Below are positions 1 through 51,137 of a DNA stretch of 51,137 nucleotides, one piece after another. This stretch comes from Oscillibacter sp. (GTDB lineage Bacteria > Bacillota > Clostridia > Oscillospirales > Oscillospiraceae). Position numbers and translations under genes: made by a program. The stretch spans positions 1-51,137 of the forward strand of contig JAFXQV010000011.1 in NCBI GenBank assembly GCA_017526785.1, given 5' to 3'. The notes under the pieces are model-generated. The model ran no database searches. It had not been told where the DNA came from and was given only the letters and a program-made list of their open reading frames with translations. Every line of letters begins with the position of its first letter. Position 1 is the first letter of the stretch.

Positions 1-100
1 GTACGGGTCACCACAAAGAGCGTTGTTCGACTTCGGAACGTGTTCCGAAAAAGGGTTCCTTACAAAGCATGTACTCCGGTCAGTCCGGATACAGATACAG
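1..100. other. Spacer upstream of 5S rRNA
   Basis: No coding frame and no recognisable 23S rRNA 3' end is visible. The stretch holds a short palindrome around CGGAACGTGTTCCG (positions 36-49). It is probably the spacer between 23S and 5S rRNA, but the 23S gene itself lies outside the window, so this is inferred from position. Confidence 0.5.
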
Positions 101-214
101 TTGGCGTTGATTGGGGTGAGGGTTCACCTGTTCCCATTCCGAACACAGTAGTTAAGCTCATCTCCGCCCACGATACTTGGCTGGCGACGGCCCGGAAAAA
201 CAGGTAATGCCAAC
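101..214 (+). rRNA. rrf: 5S ribosomal RNA
   Basis: The 5' end TTGGCGTT pairs with the 3' end AATGCCAAC, giving the terminal helix. The conserved internal block with the CCGAACACAG and GTTAAGCTC elements lies at about 128-160. The length of about 114 nt fits bacterial 5S rRNA. Three tRNA genes follow on the same strand, as is common at the end of rRNA operons in Firmicutes. Confidence 0.93.
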
Positions 215-215
215 A

Positions 216-254
216 CAGACCCCGATTGTTACCATTCGGGAGAACCGGGGTCTG
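216..254 (+). other. Hairpin between 5S rRNA and tRNA-Asn
   Basis: A 9-bp perfect stem, CAGACCCCG (216-224) with CGGGGTCTG (246-254), separates 5S rRNA from the first tRNA. No T-run follows, so it is more likely a processing or partial-pausing structure than a full terminator, because the tRNA genes behind it need to be transcribed. Confidence 0.6.
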
Positions 255-260
255 AAATAT

Positions 261-335
261 TCCTCCTTAGCTCAATGGTAGAGCACGCGGCTGTTAACCG
301 CGGGGTTGTTGGTTCGAGCCCAACAGGGGGAGCCA
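261..335 (+). tRNA. tRNA-Asn (anticodon GTT)
   Basis: Cloverleaf with acceptor stem TCCTCCT/AGGGGGA, discriminator G and an encoded CCA (333-335). The anticodon loop CTGTTAA places anticodon GTT at 293-295. The T-loop GGTTCGAGCC is standard. Confidence 0.95.
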
Positions 336-367
336 AGAAAGCCGCTACGTGGCGTGGCGGCTTTCTT
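335..367 (+). terminator. Hairpin terminator after tRNA-Asn
   Basis: An 11-bp perfect stem, AAGAAAGCCGC (335-345) with GCGGCTTTCTT (357-367), runs into T residues and sits directly behind the tRNA CCA end. It looks like an intrinsic terminator, although two more tRNA genes follow within 15-120 bp, so it must be leaky or act in processing. Confidence 0.65.
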
Positions 368-380
368 TTAGAATACCCGA

Positions 381-457
381 GGGTCTTTAGCTCAGTTGGT
401 CAGAGCAGCCGGCTCATAACCGGTCGGTCCCGGGTTCGAGTCCCTGAAGACCCACCA
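381..457 (+). tRNA. tRNA with anticodon CAT (elongator Met, or Ile2)
   Basis: Acceptor stem GGGTCTT/AAGACCC is fully paired, discriminator A, encoded CCA at 455-457. Anticodon CAT is at 415-417. The paired first acceptor base pair and the lack of the three consecutive G:C pairs of initiators rule out initiator tRNA-Met. Elongator Met and lysidine-modified Ile2 cannot be told apart with certainty by eye. Confidence 0.9.
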
Positions 458-486
458 TTTTTGTAATGTGTCGCTTGCCTCGAAAT

Positions 487-562
487 AGGGGTATAGCTCA
501 GTTGGTAGAGCAGCGGTCTCCAAAACCGCGTGCCGAGGGTTCAAGTCCTTCTGCCCCTGCCA
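487..562 (+). tRNA. tRNA-Trp (anticodon CCA), integration target
   Basis: Acceptor stem AGGGGTA/TGCCCCT, anticodon stem GCGGT/ACCGC, loop CTCCAAA with anticodon CCA at 520-522, discriminator G, encoded CCA 560-562. The T-arm and 3' half (540-562) lie inside the 29-bp direct repeat that recurs at 6341, so an integrated element uses the 3' end of this gene as its attachment site and leaves the gene intact. Confidence 0.95.
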
Positions 563-568
563 TAGAAA
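540..568 (+). other. attL, 29-bp attachment repeat in tRNA-Trp
   Basis: The 29 bases from the T-loop of tRNA-Trp to six bases beyond the CCA are repeated exactly at 6341-6369. The identity ends sharply on the 5' side (GGG before this copy, ACAA before the other). A tyrosine recombinase fragment follows immediately, as expected for integration into a tRNA 3' end. Confidence 0.9.
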
Positions 569-612
569 GCCGTGTTGTATTTGTTCAGGATACAGCGCGG
601 TTTCTTTTTTTA
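566..612 (+). terminator. Terminator after tRNA-Trp (element-borne copy)
   Basis: Imperfect stem AAAGCCGTGTTGTA (566-579) with TACAGCGCGGTTT (591-603), followed by a run of T residues. It starts inside attL. A different hairpin with the same role lies behind attR (6367-6402), so integration swapped the tRNA's terminator for the element's own. Confidence 0.75.
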
Positions 613-639
613 TCCGCGTTTTTGTACTCGAAAAGTTAG

Positions 640-676
640 AACCGGGCTATTTTTCAGAACCCTGAATAGCCCGGTT
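640..676. terminator. Terminator at the recombinase end
   Basis: Perfect 11-bp stem AACCGGGCTAT (640-650) with ATAGCCCGGTT (666-676), with T-rich sequence on both sides. It lies 28 bp past the stop of the minus-strand recombinase and probably ends that transcript. Confidence 0.7.
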
Positions 677-704
677 TCCCTTATTTTTACCCTTACCAGC
701 TTTG

Positions 705-1283
705 TTACCCTTGCAAAATGCCCGTGATGTAGCTGTCCATTCGGGCGGCGCTGTCCTGCTTCATCTGTTCCGTGACGTGTCCATAGACATCCAGCGTAAA
801 GGCGGCGGTGGCGTGACCGAGGTTTCCCTGTACCGTCTTTATGTCATCCCCGGCGCGAATAGCGGCGACGGCGTAACTGTGCCGCAAGTCGTGGAATCGG
901 GCGTCAGGCCGTCCAATCGCCGCGACCGCTTTCTTGAAATCCTTGTCGATAGTGCGGAAAGCCAAATGGCCGCCGACATCATTTGAGGATACATAGCCCG
1001 TATCATCCCACAAAGACCCCGCTTTCAGTTGCATTTCAATCTGACGCTTCCGGTGATTGCGTAACAGTTGCATAACCCACGACGCCGGAGCGATTGTCCG
1101 GCTTTTGCCGCTTTTTGTGGAGGTGAACACATATTCCCCGCTTCTGGCCTGTAGTTGTCTGTCAATTGTGATGAACCCCCGTTCAAAGTCCACTCTGTCC
1201 CACGTCAGCCCCACGATTTCACCGATACGCATTCCGGTAAACAGAGTGACCGTAAACAGGACTTCATATCGCTGGCCTTGAAT
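705..1283 (-). pseudogene. Tyrosine recombinase (integrase), N-terminally truncated
   Basis: What remains is the catalytic domain of a phage/ICE-type tyrosine recombinase. Visible are the first catalytic Arg in TGMRIGE, a Lys in STKSGKSRT, the HDLRH box, the second His in LGHA and the nucleophile Tyr in LDVYGH. Integrases of this family are usually 350-400 aa with an N-terminal SAM-like and an arm-binding domain, both missing here. The first ATG is at 1232, but the integrase-like frame reads upstream through YEVLFTVTLFTG to about 1283 and is then closed by a stop at 1302. There is no start with a Shine-Dalgarno site, and the opposite-strand primase begins exactly there. The core residues are intact, but self-mobilisation is unlikely. 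Confidence 0.85.
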
Positions 1284-1303
1284 TACTCGAAGATACGCCG
1301 TCT
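1275..1303. other. Deletion junction between recombinase and primase
   Basis: On the minus strand, integrase-like protein sequence ends near 1283. On the plus strand, primase-like sequence (EDTPSM before the first ATG) begins near 1289. Both genes therefore lost their N termini at the same point. In an intact element they would have been divergent with a regulatory region and further genes between them. The simplest reading is one deletion joining the two coding regions head to head. Confidence 0.65.
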
Positions 1304-2851
1304 ATGCACCTGTACGATGACCACTTCTATTGTTACGTCTGTAGGGCGCACGGCGATGCCGTAGACCTTGTGTCGCAGTATTGGAACATGGAACCGAAAG
1401 AGGCGGCGCAATGGCTTTTGGGAGAATCCGCGCTTCCGTCCACGCCGAAGACGCCGAAAGCCCCGCCTGATTACAGTGTTTTTGAGCGTGAGCACGTCTA
1501 TTCCAACGGGACAAAGAAAGTTATCAACCGCCTGAAAAACGGTAAAAAAAGCGCTGTTTGGTACCACCTTGACGGTGGACAGTGGAAAACAGGCCGGGGC
1601 GGTTTGCCGCCTATCCTGTACAAGTGCGGGAATCACAGTGGGGATGTTTACATTGTCGAGGGTGAGAAGGACGCGGAGAATTTCGCGGCTTTATATAACG
1701 GCCTTGCTTACGTTGTATCCGGCGCGGACGGCGCGGGCGCTGGATGGAAAGAGACGTACACGGAGCAGTTAAAATCCGCTGGCGTCAAGAATGCTATCAT
1801 ACTCTCCGATAATGACGAGGTAGGCCGCAAATACGCGAACGAGACCGCCGCCGCGCTGGCAACGTTCATGGAGAGCGTTATACTGCTTGACTTGCGGGAA
1901 GTCTGGCCTGAAATCCCGGAGCATGGGGACGTTTCAGACCTTATTTCCGAATTTGGCGCAACGTTGGCGGTTAAGATGATTGATACTCTTTACAACGACA
2001 CCCCAGCATGGACACCGCCGGAACCTGTTCCGATGGAACAACCCGCCGCGCCGCCGTTCCGCCCGTTCGAGAAAACCGCGTTAGAGATGTTGCCGGAATT
2101 TCCGGTACAGGCTTTGACGCCCGTGTTAGGAAATTTCTCACAGGAAGTGACGCAGTTTGTGGAGCAGGGCGATAACGCGCTTGTGTCCGTTCCCGCGCTG
2201 GGTGTGTGTTCCACCGCAACCGGGCGCAAGTTTCAGGTGAGCGCGAAAGACGGATGGGAAGAACCGCTTGACACATACTTGCTTACTGCGGCACTGTCCG
2301 GCGGCAGAAAGTCCACTGTGCTGGATAAATACACAATGTTTCCGCTGTCGCGGTTTCAAAAGGAATGGAACATCGAACACGCCGCCGAAGTGGACGAATG
2401 GCAGGATAAACTGGAAACAACGAAAGCGGAAATTTCTGCAAAGAGAGCGGAAATTGCAAAGTCAAAGGGTAAGATGTCGATTGACGATTTGGAGCCGTTG
2501 CGGGCGCGGGAACGGAGCCTTGAAGCAAACCCCGTGAGGCGCATGGACTTATACAAGAAGGACGTTTCCCCGGAAAAGCTGGAAGAAGAAATGGCAAAGC
2601 GCGGCGGCGAAATGGCTATTATTTCGTCTGAGGGCGGACTGTTGGAGAATCTGACGGGGACGCGATACAGCGAAAAGGCGAATCTCGACACCTTGCTTGA
2701 CGCGTATACTGACGGCGAAATCCGCACGGGACGCATTACACGGGGAGACGTTTCTTGCGACCATGCTTGTTTGAATATCAACGTAATGTGTCAGCCTATC
2801 ACCGTGCAAGAATTGACCGCTAACAAGACGTTCAATCGGCAATGTGGTTAG
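1304..2851 (+). pseudogene. CHC2 primase / DUF3987 helicase-type protein, truncated at both ends
   Basis: The start, DDHFYCYVCRAHGDAVDLV, is the second half of a CHC2 primase zinc finger. The first Cys/His pair is gone, although in-frame residues EDTPSM upstream show the domain once continued. A TOPRIM-like stretch follows at about residues 105-200 (VYIVEGEKDAENFA, IILSDNDEVG), then a DUF3987 region from about 265, with the YLLTAALSGGRKSTV motif and an ISSEGGLLENL motif. The frame stops after NKTFN followed by four unrelated residues, where family members continue for another 150-250 aa. The product would have primed or unwound element DNA. In this form it is probably non-functional. Confidence 0.8.
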
Positions 2852-2963
2852 CGATTTGACCTTGCTTTCCGGGCGTCAAGGCGGCGACTGGGTAGCCAAT
2901 CCGTCCGGGACTGCGCTGTTTGGCGCGGAAACGGTAATCAACGCGGCGGGGACGATGGAGTAA
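2835..2963 (+). pseudogene. C-terminal tail of an unknown element gene
   Basis: In another frame than the primase fragment, an open stretch of about 43 codons starts abruptly near 2835 and ends with TAA at 2961. It contains GNVVSDLTLLSGRQGGDW and ends in INAAGTME. It has no start codon of its own with a ribosome-binding site. It looks like the end of a gene whose front was removed by the deletion that cut the primase. I do not recognise the family. Confidence 0.45.
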
Positions 2964-3085
2964 GGACGCGTCACGGGGAACGGAATTTCAACTTTTCGGA
3001 GAAAGTCCGTTTCCCCTTTTTGCCGCTTTTGGATGAAAAAGCGGGTGAAAAAGCACAGAAGTGTCTTTTCTGAAAGGGTGGTAGC

Positions 3086-3427
3086 ATGGAGCGGAAAAAG
3101 ATATGTCCAGTGTATCACGGGCTGGCGGCGGTACTGGACGGCGACCCGGAAAAGTACGGTGACAGGGCTATGGATTATCACAGATTCATAGCAACGAAAT
3201 ACTGTTGTCAAGAGTGCCGGGACATTATGAGCGGACAGCAGAAGCGCATTTCCAACATGTACCGGAAGCGTGACCGCCGGGAATATCAGCGGACAGCGCT
3301 GGACGCAATCAATGCCTTGAAAGAGCGCGTCAGCCTGTTGGAGCGGGAAAACCGCGCAAGCCGTCAGTATATCGCGGAACTGGAAAAGAAGCTGTCAGCC
3401 ATAGAAAGTCCTGTACCGCGTTTTTAG
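3086..3427 (+). CDS. Small Cys-motif/coiled-coil protein of the element
   Basis: 113 aa, preceded by GAAAGGGTGGT at a good distance from ATG. The N-terminal half holds CCQEC plus an upstream Cys (ICPVYHG), a possible metal-binding cluster. The C-terminal half (about 75-108) is a charged heptad-like helix, LKERVSLLERENRASRQY, that should form a coiled coil. Its position behind the primase remnant and ahead of a non-coding palindromic tract suggests an element-specific role, but I do not recognise a family and infer no function. Confidence 0.6.
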   Translation: MERKKICPVYHGLAAVLDGDPEKYGDRAMDYHRFIATKYCCQECRDIMSGQQKRISNMYRKRDRREYQRTALDAINALKERVSLLERENRASRQYIAELEKKLSAIESPVPRF

Positions 3428-3537
3428 CGGCGGCGGGTAGAATTACCGACAGACGCGGAAACGCTGTCAGAAGCAAAGAAAACAGGCAAAATGAAAGCTG
3501 GGAGTGAATGCTTCCGGCTTTCTGCTGTCCCGCCGCC

Positions 3538-4500
3538 CTCTCATTTGAAATGAGAGCCTTTTTTATGGCCTCCAAAATCTCCGATAATTGATAGTAATCG
3601 TTCAACAGTCAGAATTTACTATCATTCTTTTTTCCGGGAAAACTTCGGAGAAACTCTTTCGGAACTTGTGCCGAAATGTCCCGCCGCCGGGTTTATGGAT
3701 TTGGAATCCGCAAACCGCGCTGGAAGGGTTGGATTTGGAATCCATACCCACAAGCGGGTATTCCGTCACTGAATCCAAAACAGGATTGAGCGGCGGCGGG
3801 TGTGTCCGAAATGGACACTCCCACAAGCTGGGGAAAGACGCTTTCAGCCTGATATGAGACAGAAAGTCAGCGGCGTGCGTGTACTCCATGAACGGCGTTT
3901 CAGTCCAAAAAATAGCTCTATTCCCCCAAAGGGTACTCCGAATCGGAGACTCCTTTTAGGGTGTCGCCGGGTTTACGCATTTGAAATGCGGAAACCTCCC
4001 TCTGACTGGCGGCATTTGAAATGCGAGCAGTGACGGTCACATTTAGGACATAAATAGGACATTTTTCCCTGAACGGACATTAGGCCAATTTTGGCCTGAA
4101 CTTTCCCAAAAATGAGAAAGTCCCGTCACTCTCCCAAAAGTCGCGTTTCACGACTTTTCGCCACTTGCGGGGAAAGGGTGTCACTTGAAGCGACACCCTC
4201 ATTTGAAATTAGGGCGTTTCCCATGACGCCACGCCCCGTATCGCGTTTCACGCTATAGGGTATCATTTGAAATGAGAGCCTTTTCCGGCGTGGTACAAAC
4301 CTGTACCCCGAAACAGGGTGGCGGTTTACCACTCAACGCCGTTTTGTCGTTGAATTTACGCATTTGAAAGAGGAAAGACGCAACGGGAATCTGATACTGT
4401 CAAGGGTATACGTTGAATCGGAGTACCCTTTTCGTCACTTGTGCCGAAAGGGTGTCACGACCCCCTAACTTGAAATTAGGCTGTACCCTGAATCGGGGTA
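3538..4500. repeat. Dense array of short palindromes, about 25 in 960 bp
   Basis: Non-coding tract made almost entirely of short inverted repeats. Examples: CTCTCATTTGAAATGAGAG (3538-3556); GGATT/AATCC at 3697-3709 and 3731-3743; GTGTCC/GGACAC 3802-3818; CTCCG/CGGAG 3936-3948; CGCATTT/AAATGCG 3976-3990; GCATTT/AAATGC 4012-4024; AGGCCAA/TTGGCCT 4082-4097; ACTTTC/GAAAGT 4100-4121; AAAAGTCG/CGACTTTT 4136-4158; AGGGTGTC/GACACCCT 4175-4199; TCATTT/AAATGA 4263-4275; TCAACG/CGTTGA 4333-4353; AAGGGTA/TACCCTT 4402-4430; CCTAA/TTAGG 4464-4480; TACCC/GGGTA 4484-4500. The core ATTTGAAAT occurs exactly five times with different, self-complementary arms. Two units carry an extra outer GGTTT/AAACC helix (3690-3716, 3970-3996). 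Arms change in compensating pairs while the centre stays, which points to selection for structure. Function unknown. Confidence 0.8.
3589..3624. repeat. Inverted repeat TGATAGTAA, copy 1
   Basis: TGATAGTAA (3589-3597) and TTACTATCA (3616-3624) form a 9-bp inverted repeat with an 18-bp spacer. A second copy with the same arms and a similar spacing lies at 5616-5650. Two copies in one small element suggest a binding site for an element-encoded protein. Confidence 0.6.
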
Positions 4501-4644
4501 GCGGTTGCCATTTTCCTTGCTTCTGACGGGCTTTCAGTCTGTCAAGGTATCCGGAGCATTCCCGGCACCATGTAAGCGTTCACGGGCTTTCTATGGGCTT
4601 TGTGGGAGTGTCCCGCCGCCGAGAAAAAGAGCCGGAATCAATTG
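4501..4644. other. Gap without a recognised gene
   Basis: Continuation of the non-coding tract behind the palindrome array. It contains one more TCCCGCCGCC block (4610-4619), also seen at 3528 and 3679 and inverted at 3429 and 3789. Open frames here run antisense to the 57-aa gene or lack ribosome-binding sites, and I see no gene. Confidence 0.5.
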
Positions 4645-4818
4645 TCAGTATTTCATTATCGCCGTGACTTTCGCGGACGGATACACCTCTTTCGCATTGC
4701 GGATAAACTCTACCATATCCTTTGGCGTCCACTGGGAATCGCTGTCACATTCCAGACGGATTTCCACGTTTTTCCGCTTCATGGAATCCGCGATTTTCGC
4801 AAACACTTTTTTGAACAT
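4645..4818 (-). CDS. Small element protein, 57 aa
   Basis: Encodes MFKKVFAKIADSMKRK... ending ...KVTAIMKY. The start is decided by AGGAGG seven bases upstream of ATG (4818) and by a promoter at 4848-4876, which together make this small gene convincing. The N terminus is basic and helical; the rest (RLECDSDSQWTPKDMVEFI) is mixed. No family is recognised. Placement next to the toxin-antitoxin pair in the same orientation suggests an element accessory or regulatory protein. Confidence 0.65.
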   Translation of the reverse strand: MFKKVFAKIADSMKRKNVEIRLECDSDSQWTPKDMVEFIRNAKEVYPSAKVTAIMKY

Positions 4819-4847
4819 GCCGTTCGCCTCCTGTTGATGTTTTGCCT

Positions 4848-4876
4848 ATTATACCACGCCGCCGCCGATAACGCAA
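4848..4876 (-). promoter_or_regulatory. Promoter of the 57-aa gene
   Basis: Read on the minus strand: TTGCGT (4876-4871), 17-bp spacer, TATAAT (4853-4848). The transcript would start about 35 nt before the ATG at 4818. Confidence 0.7.
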
Positions 4877-4935
4877 TTGTTTGTGACGCGTTCTCCGCTA
4901 CCCCGCCGCCTGTCAGCGTGAAAGACAAGGTAGCC

Positions 4936-5003
4936 TGACTTTAATGACTTAAATGACTTTATTCGACGCACACGGAATTTAGTCATTTAAGTCATTTTAG
5001 TCA
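4936..5003. repeat. 23-bp inverted repeat built of TGACTTAA-like heptads
   Basis: Left arm 4936-4958 and right arm 4981-5003 pair over 23 bases with two mismatches, including a perfect 15-bp core ATGACTTAAATGACT. Each arm is itself three direct repeats of ATGACTT/TGACTTA type. It sits between the 57-aa gene promoter and the toxin stop. It could be a terminator for converging transcripts or, given the iterated heptads, an iteron-like protein-binding site. Confidence 0.7.
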
Positions 5004-5073
5004 TGCCGTCAGACAGCGAGAAAAAGCGCCGGAATCAATCGGGCAGAGTGTCCGACGGTTCCGGCGTTATTCA

Positions 5074-5328
5074 CTAATAGCGGTTATAAATCTCTCCACG
5101 GTTCCCGGCGTCCACGACGTAGACAGTCAGTCGCCCGTTGTCCACGGAGTAAATGACCCGGTAATCGCCGACACGGAGACGGAACAGGCCTTCATTGCCC
5201 TGTAAGGGTCGTCTGTCTCCAATGTCGGGCAGTTTCCAGATAGCCGACAAAATGCGGCGCTTCTGGTTTTGCGGCTGTCTGTTGATGAATTTCAGGGCTT
5301 TGCGGTCAATCTGAATGTCATAATTCAT
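5074..5328 (-). CDS. RelE/ParE-family type II toxin
   Basis: 84 aa, the usual size for the family. The start MNYDIQIDRKALKFI and the core LPDIGDRRPLQG, GLFRLRVGDYRVIYSVD and VYVVDAGNRGEIY match the RelE/ParE fold: the basic strand with RLRVGDYRVIY and the C-terminal R..IY. RelE-type toxins cut mRNA on the ribosome; ParE-type toxins block gyrase. Sequence alone favours the RelE-like branch (YafQ/RelE pattern). Its start overlaps the antitoxin gene by 11 bp, typical for translational coupling. Confidence 0.85.
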   Translation of the reverse strand: MNYDIQIDRKALKFINRQPQNQKRRILSAIWKLPDIGDRRPLQGNEGLFRLRVGDYRVIYSVDNGRLTVYVVDAGNRGEIYNRY

Positions 5329-5539
5329 CCGGCGACACCCCGCACTCTTTCAACGCTTCCGCGAACGGCACGAAATCGCCGCGTTCCGGGTCGTTCAAAT
5401 AGTCCTGATAGAGCTTTGCACAGAAAGCGTCATCGGCGGCCTCATCCGCTGTCAGCCCTTCCAGATAGGCGATTACATAGCCCATTTTGTATTCCGGCAC
5501 CAACTCCAAAAGAGCCGTTGCGCGTTCCTTTTCACTCAT
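5318..5539 (-). CDS. Antitoxin partner of the RelE-type toxin
   Basis: 73 aa, directly upstream of and overlapping the toxin. The start at 5539 is set by GAAGGGAGATAACGCT in front of ATG; a longer reading frame exists upstream but lacks a ribosome-binding site. The product is acidic, as antitoxins are, and ends in FAEALKECGVSPDEL, resembling the toxin-wrapping tails of RelB-like antitoxins. A DNA-binding N terminus is not obvious, so assignment leans on gene order. Autoregulation could use the TGATAGTAA inverted repeat 77 bp upstream. Confidence 0.75.
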   Translation of the reverse strand: MSEKERATALLELVPEYKMGYVIAYLEGLTADEAADDAFCAKLYQDYLNDPERGDFVPFAEALKECGVSPDEL

Positions 5540-5615
5540 AGCGTTATCTCCCTTCTGTGCCGCTTTGCGCGGCCTCTGACGTGTTTCCGCCACGGGGCGG
5601 GTTCTTGCCGTTGAT

Positions 5616-5650
5616 TGATAGTAAATTCGCGTAACGCACTTTTACTATCA
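5616..5650. repeat. Inverted repeat TGATAGTAAA, copy 2, upstream of the toxin-antitoxin operon
   Basis: TGATAGTAAA (5616-5625) and TTTACTATCA (5641-5650) form a 10-bp inverted repeat with a 15-bp spacer, about 77 bp before the antitoxin start. The arms match copy 1 at 3589-3624. A plausible operator for the antitoxin complex or another element regulator. Confidence 0.6.
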
Positions 5651-5721
5651 CTTTCGCGCTAAAAACACCGTGGGGTCTCCCACGTTCTTTCAGGCCTGTT
5701 TGGTTTGCTTCTTGAAATGCG

Positions 5722-5997
5722 TCACGGCTTATCCGGCGTTCCGGGTACATGGGCGCCACCCGGCGCGGAACCGCCCTCTGACGGGCTTACAGGCGCGTTG
5801 GAGACGGTTCCCGCGCTGTCACGGTTCATGCGTTCGTCTATCGCCTGATTGATATAGGCATTGACGGACTGACCAATGGCGGCGGCGGCTGTCTGGATGG
5901 TTTCTTTTTTGCCTTTTGGCATTCGGATTTGATACATATCGTAGTTTTCCTTCATGTACTTACTGACGGCTTTTTGTTGCGCTTTGCTTGCGGGCAT
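5722..5997 (-). CDS. Ribbon-helix-helix (Arc-type) protein
   Basis: 91 aa. The segment SKAQQKAVSKYMKENYDMYQ followed by IRMPKGKKETIQ and SVNAYINQAIDERM is the pattern of small Arc-like ribbon-helix-helix proteins that are common in Firmicute mobile elements: a beta strand, then two helices that insert into DNA as a dimer. The last 25 residues are Pro/Gly/Ser-rich and probably disordered. ATG at 5997 is preferred because GAGGTG lies six bases before it; a GTG at 6006 would sit inside that ribosome-binding site. It is divergent from the small gene at 6199 and probably controls the shared intergenic region. Confidence 0.8.
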   Translation of the reverse strand: MPASKAQQKAVSKYMKENYDMYQIRMPKGKKETIQTAAAAIGQSVNAYINQAIDERMNRDSAGTVSNAPVSPSEGGSAPGGAHVPGTPDKP

Positions 5998-6092
5998 GAT
6001 GTTCACCTCACCTTCTCACTTTCTAAGGGGAGCGTGGTTGTAATAACGTCACCTCTCCCAGTATGCCCTTAATTATAGCAGATTTGTCTATG

Positions 6093-6140
6093 GAATGCAA
6101 TATACAAAATAGCTATATATCGAATGCAATATGCTATACT
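6093..6140 (+). promoter_or_regulatory. Divergent control region with repeated GAATGCAATAT
   Basis: GAATGCAATAT occurs exactly twice, at 6093-6103 and 6122-6132, 29 bp apart, i.e. nearly three helical turns. The second copy touches a -10-like TATACT (6135-6140) oriented towards the gene at 6199. Direct repeats at a promoter, next to a divergent ribbon-helix-helix gene, suggest an operator. Confidence 0.6.
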
Positions 6141-6198
6141 TTCAGACAGTGAGAGACGAACAGGGCGACGCCCGCCGGACATGAAAAGGAGACAGACC

Positions 6199-6366
6199 AT
6201 GAAAAAGTACAACGTGAAAGAAATCATGAAAGCCGCGCGGGAAATCCACAGAAGCGGCGATGTGACGATGAGTGAAGCCCTGAAAACCGCGTGGGGCGTT
6301 GCCAAAGCCAAGGTAGGCGCGTCTCCGATGGATAAGACAATTCAAGTCCTTCTGCCCCTGCCATAG
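6199..6366 (+). CDS. Small element protein, 55 aa, ending inside attR
   Basis: Starts MKKYNVKEIMKAAREIHRSG; AAAGGAG lies at ideal distance before ATG 6199. The middle, MSEALKTAWGVAKAK, is a short helical segment seen in small proteins of Firmicute phages and integrative elements. The last residues, IQVLLPLP, are read from the tRNA-derived att repeat, and the stop TAG lies at 6364, inside it. So the C terminus depends on which attachment site is joined: after excision the frame would read on in the circular form. Function unknown. Confidence 0.65.
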   Translation: MKKYNVKEIMKAAREIHRSGDVTMSEALKTAWGVAKAKVGASPMDKTIQVLLPLP

Positions 6367-6369
6367 AAA
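6341..6369 (+). other. attR, 29-bp attachment repeat
   Basis: Exact copy of 540-568 (3' end of tRNA-Trp plus six bases). It marks the chromosome-distal end of the element. Recombination between the two copies would restore tRNA-Trp followed by the chromosomal terminator at 6367-6402. Confidence 0.9.
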
Positions 6370-6402
6370 AGCCGCCGTATTCGTTCGAGTACGGTGGCTT
6401 TT
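6367..6402 (+). terminator. Original chromosomal terminator of the tRNA operon
   Basis: Stem AAAAGCCGCCGTA (6367-6379) with TACGGTGGCTTTT (6390-6402), one wobble pair, followed by CGTCCTTTT. It lies directly behind attR and probably was the tRNA-Trp terminator before insertion. Confidence 0.75.
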
Positions 6403-6484
6403 CGTCCTTTTGCTCTCGGTGAAACGGTAAAAAACGTGCCAATTTTATCGGAAATCGCCTCCGCCGCGTGCGGAGTGACAAATT

Positions 6485-6703
6485 TTTCGACCTGTGCGGT
6501 GAACGCGTTGTTGAGAAAGCGCATTTTTGCCCCCTCCGGCGCTACGCGCCGCCTCCCCCGCTGTGCGGGGGAGGCATTTCCCAAGAACCTGACAGGTTTT
6601 TGTCGCCCCCGCAACGCGGGGGAGATGTCACGCAGTGACAGAGGGGGCTTTTTCGCGCCTTGCCAACCAACGCCTGACGCATATTTCACCGCACAGGTCG
6701 AAA
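6485..6703. mobile_element. MITE-like repeat with 19-bp terminal inverted repeats
   Basis: TTTCGACCTGTGCGGTGAA (6485-6503) is repeated perfectly in inverse orientation at 6685-6703, enclosing 181 bp without a gene. Inside are nested hairpins: GCCCCCTC/GAGGGGGC (6529-6536, 6641-6648), CCTCCCCCG/CGGGGGAGG (6552-6574), CCCCCGC/GCGGGGG (6606-6622) and TGTCA/TGACA (6626-6640). Such C-rich double-hairpin units resemble dispersed intergenic repeats of gut Clostridia. No transposase is present and I see no clear target-site duplication. Confidence 0.65.
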
Positions 6704-6749
6704 TTTTTCCAACAAGTCCCTGATACATATTACGGGACTTCATTTCCGC

Positions 6750-6778
6750 TTGCAAACCCGGCGGAAATCTGATATACT
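6750..6778 (+). promoter_or_regulatory. Promoter before the membrane protein gene
   Basis: TTGCAA (6750-6755), 17-bp spacer, TATACT (6773-6778). Transcription would start about 60 nt before the ATG at 6842 and probably covers the SpoVAF-like gene too. Confidence 0.7.
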
Positions 6779-6841
6779 GCGTGGCGGCATGTGTGCGGGT
6801 TCGTACGCGCCGGAAAGAATCACCCCTATGGAGGTTTTACT

Positions 6842-7573
6842 ATGCCGAAATATCAAAAAAGAAGCACGGCTCACGCCTCGGAAAGTCTGGCCATCCACGC
6901 CCTGCTGTGCGGCTGCGCGGCGGAAATATTTCTGTTCATCGTGCGCCGCTACGCCAACGGTAAAATTGCGCAAGTCGTCATCTGGAACGAACGCTATCTG
7001 CCCATGCTGGCCGGAATCGGCGCGGCGATTCTGGCGGTGGGCGCAATCTGGACGGGTCTCCAGCGCGGCGACCGACTCAAACGGATGATAGGCCTTTATC
7101 TGTGCGGAACCGGGGCTTTTGTGGCGGCGGTCAGCCTGCTGAGTATCTACGACCTGACATTTCTTGACCGCCTCATTGCGATTGTCCCCATTGCCGCGTG
7201 TCTGGCCATTGTGTGGGGGCTGTACGACCGCGCCTGTGCGGTCTCGCTGACGGCGCTTGCGACGGGCATGGTCTCGACGTGGCTGTTTTCCCGCACTATG
7301 CAGCCGTTTTCCCCGTATTTGACGCTCTCCCGCGTGCTGGCGGCGCTACTGCTCGCGGCGCTGGCGGGACTGCTGTACCTGCTCTGGAACGGGACACTGA
7401 AAAGATTCCTGTCGCCGGGGGCGAACACGTTACCGCTCTATGTGTCGTTCGCGCTGACGTTCGCGGGCGTTCTGGCAAGCGTGGTCAGCGTGGGCGCGGC
7501 CGGGTACGCCATGTGGACGCTGGCGCTAACGGCCTTCGGACTGCTGGTCTACTACACAGTCAAACAAATCTGA
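6842..7573 (+). CDS. Polytopic membrane protein, function unknown
   Basis: 243 aa. ATG 6842 follows GGAGG at a good distance; a longer frame upstream has no such site. Hydrophobic segments at about residues 20-35, 53-70, 85-102, 108-125, 130-148, 165-185, 197-215 and 220-240 predict seven or eight membrane spans. A basic N terminus (MPKYQKR) should stay in the cytoplasm. No family is recognised. It is followed 67 bp later by a spore germination gene on the same strand, so a role in the spore envelope is possible but only inferred from that. Confidence 0.7.
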   Translation: MPKYQKRSTAHASESLAIHALLCGCAAEIFLFIVRRYANGKIAQVVIWNERYLPMLAGIGAAILAVGAIWTGLQRGDRLKRMIGLYLCGTGAFVAAVSLLSIYDLTFLDRLIAIVPIAACLAIVWGLYDRACAVSLTALATGMVSTWLFSRTMQPFSPYLTLSRVLAALLLAALAGLLYLLWNGTLKRFLSPGANTLPLYVSFALTFAGVLASVVSVGAAGYAMWTLALTAFGLLVYYTVKQI

Positions 7574-7640
7574 CATCCGCCGCGCCGGATAATTCCCGCC
7601 GAACCGGGCATACTTCGCCCGTGAGACAGGAGGCGGCGTC

Positions 7641-9059
7641 ATGGAGAAACTGCGGAACGATTTCCGGACAGACACGGCGTATATGGACGTGGTTCTCGGC
7701 GTGGAGCGTAACTGCGATATGGTCAGCCGGGATTACGTCATAGGCGGACGGCGCGGGAAAATCTGGGTCGTGGACGGCTACGGGCTGGATTCCACATTGG
7801 AACGTATGGGGGCGTTTTGGCTGTCGCTGTCCGCGGCCGCCCTCGACGGCCTGGCGGATATGCAGGAGTTCGTGGACAGGTTCGTGACCTTCGCGGAAGT
7901 CAGCGTCAGCGCCGACACGAAAGAGCTTGTGACGGCGGTTCTGCTTGGGAAAACGCTGTTTCTGCTGGACGGGCTTTCGGGCGGAGCCTTAATCGACTGC
8001 AAGGAGTACCCGTGCCGGGGCGTGGACGAGCCGCCCGACGGAAAGGTGTTGCGCGGTTCCCACGACGGTTTTATAGAGGCGCTGGTGCCGAATATGGCGC
8101 TTCTGCGTCGGCGTATCCGCGACCCCCACCTGACCATGGAGGCACACCAAATCGGCGACCGTTCCCATACGGATATCATCCTTTGCTATCTCGACGACAA
8201 GGTAGACAAGGCGTTACTGAAAGCGGTTCGGGAGAAACTCCGCGAAGTCGACGTACACTCCATCACGCTCGGACAGGAGAGCGTGGCGGAAGTCCTCCGC
8301 CCGAAACAGTGGTACAACCCCTTTCCGAAAGTCCGCTACACCGAACGCCCCGACAGCGCGTCGGCCAGTATCTTGGAGGGGAATATTGTCCTCATGGTGG
8401 ATAATTCCCCGTCCGTCATGCTTCTGCCGACGACCTTTTTTGACTTCACGCAGGAGGCGAACGAGTTCTATTTCCCGCCCCTCGTGGGAACTTATCTGCG
8501 CCTGTTGCGGATTGTGGTCTTTCTGCTGTCATTGTTCATTACGCCGTTCTGGTATCTGACGGTCAACCACCCGAATCTGCTGCCGCACTGGCTGAATTTT
8601 CTGTCCGCGCCGGAACCGGTGTCGTTAAGCATGCTGGCGCAGTTATTAGTCGTCGAATTTCTGATTGACGTGCTGAAATTGGCGTCCCTGAACACGCCCG
8701 ATTCGCTGTCTAATTCGTTCTCCATGCTGGGCGCGCTGATTCTTGGAGATTTCGCCGTCCGTTCGGGCTGGCTGGGGTCGGAAGTGCTGGTTTATATGGC
8801 GTTCGTGTCGGTGGCGGCCTTCGCCCAGCCGAGTTACGAAATGGGCTACGCCTTCAAACTTATCCGGGTTTCCCTGCTGATTCTGACAGCCGTGTTTGAT
8901 GTGTGGGGCTTTGTCGGCGGCGTCGCGGGTCTCGTTGTACTGCTCGCCACGACAAAGCCCATGTTCGGCAAGGGCTACCTCTACCCGCTGATTCCGTTCA
9001 ACGCGAAAGCCTTGCGGCGTCTGCTGTTCCGGGTTCCCATCAGCCCCGACAATACGTGA
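7641..9059 (+). CDS. spoVAF: SpoVAF/GerA-family spore germination protein
   Basis: 472 aa, close to SpoVAF and shorter GerAA-type proteins. The N-terminal cytosolic part reads VIGGRRGKIWVVDGYGLD, a SpoVAF-like start, and then shows the family signature SHDGFIEALVPNMALLRRRIRDP with MEAHQIGDRSHTDIILCYL at about residues 135-190. The C-terminal half has four to five membrane segments (about 290-315, 335-350, 365-385, 390-410, 420-440). SpoVAF acts with the SpoVA dipicolinate channel and germinant receptors in the inner spore membrane. Here it is not beside spoVA genes but behind a membrane protein gene. ATG is preceded by ACAGGAGGCGGCGTC. It shows that the host belongs to a sporulating lineage. 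Confidence 0.85.
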   Translation: MEKLRNDFRTDTAYMDVVLGVERNCDMVSRDYVIGGRRGKIWVVDGYGLDSTLERMGAFWLSLSAAALDGLADMQEFVDRFVTFAEVSVSADTKELVTAVLLGKTLFLLDGLSGGALIDCKEYPCRGVDEPPDGKVLRGSHDGFIEALVPNMALLRRRIRDPHLTMEAHQIGDRSHTDIILCYLDDKVDKALLKAVREKLREVDVHSITLGQESVAEVLRPKQWYNPFPKVRYTERPDSASASILEGNIVLMVDNSPSVMLLPTTFFDFTQEANEFYFPPLVGTYLRLLRIVVFLLSLFITPFWYLTVNHPNLLPHWLNFLSAPEPVSLSMLAQLLVVEFLIDVLKLASLNTPDSLSNSFSMLGALILGDFAVRSGWLGSEVLVYMAFVSVAAFAQPSYEMGYAFKLIRVSLLILTAVFDVWGFVGGVAGLVVLLATTKPMFGKGYLYPLIPFNAKALRRLLFRVPISPDNT

Positions 9060-9063
9060 AAAG

Positions 9064-9091
9064 TCCGCCCCCGCTGTCGTACGGGGGCGGA
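9064..9091. terminator. Bidirectional terminator between spoVAF-like gene and rplT
   Basis: Perfect 10-bp stem TCCGCCCCCG (9064-9073) with CGGGGGCGGA (9082-9091). On the minus strand it is followed by CTTTTC, so it fits the end of the infC operon; on the plus strand by TTCTTG. It lies in the 42 bp between two converging genes. Confidence 0.75.
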
Positions 9092-9101
9092 TTCTTGCGT
9101 G

Positions 9102-9452
9102 TCAGGCCTGTTTGGCCAGTTCGGCCAGACGCGTGAACGCGCCCGGGTCGCTGATTGCCATTTCGGAGAGCATTTTCCGGTTCATCTCGATTCCGGCCTG
9201 CTTCAGACCGTGCATGAACGTGGAATAGTTCATGCCGTTGAGCTTGCAGGCGGCGGAAATGCGCGTAATCCACAGAGAGCGGAAGTCGCGCTTTTTGAGT
9301 TTCCGCCCGGTGTAGGCGTAACTCAGGGACTTCATGACGGCCTGATTGGCGACGCGGAAATGCTTGGACTTGCTCCCCCAGTAGCCTTTGGCCAGCTTCA
9401 GGATTTTCTTTCTTCTTTTGCGCGACATCATCGCGCCTTTGACTCTTGCCAT
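9102..9452 (-). CDS. rplT: 50S ribosomal protein L20
   Basis: 116 aa, the normal length. [26 protein letters not shown]... with the conserved [25 protein letters not shown] and [16 protein letters not shown] segments. L20 binds 23S rRNA early in assembly and, in Firmicutes, also represses its own operon by binding the mRNA leader. Last gene of infC-rpmI-rplT; 30 bp behind rpmI; ATG preceded by GGAGGAACAATC. Confidence 0.97.
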
Positions 9453-9482
9453 GATTGTTCCTCCTGTTCCGTTGTCCGCGCC

Positions 9483-9680
9483 TTACTTGTAGGGAATCAT
9501 TCTGCGGATTGCGTCGACGTTGGTGGCGTCGGCGTACCCTCCGGCGCGGAGACGGCGTGTCCGCTTGGTGTCTTTCTTGGTCAGAATATGGCTCTTGTAG
9601 GCCTTGGCGCGCTTGATTTTGCCTGTTTTGGTGACGTTAAATCTCTTTTTCGCGCCGCTGTGGGTTTTCAGTTTGGGCAT
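9483..9680 (-). CDS. rpmI: 50S ribosomal protein L35
   Basis: 65 aa. [31 protein letters not shown]... is the typical L35 start, and the protein is strongly basic throughout. Middle gene of the infC-rpmI-rplT operon; ATG is preceded by GGAAGGAGCAGTCAACC. Confidence 0.97.
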
Positions 9681-9731
9681 GGTTGACTGCTCCTTCCGTG
9701 ATTTCCACGGGACGCCGGGCGCGTCCGTGGG

Positions 9732-10250
9732 TTACTTGCCGACTTTCGGGGCGAGGAAAATGGACATCATGCGACCTTCCAGCCGGGCGGTTCGTTCCAG
9801 ATTGGCGGTATCGGCGCACTGTTCGGCGAACTGGTTCAAAAGGTCTCTGCCAATGTCCGTGTGAGCCATTTCCCGACCCCGGAAACGGACAGAAACCTTG
9901 ACGCGGTTGCCGTCGGCGATGAACTTCCGGGCGCTTTTCAGTTTGGTGTTAAAGTCGCCTGTGTCAATGCCCGGAGACATTCGGATTTCCTTAATTTCCA
10001 CCTGATGCTGGTTTTTCCGAGCCTCTTTTTCCCGCTTGCTCTGCTCGAAGCGGAACTTGCCGTAATTCATCAGCTTACAGACCGGCGGTTTTGCCTGCGG
10101 CGAGATTTTCACGAGGTCAAGGTCCTGTTCCTCGGCAATCCGCAGCGCCTCCGCGGAAGACATAATGCCCATCTGCTCGCCGTCGGAGCCAATCAGGCGA
10201 ATCTCCCTGTCGCGGATATCCTCATTGAGTTCATGCACTTGCTTGCTAAT
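9732..10250 (-). CDS. infC: Translation initiation factor IF-3, probable AUU start
   Basis: 172 aa when started at ATT (10250-10248). The frame reads ISKQVHELNEDIRDREIRLIG, which matches the standard IF-3 N terminus, and AAAGGGGG lies about eight bases before the ATT. A GTG five codons later (10238) is possible but has no ribosome-binding site at the right distance. IF-3 binds the 30S subunit and rejects non-canonical starts, so an AUU start gives self-regulation, as is known for infC. Both IF-3 domains are present, with the linker around KREKEARKNQHQVEIKEI. First gene of the operon. Confidence 0.94.
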   Translation of the reverse strand: MSKQVHELNEDIRDREIRLIGSDGEQMGIMSSAEALRIAEEQDLDLVKISPQAKPPVCKLMNYGKFRFEQSKREKEARKNQHQVEIKEIRMSPGIDTGDFNTKLKSARKFIADGNRVKVSVRFRGREMAHTDIGRDLLNQFAEQCADTANLERTARLEGRMMSIFLAPKVGK

Positions 10251-10400
10251 GGCCGAAGCGCCCCCTTTCTAAATAACAAAACACGGAATACCGGGCATGG
10301 CATCCGTGTCACCGTCCCCGTACGGGTACGGCGGAACAATGTAAACCTCTTCGCCCGTGGCTGGAGGTGAGACGGAATGCCATCCGCTACTTTGTTTTGT
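10251..10400 (-). promoter_or_regulatory. L20-type leader/attenuator of the infC operon
   Basis: About 150 nt separate the transcription start from the infC start. On the minus strand the leader holds ATGGCAT (10385-10379), which can pair with ATGCCAT (10308-10302), and a competing hairpin ACACGGA/TCCGTGT (10313-10307 with 10290-10284) followed by TTTTGTTATTT. That is the layout of a terminator/antiterminator switch. In Firmicutes this leader is the binding site of L20. I infer the family from position and layout; the exact L20-binding fold was not modelled. Confidence 0.65.
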
Positions 10401-10407
10401 GGGGGAG

Positions 10408-10436
10408 ATTTTAGCATTTTCCGGCGGGTTTGTCAA
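10408..10436 (-). promoter_or_regulatory. Promoter of infC-rpmI-rplT
   Basis: On the minus strand: TTGACA (10436-10431), 17-bp spacer, TAAAAT (10413-10408). A near-consensus promoter that would start transcription at about 10400. Confidence 0.85.
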
Positions 10437-10461
10437 GCGGAAAATCAAAATTTCAGCCGCC

Positions 10462-11604
10462 TTACGAGTAACTGAAATCCGTGTCCATGGTAATCTGGAA
10501 CGTGTAGGCCGGATACAGCGCCTCGGCCGTCTCGGACACTTTCCGATAAGCCGCCTGTCTGTCCGGCGCGTCGAAACTCACGATAACGTCAAAGCGTACC
10601 CGTTTTTCCTCTTCGTTGAGGTAGAAGCCGTGCATTTGGAGAATATGCGGGCAGTCGAGGACGGCCTTTTTCAAGGTCTCCCGCATTTCCAGCGCGGCGG
10701 CGTCGCGCGTGTTCAGGGAGTAGACCCCGACCGCCGTCAGAATCACATGGTGCCTCTGGTAGACGGTCGACGTAATCTGCCGGATGAGGTCGTCTAACTG
10801 GTTCGCGGAGAACGTGTCCGGGACTTCGATGTGCAGGGAACCTTGGAACGTGTCGGGGCCGTAGTTGTGCAGTACCAAGTCGTACGCACCCGACACGCCC
10901 GGGAACTCACAGACGGTATCCCGGATAGCGCGCGCGAGTTCGGGGCTTGCGCGTTCGCCTAAAATCCGGGAAATAGCCTCTTTCAGCATTCCCACGCCCG
11001 AGCGGATAATCACGGCGGAAATCACGGCACCCAGCCACGCCTCCAGCGACACATGAAAGAGCAGGTACACGGCCGCCGCCGCCAGCGTGGACGCCGAAAT
11101 CAGGCAGTCCATGAAGGCGTCCTCCCCGGAGTTGACAAGGGAATCCGAATCGACGCGCTTGCCGACGGCCTTGACGTAGCGCCCCAGCGCGAACTTCACC
11201 AGCACGGCCACCACCAGAATCACGAGGCCGGGGGCGGTGTACGCCGGGGTATCGGGGCGCAGAATCTTCTTGACCGACTCCACAAGGGACGTTATCCCGG
11301 CGTACAGAACCAGCGTGGAAATGAGCATGGAAGTGAGGTACTCCACCCGGCCGTGTCCGAAGGGGTGCTTTCTGTCCGGCTCTTTTCCGGCGAGTTTGGT
11401 TCCGACAATCGTAATCAGGGACGAGGCCGCGTCCGAAAGGTTGTTGACCGCGTCCAGCGTCACGGCAATGGAGCGCGACAGAATCCCGATAACGGCCTTG
11501 AACGTCGAGAGAAACAGGTTCGCCAGAATCCCAATAACGCTCGTACGCACAATCACGGCCTCTCTGGAAGAATCGCGCTCTGTCAGTCGCTTTTTGATGT
11601 CCAC
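10462..11604 (-). CDS. Cation diffusion facilitator (CDF) transporter
   Basis: 380 aa, longer than minimal CDF proteins because of an extended cytosolic tail. TM-region metal motif LDAVNNLSDAASSL (about residues 50-64) and the loop DRKHPFGHGRVEYLTS match the CDF family, which exports Zn, Mn, Fe or Co by proton antiport. Six membrane segments end near residue 215. The C-terminal ferredoxin-like regulatory domain (about 220-300) is followed by another 75-residue region. Starts with GTG, preceded by AAGGAGG. Upstream lies a 7-bp inverted repeat that may be its operator. The metal cannot be told from sequence by eye. Confidence 0.88.
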   Translation of the reverse strand: MDIKKRLTERDSSREAVIVRTSVIGILANLFLSTFKAVIGILSRSIAVTLDAVNNLSDAASSLITIVGTKLAGKEPDRKHPFGHGRVEYLTSMLISTLVLYAGITSLVESVKKILRPDTPAYTAPGLVILVVAVLVKFALGRYVKAVGKRVDSDSLVNSGEDAFMDCLISASTLAAAAVYLLFHVSLEAWLGAVISAVIIRSGVGMLKEAISRILGERASPELARAIRDTVCEFPGVSGAYDLVLHNYGPDTFQGSLHIEVPDTFSANQLDDLIRQITSTVYQRHHVILTAVGVYSLNTRDAAALEMRETLKKAVLDCPHILQMHGFYLNEEEKRVRFDVIVSFDAPDRQAAYRKVSETAEALYPAYTFQITMDTDFSYS

Positions 11605-11619
11605 GAAATACCTCCTTGT

Positions 11620-11637
11620 TATGGCATGCGTGCCATA
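11620..11637. promoter_or_regulatory. Palindrome TATGGCA/TGCCATA before the CDF gene
   Basis: Perfect 7-bp inverted repeat with a 4-bp centre (11620-11626, 11631-11637), ending about eight bases before the ribosome-binding site of the transporter. Position and symmetry fit an operator, or a small leader hairpin that controls access to the ribosome-binding site. Confidence 0.5.
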
Positions 11638-11711
11638 TTTATTCGTCCGAATCCCGCTTCATAACAGAACACGGCGGACATGGCTGTTACCGTCCGCCGC
11701 GACAGTTCGCG

Positions 11712-12170
11712 TCAAGCGTTGCTGAGCAACTTATAGAGCAGTTTATAGAGCAGTTCGCTTTCCTCGGGCGCGAGACACACGAGTTTCGACATTTCATAGG
11801 GGATTTCGAGTGCCTGTTCCCGCAGGGCTTCCCCGGCTTCGGTAATGGTCACGCGTAAACTGCGTTCGTCCACGGGGTCGCGCTGGCGCGTCAGCAGGCC
11901 TTTCGACTCCATGCGCTTCAACAGAGGCGTGAGCGTCCCGGAATCGAGATAGAGCCGCTGTCCAAGTTCCTTGGCGGTGACGGTGCGCTGTTCCCATAGT
12001 ACCATCATCGTGATGTATTGGGTGTAGGTCAGTCCCACCCGTTCGAGGTAGGGCTTGTATTTCTTGACGGCCTCCCGCGCGCAGGCGTAGAGCGGGAAAC
12101 AGAGCTGATTTTTTAACAGGAGCGATTCCGGCTGATAGTTCCGCTCCGTCGTTTCATGGGTCATGTTCAT
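11712..12170 (-). CDS. MarR-family regulator, OhrR type
   Basis: 152 aa. The N-terminal LLLKNQLCFPLYACARE has the redox Cys (Cys24) of OhrR proteins, and the helix-turn-helix reads LGQRLYLDSGTLTPLLKRMESKGLLTRQR, followed by DERSLRVTITEAG for the wing. OhrR senses organic peroxides through this Cys and then leaves its DNA. Tyrosines near the Cys (LTYTQYITMMVLWEQ) are also conserved. No ohr gene is adjacent; the neighbours are a flavodoxin upstream and a CDF transporter downstream, so its targets may be those. Confidence 0.87.
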   Translation of the reverse strand: MNMTHETTERNYQPESLLLKNQLCFPLYACAREAVKKYKPYLERVGLTYTQYITMMVLWEQRTVTAKELGQRLYLDSGTLTPLLKRMESKGLLTRQRDPVDERSLRVTITEAGEALREQALEIPYEMSKLVCLAPEESELLYKLLYKLLSNA

Positions 12171-12206
12171 CGGGTCTCTCTTTTCATAGATTCGGCGGAC
12201 ACGGGA

Positions 12207-12623
12207 TTACTCCGCGTCCTGAAGCGCGAGTTTGGCGAACGCCACGGCTCTGGTAATGTCGCCGTCATTGGGGCGGCCTTTGTTGAGGAGGAGGAAGGAA
12301 CCCTTGCAATGATATTCCCGCTCAGAGAGGGGGATGCCGTTTTCGTCGGCCAGCTTCTTGACCTGCCTGTAGGTCGACGGGGCAATGGCGGCGGTGCTGA
12401 AGTTGTAGAGGGTGCCGATATACCCGGCGTTCTTGCGCAGGAAGCGCTTGATGGATTCGTCCACGCCGTTGGCGTACACGGCACTGCCCAGAAAGACCAT
12501 GTCCGTTTTCTCTTCGAGAGGACGGTCTACCGTCTCGGCCTCCACGCCCAGCGCGGACGCGATAGCGTCGGCGAGCTTCTTGGTGTTGCCGCCCTTGGAG
12601 TAGTACCTGACCGCGATTTTCAT
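12207..12623 (-). CDS. Flavodoxin family protein
   Basis: 138 aa. The FMN phosphate loop is YSKGGNTKKLADAIA at residues 8-22, and the second loop contains VFLGSAVYANG; both fit a flavodoxin fold. Flavodoxins carry one or two electrons on FMN in the cytosol. AAGGGGAATCCTACT stands before ATG. It lies between a TSCPD protein and an OhrR-type regulator on one strand with 37-52 bp gaps, so a small redox-related operon is likely. Confidence 0.87.
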   Translation of the reverse strand: MKIAVRYYSKGGNTKKLADAIASALGVEAETVDRPLEEKTDMVFLGSAVYANGVDESIKRFLRKNAGYIGTLYNFSTAAIAPSTYRQVKKLADENGIPLSEREYHCKGSFLLLNKGRPNDGDITRAVAFAKLALQDAE

Positions 12624-12675
12624 AGTAGGATTCCCCTTCCTTTATATTCCCGGCTCTGTGACCGTGGCTTACCCG

Positions 12676-12948
12676 TTACGCGCTCATGCCCGACCGCTGG
12701 ACGCGGCTGGCGGCCTGCACGGCTTGGGCGAGCTGGTCGCCGCAAGAGGTGTTTTTCGCGCCGCAGCGGATACCGGAGACTTTTTCGGTGATTTCCTGTA
12801 CCGTCAGCCCCTCCACCAGAGAGGAGACCGCTTTCAGGTTCCCGTCGCAGCCGCCGACGAAGCGCACATTATGCACGCGGTCGCCGTCGAGGTCAAGCGT
12901 AATCAGGCGGGAACAGGTTCCTTGGGTGTGGTATTCAAAATGTGTCAT
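12676..12948 (-). CDS. TSCPD domain protein (TIGR03905-like)
   Basis: 90 aa. MTHFEYHTQGTCSRLITLDLDG, NVRFVGGCDGNLKAVSSLVEG and GIRCGAKNTSCGDQLAQA match the small TSCPD proteins of Clostridia, with four conserved cysteines. The name-giving motif reads TSCGD instead of TSCPD. Similar modules also occur at the C terminus of B12-dependent ribonucleotide reductases, suggesting metal binding. ATG 12948 is chosen over a TTG at 12999 because GAAGGGCG lies nearer to it. First gene of a probable operon with flavodoxin and the OhrR-type regulator. Confidence 0.85.
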   Translation of the reverse strand: MTHFEYHTQGTCSRLITLDLDGDRVHNVRFVGGCDGNLKAVSSLVEGLTVQEITEKVSGIRCGAKNTSCGDQLAQAVQAASRVQRSGMSA

Positions 12949-13090
12949 AAAATCGCCCTTCCAAAGTTTTGCGGTGACTGTCCGGCCGGTCAAGGGCAAT
13001 CACCAGACGCCCGTTCCGTTCCTCCTCCTATGATAGCACATCCCGGGGAAAACCGCAAGGCGGCGTCGTTCACAATTCAATTGCAAGCGC

Positions 13091-13119
13091 ATTCTATACG
13101 AGCCTAACGAATTTGTCAA
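13091..13119 (-). promoter_or_regulatory. Promoter upstream of the TSCPD gene
   Basis: On the minus strand: TTGACA (13119-13114), 17-bp spacer, TAGAAT (13096-13091). A second possible promoter, TTGCGG (13058-13053) with TATCAT (13035-13030) and a 17-bp spacer, lies downstream. The leader before the ATG would be about 135 or 75 nt. Confidence 0.7.
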
Positions 13120-13135
13120 GCGAATTTTGCAAAAA

Positions 13136-14455
13136 TTATGATTCCCGCACAACATCGGCTTCCCGAATTTGATAGTGCCGGAATATCGGCAGGGCGTTGG
13201 GGGGGATTCGCTCCCCGGAGACCACAACCGGAACCGCCGGGGGACAGCTCACCAAGGGCGCGGCGCAAATTCGCCCTATGGCGTCCTCCACGGCCACGCG
13301 CTCATGGGGCGCGAACAATGCCCGGCGCGGTGACAGTACTGTTTCGGCGCGGGCGACGGGCAGACGCGGCCGGGGCATGCCGGGGGCGTCGTTGCCGCCG
13401 AGTGCGTCGGCGACGCGGGAGAAGTCGCCGGGGGCGTTTTCGGGCGTCGCCATCAGCACAAGGAAGTCACGGTCTGCGTACTCCCACTCGATTCCGGCGC
13501 GGCGCAGACGTTCGCACATTGTCGCCGCGTCGCCGCGAAGCGTCAGCCGGAGCGGGTCTGACGCCTCCACGTTCCAGCCGTGACGGCGTAACGTGCCGCG
13601 CAGGGCGTCGAGGCGCGAAACCGTGTCCGACAGCCGCCGGGGGTAGCCGCCGGACAGATACCCGTTGCACAAGTCCAGCGAGGCCAGCGTCAGCCATGAC
13701 GGACTGGTAGAGCCGAACAGCGCCAGCGCGCCCTTGACATGTTCCCGGAAGCGCCGGGAAACATGTAAATACGCCCCGCCCGTCAGTACCGGAAAGGTCT
13801 TGTGCGCCGAGTCACAGCACATGTCCGCGCCGAGGCCGAGCGGGTGCCGCGACGGCCGCAGGAAGCGTAAGTAAGCGCCGTGGGCGTTGTCGACAAGTAA
13901 CGGCGTGTCGAACGCGCGGCAAACGTCCGCCAGCGCGGCCACATCGGCACAGCCGCCCAAGTAGTCGGGACTTGTCAGCCAGACCGCCGCCGGGGGCGCG
14001 GACAGCCCCTCCAGCGTACGCCGCAACGCCTCCGGCGTGACCGCACAGCGGCAGAGGCTCTCCCGCGCGTCAGGCCACAGCCACACAAATTCGGCGTCGG
14101 CGAGCGCGGCGGCGTACAGCAAGGCGCGGTGGGCGTTCCGCGCCGCGACAATCACGGGCGGCGTCCCAGCCCGGCGCGCCGTCAACGCCAGATAGACCAT
14201 CGCCCGGATACACTGGCTTGACCCCTCCGTGACATAGCACGTCCGCGACGCCCCGAACAGCGCGGCGGCGTTGCGCTCACTCCGCGAAAGTATGCCGTCC
14301 GGTGCGTCGTCGTAGAGTTCGCCAGCGCCGGAAATTTCCGTAATGTCGAGCGGCTCACAGCCCAGAAACGCCACGCCCTTATGTCCGGGCATGTGAAAGC
14401 GGACAGTCCCCGACGCCGCGTAGCGCCGCACAAAGTCAAAGACGGGCGTCTCCAT
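13136..14455 (-). CDS. Orn/Lys/Arg decarboxylase-type PLP enzyme
   Basis: 439 aa, in the size range of the short Firmicute forms (YaaO-like). N-terminal RFHMPGHKG and the segment EISGAGELYDDAPDGIL are signatures of this family. PLP site: DNAHG at 189-193 and the Schiff-base lysine Lys219 in DSAHKTFPVLTGG. The reaction would be decarboxylation of an amino acid to a polyamine precursor; the substrate is not decided by eye. The start ATG overlaps the stop of the 75-aa gene by one base (TGATG), so the two are translationally coupled and belong to the SCIFF operon. The C-terminal domain is short. Confidence 0.85.
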   Translation of the reverse strand: METPVFDFVRRYAASGTVRFHMPGHKGVAFLGCEPLDITEISGAGELYDDAPDGILSRSERNAAALFGASRTCYVTEGSSQCIRAMVYLALTARRAGTPPVIVAARNAHRALLYAAALADAEFVWLWPDARESLCRCAVTPEALRRTLEGLSAPPAAVWLTSPDYLGGCADVAALADVCRAFDTPLLVDNAHGAYLRFLRPSRHPLGLGADMCCDSAHKTFPVLTGGAYLHVSRRFREHVKGALALFGSTSPSWLTLASLDLCNGYLSGGYPRRLSDTVSRLDALRGTLRRHGWNVEASDPLRLTLRGDAATMCERLRRAGIEWEYADRDFLVLMATPENAPGDFSRVADALGGNDAPGMPRPRLPVARAETVLSPRRALFAPHERVAVEDAIGRICAAPLVSCPPAVPVVVSGERIPPNALPIFRHYQIREADVVRES

Positions 14456-14682
14456 CAGTAGAACGTCTCCACGTCATCGGGGGAGACGCGCAGGGACTTG
14501 CAGAAGTTCTCGAAGCCGTCCGCGCCCTGAATCAATTCCAGTTCGTGGAATTTCCCGGTGTCGGGGTCGATGTAGCCTCCGGTCATTTCCCCGGTGCAGA
14601 TACTTTTCCGCACGGCCGGACGCTTCCCGCCGGACAAGTCAACCGTGACGGATTCCGTACGCTTCTTTCCGAAAAGCGGCAT
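14455..14682 (-). CDS. 75-aa protein in the SCIFF operon, unknown
   Basis: Starts MPLFGKKRTESVTVDLSGG and ends in ...SLRVSPDDVETFY. ATG 14682 is preceded by AAGGGGG seven bases away. It sits 16 bp behind the SCIFF maturase gene and overlaps the decarboxylase start by one base. One Cys (KSICTGEMTGGYI) and a segment YIDPDTGKFHELELI stand out, but I do not recognise a family. Tight coupling on both sides suggests it works with the decarboxylase or with the peptide pathway. Confidence 0.75.
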   Translation of the reverse strand: MPLFGKKRTESVTVDLSGGKRPAVRKSICTGEMTGGYIDPDTGKFHELELIQGADGFENFCKSLRVSPDDVETFY

Positions 14683-14698
14683 GACAATTCCCCCTTGT

Positions 14699-16075
14699 TC
14701 ACGACGTGGCGCGGGCGGCCTGTAGCATAATCGCGCACTCGATACGCTTCCGGAACAGCTCACAGCCCGCCTCGTAGACGCCCAGCACGGAGCCTGTCGC
14801 GTGATAGGCGTTGGCGGCACAGCCGCCCGAGCAGTACAGCCGCGCCCAGCAGTCGGCGCACTCCGGGCGGGCGTAGGCGTTGCAGGCGCGGAACTGTTCC
14901 CGGACGGCGCTTTCGGTGACGCCCCGCCACACGTCGCCGAGCTTGAAGGCCGCTTCCCCGACGAACTGGTGACACGGGTACAAATCCCCCGACGGCGTGA
15001 CCGCCATGTATTCCGTGCCGGAGCCACAGCCCGAAATTCGCTTGTAGACGCAGGGTCCCCCCGTCAAGTCCAACATGTAGTGGTAGAACGTCAGCGGGTG
15101 TCCGTCGCGCTCACGCCGGAGCATTTCCACGGCGAGAAGTTCGTACTGCTGTTTGACAATCTCCAAATCTTCGGCCGTCAGCGCGGCGGGGTCGCCCGGC
15201 GCACATACCACGGGTTCCATGCTCAATTCCGTGAAGCCCAAGTCCGCCATGTGAAACAGGTCTTTCGTGAAATCGGGGTTCGCGTGGGTGAACGTGCCGC
15301 GCATGTAGTAATTTTTCCCGCCCCGCGCCTGTACCAGTTTCTGGAATTTCGGCACAATCCTGTCGTAACTGCCCTGTCCGTTGTAGTCGACGCGGACGCG
15401 GTCGTGAATTTCGCGCCGTCCGTCGAGGGACAGTACCACGTTCGACATCTCGCGGTTTACGAAGTCTATCACATCGTCGTCAATCAGCACGCCGTTGGTC
15501 GTCAGCGTGAAGCGGAACCGCTTTCTGTGCGCTTTCTCCACGCTTCTGGCGTACTCCACAAGCCGCTTGACAACGCCCCAATTCATCAGCGGTTCGCCGC
15601 CGAAGAAGTCTACTTCCAGATTCGTCCGCGTCCCGGAGTGTTCCATGAGGAAGTCAAGCGCCCGTCGGCCGACCTCGTACGACATCAAAGCGCGTTCTCC
15701 GTGGTAGCGCCCCTGACTGGCGAAGCAGTACGCGCAGTTCAGGTTACAGGTATGCGCGACGTGCAGACACAGCGCTTTCACGACATCCCCGGAGCGCTCT
15801 TTGAATGTCCCGGCCATGTCCGCGAAGGTGTCCGGCGTGAACAACTGCCCGTTGTCGCGGAGCGTCCGTACGTCCGCGACACATTCCCGCAGTTCGTCGG
15901 GGGTCACGTCCGGGCGGCCTCGGTACTTCTCCGACAGCGCCGCCACGATTTCCGCTTCCGCGTGTTCCGGGAACAGCGCGATTACGTCGTAGGCCACATC
16001 GTCCACGACGTGGACGCCGCCCGAACAGGTGTCAAGAACGATGTTGTATCCGTTCAACTGGTATTGGTGAACCAT
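14699..16075 (-). CDS. scfB: SCIFF peptide maturase, radical SAM/SPASM
   Basis: 458 aa, usual length. Radical SAM cysteines Cys110-x3-Cys114-x2-Cys117 (HTCNLNCAYC), with VDFFGGEPLMNW and TLTTNGVLIDDD following as in SPASM enzymes. The C-terminal SPASM region (about 345-440) is rich in Cys (SGCGSGTEYM, LYPCHQF, CADCWARLYCSGGC) for two auxiliary Fe-S clusters. An N-terminal peptide-binding domain covers about 1-95. The enzyme links cysteine sulfur to threonine side chains in the SCIFF precursor, forming thioethers. The precursor gene lies 58 bp upstream, separated by a hairpin; GGAG stands before ATG. Confidence 0.93.
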   Translation of the reverse strand: MVHQYQLNGYNIVLDTCSGGVHVVDDVAYDVIALFPEHAEAEIVAALSEKYRGRPDVTPDELRECVADVRTLRDNGQLFTPDTFADMAGTFKERSGDVVKALCLHVAHTCNLNCAYCFASQGRYHGERALMSYEVGRRALDFLMEHSGTRTNLEVDFFGGEPLMNWGVVKRLVEYARSVEKAHRKRFRFTLTTNGVLIDDDVIDFVNREMSNVVLSLDGRREIHDRVRVDYNGQGSYDRIVPKFQKLVQARGGKNYYMRGTFTHANPDFTKDLFHMADLGFTELSMEPVVCAPGDPAALTAEDLEIVKQQYELLAVEMLRRERDGHPLTFYHYMLDLTGGPCVYKRISGCGSGTEYMAVTPSGDLYPCHQFVGEAAFKLGDVWRGVTESAVREQFRACNAYARPECADCWARLYCSGGCAANAYHATGSVLGVYEAGCELFRKRIECAIMLQAARATS

Positions 16076-16098
16076 TGAAAATCTCCATTAGCGCGGAA

Positions 16099-16123
16099 GG
16101 GACGCCCGTTGTCACGGCGTCCC
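16099..16123 (-). terminator. Hairpin between scfA and scfB
   Basis: Perfect 8-bp stem, GGGACGCC (16099-16106) with GGCGTCCC (16116-16123), in the 58-bp gap between the precursor and maturase genes. A T-run is lacking. It could reduce read-through or protect the scfA mRNA end, giving more precursor than enzyme, as is common in peptide clusters. Confidence 0.6.
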
Positions 16124-16133
16124 CGGATTCCGT

Positions 16134-16286
16134 TCAGTGTTTCTCCGTCTGGTTCTCGCACTTCTGATTGGCGACGCCGCAACTTGTCTTACAGGCCGAC
16201 TGGCAGGAAGTCTGGCACTCGCCACAGCCGCCGCGTTTGGCGCTCTCGCAGAGATTGCGCGTTTCCAGCGTTTGGATTCTTTTCAT
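16134..16286 (-). CDS. scfA: Six-cysteine ranthipeptide SCIFF precursor, with a seventh Cys
   Basis: 50 aa, not a long frame but unmistakable: MKRIQTLETRNLCESAKRGG followed by CGECQTSCQSACKTSCG and a final QKC. The spacing of the core cysteines (21, 24, 28, 32, 36, 43) is that of SCIFF. An additional Cys13 lies in the leader part, where other SCIFF peptides usually have Lys. The maturase gene follows on the same strand. The peptide is conserved throughout Clostridia; a role in quorum-type signalling has been proposed. A 17-bp-spaced promoter lies upstream, with a hairpin (CGGCGGG/CCCGCCG) in the leader. Confidence 0.93.
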   Translation of the reverse strand: MKRIQTLETRNLCESAKRGGCGECQTSCQSACKTSCGVANQKCENQTEKH

Positions 16287-16341
16287 AGTAGCCGATTCTC
16301 CGTTTCATGGATTCCCGGCGGGTTCCCGCCGATTTCCGCAC

Positions 16342-16404
16342 ATTGTAGCACAGCCGCCCGGGAAAGTCAACCCTCTTGCAAAGCCGGAATCCGTGTGCTA
16401 TACT
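16342..16404. promoter_or_regulatory. Back-to-back promoters of scfA and pcrA
   Basis: Minus strand for scfA: TTGACT (16370-16365), 17 bp, TACAAT (16347-16342). Plus strand for pcrA: TTGCAA (16376-16381), 17 bp, TATACT (16399-16404). The two -35 boxes are only five bases apart, so binding of polymerase at one should affect the other. Confidence 0.8.
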
Positions 16405-16436
16405 CTCCGTGGTAGAACATAGCGGGGGGAGACCAA

Positions 16437-18800
16437 ATGAACGACTTTCAGGAACGTTACCGCGCCGCCCGACGGCACGTCATAGAGCGGGACTTGCGGC
16501 GGCTCAATCCCATGCAGCGGCAGGCTGCCATGACCACGCAGGGGCCGCTACTGCTACTCGCCGGAGCCGGAAGCGGGAAAACAACGGTCTTAATTCAGCG
16601 CGTTTACACCTTGCTGACCTACGGAAGCGGGAGCGATTCCGAATACGTCCCGGAGTGGGCGACACTCGACGACTTGAAGTTTCTGGAACAGTTCCCGGAG
16701 ACGCCCGACGGGGAACAGTTTGAACGCGCCCGGCGTCTTTGCGCCGTGGAGCCGCCGCGCCCGTGGGAGATTTTAGCAATCACGTTCACGAACAAGGCCG
16801 CCGGGGAACTCAAGGAACGTCTGGAAGCGCGTCTCGGAAGCGTGGCGCGGGACGTGTGGGCGTCCACGTTTCACTCGGCCTGCGTGCGGATTCTGCGGCG
16901 CTATATTGAACGTATCGGCTTTGAGCGTACGTTCACGATTTACGATAACGACGACTCCCAGCGGGTCTTGAAAGCGATTGCCAAAGACTGGAATATGGAC
17001 GAGAAATCGTTTCCGGCCAGAAGCATTCTCTCCGAAATCGGCCGCGCCAAAGACCGCTTTATCAGCCCGGAAGAGTACCGGAAAGAAAGCCTCTTGGCAA
17101 AGGACTGGTATAAAAACACCATCGTCAAATTTTACGCCGAATATCAGAAGCGCCTACACGCCGCCAACGCCCTTGACTTTGACGACATTCTCTTTTACAC
17201 CGTCCAGCTTCTCCAACAGGAGCCGGAAGTCCTGCAACACTATCAACACCAGTTCCGTTACGTCCTTGTCGACGAGTATCAGGACACGAACCACATACAA
17301 GACCTGTTGACATCCCTGCTCGCCGGGGGGCGGAACAATCTGTGTGTCGTGGGCGACGACGACCAGTCGATTTACAGTTTCCGGGGCGCGAATATTGAAA
17401 ACATTTTGGGCTTTGAGGAGCGTTACCCCGACGCGAAAGTGATTCGCTTGGAGCAGAATTACCGCTCTACACAAAATATCCTCGACGCCGCCAACGCCGT
17501 GATTGCGAATAACGAAGGCCGTATGGGAAAGGAACTCTGGACGGAAAACGGACGGGGCGAAAAGGTACAGGTCAGGACGGTTCCCGATGAAAATTCGGAA
17601 GCGTTCTTTGTGGTCAACGACATTCTTTCCGGCGTCAAGGCCGGGCGCACATACCGGGATTACGTCATACTGTACCGCGTAAACGCGCAGTCGAACGCTT
17701 TGGAATACGTCATCCGGGGCAACGGCATTCCCTACCGGATTATCGGGGGCATGAAATTCTTTGACCGCGCAGAGGTCAAGGACATGCTCGCGTATCTGTG
17801 CGTAATCAACAACCGTCTGGACGATTTGCGCTTCCGGCGCATTGTGAACAATCCGCCGCGCGGAATCGGTCAAACAACGCTGGTGAAAGTCGCCACACTT
17901 GCCGAGGGACAGGGGCTGTCCCTTTACGAAGTGTTCCGCAACGCGGATATGTTCCCGGAGTTGAAATCCGTCAAGGCAAAATTATTGAAGTTCGCCGACA
18001 CGCTGGACGAACTCAAACAAAAAAGCGAAGAACTGCCTTTAGACCAGTTCTATGACCTGTTATGCGAAAAAAGCGGCTATGTCAAAATGCTGGAACAGAA
18101 AAACGATGAAGAGAGCGCCGAACGTCTGGACAACGTGCGGGAGTTGAAATCCAGTGTTTCCAGCTACATGGAGCGTGCGCCGGAGGACGCGACGTTATCC
18201 GGCTTCCTGAACGAGACCGCGCTGTACACGGACTTGGACTCCGCGGAGTTTGGGGACAACTGCCTCACGCTCATGACGATTCACGCCGCGAAAGGTCTGG
18301 AATTTCCGGTTGTGTACGTGGTGGGCATGGAGGAGGGAGTTTTTCCGCACAATAACGCCCTCTATAAAGAGGAAAGTCTGGAAGAGGAACGGCGGCTTTG
18401 TTACGTCGCCATGACCCGCGCCAAGGAGCGATTAGTTCTGACAAACGCCAGTCAAAGAATGCTGTACGGGAAGACCCGTAGCAATGACGTGTCCCGCTTT
18501 GTGGAGGAAATCCCGGAAAACCTGTTGAGATGGACAAGCGTTTCATGGAAACGACAGCCGGAACGTTCCAGTTCAGCGAACACATACGCAAGCGCCAAAG
18601 CGTCCGCGCCGTCTCCGGCTCCGAGTTTCCAAGCGCGTATGCAGGCGGGGGATTTGGTAGAGCATACCGTATTCGGGCGGGGAACCGTGGTATCCGTCAC
18701 GCCGATGGCGCGGGACGCTATGGTGGAAATCCGCTTTGACGGCTCCGGCCTGAAAAAGCTGATGTTAAATTCGGCGGGAGACCGCCTCAAAAAACTGTAA
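16437..18800 (+). CDS. pcrA: ATP-dependent DNA helicase PcrA/UvrD
   Basis: 787 aa, superfamily 1A. Q-motif LNPMQRQA and Walker A AGAGSGKT at 42-49, motif Ia TFTNKAA, motif II VDEYQDTN near 278, motif III GDDDQSIYSFRGA, motif IV LEQNYRST, motif V TIHAAKGLEFPVVYVVGMEE and motif VI CYVAMTRAKERL are all present. Residues 60-110 contain an acidic insertion (YGSGSDSEYVPEWATLDDL) not usual between motifs I and Ia. The last about 60 residues form a tudor-like C-terminal domain (GDLVEHTVFGRGTVVSV), typical of PcrA. It unwinds 3'-5' in repair and plasmid or rolling-circle replication. Confidence 0.95.
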   Translation: MNDFQERYRAARRHVIERDLRRLNPMQRQAAMTTQGPLLLLAGAGSGKTTVLIQRVYTLLTYGSGSDSEYVPEWATLDDLKFLEQFPETPDGEQFERARRLCAVEPPRPWEILAITFTNKAAGELKERLEARLGSVARDVWASTFHSACVRILRRYIERIGFERTFTIYDNDDSQRVLKAIAKDWNMDEKSFPARSILSEIGRAKDRFISPEEYRKESLLAKDWYKNTIVKFYAEYQKRLHAANALDFDDILFYTVQLLQQEPEVLQHYQHQFRYVLVDEYQDTNHIQDLLTSLLAGGRNNLCVVGDDDQSIYSFRGANIENILGFEERYPDAKVIRLEQNYRSTQNILDAANAVIANNEGRMGKELWTENGRGEKVQVRTVPDENSEAFFVVNDILSGVKAGRTYRDYVILYRVNAQSNALEYVIRGNGIPYRIIGGMKFFDRAEVKDMLAYLCVINNRLDDLRFRRIVNNPPRGIGQTTLVKVATLAEGQGLSLYEVFRNADMFPELKSVKAKLLKFADTLDELKQKSEELPLDQFYDLLCEKSGYVKMLEQKNDEESAERLDNVRELKSSVSSYMERAPEDATLSGFLNETALYTDLDSAEFGDNCLTLMTIHAAKGLEFPVVYVVGMEEGVFPHNNALYKEESLEEERRLCYVAMTRAKERLVLTNASQRMLYGKTRSNDVSRFVEEIPENLLRWTSVSWKRQPERSSSANTYASAKASAPSPAPSFQARMQAGDLVEHTVFGRGTVVSVTPMARDAMVEIRFDGSGLKKLMLNSAGDRLKKL

Positions 18801-18815
18801 AGCGACGGTGAAGCA

Positions 18816-21323
18816 ATGGAACAGTACAATATCACGGGCATGAGCTGCGCGGCGTGCAGTGCGCGTGTCGAGAAAGCGGTGTCGGGCGTGCCGGGCGTGA
18901 CGGGCGTTTCGGTCAGCCTGCTGACAAACGCCATGGGCGTGGAGGGAACCGCGTCCCCGGCGGCGATTATCGCGGCCGTCGAGAAAGCGGGCTACGGCGC
19001 GTCGCGCAAGGGCGACACAAAATCCGCGTCCATTTCCCAAGAGGAGGCCGCGTTAGAGGACAGGGAGACGCCCCGACTGATACGCCGTCTTTGCTGGTCG
19101 CTGGGCTTCCTGCTGGCGCTGATGTATGTCTCTATGGGACACCATATGTGGGGCTGGCCTCTCCCGGCGTTCTACGACGGAAACCACGTCGCGGTGGGGC
19201 TGACGGAGTTGTTACTTGCCGTGGTAGTCATGGTGATTAACCAGAAATTTTTCGTGAGCGGCTTTCGGAGCCTCTCCCACGGCGCGCCGAACATGGACAC
19301 GCTCGTTTCCATGGGTTCGGGCGCGGCGTTCGCCTACAGTACGTTCGCGCTGTTCGCCATGACGGCGGCGCAAGTCCGGGGCGACGCGGCGGCCGTCGAA
19401 CAGTGGGGCATGGAATTCTATTTTGAGTCCGCCGCCATGATTCTGACGTTAATCACCGTCGGAAAGACGCTCGAAGCGCGTTCCAAAGGCCGCACAACCG
19501 ACGCCTTAAAAAGTCTCATGAACTTAGCGCCACAGACGGCCGTTGTCGTCCGCGACGGCGCGGAGACGGAAATCCCCGTCGAACAAGTCCAGCCCGGGGA
19601 CATTTTCGCGGTGCGTCCGGGGGAACATATCCCCGTGGACGGCGTGGTTATCGACGGCGGCGGCGCGGTCGACGAGGCCGCGCTGACCGGAGAGAGTGTC
19701 CCCGTGGACAAGGTTCCCGGCGATACCGTCTCCGCCGCGACGGTCAATCGCTCCGGGTTCCTGAAATGCCGCGCGACGCGCGTTGGGGAGAATACCACGC
19801 TGTCACAGATTATCCACATGGTGTCCGACGCCGCCGCGACAAAAGCGCCCGTCGCCCGCATCGCGGACAAAATTTCCGGTATTTTCGTCCCCGTTGTGAT
19901 TGCAATTGCCTTGATAACCGCGCTTGCGTGGCTGTTGCTGGGGCGTGACGCCGGATTCGCGCTGGCGCGCGGTATTTCCGTGCTGGTGATTAGCTGTCCG
20001 TGTGCGCTGGGACTGGCCACGCCCGTGGCGATTATGGTCGGGAACGGCGTGGGCGCGAAAAACGGCGTACTCTTCAAGACCGCCGCCGCGCTCGAATCCG
20101 CCGGACGCGTGGAGATTGTCGCGCTCGACAAAACAGGCACCATTACCGAAGGGGAACCGCGTGTAACGGACGTTCTGCCGCCGGAGGGCGTCGACGAAAG
20201 CGAGTTACTGCGCCTCGCCGCCGCGCTCGAACGGCACAGCGAACACCCGCTATCGAAAGCCGTCTTACAGGCCGCGAAAGACAGAAACCTTGACATTCCG
20301 GAAGTCGCGGATTTCCGGGCGGTTCCCGGCAAGGGCTTGGCCGCCACACTGGACGGCGTGACACTGCGCGGCGGCAACGCGGACTTTGTGACGGGCGTCG
20401 ACGCGGCGCTGAAAAGCCGCGCGGAGGCGCTGTCCGGGGACGGAAAGACGCCGCTGTACTTCAGTCGTGACGGGCGCGGAATCGGCGTTATCGCCGTGGC
20501 CGACGTGCTGAAAGCCGACAGCCCGCAGGCCGTGCGCGAGTTACAGAATATGGGGCTTCGCGTCGTCATGCTGACGGGCGACAACCCGCGAACCGCCGCC
20601 GCAATCGGGCGGCAGGCCGGGGTCGACGAGGTCATAGCGGGCGTTCTCCCCGACGGCAAGGAACAGGCGGTACGGCGTCTCCAAGAACACGGACGCGTGG
20701 CCATGGTCGGCGACGGAATCAACGACGCCCCCGCACTGACCCGCGCTGACACCGGAATCGCAATCGGCGCGGGTACCGATGTCGCCATTGACGCCGCCGA
20801 CGTGGTGCTGATGAAAAACAGCCTCTTGGACGTTCCCGCCGCCATTCGGCTTAGCCGCGCCACACTGCGGAATATCCACGAGAATCTGTTCTGGGCGTTC
20901 TTCTACAACGCGGTCGGGATTCCGCTGGCTGCCGGGGCGCTGGTGCCGTTCGGGCTGACGCTTCACCCGATGTTCGGCGCGGCGGCCATGAGTTTGAGCA
21001 GCTTCTGCGTGGTCTCGAACGCGTTGCGCCTGAACCTGTTCCGGCTCTACGACAGCCGCCACGACAAACGCCGCGCCGCGCCGGAAACCGAAATCAAAGA
21101 GGAGGAATCTGTTATGGAAAAGACACTCAATATCGAGGGCATGATGTGCGAACACTGCGAGGCACGGGTCAAAAAGGCGCTGGAAGCGCTCCCGGAGGTC
21201 GAACGGGCGGCGGTCAGCCACGAGAGCGGAACGGCCGTCGTGACGCTCTCCGCGCCCGTGGACGACGCGGCGCTCAAACAGGCCGTCGAGGCGCAGGACT
21301 ACAAAGTGCTTGGCATTCAGTGA
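18816..21323 (+). CDS. copA: Copper P-type ATPase with C-terminal CopZ-like domain
   Basis: 835 aa. N-terminal heavy-metal domain with GMSCAAC (residues 8-14), eight membrane segments, TGES phosphatase loop, CPCALGLATP copper site near 393-402, phosphorylation motif DKTGTI near 437, HP motif SEHPLSKA and hinge GDGINDAPAL near 631. It exports Cu(I) from the cytosol. Unusually a second heavy-metal domain with GMMCEHC follows the last membrane helix (residues 767-835), after a charged linker. An internal Shine-Dalgarno and ATG stand exactly at its start (see 21097). Fifteen bp behind pcrA. Confidence 0.95.
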   Translation: MEQYNITGMSCAACSARVEKAVSGVPGVTGVSVSLLTNAMGVEGTASPAAIIAAVEKAGYGASRKGDTKSASISQEEAALEDRETPRLIRRLCWSLGFLLALMYVSMGHHMWGWPLPAFYDGNHVAVGLTELLLAVVVMVINQKFFVSGFRSLSHGAPNMDTLVSMGSGAAFAYSTFALFAMTAAQVRGDAAAVEQWGMEFYFESAAMILTLITVGKTLEARSKGRTTDALKSLMNLAPQTAVVVRDGAETEIPVEQVQPGDIFAVRPGEHIPVDGVVIDGGGAVDEAALTGESVPVDKVPGDTVSAATVNRSGFLKCRATRVGENTTLSQIIHMVSDAAATKAPVARIADKISGIFVPVVIAIALITALAWLLLGRDAGFALARGISVLVISCPCALGLATPVAIMVGNGVGAKNGVLFKTAAALESAGRVEIVALDKTGTITEGEPRVTDVLPPEGVDESELLRLAAALERHSEHPLSKAVLQAAKDRNLDIPEVADFRAVPGKGLAATLDGVTLRGGNADFVTGVDAALKSRAEALSGDGKTPLYFSRDGRGIGVIAVADVLKADSPQAVRELQNMGLRVVMLTGDNPRTAAAIGRQAGVDEVIAGVLPDGKEQAVRRLQEHGRVAMVGDGINDAPALTRADTGIAIGAGTDVAIDAADVVLMKNSLLDVPAAIRLSRATLRNIHENLFWAFFYNAVGIPLAAGALVPFGLTLHPMFGAAAMSLSSFCVVSNALRLNLFRLYDSRHDKRRAAPETEIKEEESVMEKTLNIEGMMCEHCEARVKKALEALPEVERAAVSHESGTAVVTLSAPVDDAALKQAVEAQDYKVLGIQ
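21097..21323 (+). other. copZ: Internal start for a free CopZ-like copper chaperone
   Basis: AAAGAGGAGG (21096-21105), eight bases, then ATG at 21114, in frame with copA (codon 767). Translation from here would give a 69-aa protein, MEKTLNIEGMMCEHCEARVK..., which is a complete CopZ with the copper motif CEHC. The site reads as a former separate copZ gene whose upstream stop codon was lost, so one mRNA could give both a long ATPase and a free chaperone. Confidence 0.65.
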
Positions 21324-21385
21324 GGCCGACGCCGGACAGGGTTTCGCACTCTGTCCGGCGCTTCATTCGCGGGAGGGAGAGAGGC

Positions 21386-22303
21386 ATGTTTTATCGAATC
21401 CGGGAGACGCTGGAAGTCTGCGCGGAAGACGAACTCCGTACGGCGGGGAGCCAGTACGTGGCCGTCCTTACGCCCGACGAGTGGCAGCGGCGGCGCGAGA
21501 GCTTCGACATGGGCATTGACTTGGAACTCGACATTCGGGACATCCACAACACGAAAGCGGAAGTCAACTACGATTCCCTGACGGGAAAGTTTCTGATTCC
21601 AGACCGGGCGAATCTGGGCGAGAAAGAAGACGGCTTTGCCTTCGCGCTGGACGAAAAGGGCGTGGTGTTCATCGACTCCGGCGGCGCGGCGGCGCGCATT
21701 ATCGAGACTATCGCCCGCACCCGGCGCTGGCGTATTCCGTCGCTGGAACGCTTCCTCTACGATTTTCTGGAACTGATTGTGGACGGGGATATGCCGATTC
21801 TGGAACGCTACGAGATGGAACTTGACCGCATGGAGGAGGATATCTTGCAACACAGAGAGGCTTCCGTACTGGTGCGCGTCAACGAGATACGCGGCAGTCT
21901 GCGGGAACTGGCCATACACTATGACCAGCTCATCGACTTGGGGCAGGAACTGGAAGAAAACGAAAACGGCTTCTTCAAGGAATCCCATGTGCGCTACTTC
22001 TGGATGTTCCTCAACCGCATGGAGCGCCTCCACGATATGGCGGCCTCTCTGCGTGAGTACACCATGCAGGTACGGGACTTGTACCACGCCCAGTTGGAAG
22101 CCCGTCAAAACCGTACGGTCACCCTGCTGACCGTGGTGACCACGGTCTTTATGCCCCTGACGCTTATCGTGGGGTGGTACGGGATGAACTTCCGGTACAT
22201 GCCGGAACTGGAATCGAGATTTGGTTATCCGGCCGTGATTGGCGTCAGCGTGTTGATTGTGGTGGTAAGCCTCCTATTCTTCAAACATCAGAAATGGCTT
22301 TGA
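21386..22303 (+). CDS. corA: CorA-family magnesium transporter
   Basis: 305 aa. ATG 21386 is chosen because GGGAGAGAGG precedes it; a longer open frame antecedes it inside copA. The N-terminal cytosolic domain and long helix (about 120-240) lead to two membrane helices at the end, with the hallmark YGMNF close to residue 265 in the loop between them. CorA forms homopentameric Mg2+ (also Co2+/Ni2+) channels. The short basic tail FFKHQKWL is typical. It is 62 bp behind copA. Confidence 0.92.
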   Translation: MFYRIRETLEVCAEDELRTAGSQYVAVLTPDEWQRRRESFDMGIDLELDIRDIHNTKAEVNYDSLTGKFLIPDRANLGEKEDGFAFALDEKGVVFIDSGGAAARIIETIARTRRWRIPSLERFLYDFLELIVDGDMPILERYEMELDRMEEDILQHREASVLVRVNEIRGSLRELAIHYDQLIDLGQELEENENGFFKESHVRYFWMFLNRMERLHDMAASLREYTMQVRDLYHAQLEARQNRTVTLLTVVTTVFMPLTLIVGWYGMNFRYMPELESRFGYPAVIGVSVLIVVVSLLFFKHQKWL

Positions 22304-22346
22304 GCGTCCGGCACACAGACCTTTTCCGAAACAGCATAAAAAAAGA

Positions 22347-22375
22347 GTGACAAGCGGGAAATCTTATGTTAAAAT
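22347..22375 (+). promoter_or_regulatory. Promoter of the DUF2325-dnaD-dnaC operon
   Basis: GTGACA (22347-22352), 17-bp spacer, TAAAAT (22370-22375). AT-rich surroundings and a ribosome-binding site AGGAGG 50 nt downstream support it. Confidence 0.65.
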
Positions 22376-22435
22376 AATTCCGCCTTTTCCGCTTATTACG
22401 AAAGGTTAGAACAATATAGGAGGTAACATTTTCCA

Positions 22436-24304
22436 ATGGGCAAGAAAAAATCGACCCCGCAAGGGAAAACTTGGCGTCTGGCCGGGGACACCCTCTCGCC
22501 GACACCGCTTTCCGAAGCCGAGGAGCGGCAGGTTTCAGAGATATTTTCCGATTTTCAAAGTTTGGCCATGGTAGAGCCCGTGCTGGGTATCAACGCCGCG
22601 ACCATGCGGGCGCGGGAAACCGCCGCCCGGGCGTGTCTGGGGTACTTTTACGGGCGTTTCGGCGATTCCAGCGGGCGGGAAGCCATCACGCGGGCGCTCT
22701 CCACGGCGCTGGCGCTCCCGGTCAGGCAGTACGAATCGAACTCGATTTCACTGGGCGCGGCGTTCTGGATGCTGGACTACGCGGAGGCGCAGGATTTACA
22801 ATCGGAACTTTTGTCTCTTTTGCCGCCGGACGCGGAACTCTCCGCGCCCACGCCCGACGACTTCCGCTACCCACCCGACGTCGTTTCGCGTTTGACCTAC
22901 GTCTTTCTGAACCGGAAAACCAGTACCTTAAAGGAGTTCCGCAAATTGACAGGACTGCTCCGGAAAGCAGACGCCGCGAATTTACGGACGGCGTTCCGTG
23001 ACGCGACGCTGGATTATTTCGGGCGCTTTCTGGAGGTGTGCAAGCGCGTCGCCCCCGCGACGTTCGCCGCGCCCCCGGATGCCGCGCCCACGCTTGCCCC
23101 GTTCCCGTCCGCCAAAGACCTTTTTTCGACCGGAACCAAGCCCCCGCCGCCGCCAAATCTGCGGAACATCCCCGAAAAAACCCCGGATGTGTCATTTCTG
23201 TTGAAAACGCCGTCCCTGCTGGGGCAGTCCCCGGACAAAATGCAGTCCGAGTTATACTACCGGCGCCTCACGGAACTGCTGTCGGAGTTCACGCTTCGGA
23301 ACCCCTACGAAATCTGCGCGGCGTCCATGCTTCTGGAACGGGAAAACGACCTCTTAATGAACCTCAACACGCTGACAAACGCCGTGCTGGCCTGCGCCGA
23401 CCGCCATTTGCCTTGGACGCGGGTGGAACCGGATTTGACCCGCCCCCGCTACGAGGCCGCTGTCCCCGACTGCGCTTTCCGCTACGCCCAGCCGCCGGAG
23501 GACGAGGACGAGAAACCGCTGTTTTCCGTGGGACAGCTTTTCAACCGCGCCACGGGGTACCTGCTCCCCCACGACCGGGAACCGTCAAAAGAGCTCGAAC
23601 AATGGTTCACCGGGCAGGGACTGTCCGAGACTGACGCGCGGTCATTGTCTGTGGCGGCCATGGTCTGCTCCGTTTGCGAGGACGCCCGGGCGGACGCCGA
23701 GAGCGGCGTCTGGGAATCCGCCCACGCGGCCGCGAAGCGTACACCCGGCGACGCCAAACGCGAAGCGTCCGACGACGCCGACGCCGGGCGCGTTGCCGAA
23801 CTGACACGGCAGTTAAAAGCTGCCAAGCAGACCGCCCACGAGAAGGAACAACTCGTACGGCAGTTAGAGGAACAACTGCGCGACGAAAACCGCCGCGCCG
23901 AACAGGACCGTATGGAATTGTACGGCCTCCGTGAGACCCTGTTCCGCACACGCGCCGGGGAGGTCTCCGAGTTCGTGACCGCCGAAAACCAGATACAATT
24001 CCCGTGGCAGGTACGCCGCCGCGTGCTGATTTTCGGCGGGCATGACACTTGGAGCAAGTCTATCCGGCCTCTTCTGCCCGGCGCGAGATTCTTTGAGCGC
24101 GAGTCCCTCCCCGACCTCAACGCCATTAAAGGCGCGGACGTGGTCTGGATTCAGGCCAACGCGCTTTCCCACAAGTTCTATTACCGCATTATCGAGACCG
24201 CGCGGCGTGAAAATATTCTTGTGCGCTACTTCAGCTTCGCAAGCGCCCGGAAGTGTGCCGAACAGGTCGTGGAAAACGAGCGTTCGGAAACGTCGGAGGC
24301 CTGA
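22436..24304 (+). CDS. DUF2325 domain protein, 622 aa
   Basis: Only the C terminus is recognised: from about residue 525 RRRVLIFGGHDTWSKSIRPLL... with GADVVWIQANALSHKFYYR matches DUF2325, a Rossmann-like domain of unknown function in Firmicutes. Before it lies a coiled coil (about 455-505, LTRQLKAAKQTAHEKEQLVRQ and on). The first 400 residues are mostly helical, with a Pro-rich linker TGTKPPPPPNLRNIPEK near 235; no family recognised there. Next genes, 22 bp apart or less, are a DnaD-domain protein and a DnaC-type loader, so a link to replication or its checkpoint is an inference. Confidence 0.75.
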   Translation: MGKKKSTPQGKTWRLAGDTLSPTPLSEAEERQVSEIFSDFQSLAMVEPVLGINAATMRARETAARACLGYFYGRFGDSSGREAITRALSTALALPVRQYESNSISLGAAFWMLDYAEAQDLQSELLSLLPPDAELSAPTPDDFRYPPDVVSRLTYVFLNRKTSTLKEFRKLTGLLRKADAANLRTAFRDATLDYFGRFLEVCKRVAPATFAAPPDAAPTLAPFPSAKDLFSTGTKPPPPPNLRNIPEKTPDVSFLLKTPSLLGQSPDKMQSELYYRRLTELLSEFTLRNPYEICAASMLLERENDLLMNLNTLTNAVLACADRHLPWTRVEPDLTRPRYEAAVPDCAFRYAQPPEDEDEKPLFSVGQLFNRATGYLLPHDREPSKELEQWFTGQGLSETDARSLSVAAMVCSVCEDARADAESGVWESAHAAAKRTPGDAKREASDDADAGRVAELTRQLKAAKQTAHEKEQLVRQLEEQLRDENRRAEQDRMELYGLRETLFRTRAGEVSEFVTAENQIQFPWQVRRRVLIFGGHDTWSKSIRPLLPGARFFERESLPDLNAIKGADVVWIQANALSHKFYYRIIETARRENILVRYFSFASARKCAEQVVENERSETSEA

Positions 24305-24326
24305 CACCTCGAAAGGAAGAACCCTT

Positions 24327-25283
24327 TTGTCAAATATTCTCACTCACACGGGGGACGAACCGTTTTTGATAGCCCCGAAAGCGCTTCGGCGTCTGCTGGA
24401 ACGCGGCGACGGTGACGCCGCCCTGCTCTATCTGGCGCTTCTGCGCCATCAGGGGACGCTCTCCCCGCGTTCGCTCTTGAAAGAAAAGGAACTGCGCTGG
24501 GAACCCGAACGCATGGACGCGGCGGAGACCGTCCTTCGGGAAATCGGCCTTGTTACGTCCGGTTCCGAACCCCGCGACGAACCCGCGCAACAGGATTACA
24601 GACAGGACGAACTCGCGTTTCAGTTGGAGAACAACCCCGACTTTCTCCAACTGACCGCGCAGGTCGAAAGCCGTCTTGGAAAGCGCCTCTCCCCCGCCGA
24701 CCTCTCCAAACTGCTGTTTCTGCTGAACGAATTGGACTTGCCCTCCGACGTGATTTACACGCTTGTCAACCACTGCGTGGAGCGCTACGCCGCCAGCCAC
24801 GGTGCCGGACAGCGCCCCAAAATGTCCGAAATTACGCGAACCGGGACGCAATGGTATAACATGGGCATTACCACGCAGGCCGCCGCCGCCGAGTACCTGA
24901 AACGTTACGCCAGACAACAGGCCGCCTACGCCGGGTACATGCGCGTACTGGAACTGGGCGACCGCCTCCCGGTGAAATCAGAGGAAAAGTATCTTTCGAC
25001 GTGGCACGACATGGGCTTCCCGCCGGAGACAGTCGCGCTCGCCTACGAAAAGACCGTCCTGAACTGCCAGAAGTTCAAGTGGAACTACTGCAACGGGATT
25101 CTCCGGCGCTGGGACGCCGACGGACTGCACACCCCCGCCGAAGTCGAGAACGAGGAACCCTTGGAGCCGTCCGGAAAGAAGAAGTCCGGGAAAGCCTATC
25201 AGACGGATGAGAACGAAGTCGCCAAATACGTGCGGCAGTTGCAAGAGAAGATAGCGCGGGAACAGGACGGCGACGACGCGTAA
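24327..25283 (+). CDS. DnaD-domain replication protein
   Basis: 318 aa from TTG at 24327, chosen because AAAGGAAG lies nine bases before it and the coding frame overlaps the preceding gene further upstream. Residues about 115-270 contain two DnaD/DnaB_2-type helical modules: LFLLNELDLPSDVIYTLVNHCVERY and WHDMGFPPETVALAYEKTV with the YNMGI... and KWNYCNGILRRW segments typical of the DnaD tail. DnaD-type proteins remodel DNA at oriC and help load the helicase with DnaC/DnaI. The neighbouring loader gene supports this role. Confidence 0.87.
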   Translation: MSNILTHTGDEPFLIAPKALRRLLERGDGDAALLYLALLRHQGTLSPRSLLKEKELRWEPERMDAAETVLREIGLVTSGSEPRDEPAQQDYRQDELAFQLENNPDFLQLTAQVESRLGKRLSPADLSKLLFLLNELDLPSDVIYTLVNHCVERYAASHGAGQRPKMSEITRTGTQWYNMGITTQAAAAEYLKRYARQQAAYAGYMRVLELGDRLPVKSEEKYLSTWHDMGFPPETVALAYEKTVLNCQKFKWNYCNGILRRWDADGLHTPAEVENEEPLEPSGKKKSGKAYQTDENEVAKYVRQLQEKIAREQDGDDA

Positions 25284-25306
25284 TGTCACGGAAAGGGGGA
25301 ACGCGC

Positions 25307-26320
25307 ATGGCCTACGATGGGGAAATTTTGCGCCGCGCGAAACAGCGCTTTGACGCACAGCGTCAGGAACGCCGCGCGACCTTGGAGAGCCGCCGCCAGA
25401 GCGTGTACCGCCGCCAGCCGCGTATCCGCGAAATCGACGCCGAACTCCGCAAAACGTCGGCGCGGGTACTCTCCGCCGCCCTCCGCCACGGTGACCCCCA
25501 ACAGGCCGTGGAACAGCTCCGGGAAAAGAATCTCAACCTTCAGGCCGAGAAAACGTCGCTTCTGGCACAACTCCGCCTCCCGCGCGACTACCTCAAAGAC
25601 GAACCCGCGTGCATGGTCTGCCGCGACAGCGGCTACACCGACGACGGCCATATGTGCTGGTGCCTCCAAAAGCTCTGCGTACAGGAACAGAAGAAAGACC
25701 TCTCCAAAATGCTCGACCTCGACAACCAGAGTTTTGAGAATTTTTCGCTGGACTGGTACTCCGACCGTATCGACAAAACACAGGGTATCTCCCCGCGCAA
25801 GTACATGGAGCATATCTATAAGGCCTGTCTGGACTACGCGCGGAAGTTCGGGGCGAACAGCGGGAATCTGTTCTTTTTCGGCTCGTCGGGGCTTGGGAAA
25901 ACGTTCCTCTCGGCGGCAATCGCCCGGGAAGTCAGCGCGGCGGGATTTTCCGTGGTCTACGACACCGCCGCCAACGTCTTTCAGCGCTTCGAGTCCGAAC
26001 GGTTCAACCGGGAAGCCAGCGCCGGAAACGAGATTAACCGTGTCCTGCACTGCGACCTGTTGATTTTGGACGACCTCAGCACCGATACGCCGTCCCAGTT
26101 CATGCGGAATGCCCTGTACCAGATTGTCAACACGCGTCTGCTGGAACACCGCGCCACGATTTTGAGTACCAACTTAGAGCCGACGAACCTTGAAAAGTAT
26201 TCGCCGCAGATTGCCTCCCGCGTTCAGGGGGAGTATGAAATTTTCGGTTTCTTCGGGGAGGATATCCGTAAACTGAAGCGAAAGTATCACGGCAAGCCCC
26301 CGTATGGAAAACATCCGTAA
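25307..26320 (+). CDS. dnaC: DnaC/DnaI-type replicative helicase loader
   Basis: 337 aa from ATG 25307 (GAAAGGGG before it); an ATG at 25283 overlapping the previous stop has no such site. The N-terminal region (1-90) is a long charged helix for helicase contact. A Cys-rich zinc motif with CMVCRDSGYTDDGHMCWC lies at about 101-118, as in DnaI. AAA+ core: Walker A GSSGLGKT near 190, Walker B DLLILDDL, sensor STNLEP, and arginine finger region ASRVQGEYEIFGF. It opens the DnaB-type ring during initiation. Confidence 0.92.
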   Translation: MAYDGEILRRAKQRFDAQRQERRATLESRRQSVYRRQPRIREIDAELRKTSARVLSAALRHGDPQQAVEQLREKNLNLQAEKTSLLAQLRLPRDYLKDEPACMVCRDSGYTDDGHMCWCLQKLCVQEQKKDLSKMLDLDNQSFENFSLDWYSDRIDKTQGISPRKYMEHIYKACLDYARKFGANSGNLFFFGSSGLGKTFLSAAIAREVSAAGFSVVYDTAANVFQRFESERFNREASAGNEINRVLHCDLLILDDLSTDTPSQFMRNALYQIVNTRLLEHRATILSTNLEPTNLEKYSPQIASRVQGEYEIFGFFGEDIRKLKRKYHGKPPYGKHP

Positions 26321-26344
26321 GGGATACAGAGAGGAGTTTTTACC

Positions 26345-26689
26345 ATGGTGACACGTTCGGAAAACTGCACGCGCCGGGACGAATGCCTCCGCAACGGGAA
26401 AGGCACCGTCAACATCAAAGACCTGACCACGAAAGAAGGCCTCTACGGACACGGGCGGCTGTTCGCCCACATCACCGTGGAGCCGGGACACTCCATCGGC
26501 GTCCACAGCCACGAGGGCGAGACCGAATTTTTCTACATCATCCGGGGCGAAGCGCTGTTTAACGACAACGGAACCCCCGTGACGGTCAAGGCCGGGGATG
26601 TCTGCGCCACCGGATACGGCGATAGCCACTCCATTGAAAACGTGTCCGACGCGCCTATGGAGATGATAGCGCTGATTGTCATGGAGTAA
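26345..26689 (+). CDS. Cupin-domain protein
   Basis: 114 aa, a single small cupin barrel. Motif 1 HSIGVHSHEGETEFFYIIRGEA supplies His-x-His and Glu metal ligands; motif 2 GDVCATGYGDSHSIEN supplies the last His. Such stand-alone cupins bind sugars or a metal; the substrate is not evident. AGAGGAGTTTTTACC precedes ATG. Two bases separate it from the acetyltransferase that follows, so they are cotranslated. Confidence 0.88.
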   Translation: MVTRSENCTRRDECLRNGKGTVNIKDLTTKEGLYGHGRLFAHITVEPGHSIGVHSHEGETEFFYIIRGEALFNDNGTPVTVKAGDVCATGYGDSHSIENVSDAPMEMIALIVME

Positions 26690-26691
26690 TT

Positions 26692-27234
26692 ATGGCGCTT
26701 GCGGATTATCTGGAATCGAAGCCGGTCATTGACACGCCGCGACTGCGTATCCGTCCCCTGTGCGCGGACGACGTTCCCGCCCTGAGAGCGTGGACGCCGG
26801 ACAAGTCCATTTACGCCTACTGGGGCAAGCCCCCCGGGAAGTCCGACAAAAACCCGGAACTCCTGTTTGAGAAGCCCCCGAAGCCGTCCAAGAGTTTTCA
26901 TCTGGGCATTGAGGAAAGGGCGTCCGGCAGGGCAATCGGGGAACTCTGGGTGTACCGGATTGAGCGTGACCGTATGGCGTACGTGTCGGTACGGCTTGCG
27001 CGGGAGTGTCACGGCCGCGGGTACGGAACGGAGGCGCTTTCCGCCGTCACAAAGTTCTGCTTTGAGAATACGGAACTGCAAAGGCTTTGGACGGAAGTCG
27101 ATGTCCGAAATGTTCCGTCACAAAAAATACTGGAAAAGTGCGGCTACACCCGGGAAGGCCTCATCCGGCAGGGGAAAATGGTCAATACTTGGTGTGACTA
27201 CTACATTTACGGCATTCTCTCGACGGATGTGTAA
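26692..27234 (+). CDS. GNAT acetyltransferase, RimJ/RimL type
   Basis: 180 aa. DTPRLRIRPLCADDVPALRAW at the start, YVSVRLARECHGRGYGTEALSAVTKF with the acetyl-CoA P-loop, and VPSQKILEKCGYTREGLIRQG at the end are those of RimJ/RimL-like N-acetyltransferases. These modify N-terminal amino groups of proteins or small molecules. A somewhat long loop DKSIYAYWGKPPGKSDKNPE separates helix 1 and the substrate strand. Function beyond acetyl transfer is open. Confidence 0.88.
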   Translation: MALADYLESKPVIDTPRLRIRPLCADDVPALRAWTPDKSIYAYWGKPPGKSDKNPELLFEKPPKPSKSFHLGIEERASGRAIGELWVYRIERDRMAYVSVRLARECHGRGYGTEALSAVTKFCFENTELQRLWTEVDVRNVPSQKILEKCGYTREGLIRQGKMVNTWCDYYIYGILSTDV

Positions 27235-27270
27235 CTTGACACTTTTCTAAGGTTCGCGGGGGTGTAAGAG

Positions 27271-29205
27271 ATGATGCGAAAACGACAATACTGTATTCTG
27301 TGGGCGGCGCTGTTGTGCGTCCTCTTATGCGCCTGCGGCGACGGATACCGGAAGCAGTTGGAACAGGGGCGCTTACAGATTGCGCGGGGACAGTTCGAGG
27401 CCGCCGTGGCGACCTACAGCGACGTAATCGACAAGACTTCCCGCAACGCCGACGCCTACGAGGGACGCGGCAACGCTTACGCCGCACTCGCCGACCGTGC
27501 CAAGTCCTACGGCACCGAACAGAACTCGTACCGCCGCGCCGCGCTGATGGACTATAAAAAGGCCTGCGAACTCGACGGCGGCGCGGAGTATACGCGGACA
27601 CTTGTCAATTACTATCTGCGTCTGGGCGACGAGGCGCTGTCCGCCACACAAGACGACGCCGCGCTGACGCATGCCTATAGTTACGAAATTGCGGACAGTT
27701 ACTACCGGGCGGCGATAGACTTGGATTCCACCAGCGGCGCGGCGTACAGCAAAATGGTCGCGCTTCTGCTGGCCGAGGGGAAGTCCGGCGAGGCGGCGGC
27801 ACTGCTCGAAAAGGCGCTGGCCGTGGCGCGTGAACCCGCGTTCGTCCGGGAACTGGAAGCCCTAAGCGCGCAGATTGCGCAACAGGACGAACAGGCACGA
27901 CGCGCCGACGCCTTGCGCTTACTCCGGAGTGTCCCCTACTACGGCGACCCGGAGGCCTGCCGCATGAGCGCCGCGCAAGCCGTCGCGTGCGCGAAACTGC
28001 TCTCTGACGGCGTTCGCGGCAAATTTTACGGGTTCAGCGGCTACGGGAAGCCGCTCTACGACAAGCCCGTGTTCTGGGACGAACCCTACCCCGTGCTGGG
28101 CTACGGCTCCTATGAGACGGACAGAGGCCGCGTCATGCTGGCCGACTTGGCCGGGGACGGTGTGCCGTACCTGTGCCTGTTCAGCACGATGACCGAAAAT
28201 AATTCTTTCGAGATTTACGGCTGGGTCGACGGGCAAATGAAGCTCGCCGCCGGAGAGGAATCTTGGGGCGGACAGCAGAACGGCACGCTGACAGAGTTGC
28301 CGGACGGCTCTGTGGTACTCGTGGAGGCCGTCACCATGTCCGGCCGCACACACAGCGGGCAGACATTCCGCTTCCGGGACGGCGGCGCGTTCGTCGCCGA
28401 AAGCTGGTACGAGGCGCGGGAGAACGGCGAAGCCGTCGTCCGCGTCACACGCGACAACACACAGTTGACCTACCCGCGCGGACAGTGGGAGCCGGTTTCC
28501 GGCGTGTCGCCGGAGAACCGCGAAGCGCCCTACACGTCTTTCGCGGACACGCTTCCGGGAGCCTGTCCTTTGCGCGACATGGTGTCGTATCTCAACGACT
28601 GGGCGGCGGCGGTCTCGGACGGCGCGGCGGAATATGTCGAAGTACCGCCCGAACACACCGAACGCCACCGCATGGCCACGGCGATGTTACGTCAGCTTTT
28701 CGCGCTCGACCACGCGTCCATGGACGCCAATACCCGTCTCTGTTACGTCCGCCTGTTCGACTGCAACGGCGACGGCGCGGACGAACTGTTTGCGGCCTTC
28801 TCCGGGGCGTACCACGCCCAAAACGGCGCGGAATGCCAGTTTGTCCTCTACGAGTGGCGCGACGGCGAACTCCGGGAACATCCCGGCGGGACGCGCTTCA
28901 ATGAGCTGTACCTTGCCCGCAGGAGAGCCGACAACGCGCGGGGCGTTCTGGGTACGGAAACACGCGGCATGCTGACCCGTTACGGCTACACGTTCCTGAA
29001 CGGCACGGAAGAATTTCAGGCCGACAGCACCAAAAACCAGTACGAAGTTCTGAAAGGCGGGCAGGCCGCCGCAATCGCGGAATCTGAATATGTAGTTCTC
29101 AAAGGCCAGTACGAGACGCTGGAGCGCCTTGTGGACTTCCGCCAGTTAAGCGAAGACCGGAATTACGAGCGGGTCGTGACATCCCTGTACAATATGCGGA
29201 GCTGA
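27271..29205 (+). CDS. TPR-containing lipoprotein, 644 aa
   Basis: Lipoprotein signal RKRQYCILWAALLCVLLCAC with lipid-acceptor Cys22. Residues about 30-210 form TPR-like helices (GRLQIARGQFEAAVATYSDV, AYEGRGNAYAALADRA, ADSYYRAAIDLD, LLLAEGKSGEAAALLEKALA). The rest has beta-rich repeats, including DLAGDGVPYLCLF and LFDCNGDGADELFAAFSG, which look like integrin/VCBS-type calcium-loop motifs. It should be anchored on the outer face of the membrane. It ends 18 bp before a sensor-type HD-GYP protein, so it may deliver a signal or assist that receptor; this is inferred from pairing only. Confidence 0.75.
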   Translation: MMRKRQYCILWAALLCVLLCACGDGYRKQLEQGRLQIARGQFEAAVATYSDVIDKTSRNADAYEGRGNAYAALADRAKSYGTEQNSYRRAALMDYKKACELDGGAEYTRTLVNYYLRLGDEALSATQDDAALTHAYSYEIADSYYRAAIDLDSTSGAAYSKMVALLLAEGKSGEAAALLEKALAVAREPAFVRELEALSAQIAQQDEQARRADALRLLRSVPYYGDPEACRMSAAQAVACAKLLSDGVRGKFYGFSGYGKPLYDKPVFWDEPYPVLGYGSYETDRGRVMLADLAGDGVPYLCLFSTMTENNSFEIYGWVDGQMKLAAGEESWGGQQNGTLTELPDGSVVLVEAVTMSGRTHSGQTFRFRDGGAFVAESWYEARENGEAVVRVTRDNTQLTYPRGQWEPVSGVSPENREAPYTSFADTLPGACPLRDMVSYLNDWAAAVSDGAAEYVEVPPEHTERHRMATAMLRQLFALDHASMDANTRLCYVRLFDCNGDGADELFAAFSGAYHAQNGAECQFVLYEWRDGELREHPGGTRFNELYLARRRADNARGVLGTETRGMLTRYGYTFLNGTEEFQADSTKNQYEVLKGGQAAAIAESEYVVLKGQYETLERLVDFRQLSEDRNYERVVTSLYNMRS

Positions 29206-29223
29206 CCGGGGAGTGATAAAAAC

Positions 29224-32214
29224 ATGAAAAACCTTTCATCCCGCGCGGCGCTTCTGATTACGCTGTCCATTGCGTGCTGTCTGACGACATCGGCGCGAGC
29301 CGCAGACAGGCACATGTTGTCGAAAGACATTGTGTCCATGCAGAATCAGAACGGCGTCGGCGTGGGTTACGCGTCCGTACTCTACGACAGCACAAACGGC
29401 CTCCCGACCTCCGAGGCAAACGACATTATACAGTCGCAGGACGGCTTCATCTGGATTGGCAGTTACGGCGGCCTGATTCGCTACGACAGCAACACCTTTC
29501 ACCGCTATGAGGGCGTCACAAGCGTGAAGTGTCTGTTCGAGGACTCGAAACAGCGCCTTTGGATTGGCACCAACGACCACGGACTGTTTACGCTGGAAAA
29601 CGAGGCCTTCACCCCCTACGGCCGCGCCGAGGGACTGCGTTCCTCCTTTGTGCAGGCCATCACAGAGGACCCCGACGGGAACATTTTCATAGGCACGACC
29701 ATGGGCGTGGACTACATCGACGCCGCCGACAAAGTCTGTCATGTCGACGACAGCCGCCTGAATACGGAGTACGTCGCCGACCTGTTGCCCGGTGCCGACG
29801 GCGTCCTCTACGGCTCCACGAATACCGGCTCTTTTTTCTCCATACGTGACAGGCAGGTGTCGGCATTCTACGACAGTGACGACCTCGGCTTTGAGAACGC
29901 GGTCAACTCGATTTGCCCGGATTCGAGGACGCCCGGCTTTGTCTATCTGGGTACGCACGGTTCCGAAATTCTTTACGGGGACATGTCCGGCGGCTGGACG
30001 GCGGCGGCGTCCATCTCCATCGCGCCCCTGAAGACCGTACACGCCATGAAGATGACCGACGGGAATGTGTGGATTTGCGCGGAAAACGGTATCGGCTTTC
30101 TGGACGAACAGCGGCGCTTCACGCAAATTCGGAATCTGCCCATGAAGACGCAGATTCACCGCATGATGACGGACTATCAGGGAAATTTGTGGTTCGCCTC
30201 CACGCGGCAGGGCGTCATGAAAATTGTCGAAAACCGCTTCACAGACCTGTTTTCGGCGGCGGAGATTGAATCGGCGGTCGTCAACAGCACATGTGTGTAT
30301 CAGGGGGCGCTCTACGTCGGCACCGACAGCGGCCTTTTGATTCTCAATGACCGATACGAGGCGATAGAAAACACTCTGACGGAGGCGGCGCGGGGGTGCC
30401 GGGTTCGGAGTATCCGGAAAGACAGCCACGACATTTTGTGGCTCGGCACGACCAGCGCGAAAGGCCTCATCCGCTACGACGGCGCGGCGGACAGCGTGTC
30501 GAACTACACGGAGGCGGACGGGCTTCCCTCGAACCGCGCCCGCGTCATGCTGGAACTCTCCGACGGGAGAATGGCCGTGGCGACGAACGCGGGGGTAGCG
30601 ATTCTGGACAACGGGGAAGTGTCGAGCCTCTACGCCAGCGCGCAGGGGCTGAACAATCTGGAGATTCTCTGTCTGGAGGAGGGCGCGGACGGGACACTCT
30701 ACATGGGCAGTGACGGCGACGGCATTTACGTCGCCGACCCCCGGAACGGCGGAGGCGTCACGCGGCTTGGCTTGGACGACGGTCTGGAATCGGAAGTGAT
30801 TCTGCGCATTAAGAAAGACCCCGCCGCCCCGGAACGCCTCTGGATTGTCACAAGTAACTCCATCGCGTGGATGCAGGACGGGCAGATTACCACGTTACAA
30901 CACTTCCCATACTCCAATAACTTCGACCTCTACTTCACGGCCAACGGCATGGTTTGGGTTCTCAGCAGTAACGGAATTTATGTGCTACAGCGCTGGGAAC
31001 TGCTGGCCGACCCCCAAAACATAGACTATACGCTCTTCGACACGGCCTGCGGACTGCCCAGCGTGGCTACCGCGAACTCCTACAGCTATCTGACGGAGGA
31101 CGGGACGCTTTACATCGCCGGTTCCAAGGGCGTCAGCGCGGTCAATATCAACGCGAGCATAGACGACGGCGACACAATCCAGATGGCGATTCCCTATCTG
31201 ACGGCCGACGACCGCTATATACCCTTGCGCGGCCAGCGTAAAATCCACATCCCGCCCGACTGCAAGCGCCTTGTGATTTACCCGTTTATCTTCGCCTACT
31301 CGCTGGACAATCCGCATGTCGGATTCTGGCTGGACGGCTTCGACGACGCGACCATTGTCATGACCAAGCGCGAACTCGCCCCCGTCGGCTATACCAACCT
31401 CGACGGCGGGACGTACCGCTTTCATCTCTCCATTTTCCACGAGGACAGCAATCAGGAAGCCCACTCCGTAACCGTGACCATTATCAAAGACAAGGCGCTC
31501 TACGAACAAAACTGGTTCCGGGTTCTGTGCGTTCTGTTTCTGATGTTTCTGGTCTTTGTGGCCGTGACGCTCTATTTCCGCCAGAAAACGCTCAAACTGA
31601 CGAGGGAAAAGGAGAAAATCAAGGAACTTGTCCGGGAAATGACCATTGTTTTCGCCAAGTGTATTGACATGAAGGACCACTACACCAACGGGCATTCCGC
31701 CCGCGTGGCGAGATACTCCGTCATGCTCGCCCGGCGGCTGGGCAAGAGCGGGGAGGAGGTCGACGAAATCCGGAATATCGCGCTTCTGCACGACATCGGA
31801 AAAATCAGCATTCCCGACAACATCCTCAACAAGCCCGGACGCCTCACCGACGAGGAGTTTTCCGTCATGCGGAGCCACTCACAGCGCGGCTACGATATCC
31901 TGAAAGAAATCACGATTGCCCCCGGCCTCGCAATCGGCGCGGGCTTCCACCACGAACGCCCCGACGGCAGAGGCTATCCGCGCGGCCTGAAAGGCGACGA
32001 AATCCCCGAAGTCGCCCGTATTATCGCCGTGGCGGACACGTTCGACGCCATGTACTCGACGCGTCCCTACCGAAAGAAAATGCGTCTCCGCGACGTGGTG
32101 GAGGAAATCCGCAAGGCCGCCGGGACACAGCTTAGCCCCGAAGTCGTGCAGGCCTTTATGGAACTGGTCGAGAGCGGGGCGTTCGGCAAACTCGAACCCC
32201 CCGACGAAACTTGA
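29224..32214 (+). CDS. Extracellular beta-propeller sensor with HD-GYP output
   Basis: 996 aa. A signal peptide (1-27) is followed by repeated two-component-type propeller blades of the form DGFIWIGSYGGLIRYD, KQRLWIGTNDHGLF and DGNIFIGTTMGVDYI up to about residue 620, then a Y_Y_Y-like Ig domain, one membrane helix (about 763-785, RVLCVLFLMFLVFVAV), and a cytosolic HD-GYP domain with HDIGK near 857 and HHERPDGRGYP near 907. HD-GYP enzymes hydrolyse cyclic di-GMP or related nucleotides. There is no histidine kinase, so the propeller senses outside and the phosphodiesterase answers inside. Likely cotranscribed with the lipoprotein upstream. Confidence 0.9.
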   Translation: MKNLSSRAALLITLSIACCLTTSARAADRHMLSKDIVSMQNQNGVGVGYASVLYDSTNGLPTSEANDIIQSQDGFIWIGSYGGLIRYDSNTFHRYEGVTSVKCLFEDSKQRLWIGTNDHGLFTLENEAFTPYGRAEGLRSSFVQAITEDPDGNIFIGTTMGVDYIDAADKVCHVDDSRLNTEYVADLLPGADGVLYGSTNTGSFFSIRDRQVSAFYDSDDLGFENAVNSICPDSRTPGFVYLGTHGSEILYGDMSGGWTAAASISIAPLKTVHAMKMTDGNVWICAENGIGFLDEQRRFTQIRNLPMKTQIHRMMTDYQGNLWFASTRQGVMKIVENRFTDLFSAAEIESAVVNSTCVYQGALYVGTDSGLLILNDRYEAIENTLTEAARGCRVRSIRKDSHDILWLGTTSAKGLIRYDGAADSVSNYTEADGLPSNRARVMLELSDGRMAVATNAGVAILDNGEVSSLYASAQGLNNLEILCLEEGADGTLYMGSDGDGIYVADPRNGGGVTRLGLDDGLESEVILRIKKDPAAPERLWIVTSNSIAWMQDGQITTLQHFPYSNNFDLYFTANGMVWVLSSNGIYVLQRWELLADPQNIDYTLFDTACGLPSVATANSYSYLTEDGTLYIAGSKGVSAVNINASIDDGDTIQMAIPYLTADDRYIPLRGQRKIHIPPDCKRLVIYPFIFAYSLDNPHVGFWLDGFDDATIVMTKRELAPVGYTNLDGGTYRFHLSIFHEDSNQEAHSVTVTIIKDKALYEQNWFRVLCVLFLMFLVFVAVTLYFRQKTLKLTREKEKIKELVREMTIVFAKCIDMKDHYTNGHSARVARYSVMLARRLGKSGEEVDEIRNIALLHDIGKISIPDNILNKPGRLTDEEFSVMRSHSQRGYDILKEITIAPGLAIGAGFHHERPDGRGYPRGLKGDEIPEVARIIAVADTFDAMYSTRPYRKKMRLRDVVEEIRKAAGTQLSPEVVQAFMELVESGAFGKLEPPDET

Positions 32215-32236
32215 CGCGCCCCGCCACAAAATACGG

Positions 32237-32265
32237 TTGACGTTTTCCCGGAAATGCGCTATGAT
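32237..32265 (+). promoter_or_regulatory. Promoter of the aldo/keto reductase gene
   Basis: TTGACG (32237-32242), 17-bp spacer, TATGAT (32260-32265), about 45 nt before the ATG at 32315. Confidence 0.8.
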
Positions 32266-32314
32266 AGCACAAGTATCTTGTGCGATATCCGTCATACGCC
32301 GGGAGGTATCAGAC

Positions 32315-33430
32315 ATGGTGAACGATTACGGGACGGAAATCAAGAAACTTGGTTTCGGCATGATGCGCCTGCCCCACAAGGGACCCTTTATCGACGTGGA
32401 GCAGACAAAACAAATGGTAGACCTCTTTCTGGAGGCGGGTGGGACGTACTTTGACACGGCTTTCGTCTACCCGGGTTCGGAGGAGGCCACCCGAAAGGCG
32501 CTGGTCGACCGTCACCCGCGCGAGGCCTTCACGCTCGCCACGAAGTTAAACGCGATGGTGGCTATCTCCGAAAAGGCCGCGAAAGCCGAATTTGAGGCCA
32601 GTTTGAAGCACACCAACGCCGGATATTTCGACTACTACCTTCTACACGCCCTGATGAACGACAATTATCAGAAGTACGAAAAGTATCATCTCTGGGACTT
32701 TGTGGAGGAACAGAAGCGGAAAGGCCTTATCCGTCATTACGGCTTTTCCTTCCACGCGGGGCCGGAACTGCTCGACAAACTTCTGACCGAACACCCCGAA
32801 GCCGAATTTGTACAGCTTCAAATCAATTACGCGGACTGGGAAAACCCGTCCGTCACGTCCCGCGCCAATTACGAAGTGGCGCGGAAGCACGGGAAACCCA
32901 TTGTCATCATGGAACCCGTCAAGGGCGGGAATCTCGCCAAGCCGCCCAAAGAGGTCGCGGGGCTGTTCCGGAAGGCCAATCCGGACGCGTCCCCGGCGTC
33001 GTGGGCGATTCGGTTCGCGGCGTCGCTGGACGGCGTTTTGACGGTGCTTTCGGGCATGTCCAATCTGGAACAAATGCGGGACAACCTCTCGTTTATGACG
33101 GATTTCCGTCCGCTCTCCGCCGACGAACGGGGCGTGATTCAGGAGGCACAGCGCCTTATGGGACGCTCCGCCACGATTCCCTGTACGGCCTGCCGCTACT
33201 GCGTGGAGGGCTGTCCGAAACAGATTCCGATTCCGGACATTTTCGCCGCCATGAATCAGCGTCTGGGAAGCGGCCAACTCGCCGAATCCGTGGAGAGCTA
33301 CCGCGCCGCCGTCGGGAGTGGAAACGGCGCTGACGCGTGTATCGCGTGCCGCCAGTGCGAAAAGGCCTGTCCGCAACACATCCGGATTGTCGACAGGCTC
33401 AAAGAGTGCGCCGCCGCGCTGAATACGTAA
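32315..33430 (+). CDS. Aldo/keto reductase with C-terminal 2[4Fe-4S] ferredoxin domain
   Basis: 371 aa; ATG 32315 follows GGGAGGTATCAGAC. The N-terminal barrel has KLGFGMMRLP, ..YFDTAFVYPGSEE (catalytic Asp and Tyr) and LATKLN, and the Lys/His positions of aldo/keto reductases. The C terminus has CTACRYCVEGCP and CIACRQCEKACP, i.e. two four-Cys clusters binding [4Fe-4S]. This fusion is common in anaerobes and probably couples carbonyl reduction to ferredoxin or flavin electrons rather than simple NADPH use. Own promoter; transcribed alone, because a hairpin and another promoter follow. Confidence 0.93.
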   Translation: MVNDYGTEIKKLGFGMMRLPHKGPFIDVEQTKQMVDLFLEAGGTYFDTAFVYPGSEEATRKALVDRHPREAFTLATKLNAMVAISEKAAKAEFEASLKHTNAGYFDYYLLHALMNDNYQKYEKYHLWDFVEEQKRKGLIRHYGFSFHAGPELLDKLLTEHPEAEFVQLQINYADWENPSVTSRANYEVARKHGKPIVIMEPVKGGNLAKPPKEVAGLFRKANPDASPASWAIRFAASLDGVLTVLSGMSNLEQMRDNLSFMTDFRPLSADERGVIQEAQRLMGRSATIPCTACRYCVEGCPKQIPIPDIFAAMNQRLGSGQLAESVESYRAAVGSGNGADACIACRQCEKACPQHIRIVDRLKECAAALNT

Positions 33431-33436
33431 CGCGTG

Positions 33437-33462
33437 ACCCTCTCCCGGTATCGGGGGAGGGT
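33437..33462. terminator. Hairpin after the aldo/keto reductase gene
   Basis: ACCCTCTCCC (33437-33446) pairs with GGGGGAGGGT (33453-33462), one wobble. A similar hairpin follows alaS (48675-48701). The + strand lacks a T-run, so it acts by pausing, 3'-end protection, or is a dispersed repeat. Confidence 0.55.
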
Positions 33463-33476
33463 TCAAAAAAATCTCT

Positions 33477-33504
33477 TTGCAAAACGCGGCGGCTGTGATA
33501 CAAT
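33477..33504 (+). promoter_or_regulatory. Promoter of fhs
   Basis: TTGCAA (33477-33482), 16-bp spacer, TACAAT (33499-33504), about 35 nt before the start of the gene. GAAAGGGAGATGAGG precedes the ATG. Confidence 0.75.
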
Positions 33505-33542
33505 GCGCCCATTCCAAGATATGAAAGGGAGATGAGGATTTT

Positions 33543-35210
33543 ATGCGCTCTGACATTGAAATCGCGCAGTCCGTGACCATGAAGCCCGTACGGGAAATCG
33601 CCAAGCTCGCCGGAGTGGCGGAGGAATATCTGGAACAATACGGAAACTACAAGGCCAAAATCGACTACCGTTTGCTCCGGGAGACCGACCGCCCCGACGG
33701 TAAACTGATTCTCGTCACGGCAATCAACCCCACGCCCGCCGGGGAGGGCAAAACTACAACCACCGTCGGGCTTGCCGACGCCTTGCGGCGTCTCGGCAAA
33801 AACGCGGTTGTGGCGTTGCGGGAACCGTCGCTTGGCCCCGTGTTCGGCGTCAAGGGCGGCGCGGCCGGGGGCGGCTACGCGCAGGTCGTGCCGATGGAGG
33901 ATATCAATCTGCACTTTACGGGCGACTTCCACGCAATCGGCGCGGCGAATAACCTGCTGGCCGCCATGCTTGACAACCACATCCAGCAGGGCAACGCGCT
34001 CGGCATTGATGTCAAGCGCGTTACGTGGAAGCGCTGTGTCGACATGAACGACCGCCAGCTCCGGAACATCGTGGACGGCCTCGGCGGGCGCATGCAGGGC
34101 GTGCCGCGTGAGGACGGCTTCGACATTACGGTAGCAAGCGAAGTCATGGCCGTGCTGTGCCTGTCGGACAGCATTCCCGACCTGAAAGCGCGTCTGGGGC
34201 GCATGGTCGTGGCCTACACGTTCGACGGGAAGCCCGTCACGGCGTCCGACCTGAAAGCCGACGGCGCTATGGCCGCGCTGTTAAAGGACGCGCTCAAACC
34301 GAACCTTGTGCAGACGCTGGAGGGGACGCCCGCGTTTATACACGGCGGCCCCTTCGCCAATATCGCCCACGGGTGCAACTCCGTCATGGCCACGCGCATG
34401 GCGATGAAGTTGGGCGACTACGCCGTGACGGAAGCGGGCTTCGGTGCCGACCTCGGCGCGGAAAAGTTCTTCGACATCAAGTGCCGCTTCGCCGGGCTGA
34501 CGCCCGACGCCGTGGTGCTTGTGGCGACCGTCCGCGCCCTGAAACACCACGGCGGCGCGGCGAAAAGCGAACTGGGCAACGAAAACATTCCTGCGTTAGA
34601 GGCCGGACTGCCCAACCTGCTCCGCCACGCCACGAATATTCGCGACGTGTTCGGCCTGCCTTGCGTCGTGGCAATCAACGCCTTCCCGACCGACACCCCC
34701 GCCGAACTCGAAACCGTCCGGAAGTGGTGCCAGTCGGAGGGAATCCGCGTGGCGCTCAGTGAGGTTTGGGCGAAAGGCGGCGCGGGCGGTATCGAACTCG
34801 CGGAAGAGGTTCTCCGGCTCTGCGAGGCCGAAAATCATTTCCGGTTCGCCTATGACGCCGACGAACCGATTCAGGACAAGCTAAACCACATTGTCCGGCG
34901 CGTGTACCACGGCACGGAGGCGGTACTGACGCCCGCCGCGAAACGTCAGGCGCAGGAATTGGACGCGTTGGGCTACGGGAATCTCCCCGTCTGCATGGCC
35001 AAAACGCAGTATTCCCTCTCCGACGACCCGGCGCTGTTAGGCGCGCCGGACGGCTTCGCCGTGACCGTCCGGAACCTGAAAGTCAGCGCGGGCGCGGGCT
35101 TCCTCGTGGCGCTGACGGGCGAAATTCTGACCATGCCGGGGCTTCCCAAGTCCCCCGCCGCCGAGCGAATCGACGTGGACGAAACCGGGCGTATCAGCGG
35201 CCTGTTCTGA
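33543..35210 (+). CDS. fhs: Formate--tetrahydrofolate ligase
   Basis: 555 aa, family length. P-loop [11 protein letters not shown] at residues 64-74; [25 protein letters not shown] and [17 protein letters not shown] are signature sequences, and [18 protein letters not shown] and [18 protein letters not shown] sit in the C-terminal half. The enzyme activates formate with ATP to 10-formyl-THF, feeding purine synthesis and, in acetogens, the Wood-Ljungdahl methyl branch. It stands alone here, without folD or acs genes beside it. folA (dihydrofolate reductase) lies 1.3 kb downstream. Confidence 0.97.
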
Positions 35211-35271
35211 CATACCGCCGCCCGTCCGCGCATAACCATAAAACATCATCCGTCGCGGGGAGGCGTCATGT

Positions 35272-36261
35272 ATGGGGAAACATGCTTCGGGGTTGCTGTG
35301 CTGTCTGATATGGCTTGTGTCGCTGTGCGGCTGTGGCGTACAGGCTCCGGACGCGGCTCCGACGCCCACCCCCGCGACACTGCCCGGCCGCGCCGCCGGC
35401 ATCATGGAGGAGGAAACGCTACTGACCGTCGACGGGCGCGACATTCCCGCGTGGGAGTACCTGTACTGGCTCTCGCTGGCATGCGACCGGGCGCGGGGAC
35501 AGTCCGACGCCCCCGACTGGGACAGCGTCAAGGAACAGGCGCTGATGAACACGGCGCTTTACGCCTCCGTGGAGACGCTCGCGGAGCGGAACGGCGTACA
35601 GTTCACGGACGCCGACGCCGCGACGGTCTCCGAACGCTGGCGGCGGCGCTGTGAGGCCTACGGCGGGGAGGCGGACTATCTCCGGGAAATCGCCCGCTAC
35701 GGCCTCGACCGCGCCAAGGCCGAAACCCTGTTCCGCGCCGGACTGCTCTATGGGAAGCTCCGCGCACTGTGCCGGGAGGGCGGCGCGTTCTCCCCGGACG
35801 CCGCCGCGCTTGACGCTTTGGCCAAAGAAAGCGGTGCCGTACGGGTTGACCGTATCCTGTCCACGGACTGGGACTACAACGCCGCCAAACGCCGCGCTGA
35901 AGCGTTTTTCCGGCAGTTAAACGGCGCGGCCGACCAAGCGGCGCTGTTCTCGGAGCTGACTTGGGAGGGCGGCGACCACGAGGGGCCGCGCACCCTGAAA
36001 GACGGCACTTTCGACGAACGCCTGACGCAAGTTGCCAAGGCGTTGCAAATCGGGCAGATATCGGGCATTATTGAGTCGTCGGACGGCTTCTCGATTTTGC
36101 GCAGGCTCTCCCCCGAACGTGACAGCCTGCTCGAAACATGGCTGCGGCGTACCGTGGAGGAGGCCGCCCGTAAGGCGGATGTCGAAGTAACGGAACGTTA
36201 CCGCGCTATCGACGCGGCGGGATTCTCGTCCGCGCTGGAAGAACTCCGCAAAACGGGCTGA
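35272..36261 (+). CDS. SurA/PrsA-like peptidyl-prolyl isomerase lipoprotein
   Basis: 329 aa. Signal peptide and lipobox ...VSLCGC with Cys21. Then a Thr/Pro/Ala-rich linker (APTPTPATLPG), and a SurA_N-like helical segment starting LLTVDGRDIPAWEYLYWL. A parvulin-like region spans about 185-275: VRVDRILSTDWDYNAAKR, LFSELTWEGGDHEGPRTL, LQIGQISGIIESSDGFSILR, which match the order of elements in PpiC domains. It would fold secreted proteins at the outer face of the membrane. Catalytic residues are weakly conserved, so chaperone activity without isomerase is possible. Confidence 0.75.
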   Translation: MGKHASGLLCCLIWLVSLCGCGVQAPDAAPTPTPATLPGRAAGIMEEETLLTVDGRDIPAWEYLYWLSLACDRARGQSDAPDWDSVKEQALMNTALYASVETLAERNGVQFTDADAATVSERWRRRCEAYGGEADYLREIARYGLDRAKAETLFRAGLLYGKLRALCREGGAFSPDAAALDALAKESGAVRVDRILSTDWDYNAAKRRAEAFFRQLNGAADQAALFSELTWEGGDHEGPRTLKDGTFDERLTQVAKALQIGQISGIIESSDGFSILRRLSPERDSLLETWLRRTVEEAARKADVEVTERYRAIDAAGFSSALEELRKTG

Positions 36262-36382
36262 AAGTGCCGCCGCGTGTCTTGGGGTTCCGTCAAACGTGGA
36301 TTCTGTATGAAATTCACCCGGAATTTTCGCCGTTTTTCGTCAGAAAGCACATGAAATTCCGCTATACTTTCCGCCGAAAGTC

Positions 36383-36391
36383 TGATATAAT
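36383..36391 (+). promoter_or_regulatory. Extended -10 promoter before folA
   Basis: TG at 36383-36384, one base, TATAAT at 36386-36391; only a poor -35 lies 17 bp upstream (TATACT, 36363-36368). The leader would be about 95 nt. Confidence 0.6.
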
Positions 36392-36489
36392 CACGGCGAA
36401 ATCCGAAATGAGATAGTTCCCCGTTGGATTCATCGGTATTCCGTTTCCGCACGGGGCAACCCGCCGGACTGTTGAAAGGGGTATCAAGT

Positions 36490-37002
36490 ATGAATGCCAT
36501 TGTCGTGGTAGACCAGATATGGGCTATCGGCCGGGAGGGCAGACTGCTGTTCCATCTCCCCGCCGATATGGAACATTTTAAGAAGCTGACAACGGGCGGC
36601 ACAATCATCATGGGGCGGCGTTCGCTCAACGCCTTTGTGGAGGGAAAACCGTTGCCCGACCGCCGGAACATCGTCGTGACGCGCAACGCCGACCTTGTGC
36701 CGCCGGGGGTGGAAGTCGTCCCCGACACCGAATCCGCCGTCAAGGCCGTGGAACAGGACGACCCCGACAATGTATGGGTTATCGGCGGCGGGAGCGTGTA
36801 CGCCGCGCTGTTGTCGCGTTGCCGCCGGGTGTACCTGACGCGCGTCGAGACCGTCGCCGAGGGCGAACCCGACACATATTTCCCTGATTTAGACCACTTG
36901 CCCGGCTGGGAAATCGAATCCACCAGCGAACCCATGACCGATAACGGCCTCACGTTCCGCTTTGTCCAGTACATTAACCGCAATCTCGTTCCCAAAGCCT
37001 GA
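36490..37002 (+). CDS. folA: Dihydrofolate reductase
   Basis: 170 aa from ATG 36490 (GAAAGGGG stands before it). MNAIVVVDQIWAIGREGRLLFHLPADMEHFKKLT, TIIMGRRSLNAF, RRNIVVTRN and VWVIGGGSVYAALL are the standard DHFR blocks: NADPH pocket, folate-binding Asp (in PADMEHF) and the GG loop. The start MNAIVVVDQIWAIG uses Val and Asp in place of the more common Ala. It reduces dihydrofolate to tetrahydrofolate. Single gene with its own promoter and terminator. Confidence 0.95.
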   Translation: MNAIVVVDQIWAIGREGRLLFHLPADMEHFKKLTTGGTIIMGRRSLNAFVEGKPLPDRRNIVVTRNADLVPPGVEVVPDTESAVKAVEQDDPDNVWVIGGGSVYAALLSRCRRVYLTRVETVAEGEPDTYFPDLDHLPGWEIESTSEPMTDNGLTFRFVQYINRNLVPKA

Positions 37003-37007
37003 TAAAA

Positions 37008-37036
37008 TCCCCGGTTCCGTCCAGCGGAACCGGGGA
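37008..37036. terminator. Bidirectional terminator between folA and the phosphoesterase
   Basis: Perfect 12-bp stem TCCCCGGTTCCG (37008-37019) with CGGAACCGGGGA (37025-37036), loop TCCAG, flanked by A/T-rich sequence on the folA side (TTTTAT when read on the minus strand). It serves the two converging transcripts. Confidence 0.8.
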
Positions 37037-37041
37037 CTGTG

Positions 37042-37632
37042 TTAGTAGTCGAAAGCGAAGTGTTCGCAGGCGTTGATAACGGTCGTCTCTTCAAACCGCG
37101 ACTGCCGGGGGATGTGGACGCCGTAACAGCGGTGGATGTGTCCGTGAATGAAATAACGCGGCTGATAGCGTTCGAGCAGTTTCCGGAAGCAGACAAAGCC
37201 CCGGTGTGACATGGAATCGAAGTCGTTAATATACCGTGCGGGGGCGTGGGTCAGCAGGATGTCGAAGCCGTGGTATTTGCGGAGCTGGAACCACAGTCGG
37301 CGTATCCGCATTTCCATTTGGAATTCCGTGTACATGTTGTCGCCGTCGCGGTAGCGGAACGAGCCGCCCAAGCCCAGAATCCGGATACCGTTCTGCACGA
37401 AAATCCGGTCTTCCACGCATTCGCAGCCCTCCGGGGGACGTTCGCCGAAGGTGTCGTCATGGTTGCCGCGTACATAGAGCAGGGGACAGTTCGAGAGTGT
37501 CACGAAAAATTCAAGATACGCTTTGGGCAGGTCGCCACAGGATAAAATCAAGTCGAAGTCGTCCAATTTTCCGGGCGTGTAGAAGTTGTAATAGTATTCC
37601 GATTCCACGTCCGCCAGCGCCAGAATTTTCAC
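37042..37632 (-). CDS. Calcineurin-like metallophosphoesterase
   Basis: 196 aa. MKILALADVESEYYYNF (the usual Asp-x-His of the first motif is DVE), LILSCGDLP, VRGNHDDTFG, ILLTHAPARYIND and FIHGHIHRCYG give the two-metal phosphoesterase core. The replacement of His by Glu in motif I occurs in some subfamilies. Likely small-molecule or nucleotide phosphodiesterase in the cytosol; substrate unknown. Starts 5 bp behind the BMP-like gene, so they are in one operon. Confidence 0.88.
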   Translation of the reverse strand: MKILALADVESEYYYNFYTPGKLDDFDLILSCGDLPKAYLEFFVTLSNCPLLYVRGNHDDTFGERPPEGCECVEDRIFVQNGIRILGLGGSFRYRDGDNMYTEFQMEMRIRRLWFQLRKYHGFDILLTHAPARYINDFDSMSHRGFVCFRKLLERYQPRYFIHGHIHRCYGVHIPRQSRFEETTVINACEHFAFDY

Positions 37633-37636
37633 GCCG

Positions 37637-39586
37637 TCACGCCTCCTCCGCCGACGATTTCACGCCCGCGATTCCGACAGTTGCCTTTCCGGTGTCGTTC
37701 AACTGCCCGTAGGCCGGGATTTCCCCGGACACATTCTCGTTGAGCCAGTCCATATTAATAATGCGTTCGACGCTCAGGACTTCCCCATCGGCGGAGCGCA
37801 GTTTCCGGGACTGGTCGCGCAGGGGTCCCCGGAACGGGTCGCAGGTTCCCGCGCAGATTCCGGCGCGTAAGAAGTACGCCAGTTTCCGCACACTGTCCGG
37901 AAGTGCCTCCGAAAGTTTCAGCTCTATGACGCCCGCCGACATGCCCCAGTAATAATTGAGCGCCTTACTGCTTTCGGCGTACTCGGCTTGCAGGGAATGG
38001 TCTTGAATGCGCCGCACAAGCGCTTCGTAGTACGCGCCCCACTGCCAGACGGGAACCGCCAACCCGGCCTGACTGCCGCCCTGTACGAGTGACAGCCCCA
38101 CGCCGACATAATCCCCGCCGCGCCGTACGGTGTCGGTAAACGACACGAGCCGGATACCCCGCGCCGTCAGACGCGACAAGGCCTCCCGCGCCCCGCCCAC
38201 GGTCGACCAGTCCAGCACCACCGCGGCGTCGGGGTTGGTCATCTGCACGCCCAGCGCGAAGGCGTTGATTCCGGCGACCTGCCCGAAAATCGGGTAGTCG
38301 CACAGATAGCCGACGGGTTCCTCTCCCGCCATTGCCCCCGCGATTGCGCCCGTGATGAATTTCGCCTCGTACATGCGCGCGTAATATGTGCGTATGTAAC
38401 GGTGGGACTGGTTCACGGAGCAGTTGAGAAACGTCACGTCCGGGAACTCCACGGCGGCGTTGAGGCTCGCGGGCAGGAGGCGCGGCGAAGTCGTGAAAAT
38501 GACCGTGTTGCCGTCCTCGACGGCCTGACGGATAACCGATAGCGGCCTTTTGTCGGGGGGTTCGTCGGGGCCGGTGGGTTCCAGCGCGTTGAAGTAGGCT
38601 TTGGTCTCCAACTCGCCGTTAAGGGTACGCTGTACGCGTTGCCGGCCTTGCTCATGCCCCCAAGTCCAGCCGGAAAGCTCCGGGGTCTTGTCGTAGATGA
38701 AGGCCGCTTTCAGAATTTTTTTCGGCAGGACGGCGGGAATTGTGGGAAGCAACGTTTTCGCGGCGTCCTCTTTGGGGTCGAGTTTCAGGACAATCGGCGA
38801 CGATTCCTGTTGCAGTGTGATTTCCTCCCAGACTTTCTCCACGGACGCTTTCAGCTCCAACGGACTCCGGCCGCACAGAGACGCGTAACCGTAAACCCGG
38901 ATACAGGCCAAAAACGCGTCTCCCACGGTGCTTGACAGGCGCTGTCCGCCGAGCTGGTTGTAGACCTTCCGAAAATTGTAGTACGTGGCCTTGAACAAAA
39001 TCCGGTCGTCGTCCGACCACTCCTCCCACGGGCGTTTTCCGAGCAGGCGTTGCAGAAGCTGATATTTGCCCGGATAGGAAAACTCCAGAAAGTTGACCTT
39101 GCTGTAGCGGTAGAAGTCCATGAACTCGTAGTAACGCACGGATTCCGGGGAATCGTTGCGCGGCGGCAGAATGCGCGTGACGTACGCCGAAACCGTCTCC
39201 GCGCCGAAGTATTTCAGCACGCTGACGCGCTTGTTCCCCTCCTCGACGTAGTAACGGTTCAGGTACTCCGTGGCCTTGATGGGGTCGCGGATGCCCTCTT
39301 TCAGGTGGGTGGCGCAGAGGCGTTCCCACTTCCCGGCGAACTCCGACGAGCCTTCGAGCAGGGGCATGAAGTTACGCGCGAAAGACTGCGTACGCCCGCC
39401 GCTCTTGGTTCCCACGATAAATTCCATGGGGATTTGCACAAGCCCGATATCCGCGCTGTGCAGGGCGCGTTCCGGGGTCACAAAGTCGTCCAGACGCGGG
39501 AGCCATGGGTGTTCCCCGCGCGCCACGCAGGCGCGGAACTCTTTTTGCGCCTGTTTTTTCGCGTCCTTGTAGTATGAATCCTGCAT
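37637..39586 (-). CDS. BMP-type ligand-binding protein with ParB-like N-terminal domain, no signal peptide
   Basis: 649 aa; ATG 39586 follows AAGGAGGG. There is no signal peptide, so the protein stays inside. Residues 1-270 include YYVEEGNKRVSVLKYFGA (about 95-112), like the core of ParB/Srx-fold domains, and a helical block (FYRYSKVNFLEFSYP...). From about 290, LKAAFIYDKTPELSGWTWGHEQGRQR starts a periplasmic-binding-protein fold of the BMP/Med family, with FTTSPRLLPASLNAA, FLNCSVNQSHRYIRTYYARMYEAKFITGAIAGAMAG and AVVLDWSTVGGAREAL. BMP proteins normally bind nucleosides outside the cell for ABC importers. No permease genes are near. A ligand-sensing regulator is the most likely reading. Confidence 0.8.
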   Translation of the reverse strand: MQDSYYKDAKKQAQKEFRACVARGEHPWLPRLDDFVTPERALHSADIGLVQIPMEFIVGTKSGGRTQSFARNFMPLLEGSSEFAGKWERLCATHLKEGIRDPIKATEYLNRYYVEEGNKRVSVLKYFGAETVSAYVTRILPPRNDSPESVRYYEFMDFYRYSKVNFLEFSYPGKYQLLQRLLGKRPWEEWSDDDRILFKATYYNFRKVYNQLGGQRLSSTVGDAFLACIRVYGYASLCGRSPLELKASVEKVWEEITLQQESSPIVLKLDPKEDAAKTLLPTIPAVLPKKILKAAFIYDKTPELSGWTWGHEQGRQRVQRTLNGELETKAYFNALEPTGPDEPPDKRPLSVIRQAVEDGNTVIFTTSPRLLPASLNAAVEFPDVTFLNCSVNQSHRYIRTYYARMYEAKFITGAIAGAMAGEEPVGYLCDYPIFGQVAGINAFALGVQMTNPDAAVVLDWSTVGGAREALSRLTARGIRLVSFTDTVRRGGDYVGVGLSLVQGGSQAGLAVPVWQWGAYYEALVRRIQDHSLQAEYAESSKALNYYWGMSAGVIELKLSEALPDSVRKLAYFLRAGICAGTCDPFRGPLRDQSRKLRSADGEVLSVERIINMDWLNENVSGEIPAYGQLNDTGKATVGIAGVKSSAEEA

Positions 39587-39651
39587 GGTGAAACCCTCCT
39601 TGCGTGTGAAATCGAAAAGCGTCAAAGAAAGGGACGCGGGCAAGTGATGTC

Positions 39652-39680
39652 ATTTTACACGGAAAGCGCGAAAATGTCCA
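39652..39680 (-). promoter_or_regulatory. Promoter of the BMP-like gene
   Basis: On the minus strand TGGACA (39680-39675), 17-bp spacer, TAAAAT (39657-39652). Confidence 0.75.
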
Positions 39681-39710
39681 CAGGAATTTGGGTACTGACG
39701 GCAATTTTAT

Positions 39711-40199
39711 TCAGGACAGGCGGCGGGAAAGCAGGTACTGCGCACAAAGCCCGGTAAAGAATCCGGCTATTATGCCAGAGATTGTCAAAAACGGGAAATA
39801 GGCCAGCACGGCGAGAGAGCGCGTAATCCAGACGGCGGCGGCGATTTGTCCGGCGTTGTGGGCGATTGCGGCGAACACGGCGCAGACCCAGACTTGTCGC
39901 GGCGTGGTGACGCGGCGCAGGAGCAGTAACGCGCACAAACTGAGCAGTCCGCCCGCAAGACTGTAGAACAATACCATGAGATTTCCGGCGAAGAACGCGC
40001 CCAGCGCAATCCGGCACAGCAGGATACAGAGGGCGTCCCAAGCGCCCAGCGTGCAGACCGCCCAGACGTTGACAATATTTGCCAGCCCGAGCTTCACGCC
40101 CGGAATCGGCACGGGTACGGGGATTTGTGCCTCGACGGTGAACAGAATCAGCGCGACGGCGGTCAGCAGGGCGTCACGGGTCAGCCGACGCGCGGTCAT
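39711..40199 (-). CDS. Gx transporter family membrane protein (COG4769)
   Basis: 162 aa, five to six membrane segments. LTAVALILFTVEAQIPVPVPIPGVKLGLANIVNVWAV contains the conserved P-x-P-x-PGVKLGLANI signature of Gx/heptaprenyl diphosphate synthase component I proteins. These look like S-components of ECF-type transporters and their substrate is not known. The start (ATG 40199) overlaps the stop of the NusG-II gene in ATGA, so the two proteins are coupled. Such a pair is often seen next to each other in Clostridia. Confidence 0.87.
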   Translation of the reverse strand: MTARRLTRDALLTAVALILFTVEAQIPVPVPIPGVKLGLANIVNVWAVCTLGAWDALCILLCRIALGAFFAGNLMVLFYSLAGGLLSLCALLLLRRVTTPRQVWVCAVFAAIAHNAGQIAAAVWITRSLAVLAYFPFLTISGIIAGFFTGLCAQYLLSRRLS

Positions 40200-40540
40200 G
40201 GGGCGTCCTCTTCCAGTTGAATCAGCAGGCCGTGGGGCAGGCAGACAAGCGGAAAGCCGAACTCCGGAAGCCATCCCTCCATGACACAAATTTGGTCGGG
40301 GCAGTCGGCGGCCTCCACGCAAATCCGCCCCGGCTGAATCAGAATCGTATTGGAGCCGTCGTCAGTCTCTACGGTGAAGCGCTCTTCCGCTTTCACGCGG
40401 TTGAGGTCGACGCGCCGCAGACATTCCCCGTCGACGTAGATTCCGGCAATCATGGACGGCGTACGCCGCGCCCATAGAATCGAAAGCAGGCTGATTCCCA
40501 GAATCACGGCGAGTACCCATAACCATACGCGGGTTTTCAT
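40196..40540 (-). CDS. NusG domain II protein, membrane anchored
   Basis: 114 aa. An N-terminal membrane helix (VWLWVLAVILGISLLSILWA, residues 5-24), then an extracytoplasmic beta-rich domain with YVDGECLRRVDL, ILIQPGRICVEAADCPDQICVM and LVCLPHGLLIQLEE, the pattern of NusG_II proteins. The C-x5-C-x4-C cluster (ICVEAADCPDQIC) is conserved. It is coupled by ATGA overlaps to a HAD gene upstream and a Gx transporter downstream. It is not the transcription factor NusG, only a shared domain. Confidence 0.87.
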   Translation of the reverse strand: MKTRVWLWVLAVILGISLLSILWARRTPSMIAGIYVDGECLRRVDLNRVKAEERFTVETDDGSNTILIQPGRICVEAADCPDQICVMEGWLPEFGFPLVCLPHGLLIQLEEDAP

Positions 40541-41184
40541 AGCGCTTCCCCCTCTCCGTCGCGGAGCAGTTCCGCGAAACTGTAGATGTATCTGTCACAG
40601 AGCGCGCGCATTTCCGTTTCGCTGGTGTCAAAGTAGCGGTCGTAGACGCCGACCGTACGCATACCGGCGGCGTGCGCCCCCCGGCACGATAACAGGCTGT
40701 CGTCGAACAAAGTGCAGTCCCCCGGGCGTACGCCCAGTGTCGCGGCGGCGACGCGCCAGAGTTCCGGCGACTGCTTCTCCATATGGAGTTCCTGCGCGAA
40801 AATGACGCGCTCAAAATACGGCGCGATGTTGAGGTGTTCGAGCGCGTCGCGGCAGTGTCCGGGGACGCTGGATGTCACGATTGCCATACGCTGTCCGGAG
40901 ACCCGGCACTGTTCGAGGTACGCCCCGACGCCGGGTTTCAGCGGCACTTTGTGATAGAGGCCTTGCGCGAGTTCGAGCCACTCCGACATGATTTCGTCAC
41001 AGCTTTCTTGCAGGTTGCAAAACCGCTTCGTGAACTCCGCCGCGAGCGGGAAAATGGTGTGCGCGACGCCGTCATAATAGGCCTGCGTGTACGGAATGCC
41101 GCGCCGCGCCAGAAACACGCGGTCAACGTCTTTCCAAATGCCGTTGGAATCAATCAGGGTGCCGTCGAGGTCGAACAAAAACAC
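40537..41184 (-). CDS. HAD-superfamily phosphatase
   Basis: 215 aa from GTG 41184, which is chosen since AAAGGAGG lies seven bases upstream; frames that start further upstream lie in the glycosylase gene. Motif I FLFDLDGTLID (nucleophile Asp at 5), motif II IVTSS, motif III Lys in HMEKQSPELWRVAAATLG and motif IV CTLFDDSLLSCRGA. Cap domain of the phosphoglycolate/beta-phosphoglucomutase type lies between motifs I and II. Substrate unknown. The stop overlaps the next ATG by four bases. Confidence 0.88.
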   Translation of the reverse strand: MFLFDLDGTLIDSNGIWKDVDRVFLARRGIPYTQAYYDGVAHTIFPLAAEFTKRFCNLQESCDEIMSEWLELAQGLYHKVPLKPGVGAYLEQCRVSGQRMAIVTSSVPGHCRDALEHLNIAPYFERVIFAQELHMEKQSPELWRVAAATLGVRPGDCTLFDDSLLSCRGAHAAGMRTVGVYDRYFDTSETEMRALCDRYIYSFAELLRDGEGEAL

Positions 41185-41198
41185 GGTTGCGCCTCCTT

Positions 41199-41816
41199 TC
41201 AGGCGGGTTCGAGTGTGAAGCGCCACGGGAAGTCCCGCGCTTCCTCCGCGTAGTCGATACCGATACGGGGCGCGGCGCGGACGGTTTCGCGTCGCGGCGG
41301 GAGTTCCGGAAGCCCGATATCCGCCGGGGAATCGCAGACAAAGAGCGCGTCCCCGGTCAAGTCCAAGCCGTTTTCGGCCTTGCCCAAACACAGCGCCCGA
41401 CAAATCTTTCCGGGGCCGTTCAGAAAGTTTCGTTGCCGCGCCGGGGTCACGGGCTTGTCCCCGTAGCGTGCGCGCCACATGAAATCCGCTCCGGCTATGG
41501 CCTCCATGCCGCGAATCAGCACGGCGGCGGGTTCCCCCTCCGGTTCCGTCACGAAGTTGAGACAGTGGTACATGCCGTAAATCAAGTAAATGTACGCGTG
41601 TCCGGGAGGCAGAAAAAGCGGAGCCGTCCGCGCCGTTCTCCGGTAGCCGTAGGCGTGGCAGGCCTTGTCACAGCGGCCGATATACGCCTCTGTCTCGGTA
41701 AGGCGTCCGGCAAGGAGCGTGCCGCCGCCCGTGACGCGTACCACGATTTTTCCCAGCAGGTTCCGGGCAATCTCGATTGTGTCGCCGTCGTAAAAATCAT
41801 AAGAAAGCCTTGCCAT
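41199..41816 (-). CDS. DNA-3-methyladenine glycosylase (AAG/MPG type)
   Basis: 205 aa. LARNLLGK-type start (IEIARNLLGKIVVR), TETEAYIGRCDKACHA with the catalytic Glu, RTAPLFLPPGHAYIYLIYGMYHCLNFVT and RNFLNGPGKICRALCL match the alkyladenine glycosylases of Firmicutes. The enzyme removes alkylated bases to start base-excision repair. ATG 41816 lies inside the opposite-facing promoter of the DMT transporter. The gene is followed 15 bp later by the HAD phosphatase. Confidence 0.93.
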   Translation of the reverse strand: MARLSYDFYDGDTIEIARNLLGKIVVRVTGGGTLLAGRLTETEAYIGRCDKACHAYGYRRTARTAPLFLPPGHAYIYLIYGMYHCLNFVTEPEGEPAAVLIRGMEAIAGADFMWRARYGDKPVTPARQRNFLNGPGKICRALCLGKAENGLDLTGDALFVCDSPADIGLPELPPRRETVRAAPRIGIDYAEEARDFPWRFTLEPA

Positions 41817-41838
41817 TTGTTCCCCCCGGTGCTACAAT
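41810..41838 (+). promoter_or_regulatory. Promoter of the DMT transporter gene
   Basis: TTGCCA (41810-41815), 17-bp spacer, TACAAT (41833-41838). It overlaps the first codons of the divergent glycosylase gene. The leader is about 70 nt; GAAGGAG precedes the ATG. Confidence 0.75.
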
Positions 41839-41916
41839 AGCGTTTGTTTTGCGGACGGACGGCGCGGAGCCGTACGCCCCATTCTACCACACAACATCCG
41901 AAGGAGCAATAGCCGT

Positions 41917-42810
41917 ATGAAACGCAATTTGATTCGGCAGAACGTCCTCCCCGTACTGGCGGCGATGATTTGGGGTAGCGCGTTTATCGCGCAGAGCGTG
42001 GGCGCGGAACACATGGAGGCGTTCACATTCAACACGGCGCGGTCAATTGTGGCGTTTTTCTTTCTGCTGGGGCTGTGCGGAGTTCGACGCCGTTTCCGTG
42101 GGAGTGCCGTCCGCTCGTGGCGGGAACTGTTCGCGGCGGGGGGCTGTTGCGGCACCGCGCTGGCCGTCGCCACATGGCTACAACAGGCCGGAATGGCCAC
42201 GACCGAACCCGGCAAAGCGGGCTTTATTACGGCGCTCTACATTGTCATTGTGCCGCTGATTGGAAAGTTTTTCCTGCATCGTCAAGCGCCGTCCACAATC
42301 TGGATAAGTGTGGCGCTGGCGGCCGTGGGGCTGTACCTGTTGAGCGTGACGGAGGCCTTGACGATTGAACCCGGCGACGTGTACATGATTCTGTGTGCGC
42401 TGGTCTTCTCGGTGCAAATCCTGCTGATTGACCACTTTTCGCGGCGCGTGGACGGCGTGGCCATGTCGTGCGTGCAGTTTCTGGCAATGACGGCCGTTTC
42501 GGCGCTGGGCGCGGTCGTGACGGCGGAGACGGTCAGCGCGGAGGCGTTGCGCGTGTGCCTGTGGGCGATTCTCTACGCGGGAATCTTTTCCAGCGGCGTG
42601 GCGTACACGTTGCAGATTCTGGCGCAGAAGGATTCCAATCCCATGGTGGTTTCGCTTCTGCTGAGCCTTGAGGCGGTATTCGCGGCGCTGTCGGGGGCGC
42701 TGTTCCGCCACGAGCGCATGTCCGGGCGCGAACTGCTGGGCTGTGCGCTGATGTTCGCGGGCGTCGTCATTGCGCAGATTCCGCGCCGGGGCGCTCTTGA
42801 ATCGGCTTAG
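41917..42810 (+). CDS. EamA/DMT-family transporter
   Basis: 297 aa, ten membrane segments arranged as two EamA repeats. The start LPVLAAMIWGSAFIAQSVGAEHM and the inner ATTEPGKAGFITALYIVIVPLIG and LQILAQKDSNPMVVSLLLSLEAVFAALSGALF segments are typical of drug/metabolite exporters with broad amino-acid or metabolite substrates. It uses the proton gradient. Substrate not evident. Confidence 0.9.
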   Translation: MKRNLIRQNVLPVLAAMIWGSAFIAQSVGAEHMEAFTFNTARSIVAFFFLLGLCGVRRRFRGSAVRSWRELFAAGGCCGTALAVATWLQQAGMATTEPGKAGFITALYIVIVPLIGKFFLHRQAPSTIWISVALAAVGLYLLSVTEALTIEPGDVYMILCALVFSVQILLIDHFSRRVDGVAMSCVQFLAMTAVSALGAVVTAETVSAEALRVCLWAILYAGIFSSGVAYTLQILAQKDSNPMVVSLLLSLEAVFAALSGALFRHERMSGRELLGCALMFAGVVIAQIPRRGALESA

Positions 42811-42825
42811 GCCGGGTGTTATAAT
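42797..42825 (+). promoter_or_regulatory. Promoter of the wecB-mltG-U32-alaS run
   Basis: TTGAAT (42797-42802), 17-bp spacer, TATAAT (42820-42825), about 25 nt before the start of the glycosyltransferase gene. It overlaps the end of the DMT gene. Confidence 0.75.
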
Positions 42826-42855
42826 CACGGAAACTATCGCGGCGAGGTGAACAAA

Positions 42856-43587
42856 GTGCGGATAGAAGTTTTAGGCATCGGGTTCGACAACATCACGCGC
42901 GAGGAAGCCGTGGAGGCGGCGCTTTCGATGATAGAGCGCGGCGGGACACATTACGTGGTGACGCCGAACCCGGAGATTGTGGAGGTATGCCGGGAGCGCG
43001 GGGACGTGGCGCGGGCGGTCAACGGCGCGGACTTGGTGCTTCCGGACGGAATCGGGGTCATCAAGGGCGCGGCGATACTCGGAACGCCTCTGCGCGAACG
43101 CGTGCCGGGCGTTGAGTTCGCCGCCGGACTGCTGGAACGTCTGGCGGAAACGGAGCATTCCGTTTACTTTCTGGGCGGGAAGCCGGGCGTCGCCGGGCAG
43201 GCGGCGGAGAATCTGTCGCGGCGGTATCCGGGCTTGCGCTGCGCCGGAACGCATGACGGCTATTTCCGCGAGGACGCGCCGATAGTCGAGGAAATCCGCC
43301 GGAGCGGGGCGGACGTGGTGTTTGTGTGTCTGGGCGTGCCGAAGCAGGAGCTGTGGATAGTGCGCAACGGCGCGGACACCGGGGCGAAACTGCTCTGCGG
43401 GCTGGGCGGCAGTCTGGACGTGTTCGCGGGTACCGCGAAGCGCGCCCCGGCGTTCTTCTGCGACCACGGTCTGGAATGGTTTTACCGCCTCTGCAAGGAG
43501 CCTTGGCGCTGGAAGCGTATGCTGAAATTGCCCGTGTTTCTGTTCCACGTCTGGAACGAGAAGCGCGGCCGGAAAAAGCGCCCGTGA
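42856..43587 (+). CDS. WecB/TagA/CpsF-type glycosyltransferase
   Basis: 243 aa from GTG 42856, which has GAGGTG six bases upstream; a GTG at 42847 would lie in that site. VVTPNPEIVEVCRERGD, ADLVLPDGIGVIKGA, SVYFLGGKPGVAG and VFVCLGVPKQELWI are characteristic of the family (GT26). These enzymes add N-acetylmannosamine or glucosamine to an undecaprenyl-linked sugar at the inner face of the membrane, an early step in teichoic acid or surface polysaccharide. A C-terminal amphipathic tail (WFYRLCKEPWRWKRM) helps membrane binding. Next to mltG. Confidence 0.92.
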   Translation: MRIEVLGIGFDNITREEAVEAALSMIERGGTHYVVTPNPEIVEVCRERGDVARAVNGADLVLPDGIGVIKGAAILGTPLRERVPGVEFAAGLLERLAETEHSVYFLGGKPGVAGQAAENLSRRYPGLRCAGTHDGYFREDAPIVEEIRRSGADVVFVCLGVPKQELWIVRNGADTGAKLLCGLGGSLDVFAGTAKRAPAFFCDHGLEWFYRLCKEPWRWKRMLKLPVFLFHVWNEKRGRKKRP

Positions 43588-43619
43588 AATTTTTCTATGC
43601 GACGAATACGGAGGAATCT

Positions 43620-44780
43620 ATGGCTGATTTTGAACATCAGGACACCACCAGTTGGAACCCGGACGAGGTGCGGCAATCGGACGCGCCCCCGCGCCGTGAG
43701 CGGAGACGCCGCCGGCGCAGGATGAAGTGGTATTATCCGGTAATATACCTGTTTGTCGTGCTTCTGACTTCCGTGATACTGGCGAGTATCGGCTGGGAGC
43801 TGGCGTCGGACTTGTGCGCGTTCAACCGGGGCGCGGTCACTACCCACACCGTGGAAGTCGAACCCGGCGACAAACTCGACGACGTGATTGAAAAACTCCA
43901 TCAGGCCGGATTGGTTAAGCACCCGTTTTTCTTCAAGCTCTTCTCGGACGTGACCCACGCGGAAAGCAAAATCGGCGTCGGCACGTACACGCTCAACACC
44001 GACATGGATTACCGCGCCTTGGTCGTGGGCATGCGGAACACGTCCTCGAACCTCGCCACGAGCGTGGCGAAGGTCACGATTCCGGAGGGCTACACCGTAC
44101 GCGACATCTGCGCCCTGCTGGCCGAAAAGGGCGTTGCCACGGAGGCCGAACTTCTCGACGCCGCCGCCAACGCCGCCTTTGACTATGAGTTTATCGACAA
44201 CGACGCCCACGACGTAAGCCGTCTGGAGGGCTACCTGTTCCCGGACACCTACGACTTTTACACGCCGGAGAATCCGCAACGCGCCCTGAACCGTCTCCTG
44301 AGCAACTTCGCCCGGAAAATTTCGGCGTGGGAAGACCTGCTGGCCGAGGCCGAACAGCGCGGCTATACGCTCAAAAAGATTGTCACCATCGCGTCCTTAA
44401 TCGAAAAGGAGACCGACGGCTCTGACCAAGCCCGCATCGCGTCCGTGATTTACAACCGTCTCGACGGCACGGGGAGCCGCGCCGGGACTTACGGACTGTT
44501 GCAGATTGACGCCTCCGTACTCTACGACATGCCCGCCCACACGGGGCCGATTACGTCCGCCGACTTGGAGCGCTCGTCGCCCTACAACCTCTACAAGAAC
44601 GCCGGACTGCCGCCCACGGCGATTGCCAACCCCGGCGCGAAGGCGATTTACGCCGCGCTCGCCCCCGAGGAGACCGGATACTACTATTACGCGCTTGCCA
44701 AAGACAGCAAGCACCGCTTCTTTGAGAACTACACCGAATTCTCGCGCTTCCTGTCGAGTTCGGACTATATCGGCAACTGA
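43620..44780 (+). CDS. mltG: Endolytic murein transglycosylase MltG
   Basis: 386 aa from ATG 43620 (CGGAGGAATCT before it). Cytosolic tail rich in Arg (RRERRRRRRRMKWYY) and one membrane helix (about 36-57). An LysM-like region at about 70-110 precedes the YceG domain. The catalytic Glu is in IASLIEKET (near 259), followed by YNLYKNAGLPPTAIANPG. MltG cuts nascent glycan strands and so sets chain length. 32 bp after the glycosyltransferase gene and one base ahead of the U32 gene. Confidence 0.93.
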   Translation: MADFEHQDTTSWNPDEVRQSDAPPRRERRRRRRRMKWYYPVIYLFVVLLTSVILASIGWELASDLCAFNRGAVTTHTVEVEPGDKLDDVIEKLHQAGLVKHPFFFKLFSDVTHAESKIGVGTYTLNTDMDYRALVVGMRNTSSNLATSVAKVTIPEGYTVRDICALLAEKGVATEAELLDAAANAAFDYEFIDNDAHDVSRLEGYLFPDTYDFYTPENPQRALNRLLSNFARKISAWEDLLAEAEQRGYTLKKIVTIASLIEKETDGSDQARIASVIYNRLDGTGSRAGTYGLLQIDASVLYDMPAHTGPITSADLERSSPYNLYKNAGLPPTAIANPGAKAIYAALAPEETGYYYYALAKDSKHRFFENYTEFSRFLSSSDYIGN

Positions 44781-44781
44781 C

Positions 44782-46002
44782 ATGGACGGAAAGAAGCCCG
44801 AACTCCTCTGCCCCGCCGGGGACATGAAGCGCTTACAAATGGCGGTAGCGTACGGCGCGGACGCGGTATATCTGGCCGGACAGGAGTACGGAATGCGGGC
44901 GTTCGCCGGGAACTTCCCGGAACCCGCGTTTCGTGAGGCCGTCGCGTACGCCCACCGCCACGGCGTACGCGTGCACTGCACGGTCAACACGACGCCGCGC
45001 AACGGCGAAATAGAGCGTCTCCCGGCCTATCTGGAATTTCTGGACGGTATCGGCGTGGACGCGCTGATTATCGCGGATTTCGGCGTGTTCCGTCTGGCGG
45101 AACGGTACGCGCCGCGTTGCGCCCGGCATGTCTCGACACAGGCGGGCGTGACGAATTACGAGGCGGCGCGGGTCTGGCACGAAGAAGGCGCGGCGCGGGT
45201 CATTTTAGCCCGTGAATTATCGCTGGAAGAAGTCCGGACAATCCGCGACCGCACCCCGCCGACACTCGAAATTGAGGCGTTCGTACACGGTGCCATGTGC
45301 GTGAGCTATTCGGGGCGCTGTCTGCTCTCCAACTACATGACAGGGCGGGATTCCAGCCGGGGGGCATGCGCCCAGCCGTGCCGCTACCACTACGCGCTGA
45401 TGGAGGAGAAGCGCCCCGGCGAATACTTCCCAATCGAGGAGGACGCGTCCGGCGCGTATATCCTGAACTCCCGCGACATGTGCATGATTGACCACTTGCC
45501 GGACTTGTGCGCGGCGGGGCTGGACAGCCTGAAAATAGAAGGCCGCGCAAAGTCCGCGTACTATACGGCGGTCGTGACAGGCGCGTACCGCCACTGTCTC
45601 GACGACGCCTTTTCGGGGCGTCCGCTCGACCCCGTTTGGCGCGATGAGGTGAACCACATCAGCCACCGCCCCTACTCGACGGGCTTCTACTACGGAGAAC
45701 CCGGCGAGTATTACGCCGACAGCCGCTATATACGCGACTGGCAGGTGATAGCGCTTGTCACGGACTGCGACGGCGACGGAAACGCCGTGCTGTCACTCCG
45801 GAACAAGTTCCGCGTCGGGGACGCCGTGGAGGTCGTCGCGCCGGGCGTCCGCCCGTACCCGCTGACGGTTCCCGATACCATCACGGACGCCGACGGCGTG
45901 GCGCTGTCCGAACCCCGCACGCCCCAAATGACCTTTCACATGAGATTTCCCCACAGAGTGCCGCCTTTCAGCATGCTGCGGCGGTACGTGGGCGCTGTAT
46001 GA
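44782..46002 (+). CDS. U32 family protein (TrhP/YrrO-like)
   Basis: 406 aa; the ATG lies one base past the mltG stop, so the genes are coupled. PELLCPAGDMKRLQMAVAYGADAVYLAG at the start, EAFVHGAMCVSYSGRCLLSNY in the middle and SLKIEGRAKSAYYTA are the U32 hallmarks, with conserved Cys residues (CAQPCRYHY). Formerly called peptidases, these proteins are known to act in tRNA wobble uridine hydroxylation (TrhP). In Firmicutes they sit beside mltG and tRNA-modification genes, as here with alaS. Confidence 0.9.
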   Translation: MDGKKPELLCPAGDMKRLQMAVAYGADAVYLAGQEYGMRAFAGNFPEPAFREAVAYAHRHGVRVHCTVNTTPRNGEIERLPAYLEFLDGIGVDALIIADFGVFRLAERYAPRCARHVSTQAGVTNYEAARVWHEEGAARVILARELSLEEVRTIRDRTPPTLEIEAFVHGAMCVSYSGRCLLSNYMTGRDSSRGACAQPCRYHYALMEEKRPGEYFPIEEDASGAYILNSRDMCMIDHLPDLCAAGLDSLKIEGRAKSAYYTAVVTGAYRHCLDDAFSGRPLDPVWRDEVNHISHRPYSTGFYYGEPGEYYADSRYIRDWQVIALVTDCDGDGNAVLSLRNKFRVGDAVEVVAPGVRPYPLTVPDTITDADGVALSEPRTPQMTFHMRFPHRVPPFSMLRRYVGAV

Positions 46003-46017
46003 ATGGAGGAAACCATA

Positions 46018-48663
46018 ATGTCACACCCTTGGCGCGGACTGAACGAACTGCGCGAAATGTTTTTAAGCTACTTCGAGAGCAAGGGACACTTGCGCCTGCC
46101 GAGTTTCTCGCTGATTCCCCACCACGACGCGTCCCTGTTGCTGATTAACAGCGGCATGGCACCCATGAAAACGTGGTTCACCCGCGAGGAGGAGCCGCCC
46201 CGGAACCGTGTCACGACCTGCCAGAAGTGCATACGCACGGGCGACATTGAGAACATCGGCAAGACCGACCGCCACGGCACCTACTTTGAAATGCTGGGCA
46301 ACTTCTCTTTCGGCGACTACTTCAAGCGGGAAGCGATTCACTTCTGCTGGGAGTTTCTGACGGACGTTGTCGGGCTGGAGCCGGACAGGCTCTACCCGTC
46401 CATTTACTTGGACGATGACGAGGCCTACAGCGTCTGGCACGATGAAATCGGAATCGAGGCCGGGCGAATTTTCCGCTTCGGCAAGGAGGACAACTTCTGG
46501 GAACACGGCGCGGGACCCTGCGGCCCCTGTTCGGAGGTCTACTACGACCGCGGACCCGAACACGGCTGCGGGAAGCCGACCTGCACCGTGGGATGTGACT
46601 GTGACCGCTATATCGAGGTCTGGAACAACGTCTTTTCGCAGTTCGTCAACGACGGAGAGGGCAACTACTCCGAGATGAAGAACAAGAACATTGACACCGG
46701 AATGGGGCTTGAAAGGCTGGCCTGTGTGTGCCAGAACGTCAACTCCCTGTTCGATGTCGACACCGTGATGAATATCACAAACCGGGTTTCGGAACTGACC
46801 GGGGCGCATTACGGCCAGAGCCAGAAGGCCGACGAATCGTTACGCGTCATTACTGACCACATCCGGGCGTCCGTGATGATGATTTGTGACGGCGTGTTGC
46901 CGAGTAACGAGGGGCGCGGCTATGTGTTGCGGCGTCTGTTGCGCCGCGCCGCGAGACACGGGAAACTGCTGGGCGTCGACAAGCCGTTTCTGCACGATGT
47001 TGTCGATACCGTCATTCACGAGAACGAGACCGCCTATCCCGATTTGCGCGAGAAGCAGGACTATATCACGCGCGTTATCCGCACGGAAGAGGAAAAGTTC
47101 TCCCGTACGCTGGACGACGGCATGAAAATCTATCAGGAACTGCTTTCGGCGCACCGCGAAAAGGGCGAGACGGTCTTTTCGGGCGCGGACGCGTTCCGGC
47201 TCTACGACACGTACGGGTTCCCGGTTGACTTGACGGCGGAAATGGTCTCCGACGAGGGCATGACGCTCGACCGCGACGGATTCAACGCCATGATGGAGGA
47301 ACAGCGCGTACGGGCGAGAAAAGCGCGGGAGGCGTTAGGCGACTTGGGCTGGGCTGGCATTGAGTTCGGAAGCGACATGCCCGCCACGGAGTTTGTCGGA
47401 TACGAACGCGAACGCGCCGACGGCAAAATTTTGGCGATAGTCGTCGAGGGCGAACTGCAAGACGAAATCAGCGCGGGCGCGGAGGCGTCGATTGTGCTGG
47501 ACAGAACGCCGTTCTACGCCGAAATGGGCGGACAAATCGCCGACCACGGCGAACTGTCCACGGCCGACGGCGTACGGTTCCGGGTGTCGGACGTACAGAA
47601 GAACAAGGGCGGGAAATTCCTGCACGTTGGCGCACTCGAACACGGTATGTTAAAAGTCGGCGACACCGTAACGGCGTCGATTGACCCCGTACGCCGGGCG
47701 GCGATTCGCCGCGCCCACAGCGCCACGCACTTACTCGACGCCGCGCTCCGCAAAGTTTTAGGCGAACACGTACACCAAGCCGGGTCTCTGGTAGAGCCGG
47801 ACAAACTCCGCTTCGACTTCACGCACTTTGAGGCCGTCACGCCGGAGCAGTTGCACGAAATCGGGCGTCTTGTCAACGAGGAGATTCTAAAGGGCGTCCC
47901 GGTCGTCACGGAGGTTTTGCCGATTGACGAGGCGCGGAAAAAGGGCGCTGTCGCCATGTTCGGCGAGAAGTACGGCGAGACGGTGCGCGTCGTGGAAATG
48001 GAGGACTTTTCCATGGAGTTCTGCGGCGGTACGCACGTCGACAACACGGCGAAAATCGGCACGTTCTGGCTTCTGTCGGAGTCGTCGATAGCGTCGGGCG
48101 TACGGCGTATCGAGGCCGTCACGGGGCGCGCCGCGCTGGACTTCATGGAGGAACGCGCAAGGATGTTGTCGGAGGCGGCGCGGATGTTCAAAATCAGCCC
48201 GGCGGAACTCGTCAGCCGCATTGAGGCGCATTTCACGGAAATGAAGTCCATGCAGAAGGAAATCGAGAAGTTCAAGTCGGAGGCGTCTTTAGGCGAAGCG
48301 CGGCAATTCCTGTTGAGCGCGAAAACCGTACACGGCCTGAAGGTCGTCACGGCGTCTCAGGACGGCTTGGACGCCAACGCGTTACGTCAGCGCGGCGACT
48401 TCCTCCGCGACAAGGAACCGTCGATTGTGGGCGTACTGGCGGGCGTCAACGGCGGCAAGATTACGATTTTAGCCGTCTGCGGGGCGGAAGCGGTCAAGAA
48501 GGGCGTCAAGGCCGGGGAACTGGTGAAACGCGTCTGCGGAATCTGCGGCGGCAAGGGCGGCGGCAAGCCCGAAAGCGCCATGGGCGGCGGTTCCGATGTG
48601 CTGAAACTCGATGACGCGCTGGCGGCGGTCGATGATTTCATTGTCGAGAAGTTAGGCAACTGA
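46018..48663 (+). CDS. alaS: Alanyl-tRNA synthetase
   Basis: 881 aa from ATG 46018; the in-frame ATG at 46003 lies in the ribosome-binding site GGAGG, so the second one is used. Class II catalytic core (1-350) with motif RNRVTTCQKCIRTGDIENIG, the editing domain with zinc ligands HSATHLL near 567 and CGGTHVDNT near 668, and a C-terminal DHHA1 region (GKGGGKPESAMGGG). It charges tRNA-Ala and removes misacylated Ser. No T-box leader is seen; the gene follows U32 by 15 bp. Confidence 0.97.
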   Translation: MSHPWRGLNELREMFLSYFESKGHLRLPSFSLIPHHDASLLLINSGMAPMKTWFTREEEPPRNRVTTCQKCIRTGDIENIGKTDRHGTYFEMLGNFSFGDYFKREAIHFCWEFLTDVVGLEPDRLYPSIYLDDDEAYSVWHDEIGIEAGRIFRFGKEDNFWEHGAGPCGPCSEVYYDRGPEHGCGKPTCTVGCDCDRYIEVWNNVFSQFVNDGEGNYSEMKNKNIDTGMGLERLACVCQNVNSLFDVDTVMNITNRVSELTGAHYGQSQKADESLRVITDHIRASVMMICDGVLPSNEGRGYVLRRLLRRAARHGKLLGVDKPFLHDVVDTVIHENETAYPDLREKQDYITRVIRTEEEKFSRTLDDGMKIYQELLSAHREKGETVFSGADAFRLYDTYGFPVDLTAEMVSDEGMTLDRDGFNAMMEEQRVRARKAREALGDLGWAGIEFGSDMPATEFVGYERERADGKILAIVVEGELQDEISAGAEASIVLDRTPFYAEMGGQIADHGELSTADGVRFRVSDVQKNKGGKFLHVGALEHGMLKVGDTVTASIDPVRRAAIRRAHSATHLLDAALRKVLGEHVHQAGSLVEPDKLRFDFTHFEAVTPEQLHEIGRLVNEEILKGVPVVTEVLPIDEARKKGAVAMFGEKYGETVRVVEMEDFSMEFCGGTHVDNTAKIGTFWLLSESSIASGVRRIEAVTGRAALDFMEERARMLSEAARMFKISPAELVSRIEAHFTEMKSMQKEIEKFKSEASLGEARQFLLSAKTVHGLKVVTASQDGLDANALRQRGDFLRDKEPSIVGVLAGVNGGKITILAVCGAEAVKKGVKAGELVKRVCGICGGKGGGKPESAMGGGSDVLKLDDALAAVDDFIVEKLGN

Positions 48664-48674
48664 AAAAGCGTGAC

Positions 48675-48701
48675 ACCCTCTCCCGGCACACGGGAGAGGG
48701 T
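48675..48701. terminator. Hairpin after alaS
   Basis: Perfect 11-bp stem ACCCTCTCCCG (48675-48685) with CGGGAGAGGGT (48691-48701). Lacks a T-run. Close relative of the hairpin at 33437-33462, so possibly a dispersed repeat used as transcription barrier. Confidence 0.6.
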
Positions 48702-48738
48702 ACCCGGAAGCGTTCACTGTGCGAAGGAGGGACACCCG

Positions 48739-50598
48739 ATGAAAAAACAGGTACTTGGCATTCTTGCGGCGCTGTTTGTGTTCATGGTACTGCTCCCCGT
48801 AGGCGTACACGCGGCGGATAACGTGTACGCGATTCTGTACGATGATGGCACACTGGTCTTTCAGAACGGCGACACCCCGGAATCCGGCAAAACCGTCACA
48901 AAAACGTACACGGTCAATTTGAACGCAGGCTATACGGATAAATTCCCCGCTCCGTGGTATGAAGCACGGGAATCTATCCGGGTGGTATCGTTTGCTGACA
49001 CGGTCAGTTCGACCTCTGCGGCGTACTGGTTTTGGAAGTGTTCCAATCTGGAACGCGTGGATAACATTCAAAATCTGGATACCGCTAAGGCCACGTCTAT
49101 GCACTCTATGTTTAGTGGCTGTAGAGGACTGACAACGTTGGATGTATCCAGCTTCGATACTGCTAAGGTCACGGATATGGTGAGTATGTTTAAGGACTGT
49201 AGCAGACTGACGACACTGGATGTGTCCGGCTTTGATACTTCCAAGGTCACAAATATGAGCTGGATGTTTTCCGGCTGTAGTGGACTTACAACGCTGGATT
49301 TGTCCGGCTTTGATATTGCCAAAGTCACGACTATGCGCGATATGTTTTCCAACTGTAGCGGCCTGACAACGTTGGATTTATCTGGGTTTGATACCGCCAA
49401 GGTTACGGATATGTGGGCTATTTTTGCCAACTGTAGCGGACTGAAAACGCTGGATGTGTCCGAATTTGATACCGCTAACGTTACGTCTATGGCTTATATG
49501 TTTTCCGGCTGTAGCGGACTGGCAACGCTGGATGTGTCCCGATTTGATACCGCTAAAGTCACAACGATACAATTTATGTTTAACGGCTGTAGCGGACTGA
49601 CAACGCTGGATGTGTCTGGATTTGATACCTCTAAGGTCACGGATATAGGAGCTATGTTTTGCGGCTGTAGCGGCTTGACAACGCTGGATATTTCTGGATT
49701 TGATACCTCTAATGTCAAGTTAATTGGGCGTATGTTTGAGAACTGTAGCAAGCTGACAATGCTGGACGTGTCTGGATTTGATACCGCCAACGTTACGATT
49801 ATGGACTATGTATTCGAGGGCTGTTCGGGTTTGACCGCGCTGGATGTATCTAACTTTGCCACGTCCAATGTCACGAAAATGTCCTACATGTTCGACGGCT
49901 GTTCAAGTCTGACCGCGCTGGATGTATCCGGCTTCAATACCGCCAATGTCACGGATATGTCTTTTATGTTTCATAGCTGTGCGGGGCTGACAGCACTGAA
50001 TCTCTCCGGCTGGAACACGTCCAATGTCACGACTATGGCGAACATGTTCAGCAGTTGCGCGAACCTGACAGAGTTGACCCTACACGGGTTCGACACGTCC
50101 AATGTCACGGATATGAGCTGGATGTTCGCCCGTTGCGCCAAACTGACAACCATCTACACCGACAAAGATTTTCAGCTTTCCTCCGGGGCAAAGAGCGGGA
50201 GCATGTTTTTCAACTGTACGGCGCTGACCGGCGGCAATGGAACCCAGTTTGACAGTAGTCACACTGACGCGGTTTACGCCCGGATTGACACGCCGGACGC
50301 GCCCGGATACTTTACCGGTAAGTCACCCACGCACACCACATATGAGATAACCGCTGTCACGCCGGACAAAGCCGCCGGAACACTGTCCGTAACGCTGACC
50401 AATCCGAATAGTTTGACCGTGGCGGTGTCGTACTTCGGCGCGAACGGGCAATTTATGTCCGCGAACATGCGGGGCGTACCCGCCGACGCCGGAACGGTAA
50501 CGCTTGGATTGTCTGCGGGGGCGCGGAAAGCGTGCGTCATGCTGTTTGACGGCGCATACCGTCCTCTGTGCGGACAGTTTGAGGCGGAAATTTCCTGA
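48739..50598 (+). CDS. BspA-like leucine-rich-repeat surface protein
   Basis: 619 aa from ATG 48739 (AAGGAGGG before it). Signal peptide MKKQVLGILAALFVFMVLLPVGVHA (no lipobox), then 14 repeats of 26 residues of the DUF285/BspA type (consensus FDTSKVTDMSWMFSGCSGL then TTLDVSG) at about residues 112-475, and a 140-aa tail without an LPXTG or other visible anchor. Such proteins of gut and oral bacteria bind fibronectin or host cells, but function in this species is unknown. Codon use and lower G+C of the repeat region stand out from the genes around it, which suggests transfer or recent expansion. Confidence 0.88.
   Translation: MKKQVLGILAALFVFMVLLPVGVHAADNVYAILYDDGTLVFQNGDTPESGKTVTKTYTVNLNAGYTDKFPAPWYEARESIRVVSFADTVSSTSAAYWFWKCSNLERVDNIQNLDTAKATSMHSMFSGCRGLTTLDVSSFDTAKVTDMVSMFKDCSRLTTLDVSGFDTSKVTNMSWMFSGCSGLTTLDLSGFDIAKVTTMRDMFSNCSGLTTLDLSGFDTAKVTDMWAIFANCSGLKTLDVSEFDTANVTSMAYMFSGCSGLATLDVSRFDTAKVTTIQFMFNGCSGLTTLDVSGFDTSKVTDIGAMFCGCSGLTTLDISGFDTSNVKLIGRMFENCSKLTMLDVSGFDTANVTIMDYVFEGCSGLTALDVSNFATSNVTKMSYMFDGCSSLTALDVSGFNTANVTDMSFMFHSCAGLTALNLSGWNTSNVTTMANMFSSCANLTELTLHGFDTSNVTDMSWMFARCAKLTTIYTDKDFQLSSGAKSGSMFFNCTALTGGNGTQFDSSHTDAVYARIDTPDAPGYFTGKSPTHTTYEITAVTPDKAAGTLSVTLTNPNSLTVAVSYFGANGQFMSANMRGVPADAGTVTLGLSAGARKACVMLFDGAYRPLCGQFEAEIS
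49076..50160 (+). repeat. Fourteen 78-bp tandem repeats in the BspA-like gene
   Basis: Units of 78 bp (26 codons) start at 49076, 49154, 49232 and so on. Units 1-9 share near-identical codons such as TTTGATACC and AACGCTGGAT, while units 10-14 use more G/C-rich codons and diverge more. That points to a young amplified block joined to an older one. Copy number is expected to vary between strains. Confidence 0.8.
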
Positions 50599-50615
50599 AA
50601 TCGGAAAGGGGAATC

Positions 50616-50870
50616 ATGATTATGACCTTGCGTCAGGAGGCTTACGAAAAAATCGCCGCGCTTCCGGATAACGGTATCCGGCTGGTAATTGCGCTGGCGG
50701 ATGAAATCCTGAAACAGTCCAACCCGGAACCCGTCCCCGCGAGTGACGCCGACGAGAAGCGCGCCGCGTTTCAAAATATTCTGGAATACAGGCGTCAACA
50801 TCCTTTCCCGGCGAATTTTGACTGGGAAAAAGCCCGTGAGGAGGCCATAGCGGAAAAATATGGACTTTGA
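50616..50870 (+). CDS. Small antitoxin-like protein, 84 aa
   Basis: MIMTLRQEAYEKIAALPDNGIRLVIALADEI... ends in FPANFDWEKAREEAIAEKYGL. A helical N terminus of this type and a charged tail with FD...EEKYG are found in antitoxins that stand before PIN or similar toxins in Clostridia. No toxin gene follows: a 21-codon frame and then a HIT gene do. Start is either ATG 50616 or ATG 50622. Family assignment is tentative. Confidence 0.5.
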   Translation: MIMTLRQEAYEKIAALPDNGIRLVIALADEILKQSNPEPVPASDADEKRAAFQNILEYRRQHPFPANFDWEKAREEAIAEKYGL

Positions 50871-50925
50871 CGCGAAAACCCGCGCCGTGACGCCGGACGA
50901 AATGCTGGCGCTTCTCGGCGCGTAA
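50860..50925 (+). CDS. 21-codon frame, possible remnant of a lost gene
   Basis: Encodes MDFDAKTRAVTPDEMLALLGA and overlaps the end of the preceding small gene by 11 bp. It has no strong ribosome-binding site of its own, but AGGAGG-like GAGGAGG occurs 18-24 bases upstream. It might be the stub of a toxin gene removed by deletion, or not be translated at all. Confidence 0.25.
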   Translation: MDFDAKTRAVTPDEMLALLGA

Positions 50926-50948
50926 ATGAAAAAAAGGAGGAGCAATTT

Positions 50949-51137
50949 ATGTCGGACTGCTTATTCTGCAACATTGCGGCGGGGAAAATTCCCAGTAACA
51001 AGGTCTACGAGGACGATTTGTGCTACGCGTTCCACGATATCGCCCCGCAGGCTCCGGTACACTTTCTCGTGATTCCGAAAGCGCACCTTGCGTCGGTGTC
51101 GGCGGTGACGCCGGACAATTGCGCGGTCGTGGGACAC
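50949..51137 (+). CDS. HIT (histidine triad) family hydrolase, cut by the window end
   Basis: First 63 aa: MSDCLFCNIAAGKIPSNKVY, DDLCYAFHDIAPQAPVHFLVIPKAHL. AAAAGGAGGAGCAATTT stands before ATG. The Cys pair CLFC and the strand with HFLVIPKAH are standard for Hint-type nucleotide phosphoramidases; the triad HxHxH would lie beyond the window end. Confidence 0.93.
   Translation, partial: MSDCLFCNIAAGKIPSNKVYEDDLCYAFHDIAPQAPVHFLVIPKAHLASVSAVTPDNCAVVGH

Follow-up and report, generated by a model that had tools for sequence, protein, structure and literature searches.

What is the non-coding tract at positions 3538–4500 of a 51,137-nucleotide stretch of Oscillibacter sp. DNA (hereafter, the window), in which one short palindrome follows another, and why would such palindromes be kept? 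We show here that the tract is a non-coding mosaic array of short covarying hairpin modules with relatives, most of which lie in mobile elements. Beyond what the initial annotation of the window had noticed, the array resides within a decayed tRNA-Trp integrative element, and its words recur in other arrays and in antirepressor genes.

An Array of Short Hairpins

We scanned 3538–4500 for hairpins with a stem of at least 5 bp and a loop of 3–9 nt and found 22 that do not overlap, which together form 126 bp across the 963-bp tract; in 200 dinucleotide shuffles, the count averaged 5.7 and never exceeded 14. Stems of at least 6 bp number 10 (shuffles: mean 1.6, maximum 5). The initial annotation had described about 25 palindromes comprising almost every base. 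The array itself is borne out by the comparison with shuffled sequence, whereas its count is 22–23, several units being imperfect, and clean hairpins take up 400 of 991 bp (∼40% of bases). Folded as RNA, another of the checks proposed at the outset, the stretch 3520–4510 has z values of −7.2 on the + strand and −10.3 on the − strand (20 shuffles per strand), and of about −6 on both strands when pairing is capped at 60 nt (60 shuffles). Among 105 tiles of 960 bp across the window, the three that overlap the array rank first, second, and fourth (60, 40, and 34 paired bp); the third-ranking tile, with 36 paired bp, lies away from the array, and the mean of all 105 is 13.6. The longest open run in the array is no longer than in shuffles (p 0.50). 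Terminator-like sites in 3400–4650 number 3 against 1.7 ± 1.2 expected, which is no clear excess for the array overall; the unit at 3538 has the G+C-rich stem and subsequent T-run of an intrinsic terminator.

As first reported, there are exactly five copies of the centre ATTTGAAAT; in the 51-kb window, all of them are inside the array (3543, 3979, 4014, 4201, and 4265); its reverse complement has no copy in the window, and the 2.34-Mb genome to which the window belongs holds 24 copies of ATTTGAAAT. At the left end, hairpin CTCTCATT-TGA-AATGAGAG (3538–3556, + strand) is the terminator-like unit that precedes a T-run, and its sequence recurs at 4263–4284. The extra outer GGTTT/AAACC helix noted earlier on two units is confirmed for both members of repeat family D4: copy 1 (3685–3721) has a ATTTGGAAT centre, and copy 2 (3965–4001) is the hairpin CGCATT-TGA-AATGCG, with arms GCA/TGC in place of the GGA/TCC of copy 1. 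A third unit (4297–4327) bears the reversed outer helix, AAACC/GGTTT. The hairpin scan also identified GTGTCC-GAAAT-GGACAC (3802–3818) and AGGGTGTC-ACTTGAAGC-GACACCCT (4175–4199). Five hairpins match the covariance model R1 described below, all of them members of its training set: a CGAATCG hairpin of loop class YGAAWCR (3932–3952, + strand, E 0.037), terminator-like at 3936–3948; AAAGTCG-TGAAACG-CGACTTT (4137–4157, − strand, E 0.00014); the imperfect TATAGCG-TGAAACG-CGATACG (4237–4257, − strand, E 0.031); ACCC-CGAAACA-GGGT (4302–4322, + strand, E 0.021); and TACCC-TGAATCG-GGGTA (4482–4502, + strand, E 0.0029). The last is the site of an altered duplicate of the hairpin at 4302–4322 (repeat family D8), and the diverged duplicate pieces within the array include 3685–3721/3965–4001, 4154–4184/4428–4458, and 4301–4326/4481–4506.

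Two further features were noted in and around the array. Recurring inverted pairs of CGGCGGCGGG and CCCGCCGCC(G/C) at 3428, 3531, 3680, 3791, and 4612 could close larger domains round groups of hairpins. A long imperfect inverted repeat made of AATGACTTAAATGACT/AGTCATTTAAGTCATT (4932–5011), with weak Rfam microRNA matches far below threshold, is perhaps an origin or a regulator site.

A Small, Degraded Integrative Element in tRNA-Trp

The array sits in a small, degraded integrative element of ∼5.8 kb in tRNA-Trp. At the start of the window lie 5S rRNA and three tRNAs, and the tRNA-Trp gene (487–562, + strand; ARAGORN and Rfam tRNA) provides the integration site at its 3′ end, where the 29-bp left att repeat (540–568, +) is an exact direct repeat of the right one (6341–6369, +). 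Between the two lie a truncated tyrosine integrase gene reduced to the C-terminal catalytic part (705–1232, − strand; PF00589 positions 36–171 of 172, E 3e-20), a truncated Toprim/DUF3987 primase-helicase gene (1304–2851, + strand; PF13148 positions 3–219 of 364, E 4e-42, with the Toprim match below cut-off), a 113-aa ORF that precedes the array (3086–3427, +), and a ParE-type toxin gene (5074–5328, −; PF05016 E 4e-8). An ORF with no family match (5318–5593, −) overlaps parE and, judged by its position, is probably the antitoxin partner; small further ORFs are also present. Because the integrase and primase genes both match part of their profiles only, we consider the element to be in decay. 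The two fragments adjoin head to head (1232–1304), as expected of an internal deletion of the element.

G+C content is 52% in the element, 49% in the array, and 60% from 6401 onward, and beyond ∼6.4 kb most of the scanned ORFs with a family match resemble ordinary chromosomal genes. The scanned ORFs of the element include no relaxase or packaging gene, and a specific origin of transfer or packaging signal, among the options named in the initial annotation, is not supported for the window itself. The integrase matches integron integrases only far below cut-off. Relatives of the primase occur at E ≤ 1e-20 in 16 of 295 genomes of the order, its own genome counted, and in none of the viral contigs; the 113-aa ORF has no relatives in viral contigs, genome contigs, or the 295 order genomes besides its own.

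Relatives Identified by Loop and Stem

Blastn with the window array gave no match in plasmids or phages. Among 60 genomes, 3 matched, one of them its own; the two foreign genomes accounted for three matches of 23–31 bp, whose surroundings hold no hairpin array and which we took to be chance. A first similar array, at 8030–8620 of locus L048 in genome G328, was met by reading around primase relatives, and its sequence is also public as L362, titled uncultured Clostridia bacterium. Blastn of the L048 array in 200 genomes of its family yielded one other genome, G354, with 88% identity over 139 bp. From these three arrays (window, L048, and G354) we drew up four loop classes: YG[A/T]TTCR-like with a 7-nt loop (CGTTTCA, TGAAACG, and CGATTCG), CACAAGTG/CACTTGTG, CA-W4-TG (CATTTTTG and CAAAATTG), and ATTTGAAAT. 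The 51-kb window contains 14 words defined by stem and loop, and the 800 bp that begin at 3699 hold 11 of these. Over 1.74 Mb of loci obtained by word search, arrays included, the mean is 0.134 words per 800 bp.

The loop-and-stem search revealed at least 12 further arrays, 2 in viral contigs (L164 and L115, 4 words each) and 10 in genomes from the window’s order or titled Clostridia, Firmicutes, or kin. These include arrays in contigs titled uncultured Clostridia (L318, 8 words), Candidatus Merdivicinus (L335, 6 words), uncultured Firmicutes (L330, 5 words), uncultured Clostridiales (L311, 5 words), and Ruminococcus sp. (L298, 5 words). L357 (Pseudomonadota, 4 words) was left out of the count, its hairpins lying in and around a Bro-N antirepressor gene, and the count also excludes L354, L355, and hairpin-dense, word-poor viral loci (e.g., L169, L182, and L073).

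R1, a covariance model of the 7-nt-loop class built from 25 hairpins (alignment A1), matched 71 of the 295 order genomes at E ≤ 0.1, with ∼30 matches expected by chance. When the 83 loci round these matches were scored by script, three reached at least 4 words per 800 bp (G000, the window’s own genome; G328; and G105). Inspection of five new R1 loci identified arrays in G105, G175, and G329 and none in G319 and G066; arrays are thus present in at least 5 of the 295 order genomes. A class-wide search matched 27 of 341 genomes at E ≤ 0.03 (∼10 matches expected); the 27 new loci retrieved held at most 2 words per 800 bp. All of these array counts are lower bounds, because R1 covers one loop class and the large searches used stricter filters. 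In G000, R1 matches cluster in the window array only: of 10 matches at E ≤ 10, the array accounts for 4, and the remaining 6 stand singly (for this one loop class, with 150 of 356 candidates scored).

Other loci were inspected and set aside. L018/L061 (G055) have dense hairpins upstream of a primase gene and represent another kind, with different loops and tandem copies; at 11400–11900 and 4600–5300 of L061, near-identical GTTCAC-AAA-GTGAAC units recur every ∼44 bp, and TTGTAACC-TAA-GGTTACAA units also occur there, upstream of the primase gene. Hairpin-rich stretches in L013, L022, and L057 look coding or A+T-rich, and L189, L192, L194, L197, L423, and L407 were not counted as arrays. By reading, the viral contigs L189, L194, and L197 contain GGGTCAAAAATGACCC-type palindrome repeats inside apparent phage replication-initiator genes, possibly origin repeats. 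Of 161 matches to GGTGGYGTTTCACCACC (array ones included), 124 fall in long open runs (150 codons or more) in many frames and were discarded as array evidence. Coding sequence was likewise rejected as an explanation for most arrays; somewhat long open runs occur in 2 of 13, namely L318 (p 0.02) and L066r (p 0.03), the latter of which holds Bro-N pieces.

Conserved Loops and Paired Changes in the Arms

We compared 13 arrays: those of the window, L048, L066, L164, L115, L318, L335, L330, L311, L298, L479, L457, and L432. In stems of at least 6 bp, each exceeds all 200 of its shuffles, a result that is descriptive because the arrays were picked for hairpins. Nine of the ten arrays counted contain 12–31 hairpins and L115 contains 7, over spans of 0.3–1.4 kb. 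The words common to arrays are ATTTGAAAT, CGTTTCA/TGAAACG, CACAAGTG, and CATTTTTG, often with arms that are not in common; in some common words, the arms are intact as well, such as GGTGGTGAAACGCCACC in L048, L318, L335, L330, and L298. Local alignments among the first ten arrays revealed no conserved module order. Two ATTTGAAAT hairpins of the window (3970–4024) are homologous to L318 (82% over 55 nt, with an E of 3e-9 that applies to this small set), and the first of them also matches L164, which aligns with the window at 95% over 22 nt. L048 and L066 share 88% identity over 139 bp, yet have different hairpins at one place within this stretch.

Pairwise change of the arms around conserved loops, as the initial annotation had held, is supported by these alignments, mostly through homologous units of other arrays. 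At the paired positions of query stems in 163 partly redundant local alignments among the 13 arrays, 16 of 17 double changes are still paired (wobble included) and 1 is unpaired; 749 positions are unchanged, and a one-sided change has produced G.T or A.C in 29 and broken the pair in 24. Sliding the partner by 1–3 columns as a control gave 5–8 double changes of any kind and 96–121 single changes. One of 15 listed double changes lies within the window, and the rest are in homologous units of other arrays. Examples of such units are CGGTCATTTTTGACCGAAAGTT (L066r), CGGACATTTTTGTCCGAAAGTT (L335), and CGCTCATTTTTGAGCGAAAGT (L318). The A1 pair table shows covariation too, although its rows were selected as hairpins and its score is, therefore, not independent evidence.

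Paired changes could also have a neutral origin. Palindromes become perfected by misaligned synthesis, and this process could mend chance imperfect palindromes in unselected DNA, such that arms match without selection. It would account for the paired changes and for the mixed loop orientation described below, and the window element is indeed decayed. However, it does not predict identical loop words in different bacterial families, recurring kinds of neighbour genes, or a fixed position in Bro-N genes, and we regard a neutral origin as improbable.

Neighbouring Genes and Strand Bias

Selected ORFs were scanned around 13 arrays, and most arrays adjoin integrase, relaxase, primase, or regulator genes. 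An integrase lies within 2.5 kb in 9 of the 13 (window, L048, L067, L335, L330, L311, L298, L488, and L490), a primase or helicase gene is found in 5 (window, L048, L335, L489, and L490), and a relaxase stands beside the array in 3 (L311, L488, and L489); no relaxase was seen in the ORFs scanned for the window element, L298, L318, and L164. The order is HTH repressor, array, and large serine recombinase in L048, with a DUF3987 primase on the other side; HTH, array, and serine recombinase in L067; and array and serine recombinase in L330. L335 has a tyrosine integrase, a small ORF, the array, and a Toprim/AAA_25 gene; L298 has an ORF with a sub-threshold RHH match, the array, DUF6809, and a tyrosine integrase; and L311 has a tyrosine integrase, an ORF, the array, a MobA/VirD2-type relaxase, and NikA/MobC. 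In L488 (G105), a MobL relaxase is followed by the array, an HTH_17 excisionase-like ORF, and a tyrosine integrase; in L489 (G329), the array lies between primase genes and a MobA/MobL relaxase; and in L490 (G175), the order is integrase, ORF, AAA_25, array, and DUF6061. A sigma-70 region-2 ORF adjoins the arrays of L164 and L318, where nothing else was recognised, and a Bro-N/ANT antirepressor is located at the array of L115.

Loops are mostly A-rich on one strand in L311 (11:1), L335 (14:2), L066 (17:6), L330 (9:2), L318 (15:7), and L298 (8:4), whereas A-rich and T-rich loops are mixed in the window (9:8), L048 (6:7), L164, and L115. Mixed arrays excluded, the A-rich strand is the integrase strand in all six decidable arrays upstream of an integrase (L311, L335, L067, L330, and L298 by loop count; L488 by reading, with 3 of 4 loop words). 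With the rows of A1 oriented so that the loop is A-rich, the pair that closes the loop is U.G in 11, U-A in 7, C-G in 6, and C.A in 1. Fold energy is better on the A-rich strand in L311 (−45.5 vs. −21.8 ± 5.6 in shuffles) and L298 (30.1 vs. −0.3 ± 7.9). Together, the strand data favour a function as a single strand, either RNA or ssDNA. Orienting the transferred T-strand from the direction of the relaxase under the usual strand convention gave, by reasoning, no consistent relation across arrays.

If the single strand is RNA, the array would be transcribed as a putative structured RNA, serving as a long leader of the integrase operon (e.g., a processive antiterminator or insulator like canT or put) or as a free decoy RNA for a hairpin-binding protein. 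The loop orientation towards the integrase, the preponderance of U.G over C.A, and the fold energies of L311 and L298 all point in this direction, and Tn916 offers a precedent in canT, which its description, as far as we draw on it, presents as a cis-acting 452-nt multi-stem-loop antiterminator, most likely RNA (PMC11658703). We nevertheless consider transcription unlikely to be the explanation. Loops are mixed in four arrays, among them the window and L048, which is also upstream of an integrase; L330, L335, and L066 have no strand preference in fold energy, and in L048 fold energy leans away from the integrase strand. Summed over the six oriented arrays, the A-loop strand has 29 G.T and 20 A.C mismatches, with L066 reversed, and several A1 rows are copies of one word. 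Moreover, the L490 array is downstream of the integrase, with words that by reading are mostly T-rich on the integrase strand, and the window array has 1 promoter-like site against 0.9 expected.

Array-Type Hairpins in Bro-N Antirepressor Genes

The Bro-N profile PF02498 had 37 matches in 28 of 197 order genomes and none in the window’s own genome. In 30 Bro-N genes of the order (L518–L547), a perfect stem of at least 9 bp is present in 15, in every case at residues 32–59 of the domain stretch, against 0.6 genes expected from synonymous shuffles (maximum 3 in 200). Such stems occur in 8 of 168 flanking 270-bp tiles and in 136 of 3192 other genome tiles. The arms of these hairpins differ between the 15 genes, and an array-type loop is present in 3 of them (TGAAACG in two and CG-AAA-CG in one). 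Among ten phage Bro-N genes, hand-picked from 40 listed of 495 records, one (Enterobacter phage Tyrion) has a stem of at least 9 bp, and E. coli K-12 dinD, which we take to be a Bro-N gene, has no stem of 7 bp or more. The Bro-N hairpin is, hence, frequent in this bacterial order and not general.

Array-type words were found inside the Bro-N genes of L115, L357, and L509. At ∼1025–2133 of L509, a broken AntA-type frame stands beside a Bro-N/ANT gene, with array-type hairpin words in both; the word in the Bro-N gene is in frame (DGVAFHHLTD). In turn, some words of the arrays can be read as codons of the Bro-N variable loop: GVVKRHPVP in L048, KISCKGVVKRH in L318, and GVAKRDPLP in L330. Single matches of this kind are weak (E 0.29–0.44), with L318 reaching 0.002 with another query. 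Clear Bro-N pieces are present in two arrays, L067 (E to 4e-28) and L048 (one piece, E 5e-10), and absent from the window array. L067, the array of G354, contains several pieces from the middle of the gene in both orientations, with partial copies round a hairpin loop. The pieces in these two arrays suggest that some arrays arose through recombination.

The hairpins could then be exchange modules: structure-guided recombination or template switching would swap whole hairpins and pieces of modular regulator genes among mobile elements, and the arrays would collect them, with other functions unneeded. Support comes from the Bro-N pieces of G354 and L048, from the stems of the order’s Bro-N genes at one position, from the different hairpins at the same place in L048 and L066, and from the lack of a conserved module order in local alignments. 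We find this proposal doubtful. A bias of loop strands towards the integrase does not follow from it; in addition, the window array lacks a Bro-N piece and its genome a Bro-N match, and long stems are scarce in the phage genes and missing from dinD. The modularity of antirepressor genes has long been noted, and a broader proposal would unite the arrays and the Bro-N hairpins in one system, with a shared vocabulary of modules that is read by loop and stem, not by the sequence of the arms, and moves between mobile elements. It would act as a structure-addressed site, either one at which antirepressor modules are exchanged or a decoy titrating a regulator that binds hairpins, e.g., the antirepressor. 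Such a system seems to us improbable.

Comparison with Known Families

A search with 4227 Rfam models found only the 5S rRNA and three tRNAs in the window above gathering threshold; in 3000–5200, two microRNA matches (E 0.15 and 0.31) are far under their thresholds and outside the array. Nor did the titles and abstract beginnings of the literature that we searched describe such arrays, a scope that mostly excluded subscription papers and leaves absence unproven. These results agree with the initial annotation, which knew of no described family and had set the tract apart from CRISPR arrays and iterons. CRISPR arrays have identical repeats at regular spacing, and iteron origins have direct repeats of one sequence, also regularly spaced, whereas most copies here are well under 100% alike and their spacing is irregular. 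Rickettsia palindromic elements also lie inside coding genes, with conserved arms, and are insertions. Palindromes in coding genes are common to both; however, the arms of the arrays vary, and the Bro-N domain here is, by reading, not visibly increased in length.

REP/BIME sequences, characterized in the source cited as short palindromes in high copy in bacterial genomes, resemble the array in their palindromes (PMC8266576). In contrast to their conserved arms and many dispersed copies, the array has varying arms and conserved loops, and, with a model for a single loop class, its own genome shows one cluster only. An array of like modules is absent from the cited description of canT, and we separate canT (as well as put, EAR, and conAn) from the present arrays by description, not by sequence. 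ROOL, GOLLD, and other large ornate RNAs, introduced in a survey cited here in part as large structured non-coding RNAs with phages among their hosts (PMC7567579), have Rfam models, none of which matches the window. Each of the hairpin families used for comparison has conserved arms, requires a fixed spacing, or is described by a sequence model; in the arrays, the loop and the pairing are conserved.

A Candidate Platform on Single-Stranded DNA

The hairpin modules would be kept because they function as a folded single strand. Our leading, still tentative, explanation is that the array may be a structure-recognised platform on the element’s ssDNA in rolling-circle replication or transfer, namely a start region for the complementary strand like an sso or a primase-loading site. 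The complementary strand would start at the array on the single-stranded DNA of the element. We place this possibility first on account of the array’s setting in an element and of the importance ascribed to structure in ssos: sso1 of ICEBs1 lies after nicK and has three stem-loops, and the portion of its description used here states that function likely depends on structure besides or instead of primary sequence (PMC4595007). Within the limits of that description, the array is like sso1 in being non-coding, in having several stem-loops, and in belonging to an integrative element, and the arrays of L311 and L488 follow a relaxase gene as sso1 follows nicK (PMC4595007). The hairpin excess, the non-coding tract, the words common to arrays of other species, the paired changes, and the mobility-gene neighbours support such a platform. 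A large non-coding region that holds an origin has a parallel in the phage satellite PLE, for which the part of the source cited reports a ∼3-kb non-coding region with its origin and an abundant non-coding RNA (PMC7567579).

Several observations raise doubt about an sso-like platform. In nine of ten arrays the hairpins number 12–31, with recurring loops and spans of 0.3–1.4 kb, in contrast to the three stem-loops described for sso1 (PMC4595007). The A-rich loops on the integrase strand and the excess of T.G over C.A (11 vs. 1 in A1) suit RNA at least equally. The lack of a relaxase in the window element, L298, L318, and L164, as far as their ORFs were scanned, also weakens the case, and the Bro-N pieces in two arrays hint at an origin by recombination. 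In the window, where integrase and primase are both truncated, the array is for this reason probably a relic.

If the modules are selected, the arrays would bear on the completion of ssDNA, the control of integrase, or the exchange of regulator modules in such elements. If instead the hairpins arise by exchange, they would reflect structure-guided shuffling in antirepressor genes. Blastn finds no relatives of the window array in plasmids, phages, or genomes related to its own, whereas a search by loop and stem does; under selection, such modules would constitute a class of sequences that is invisible to ordinary similarity search.
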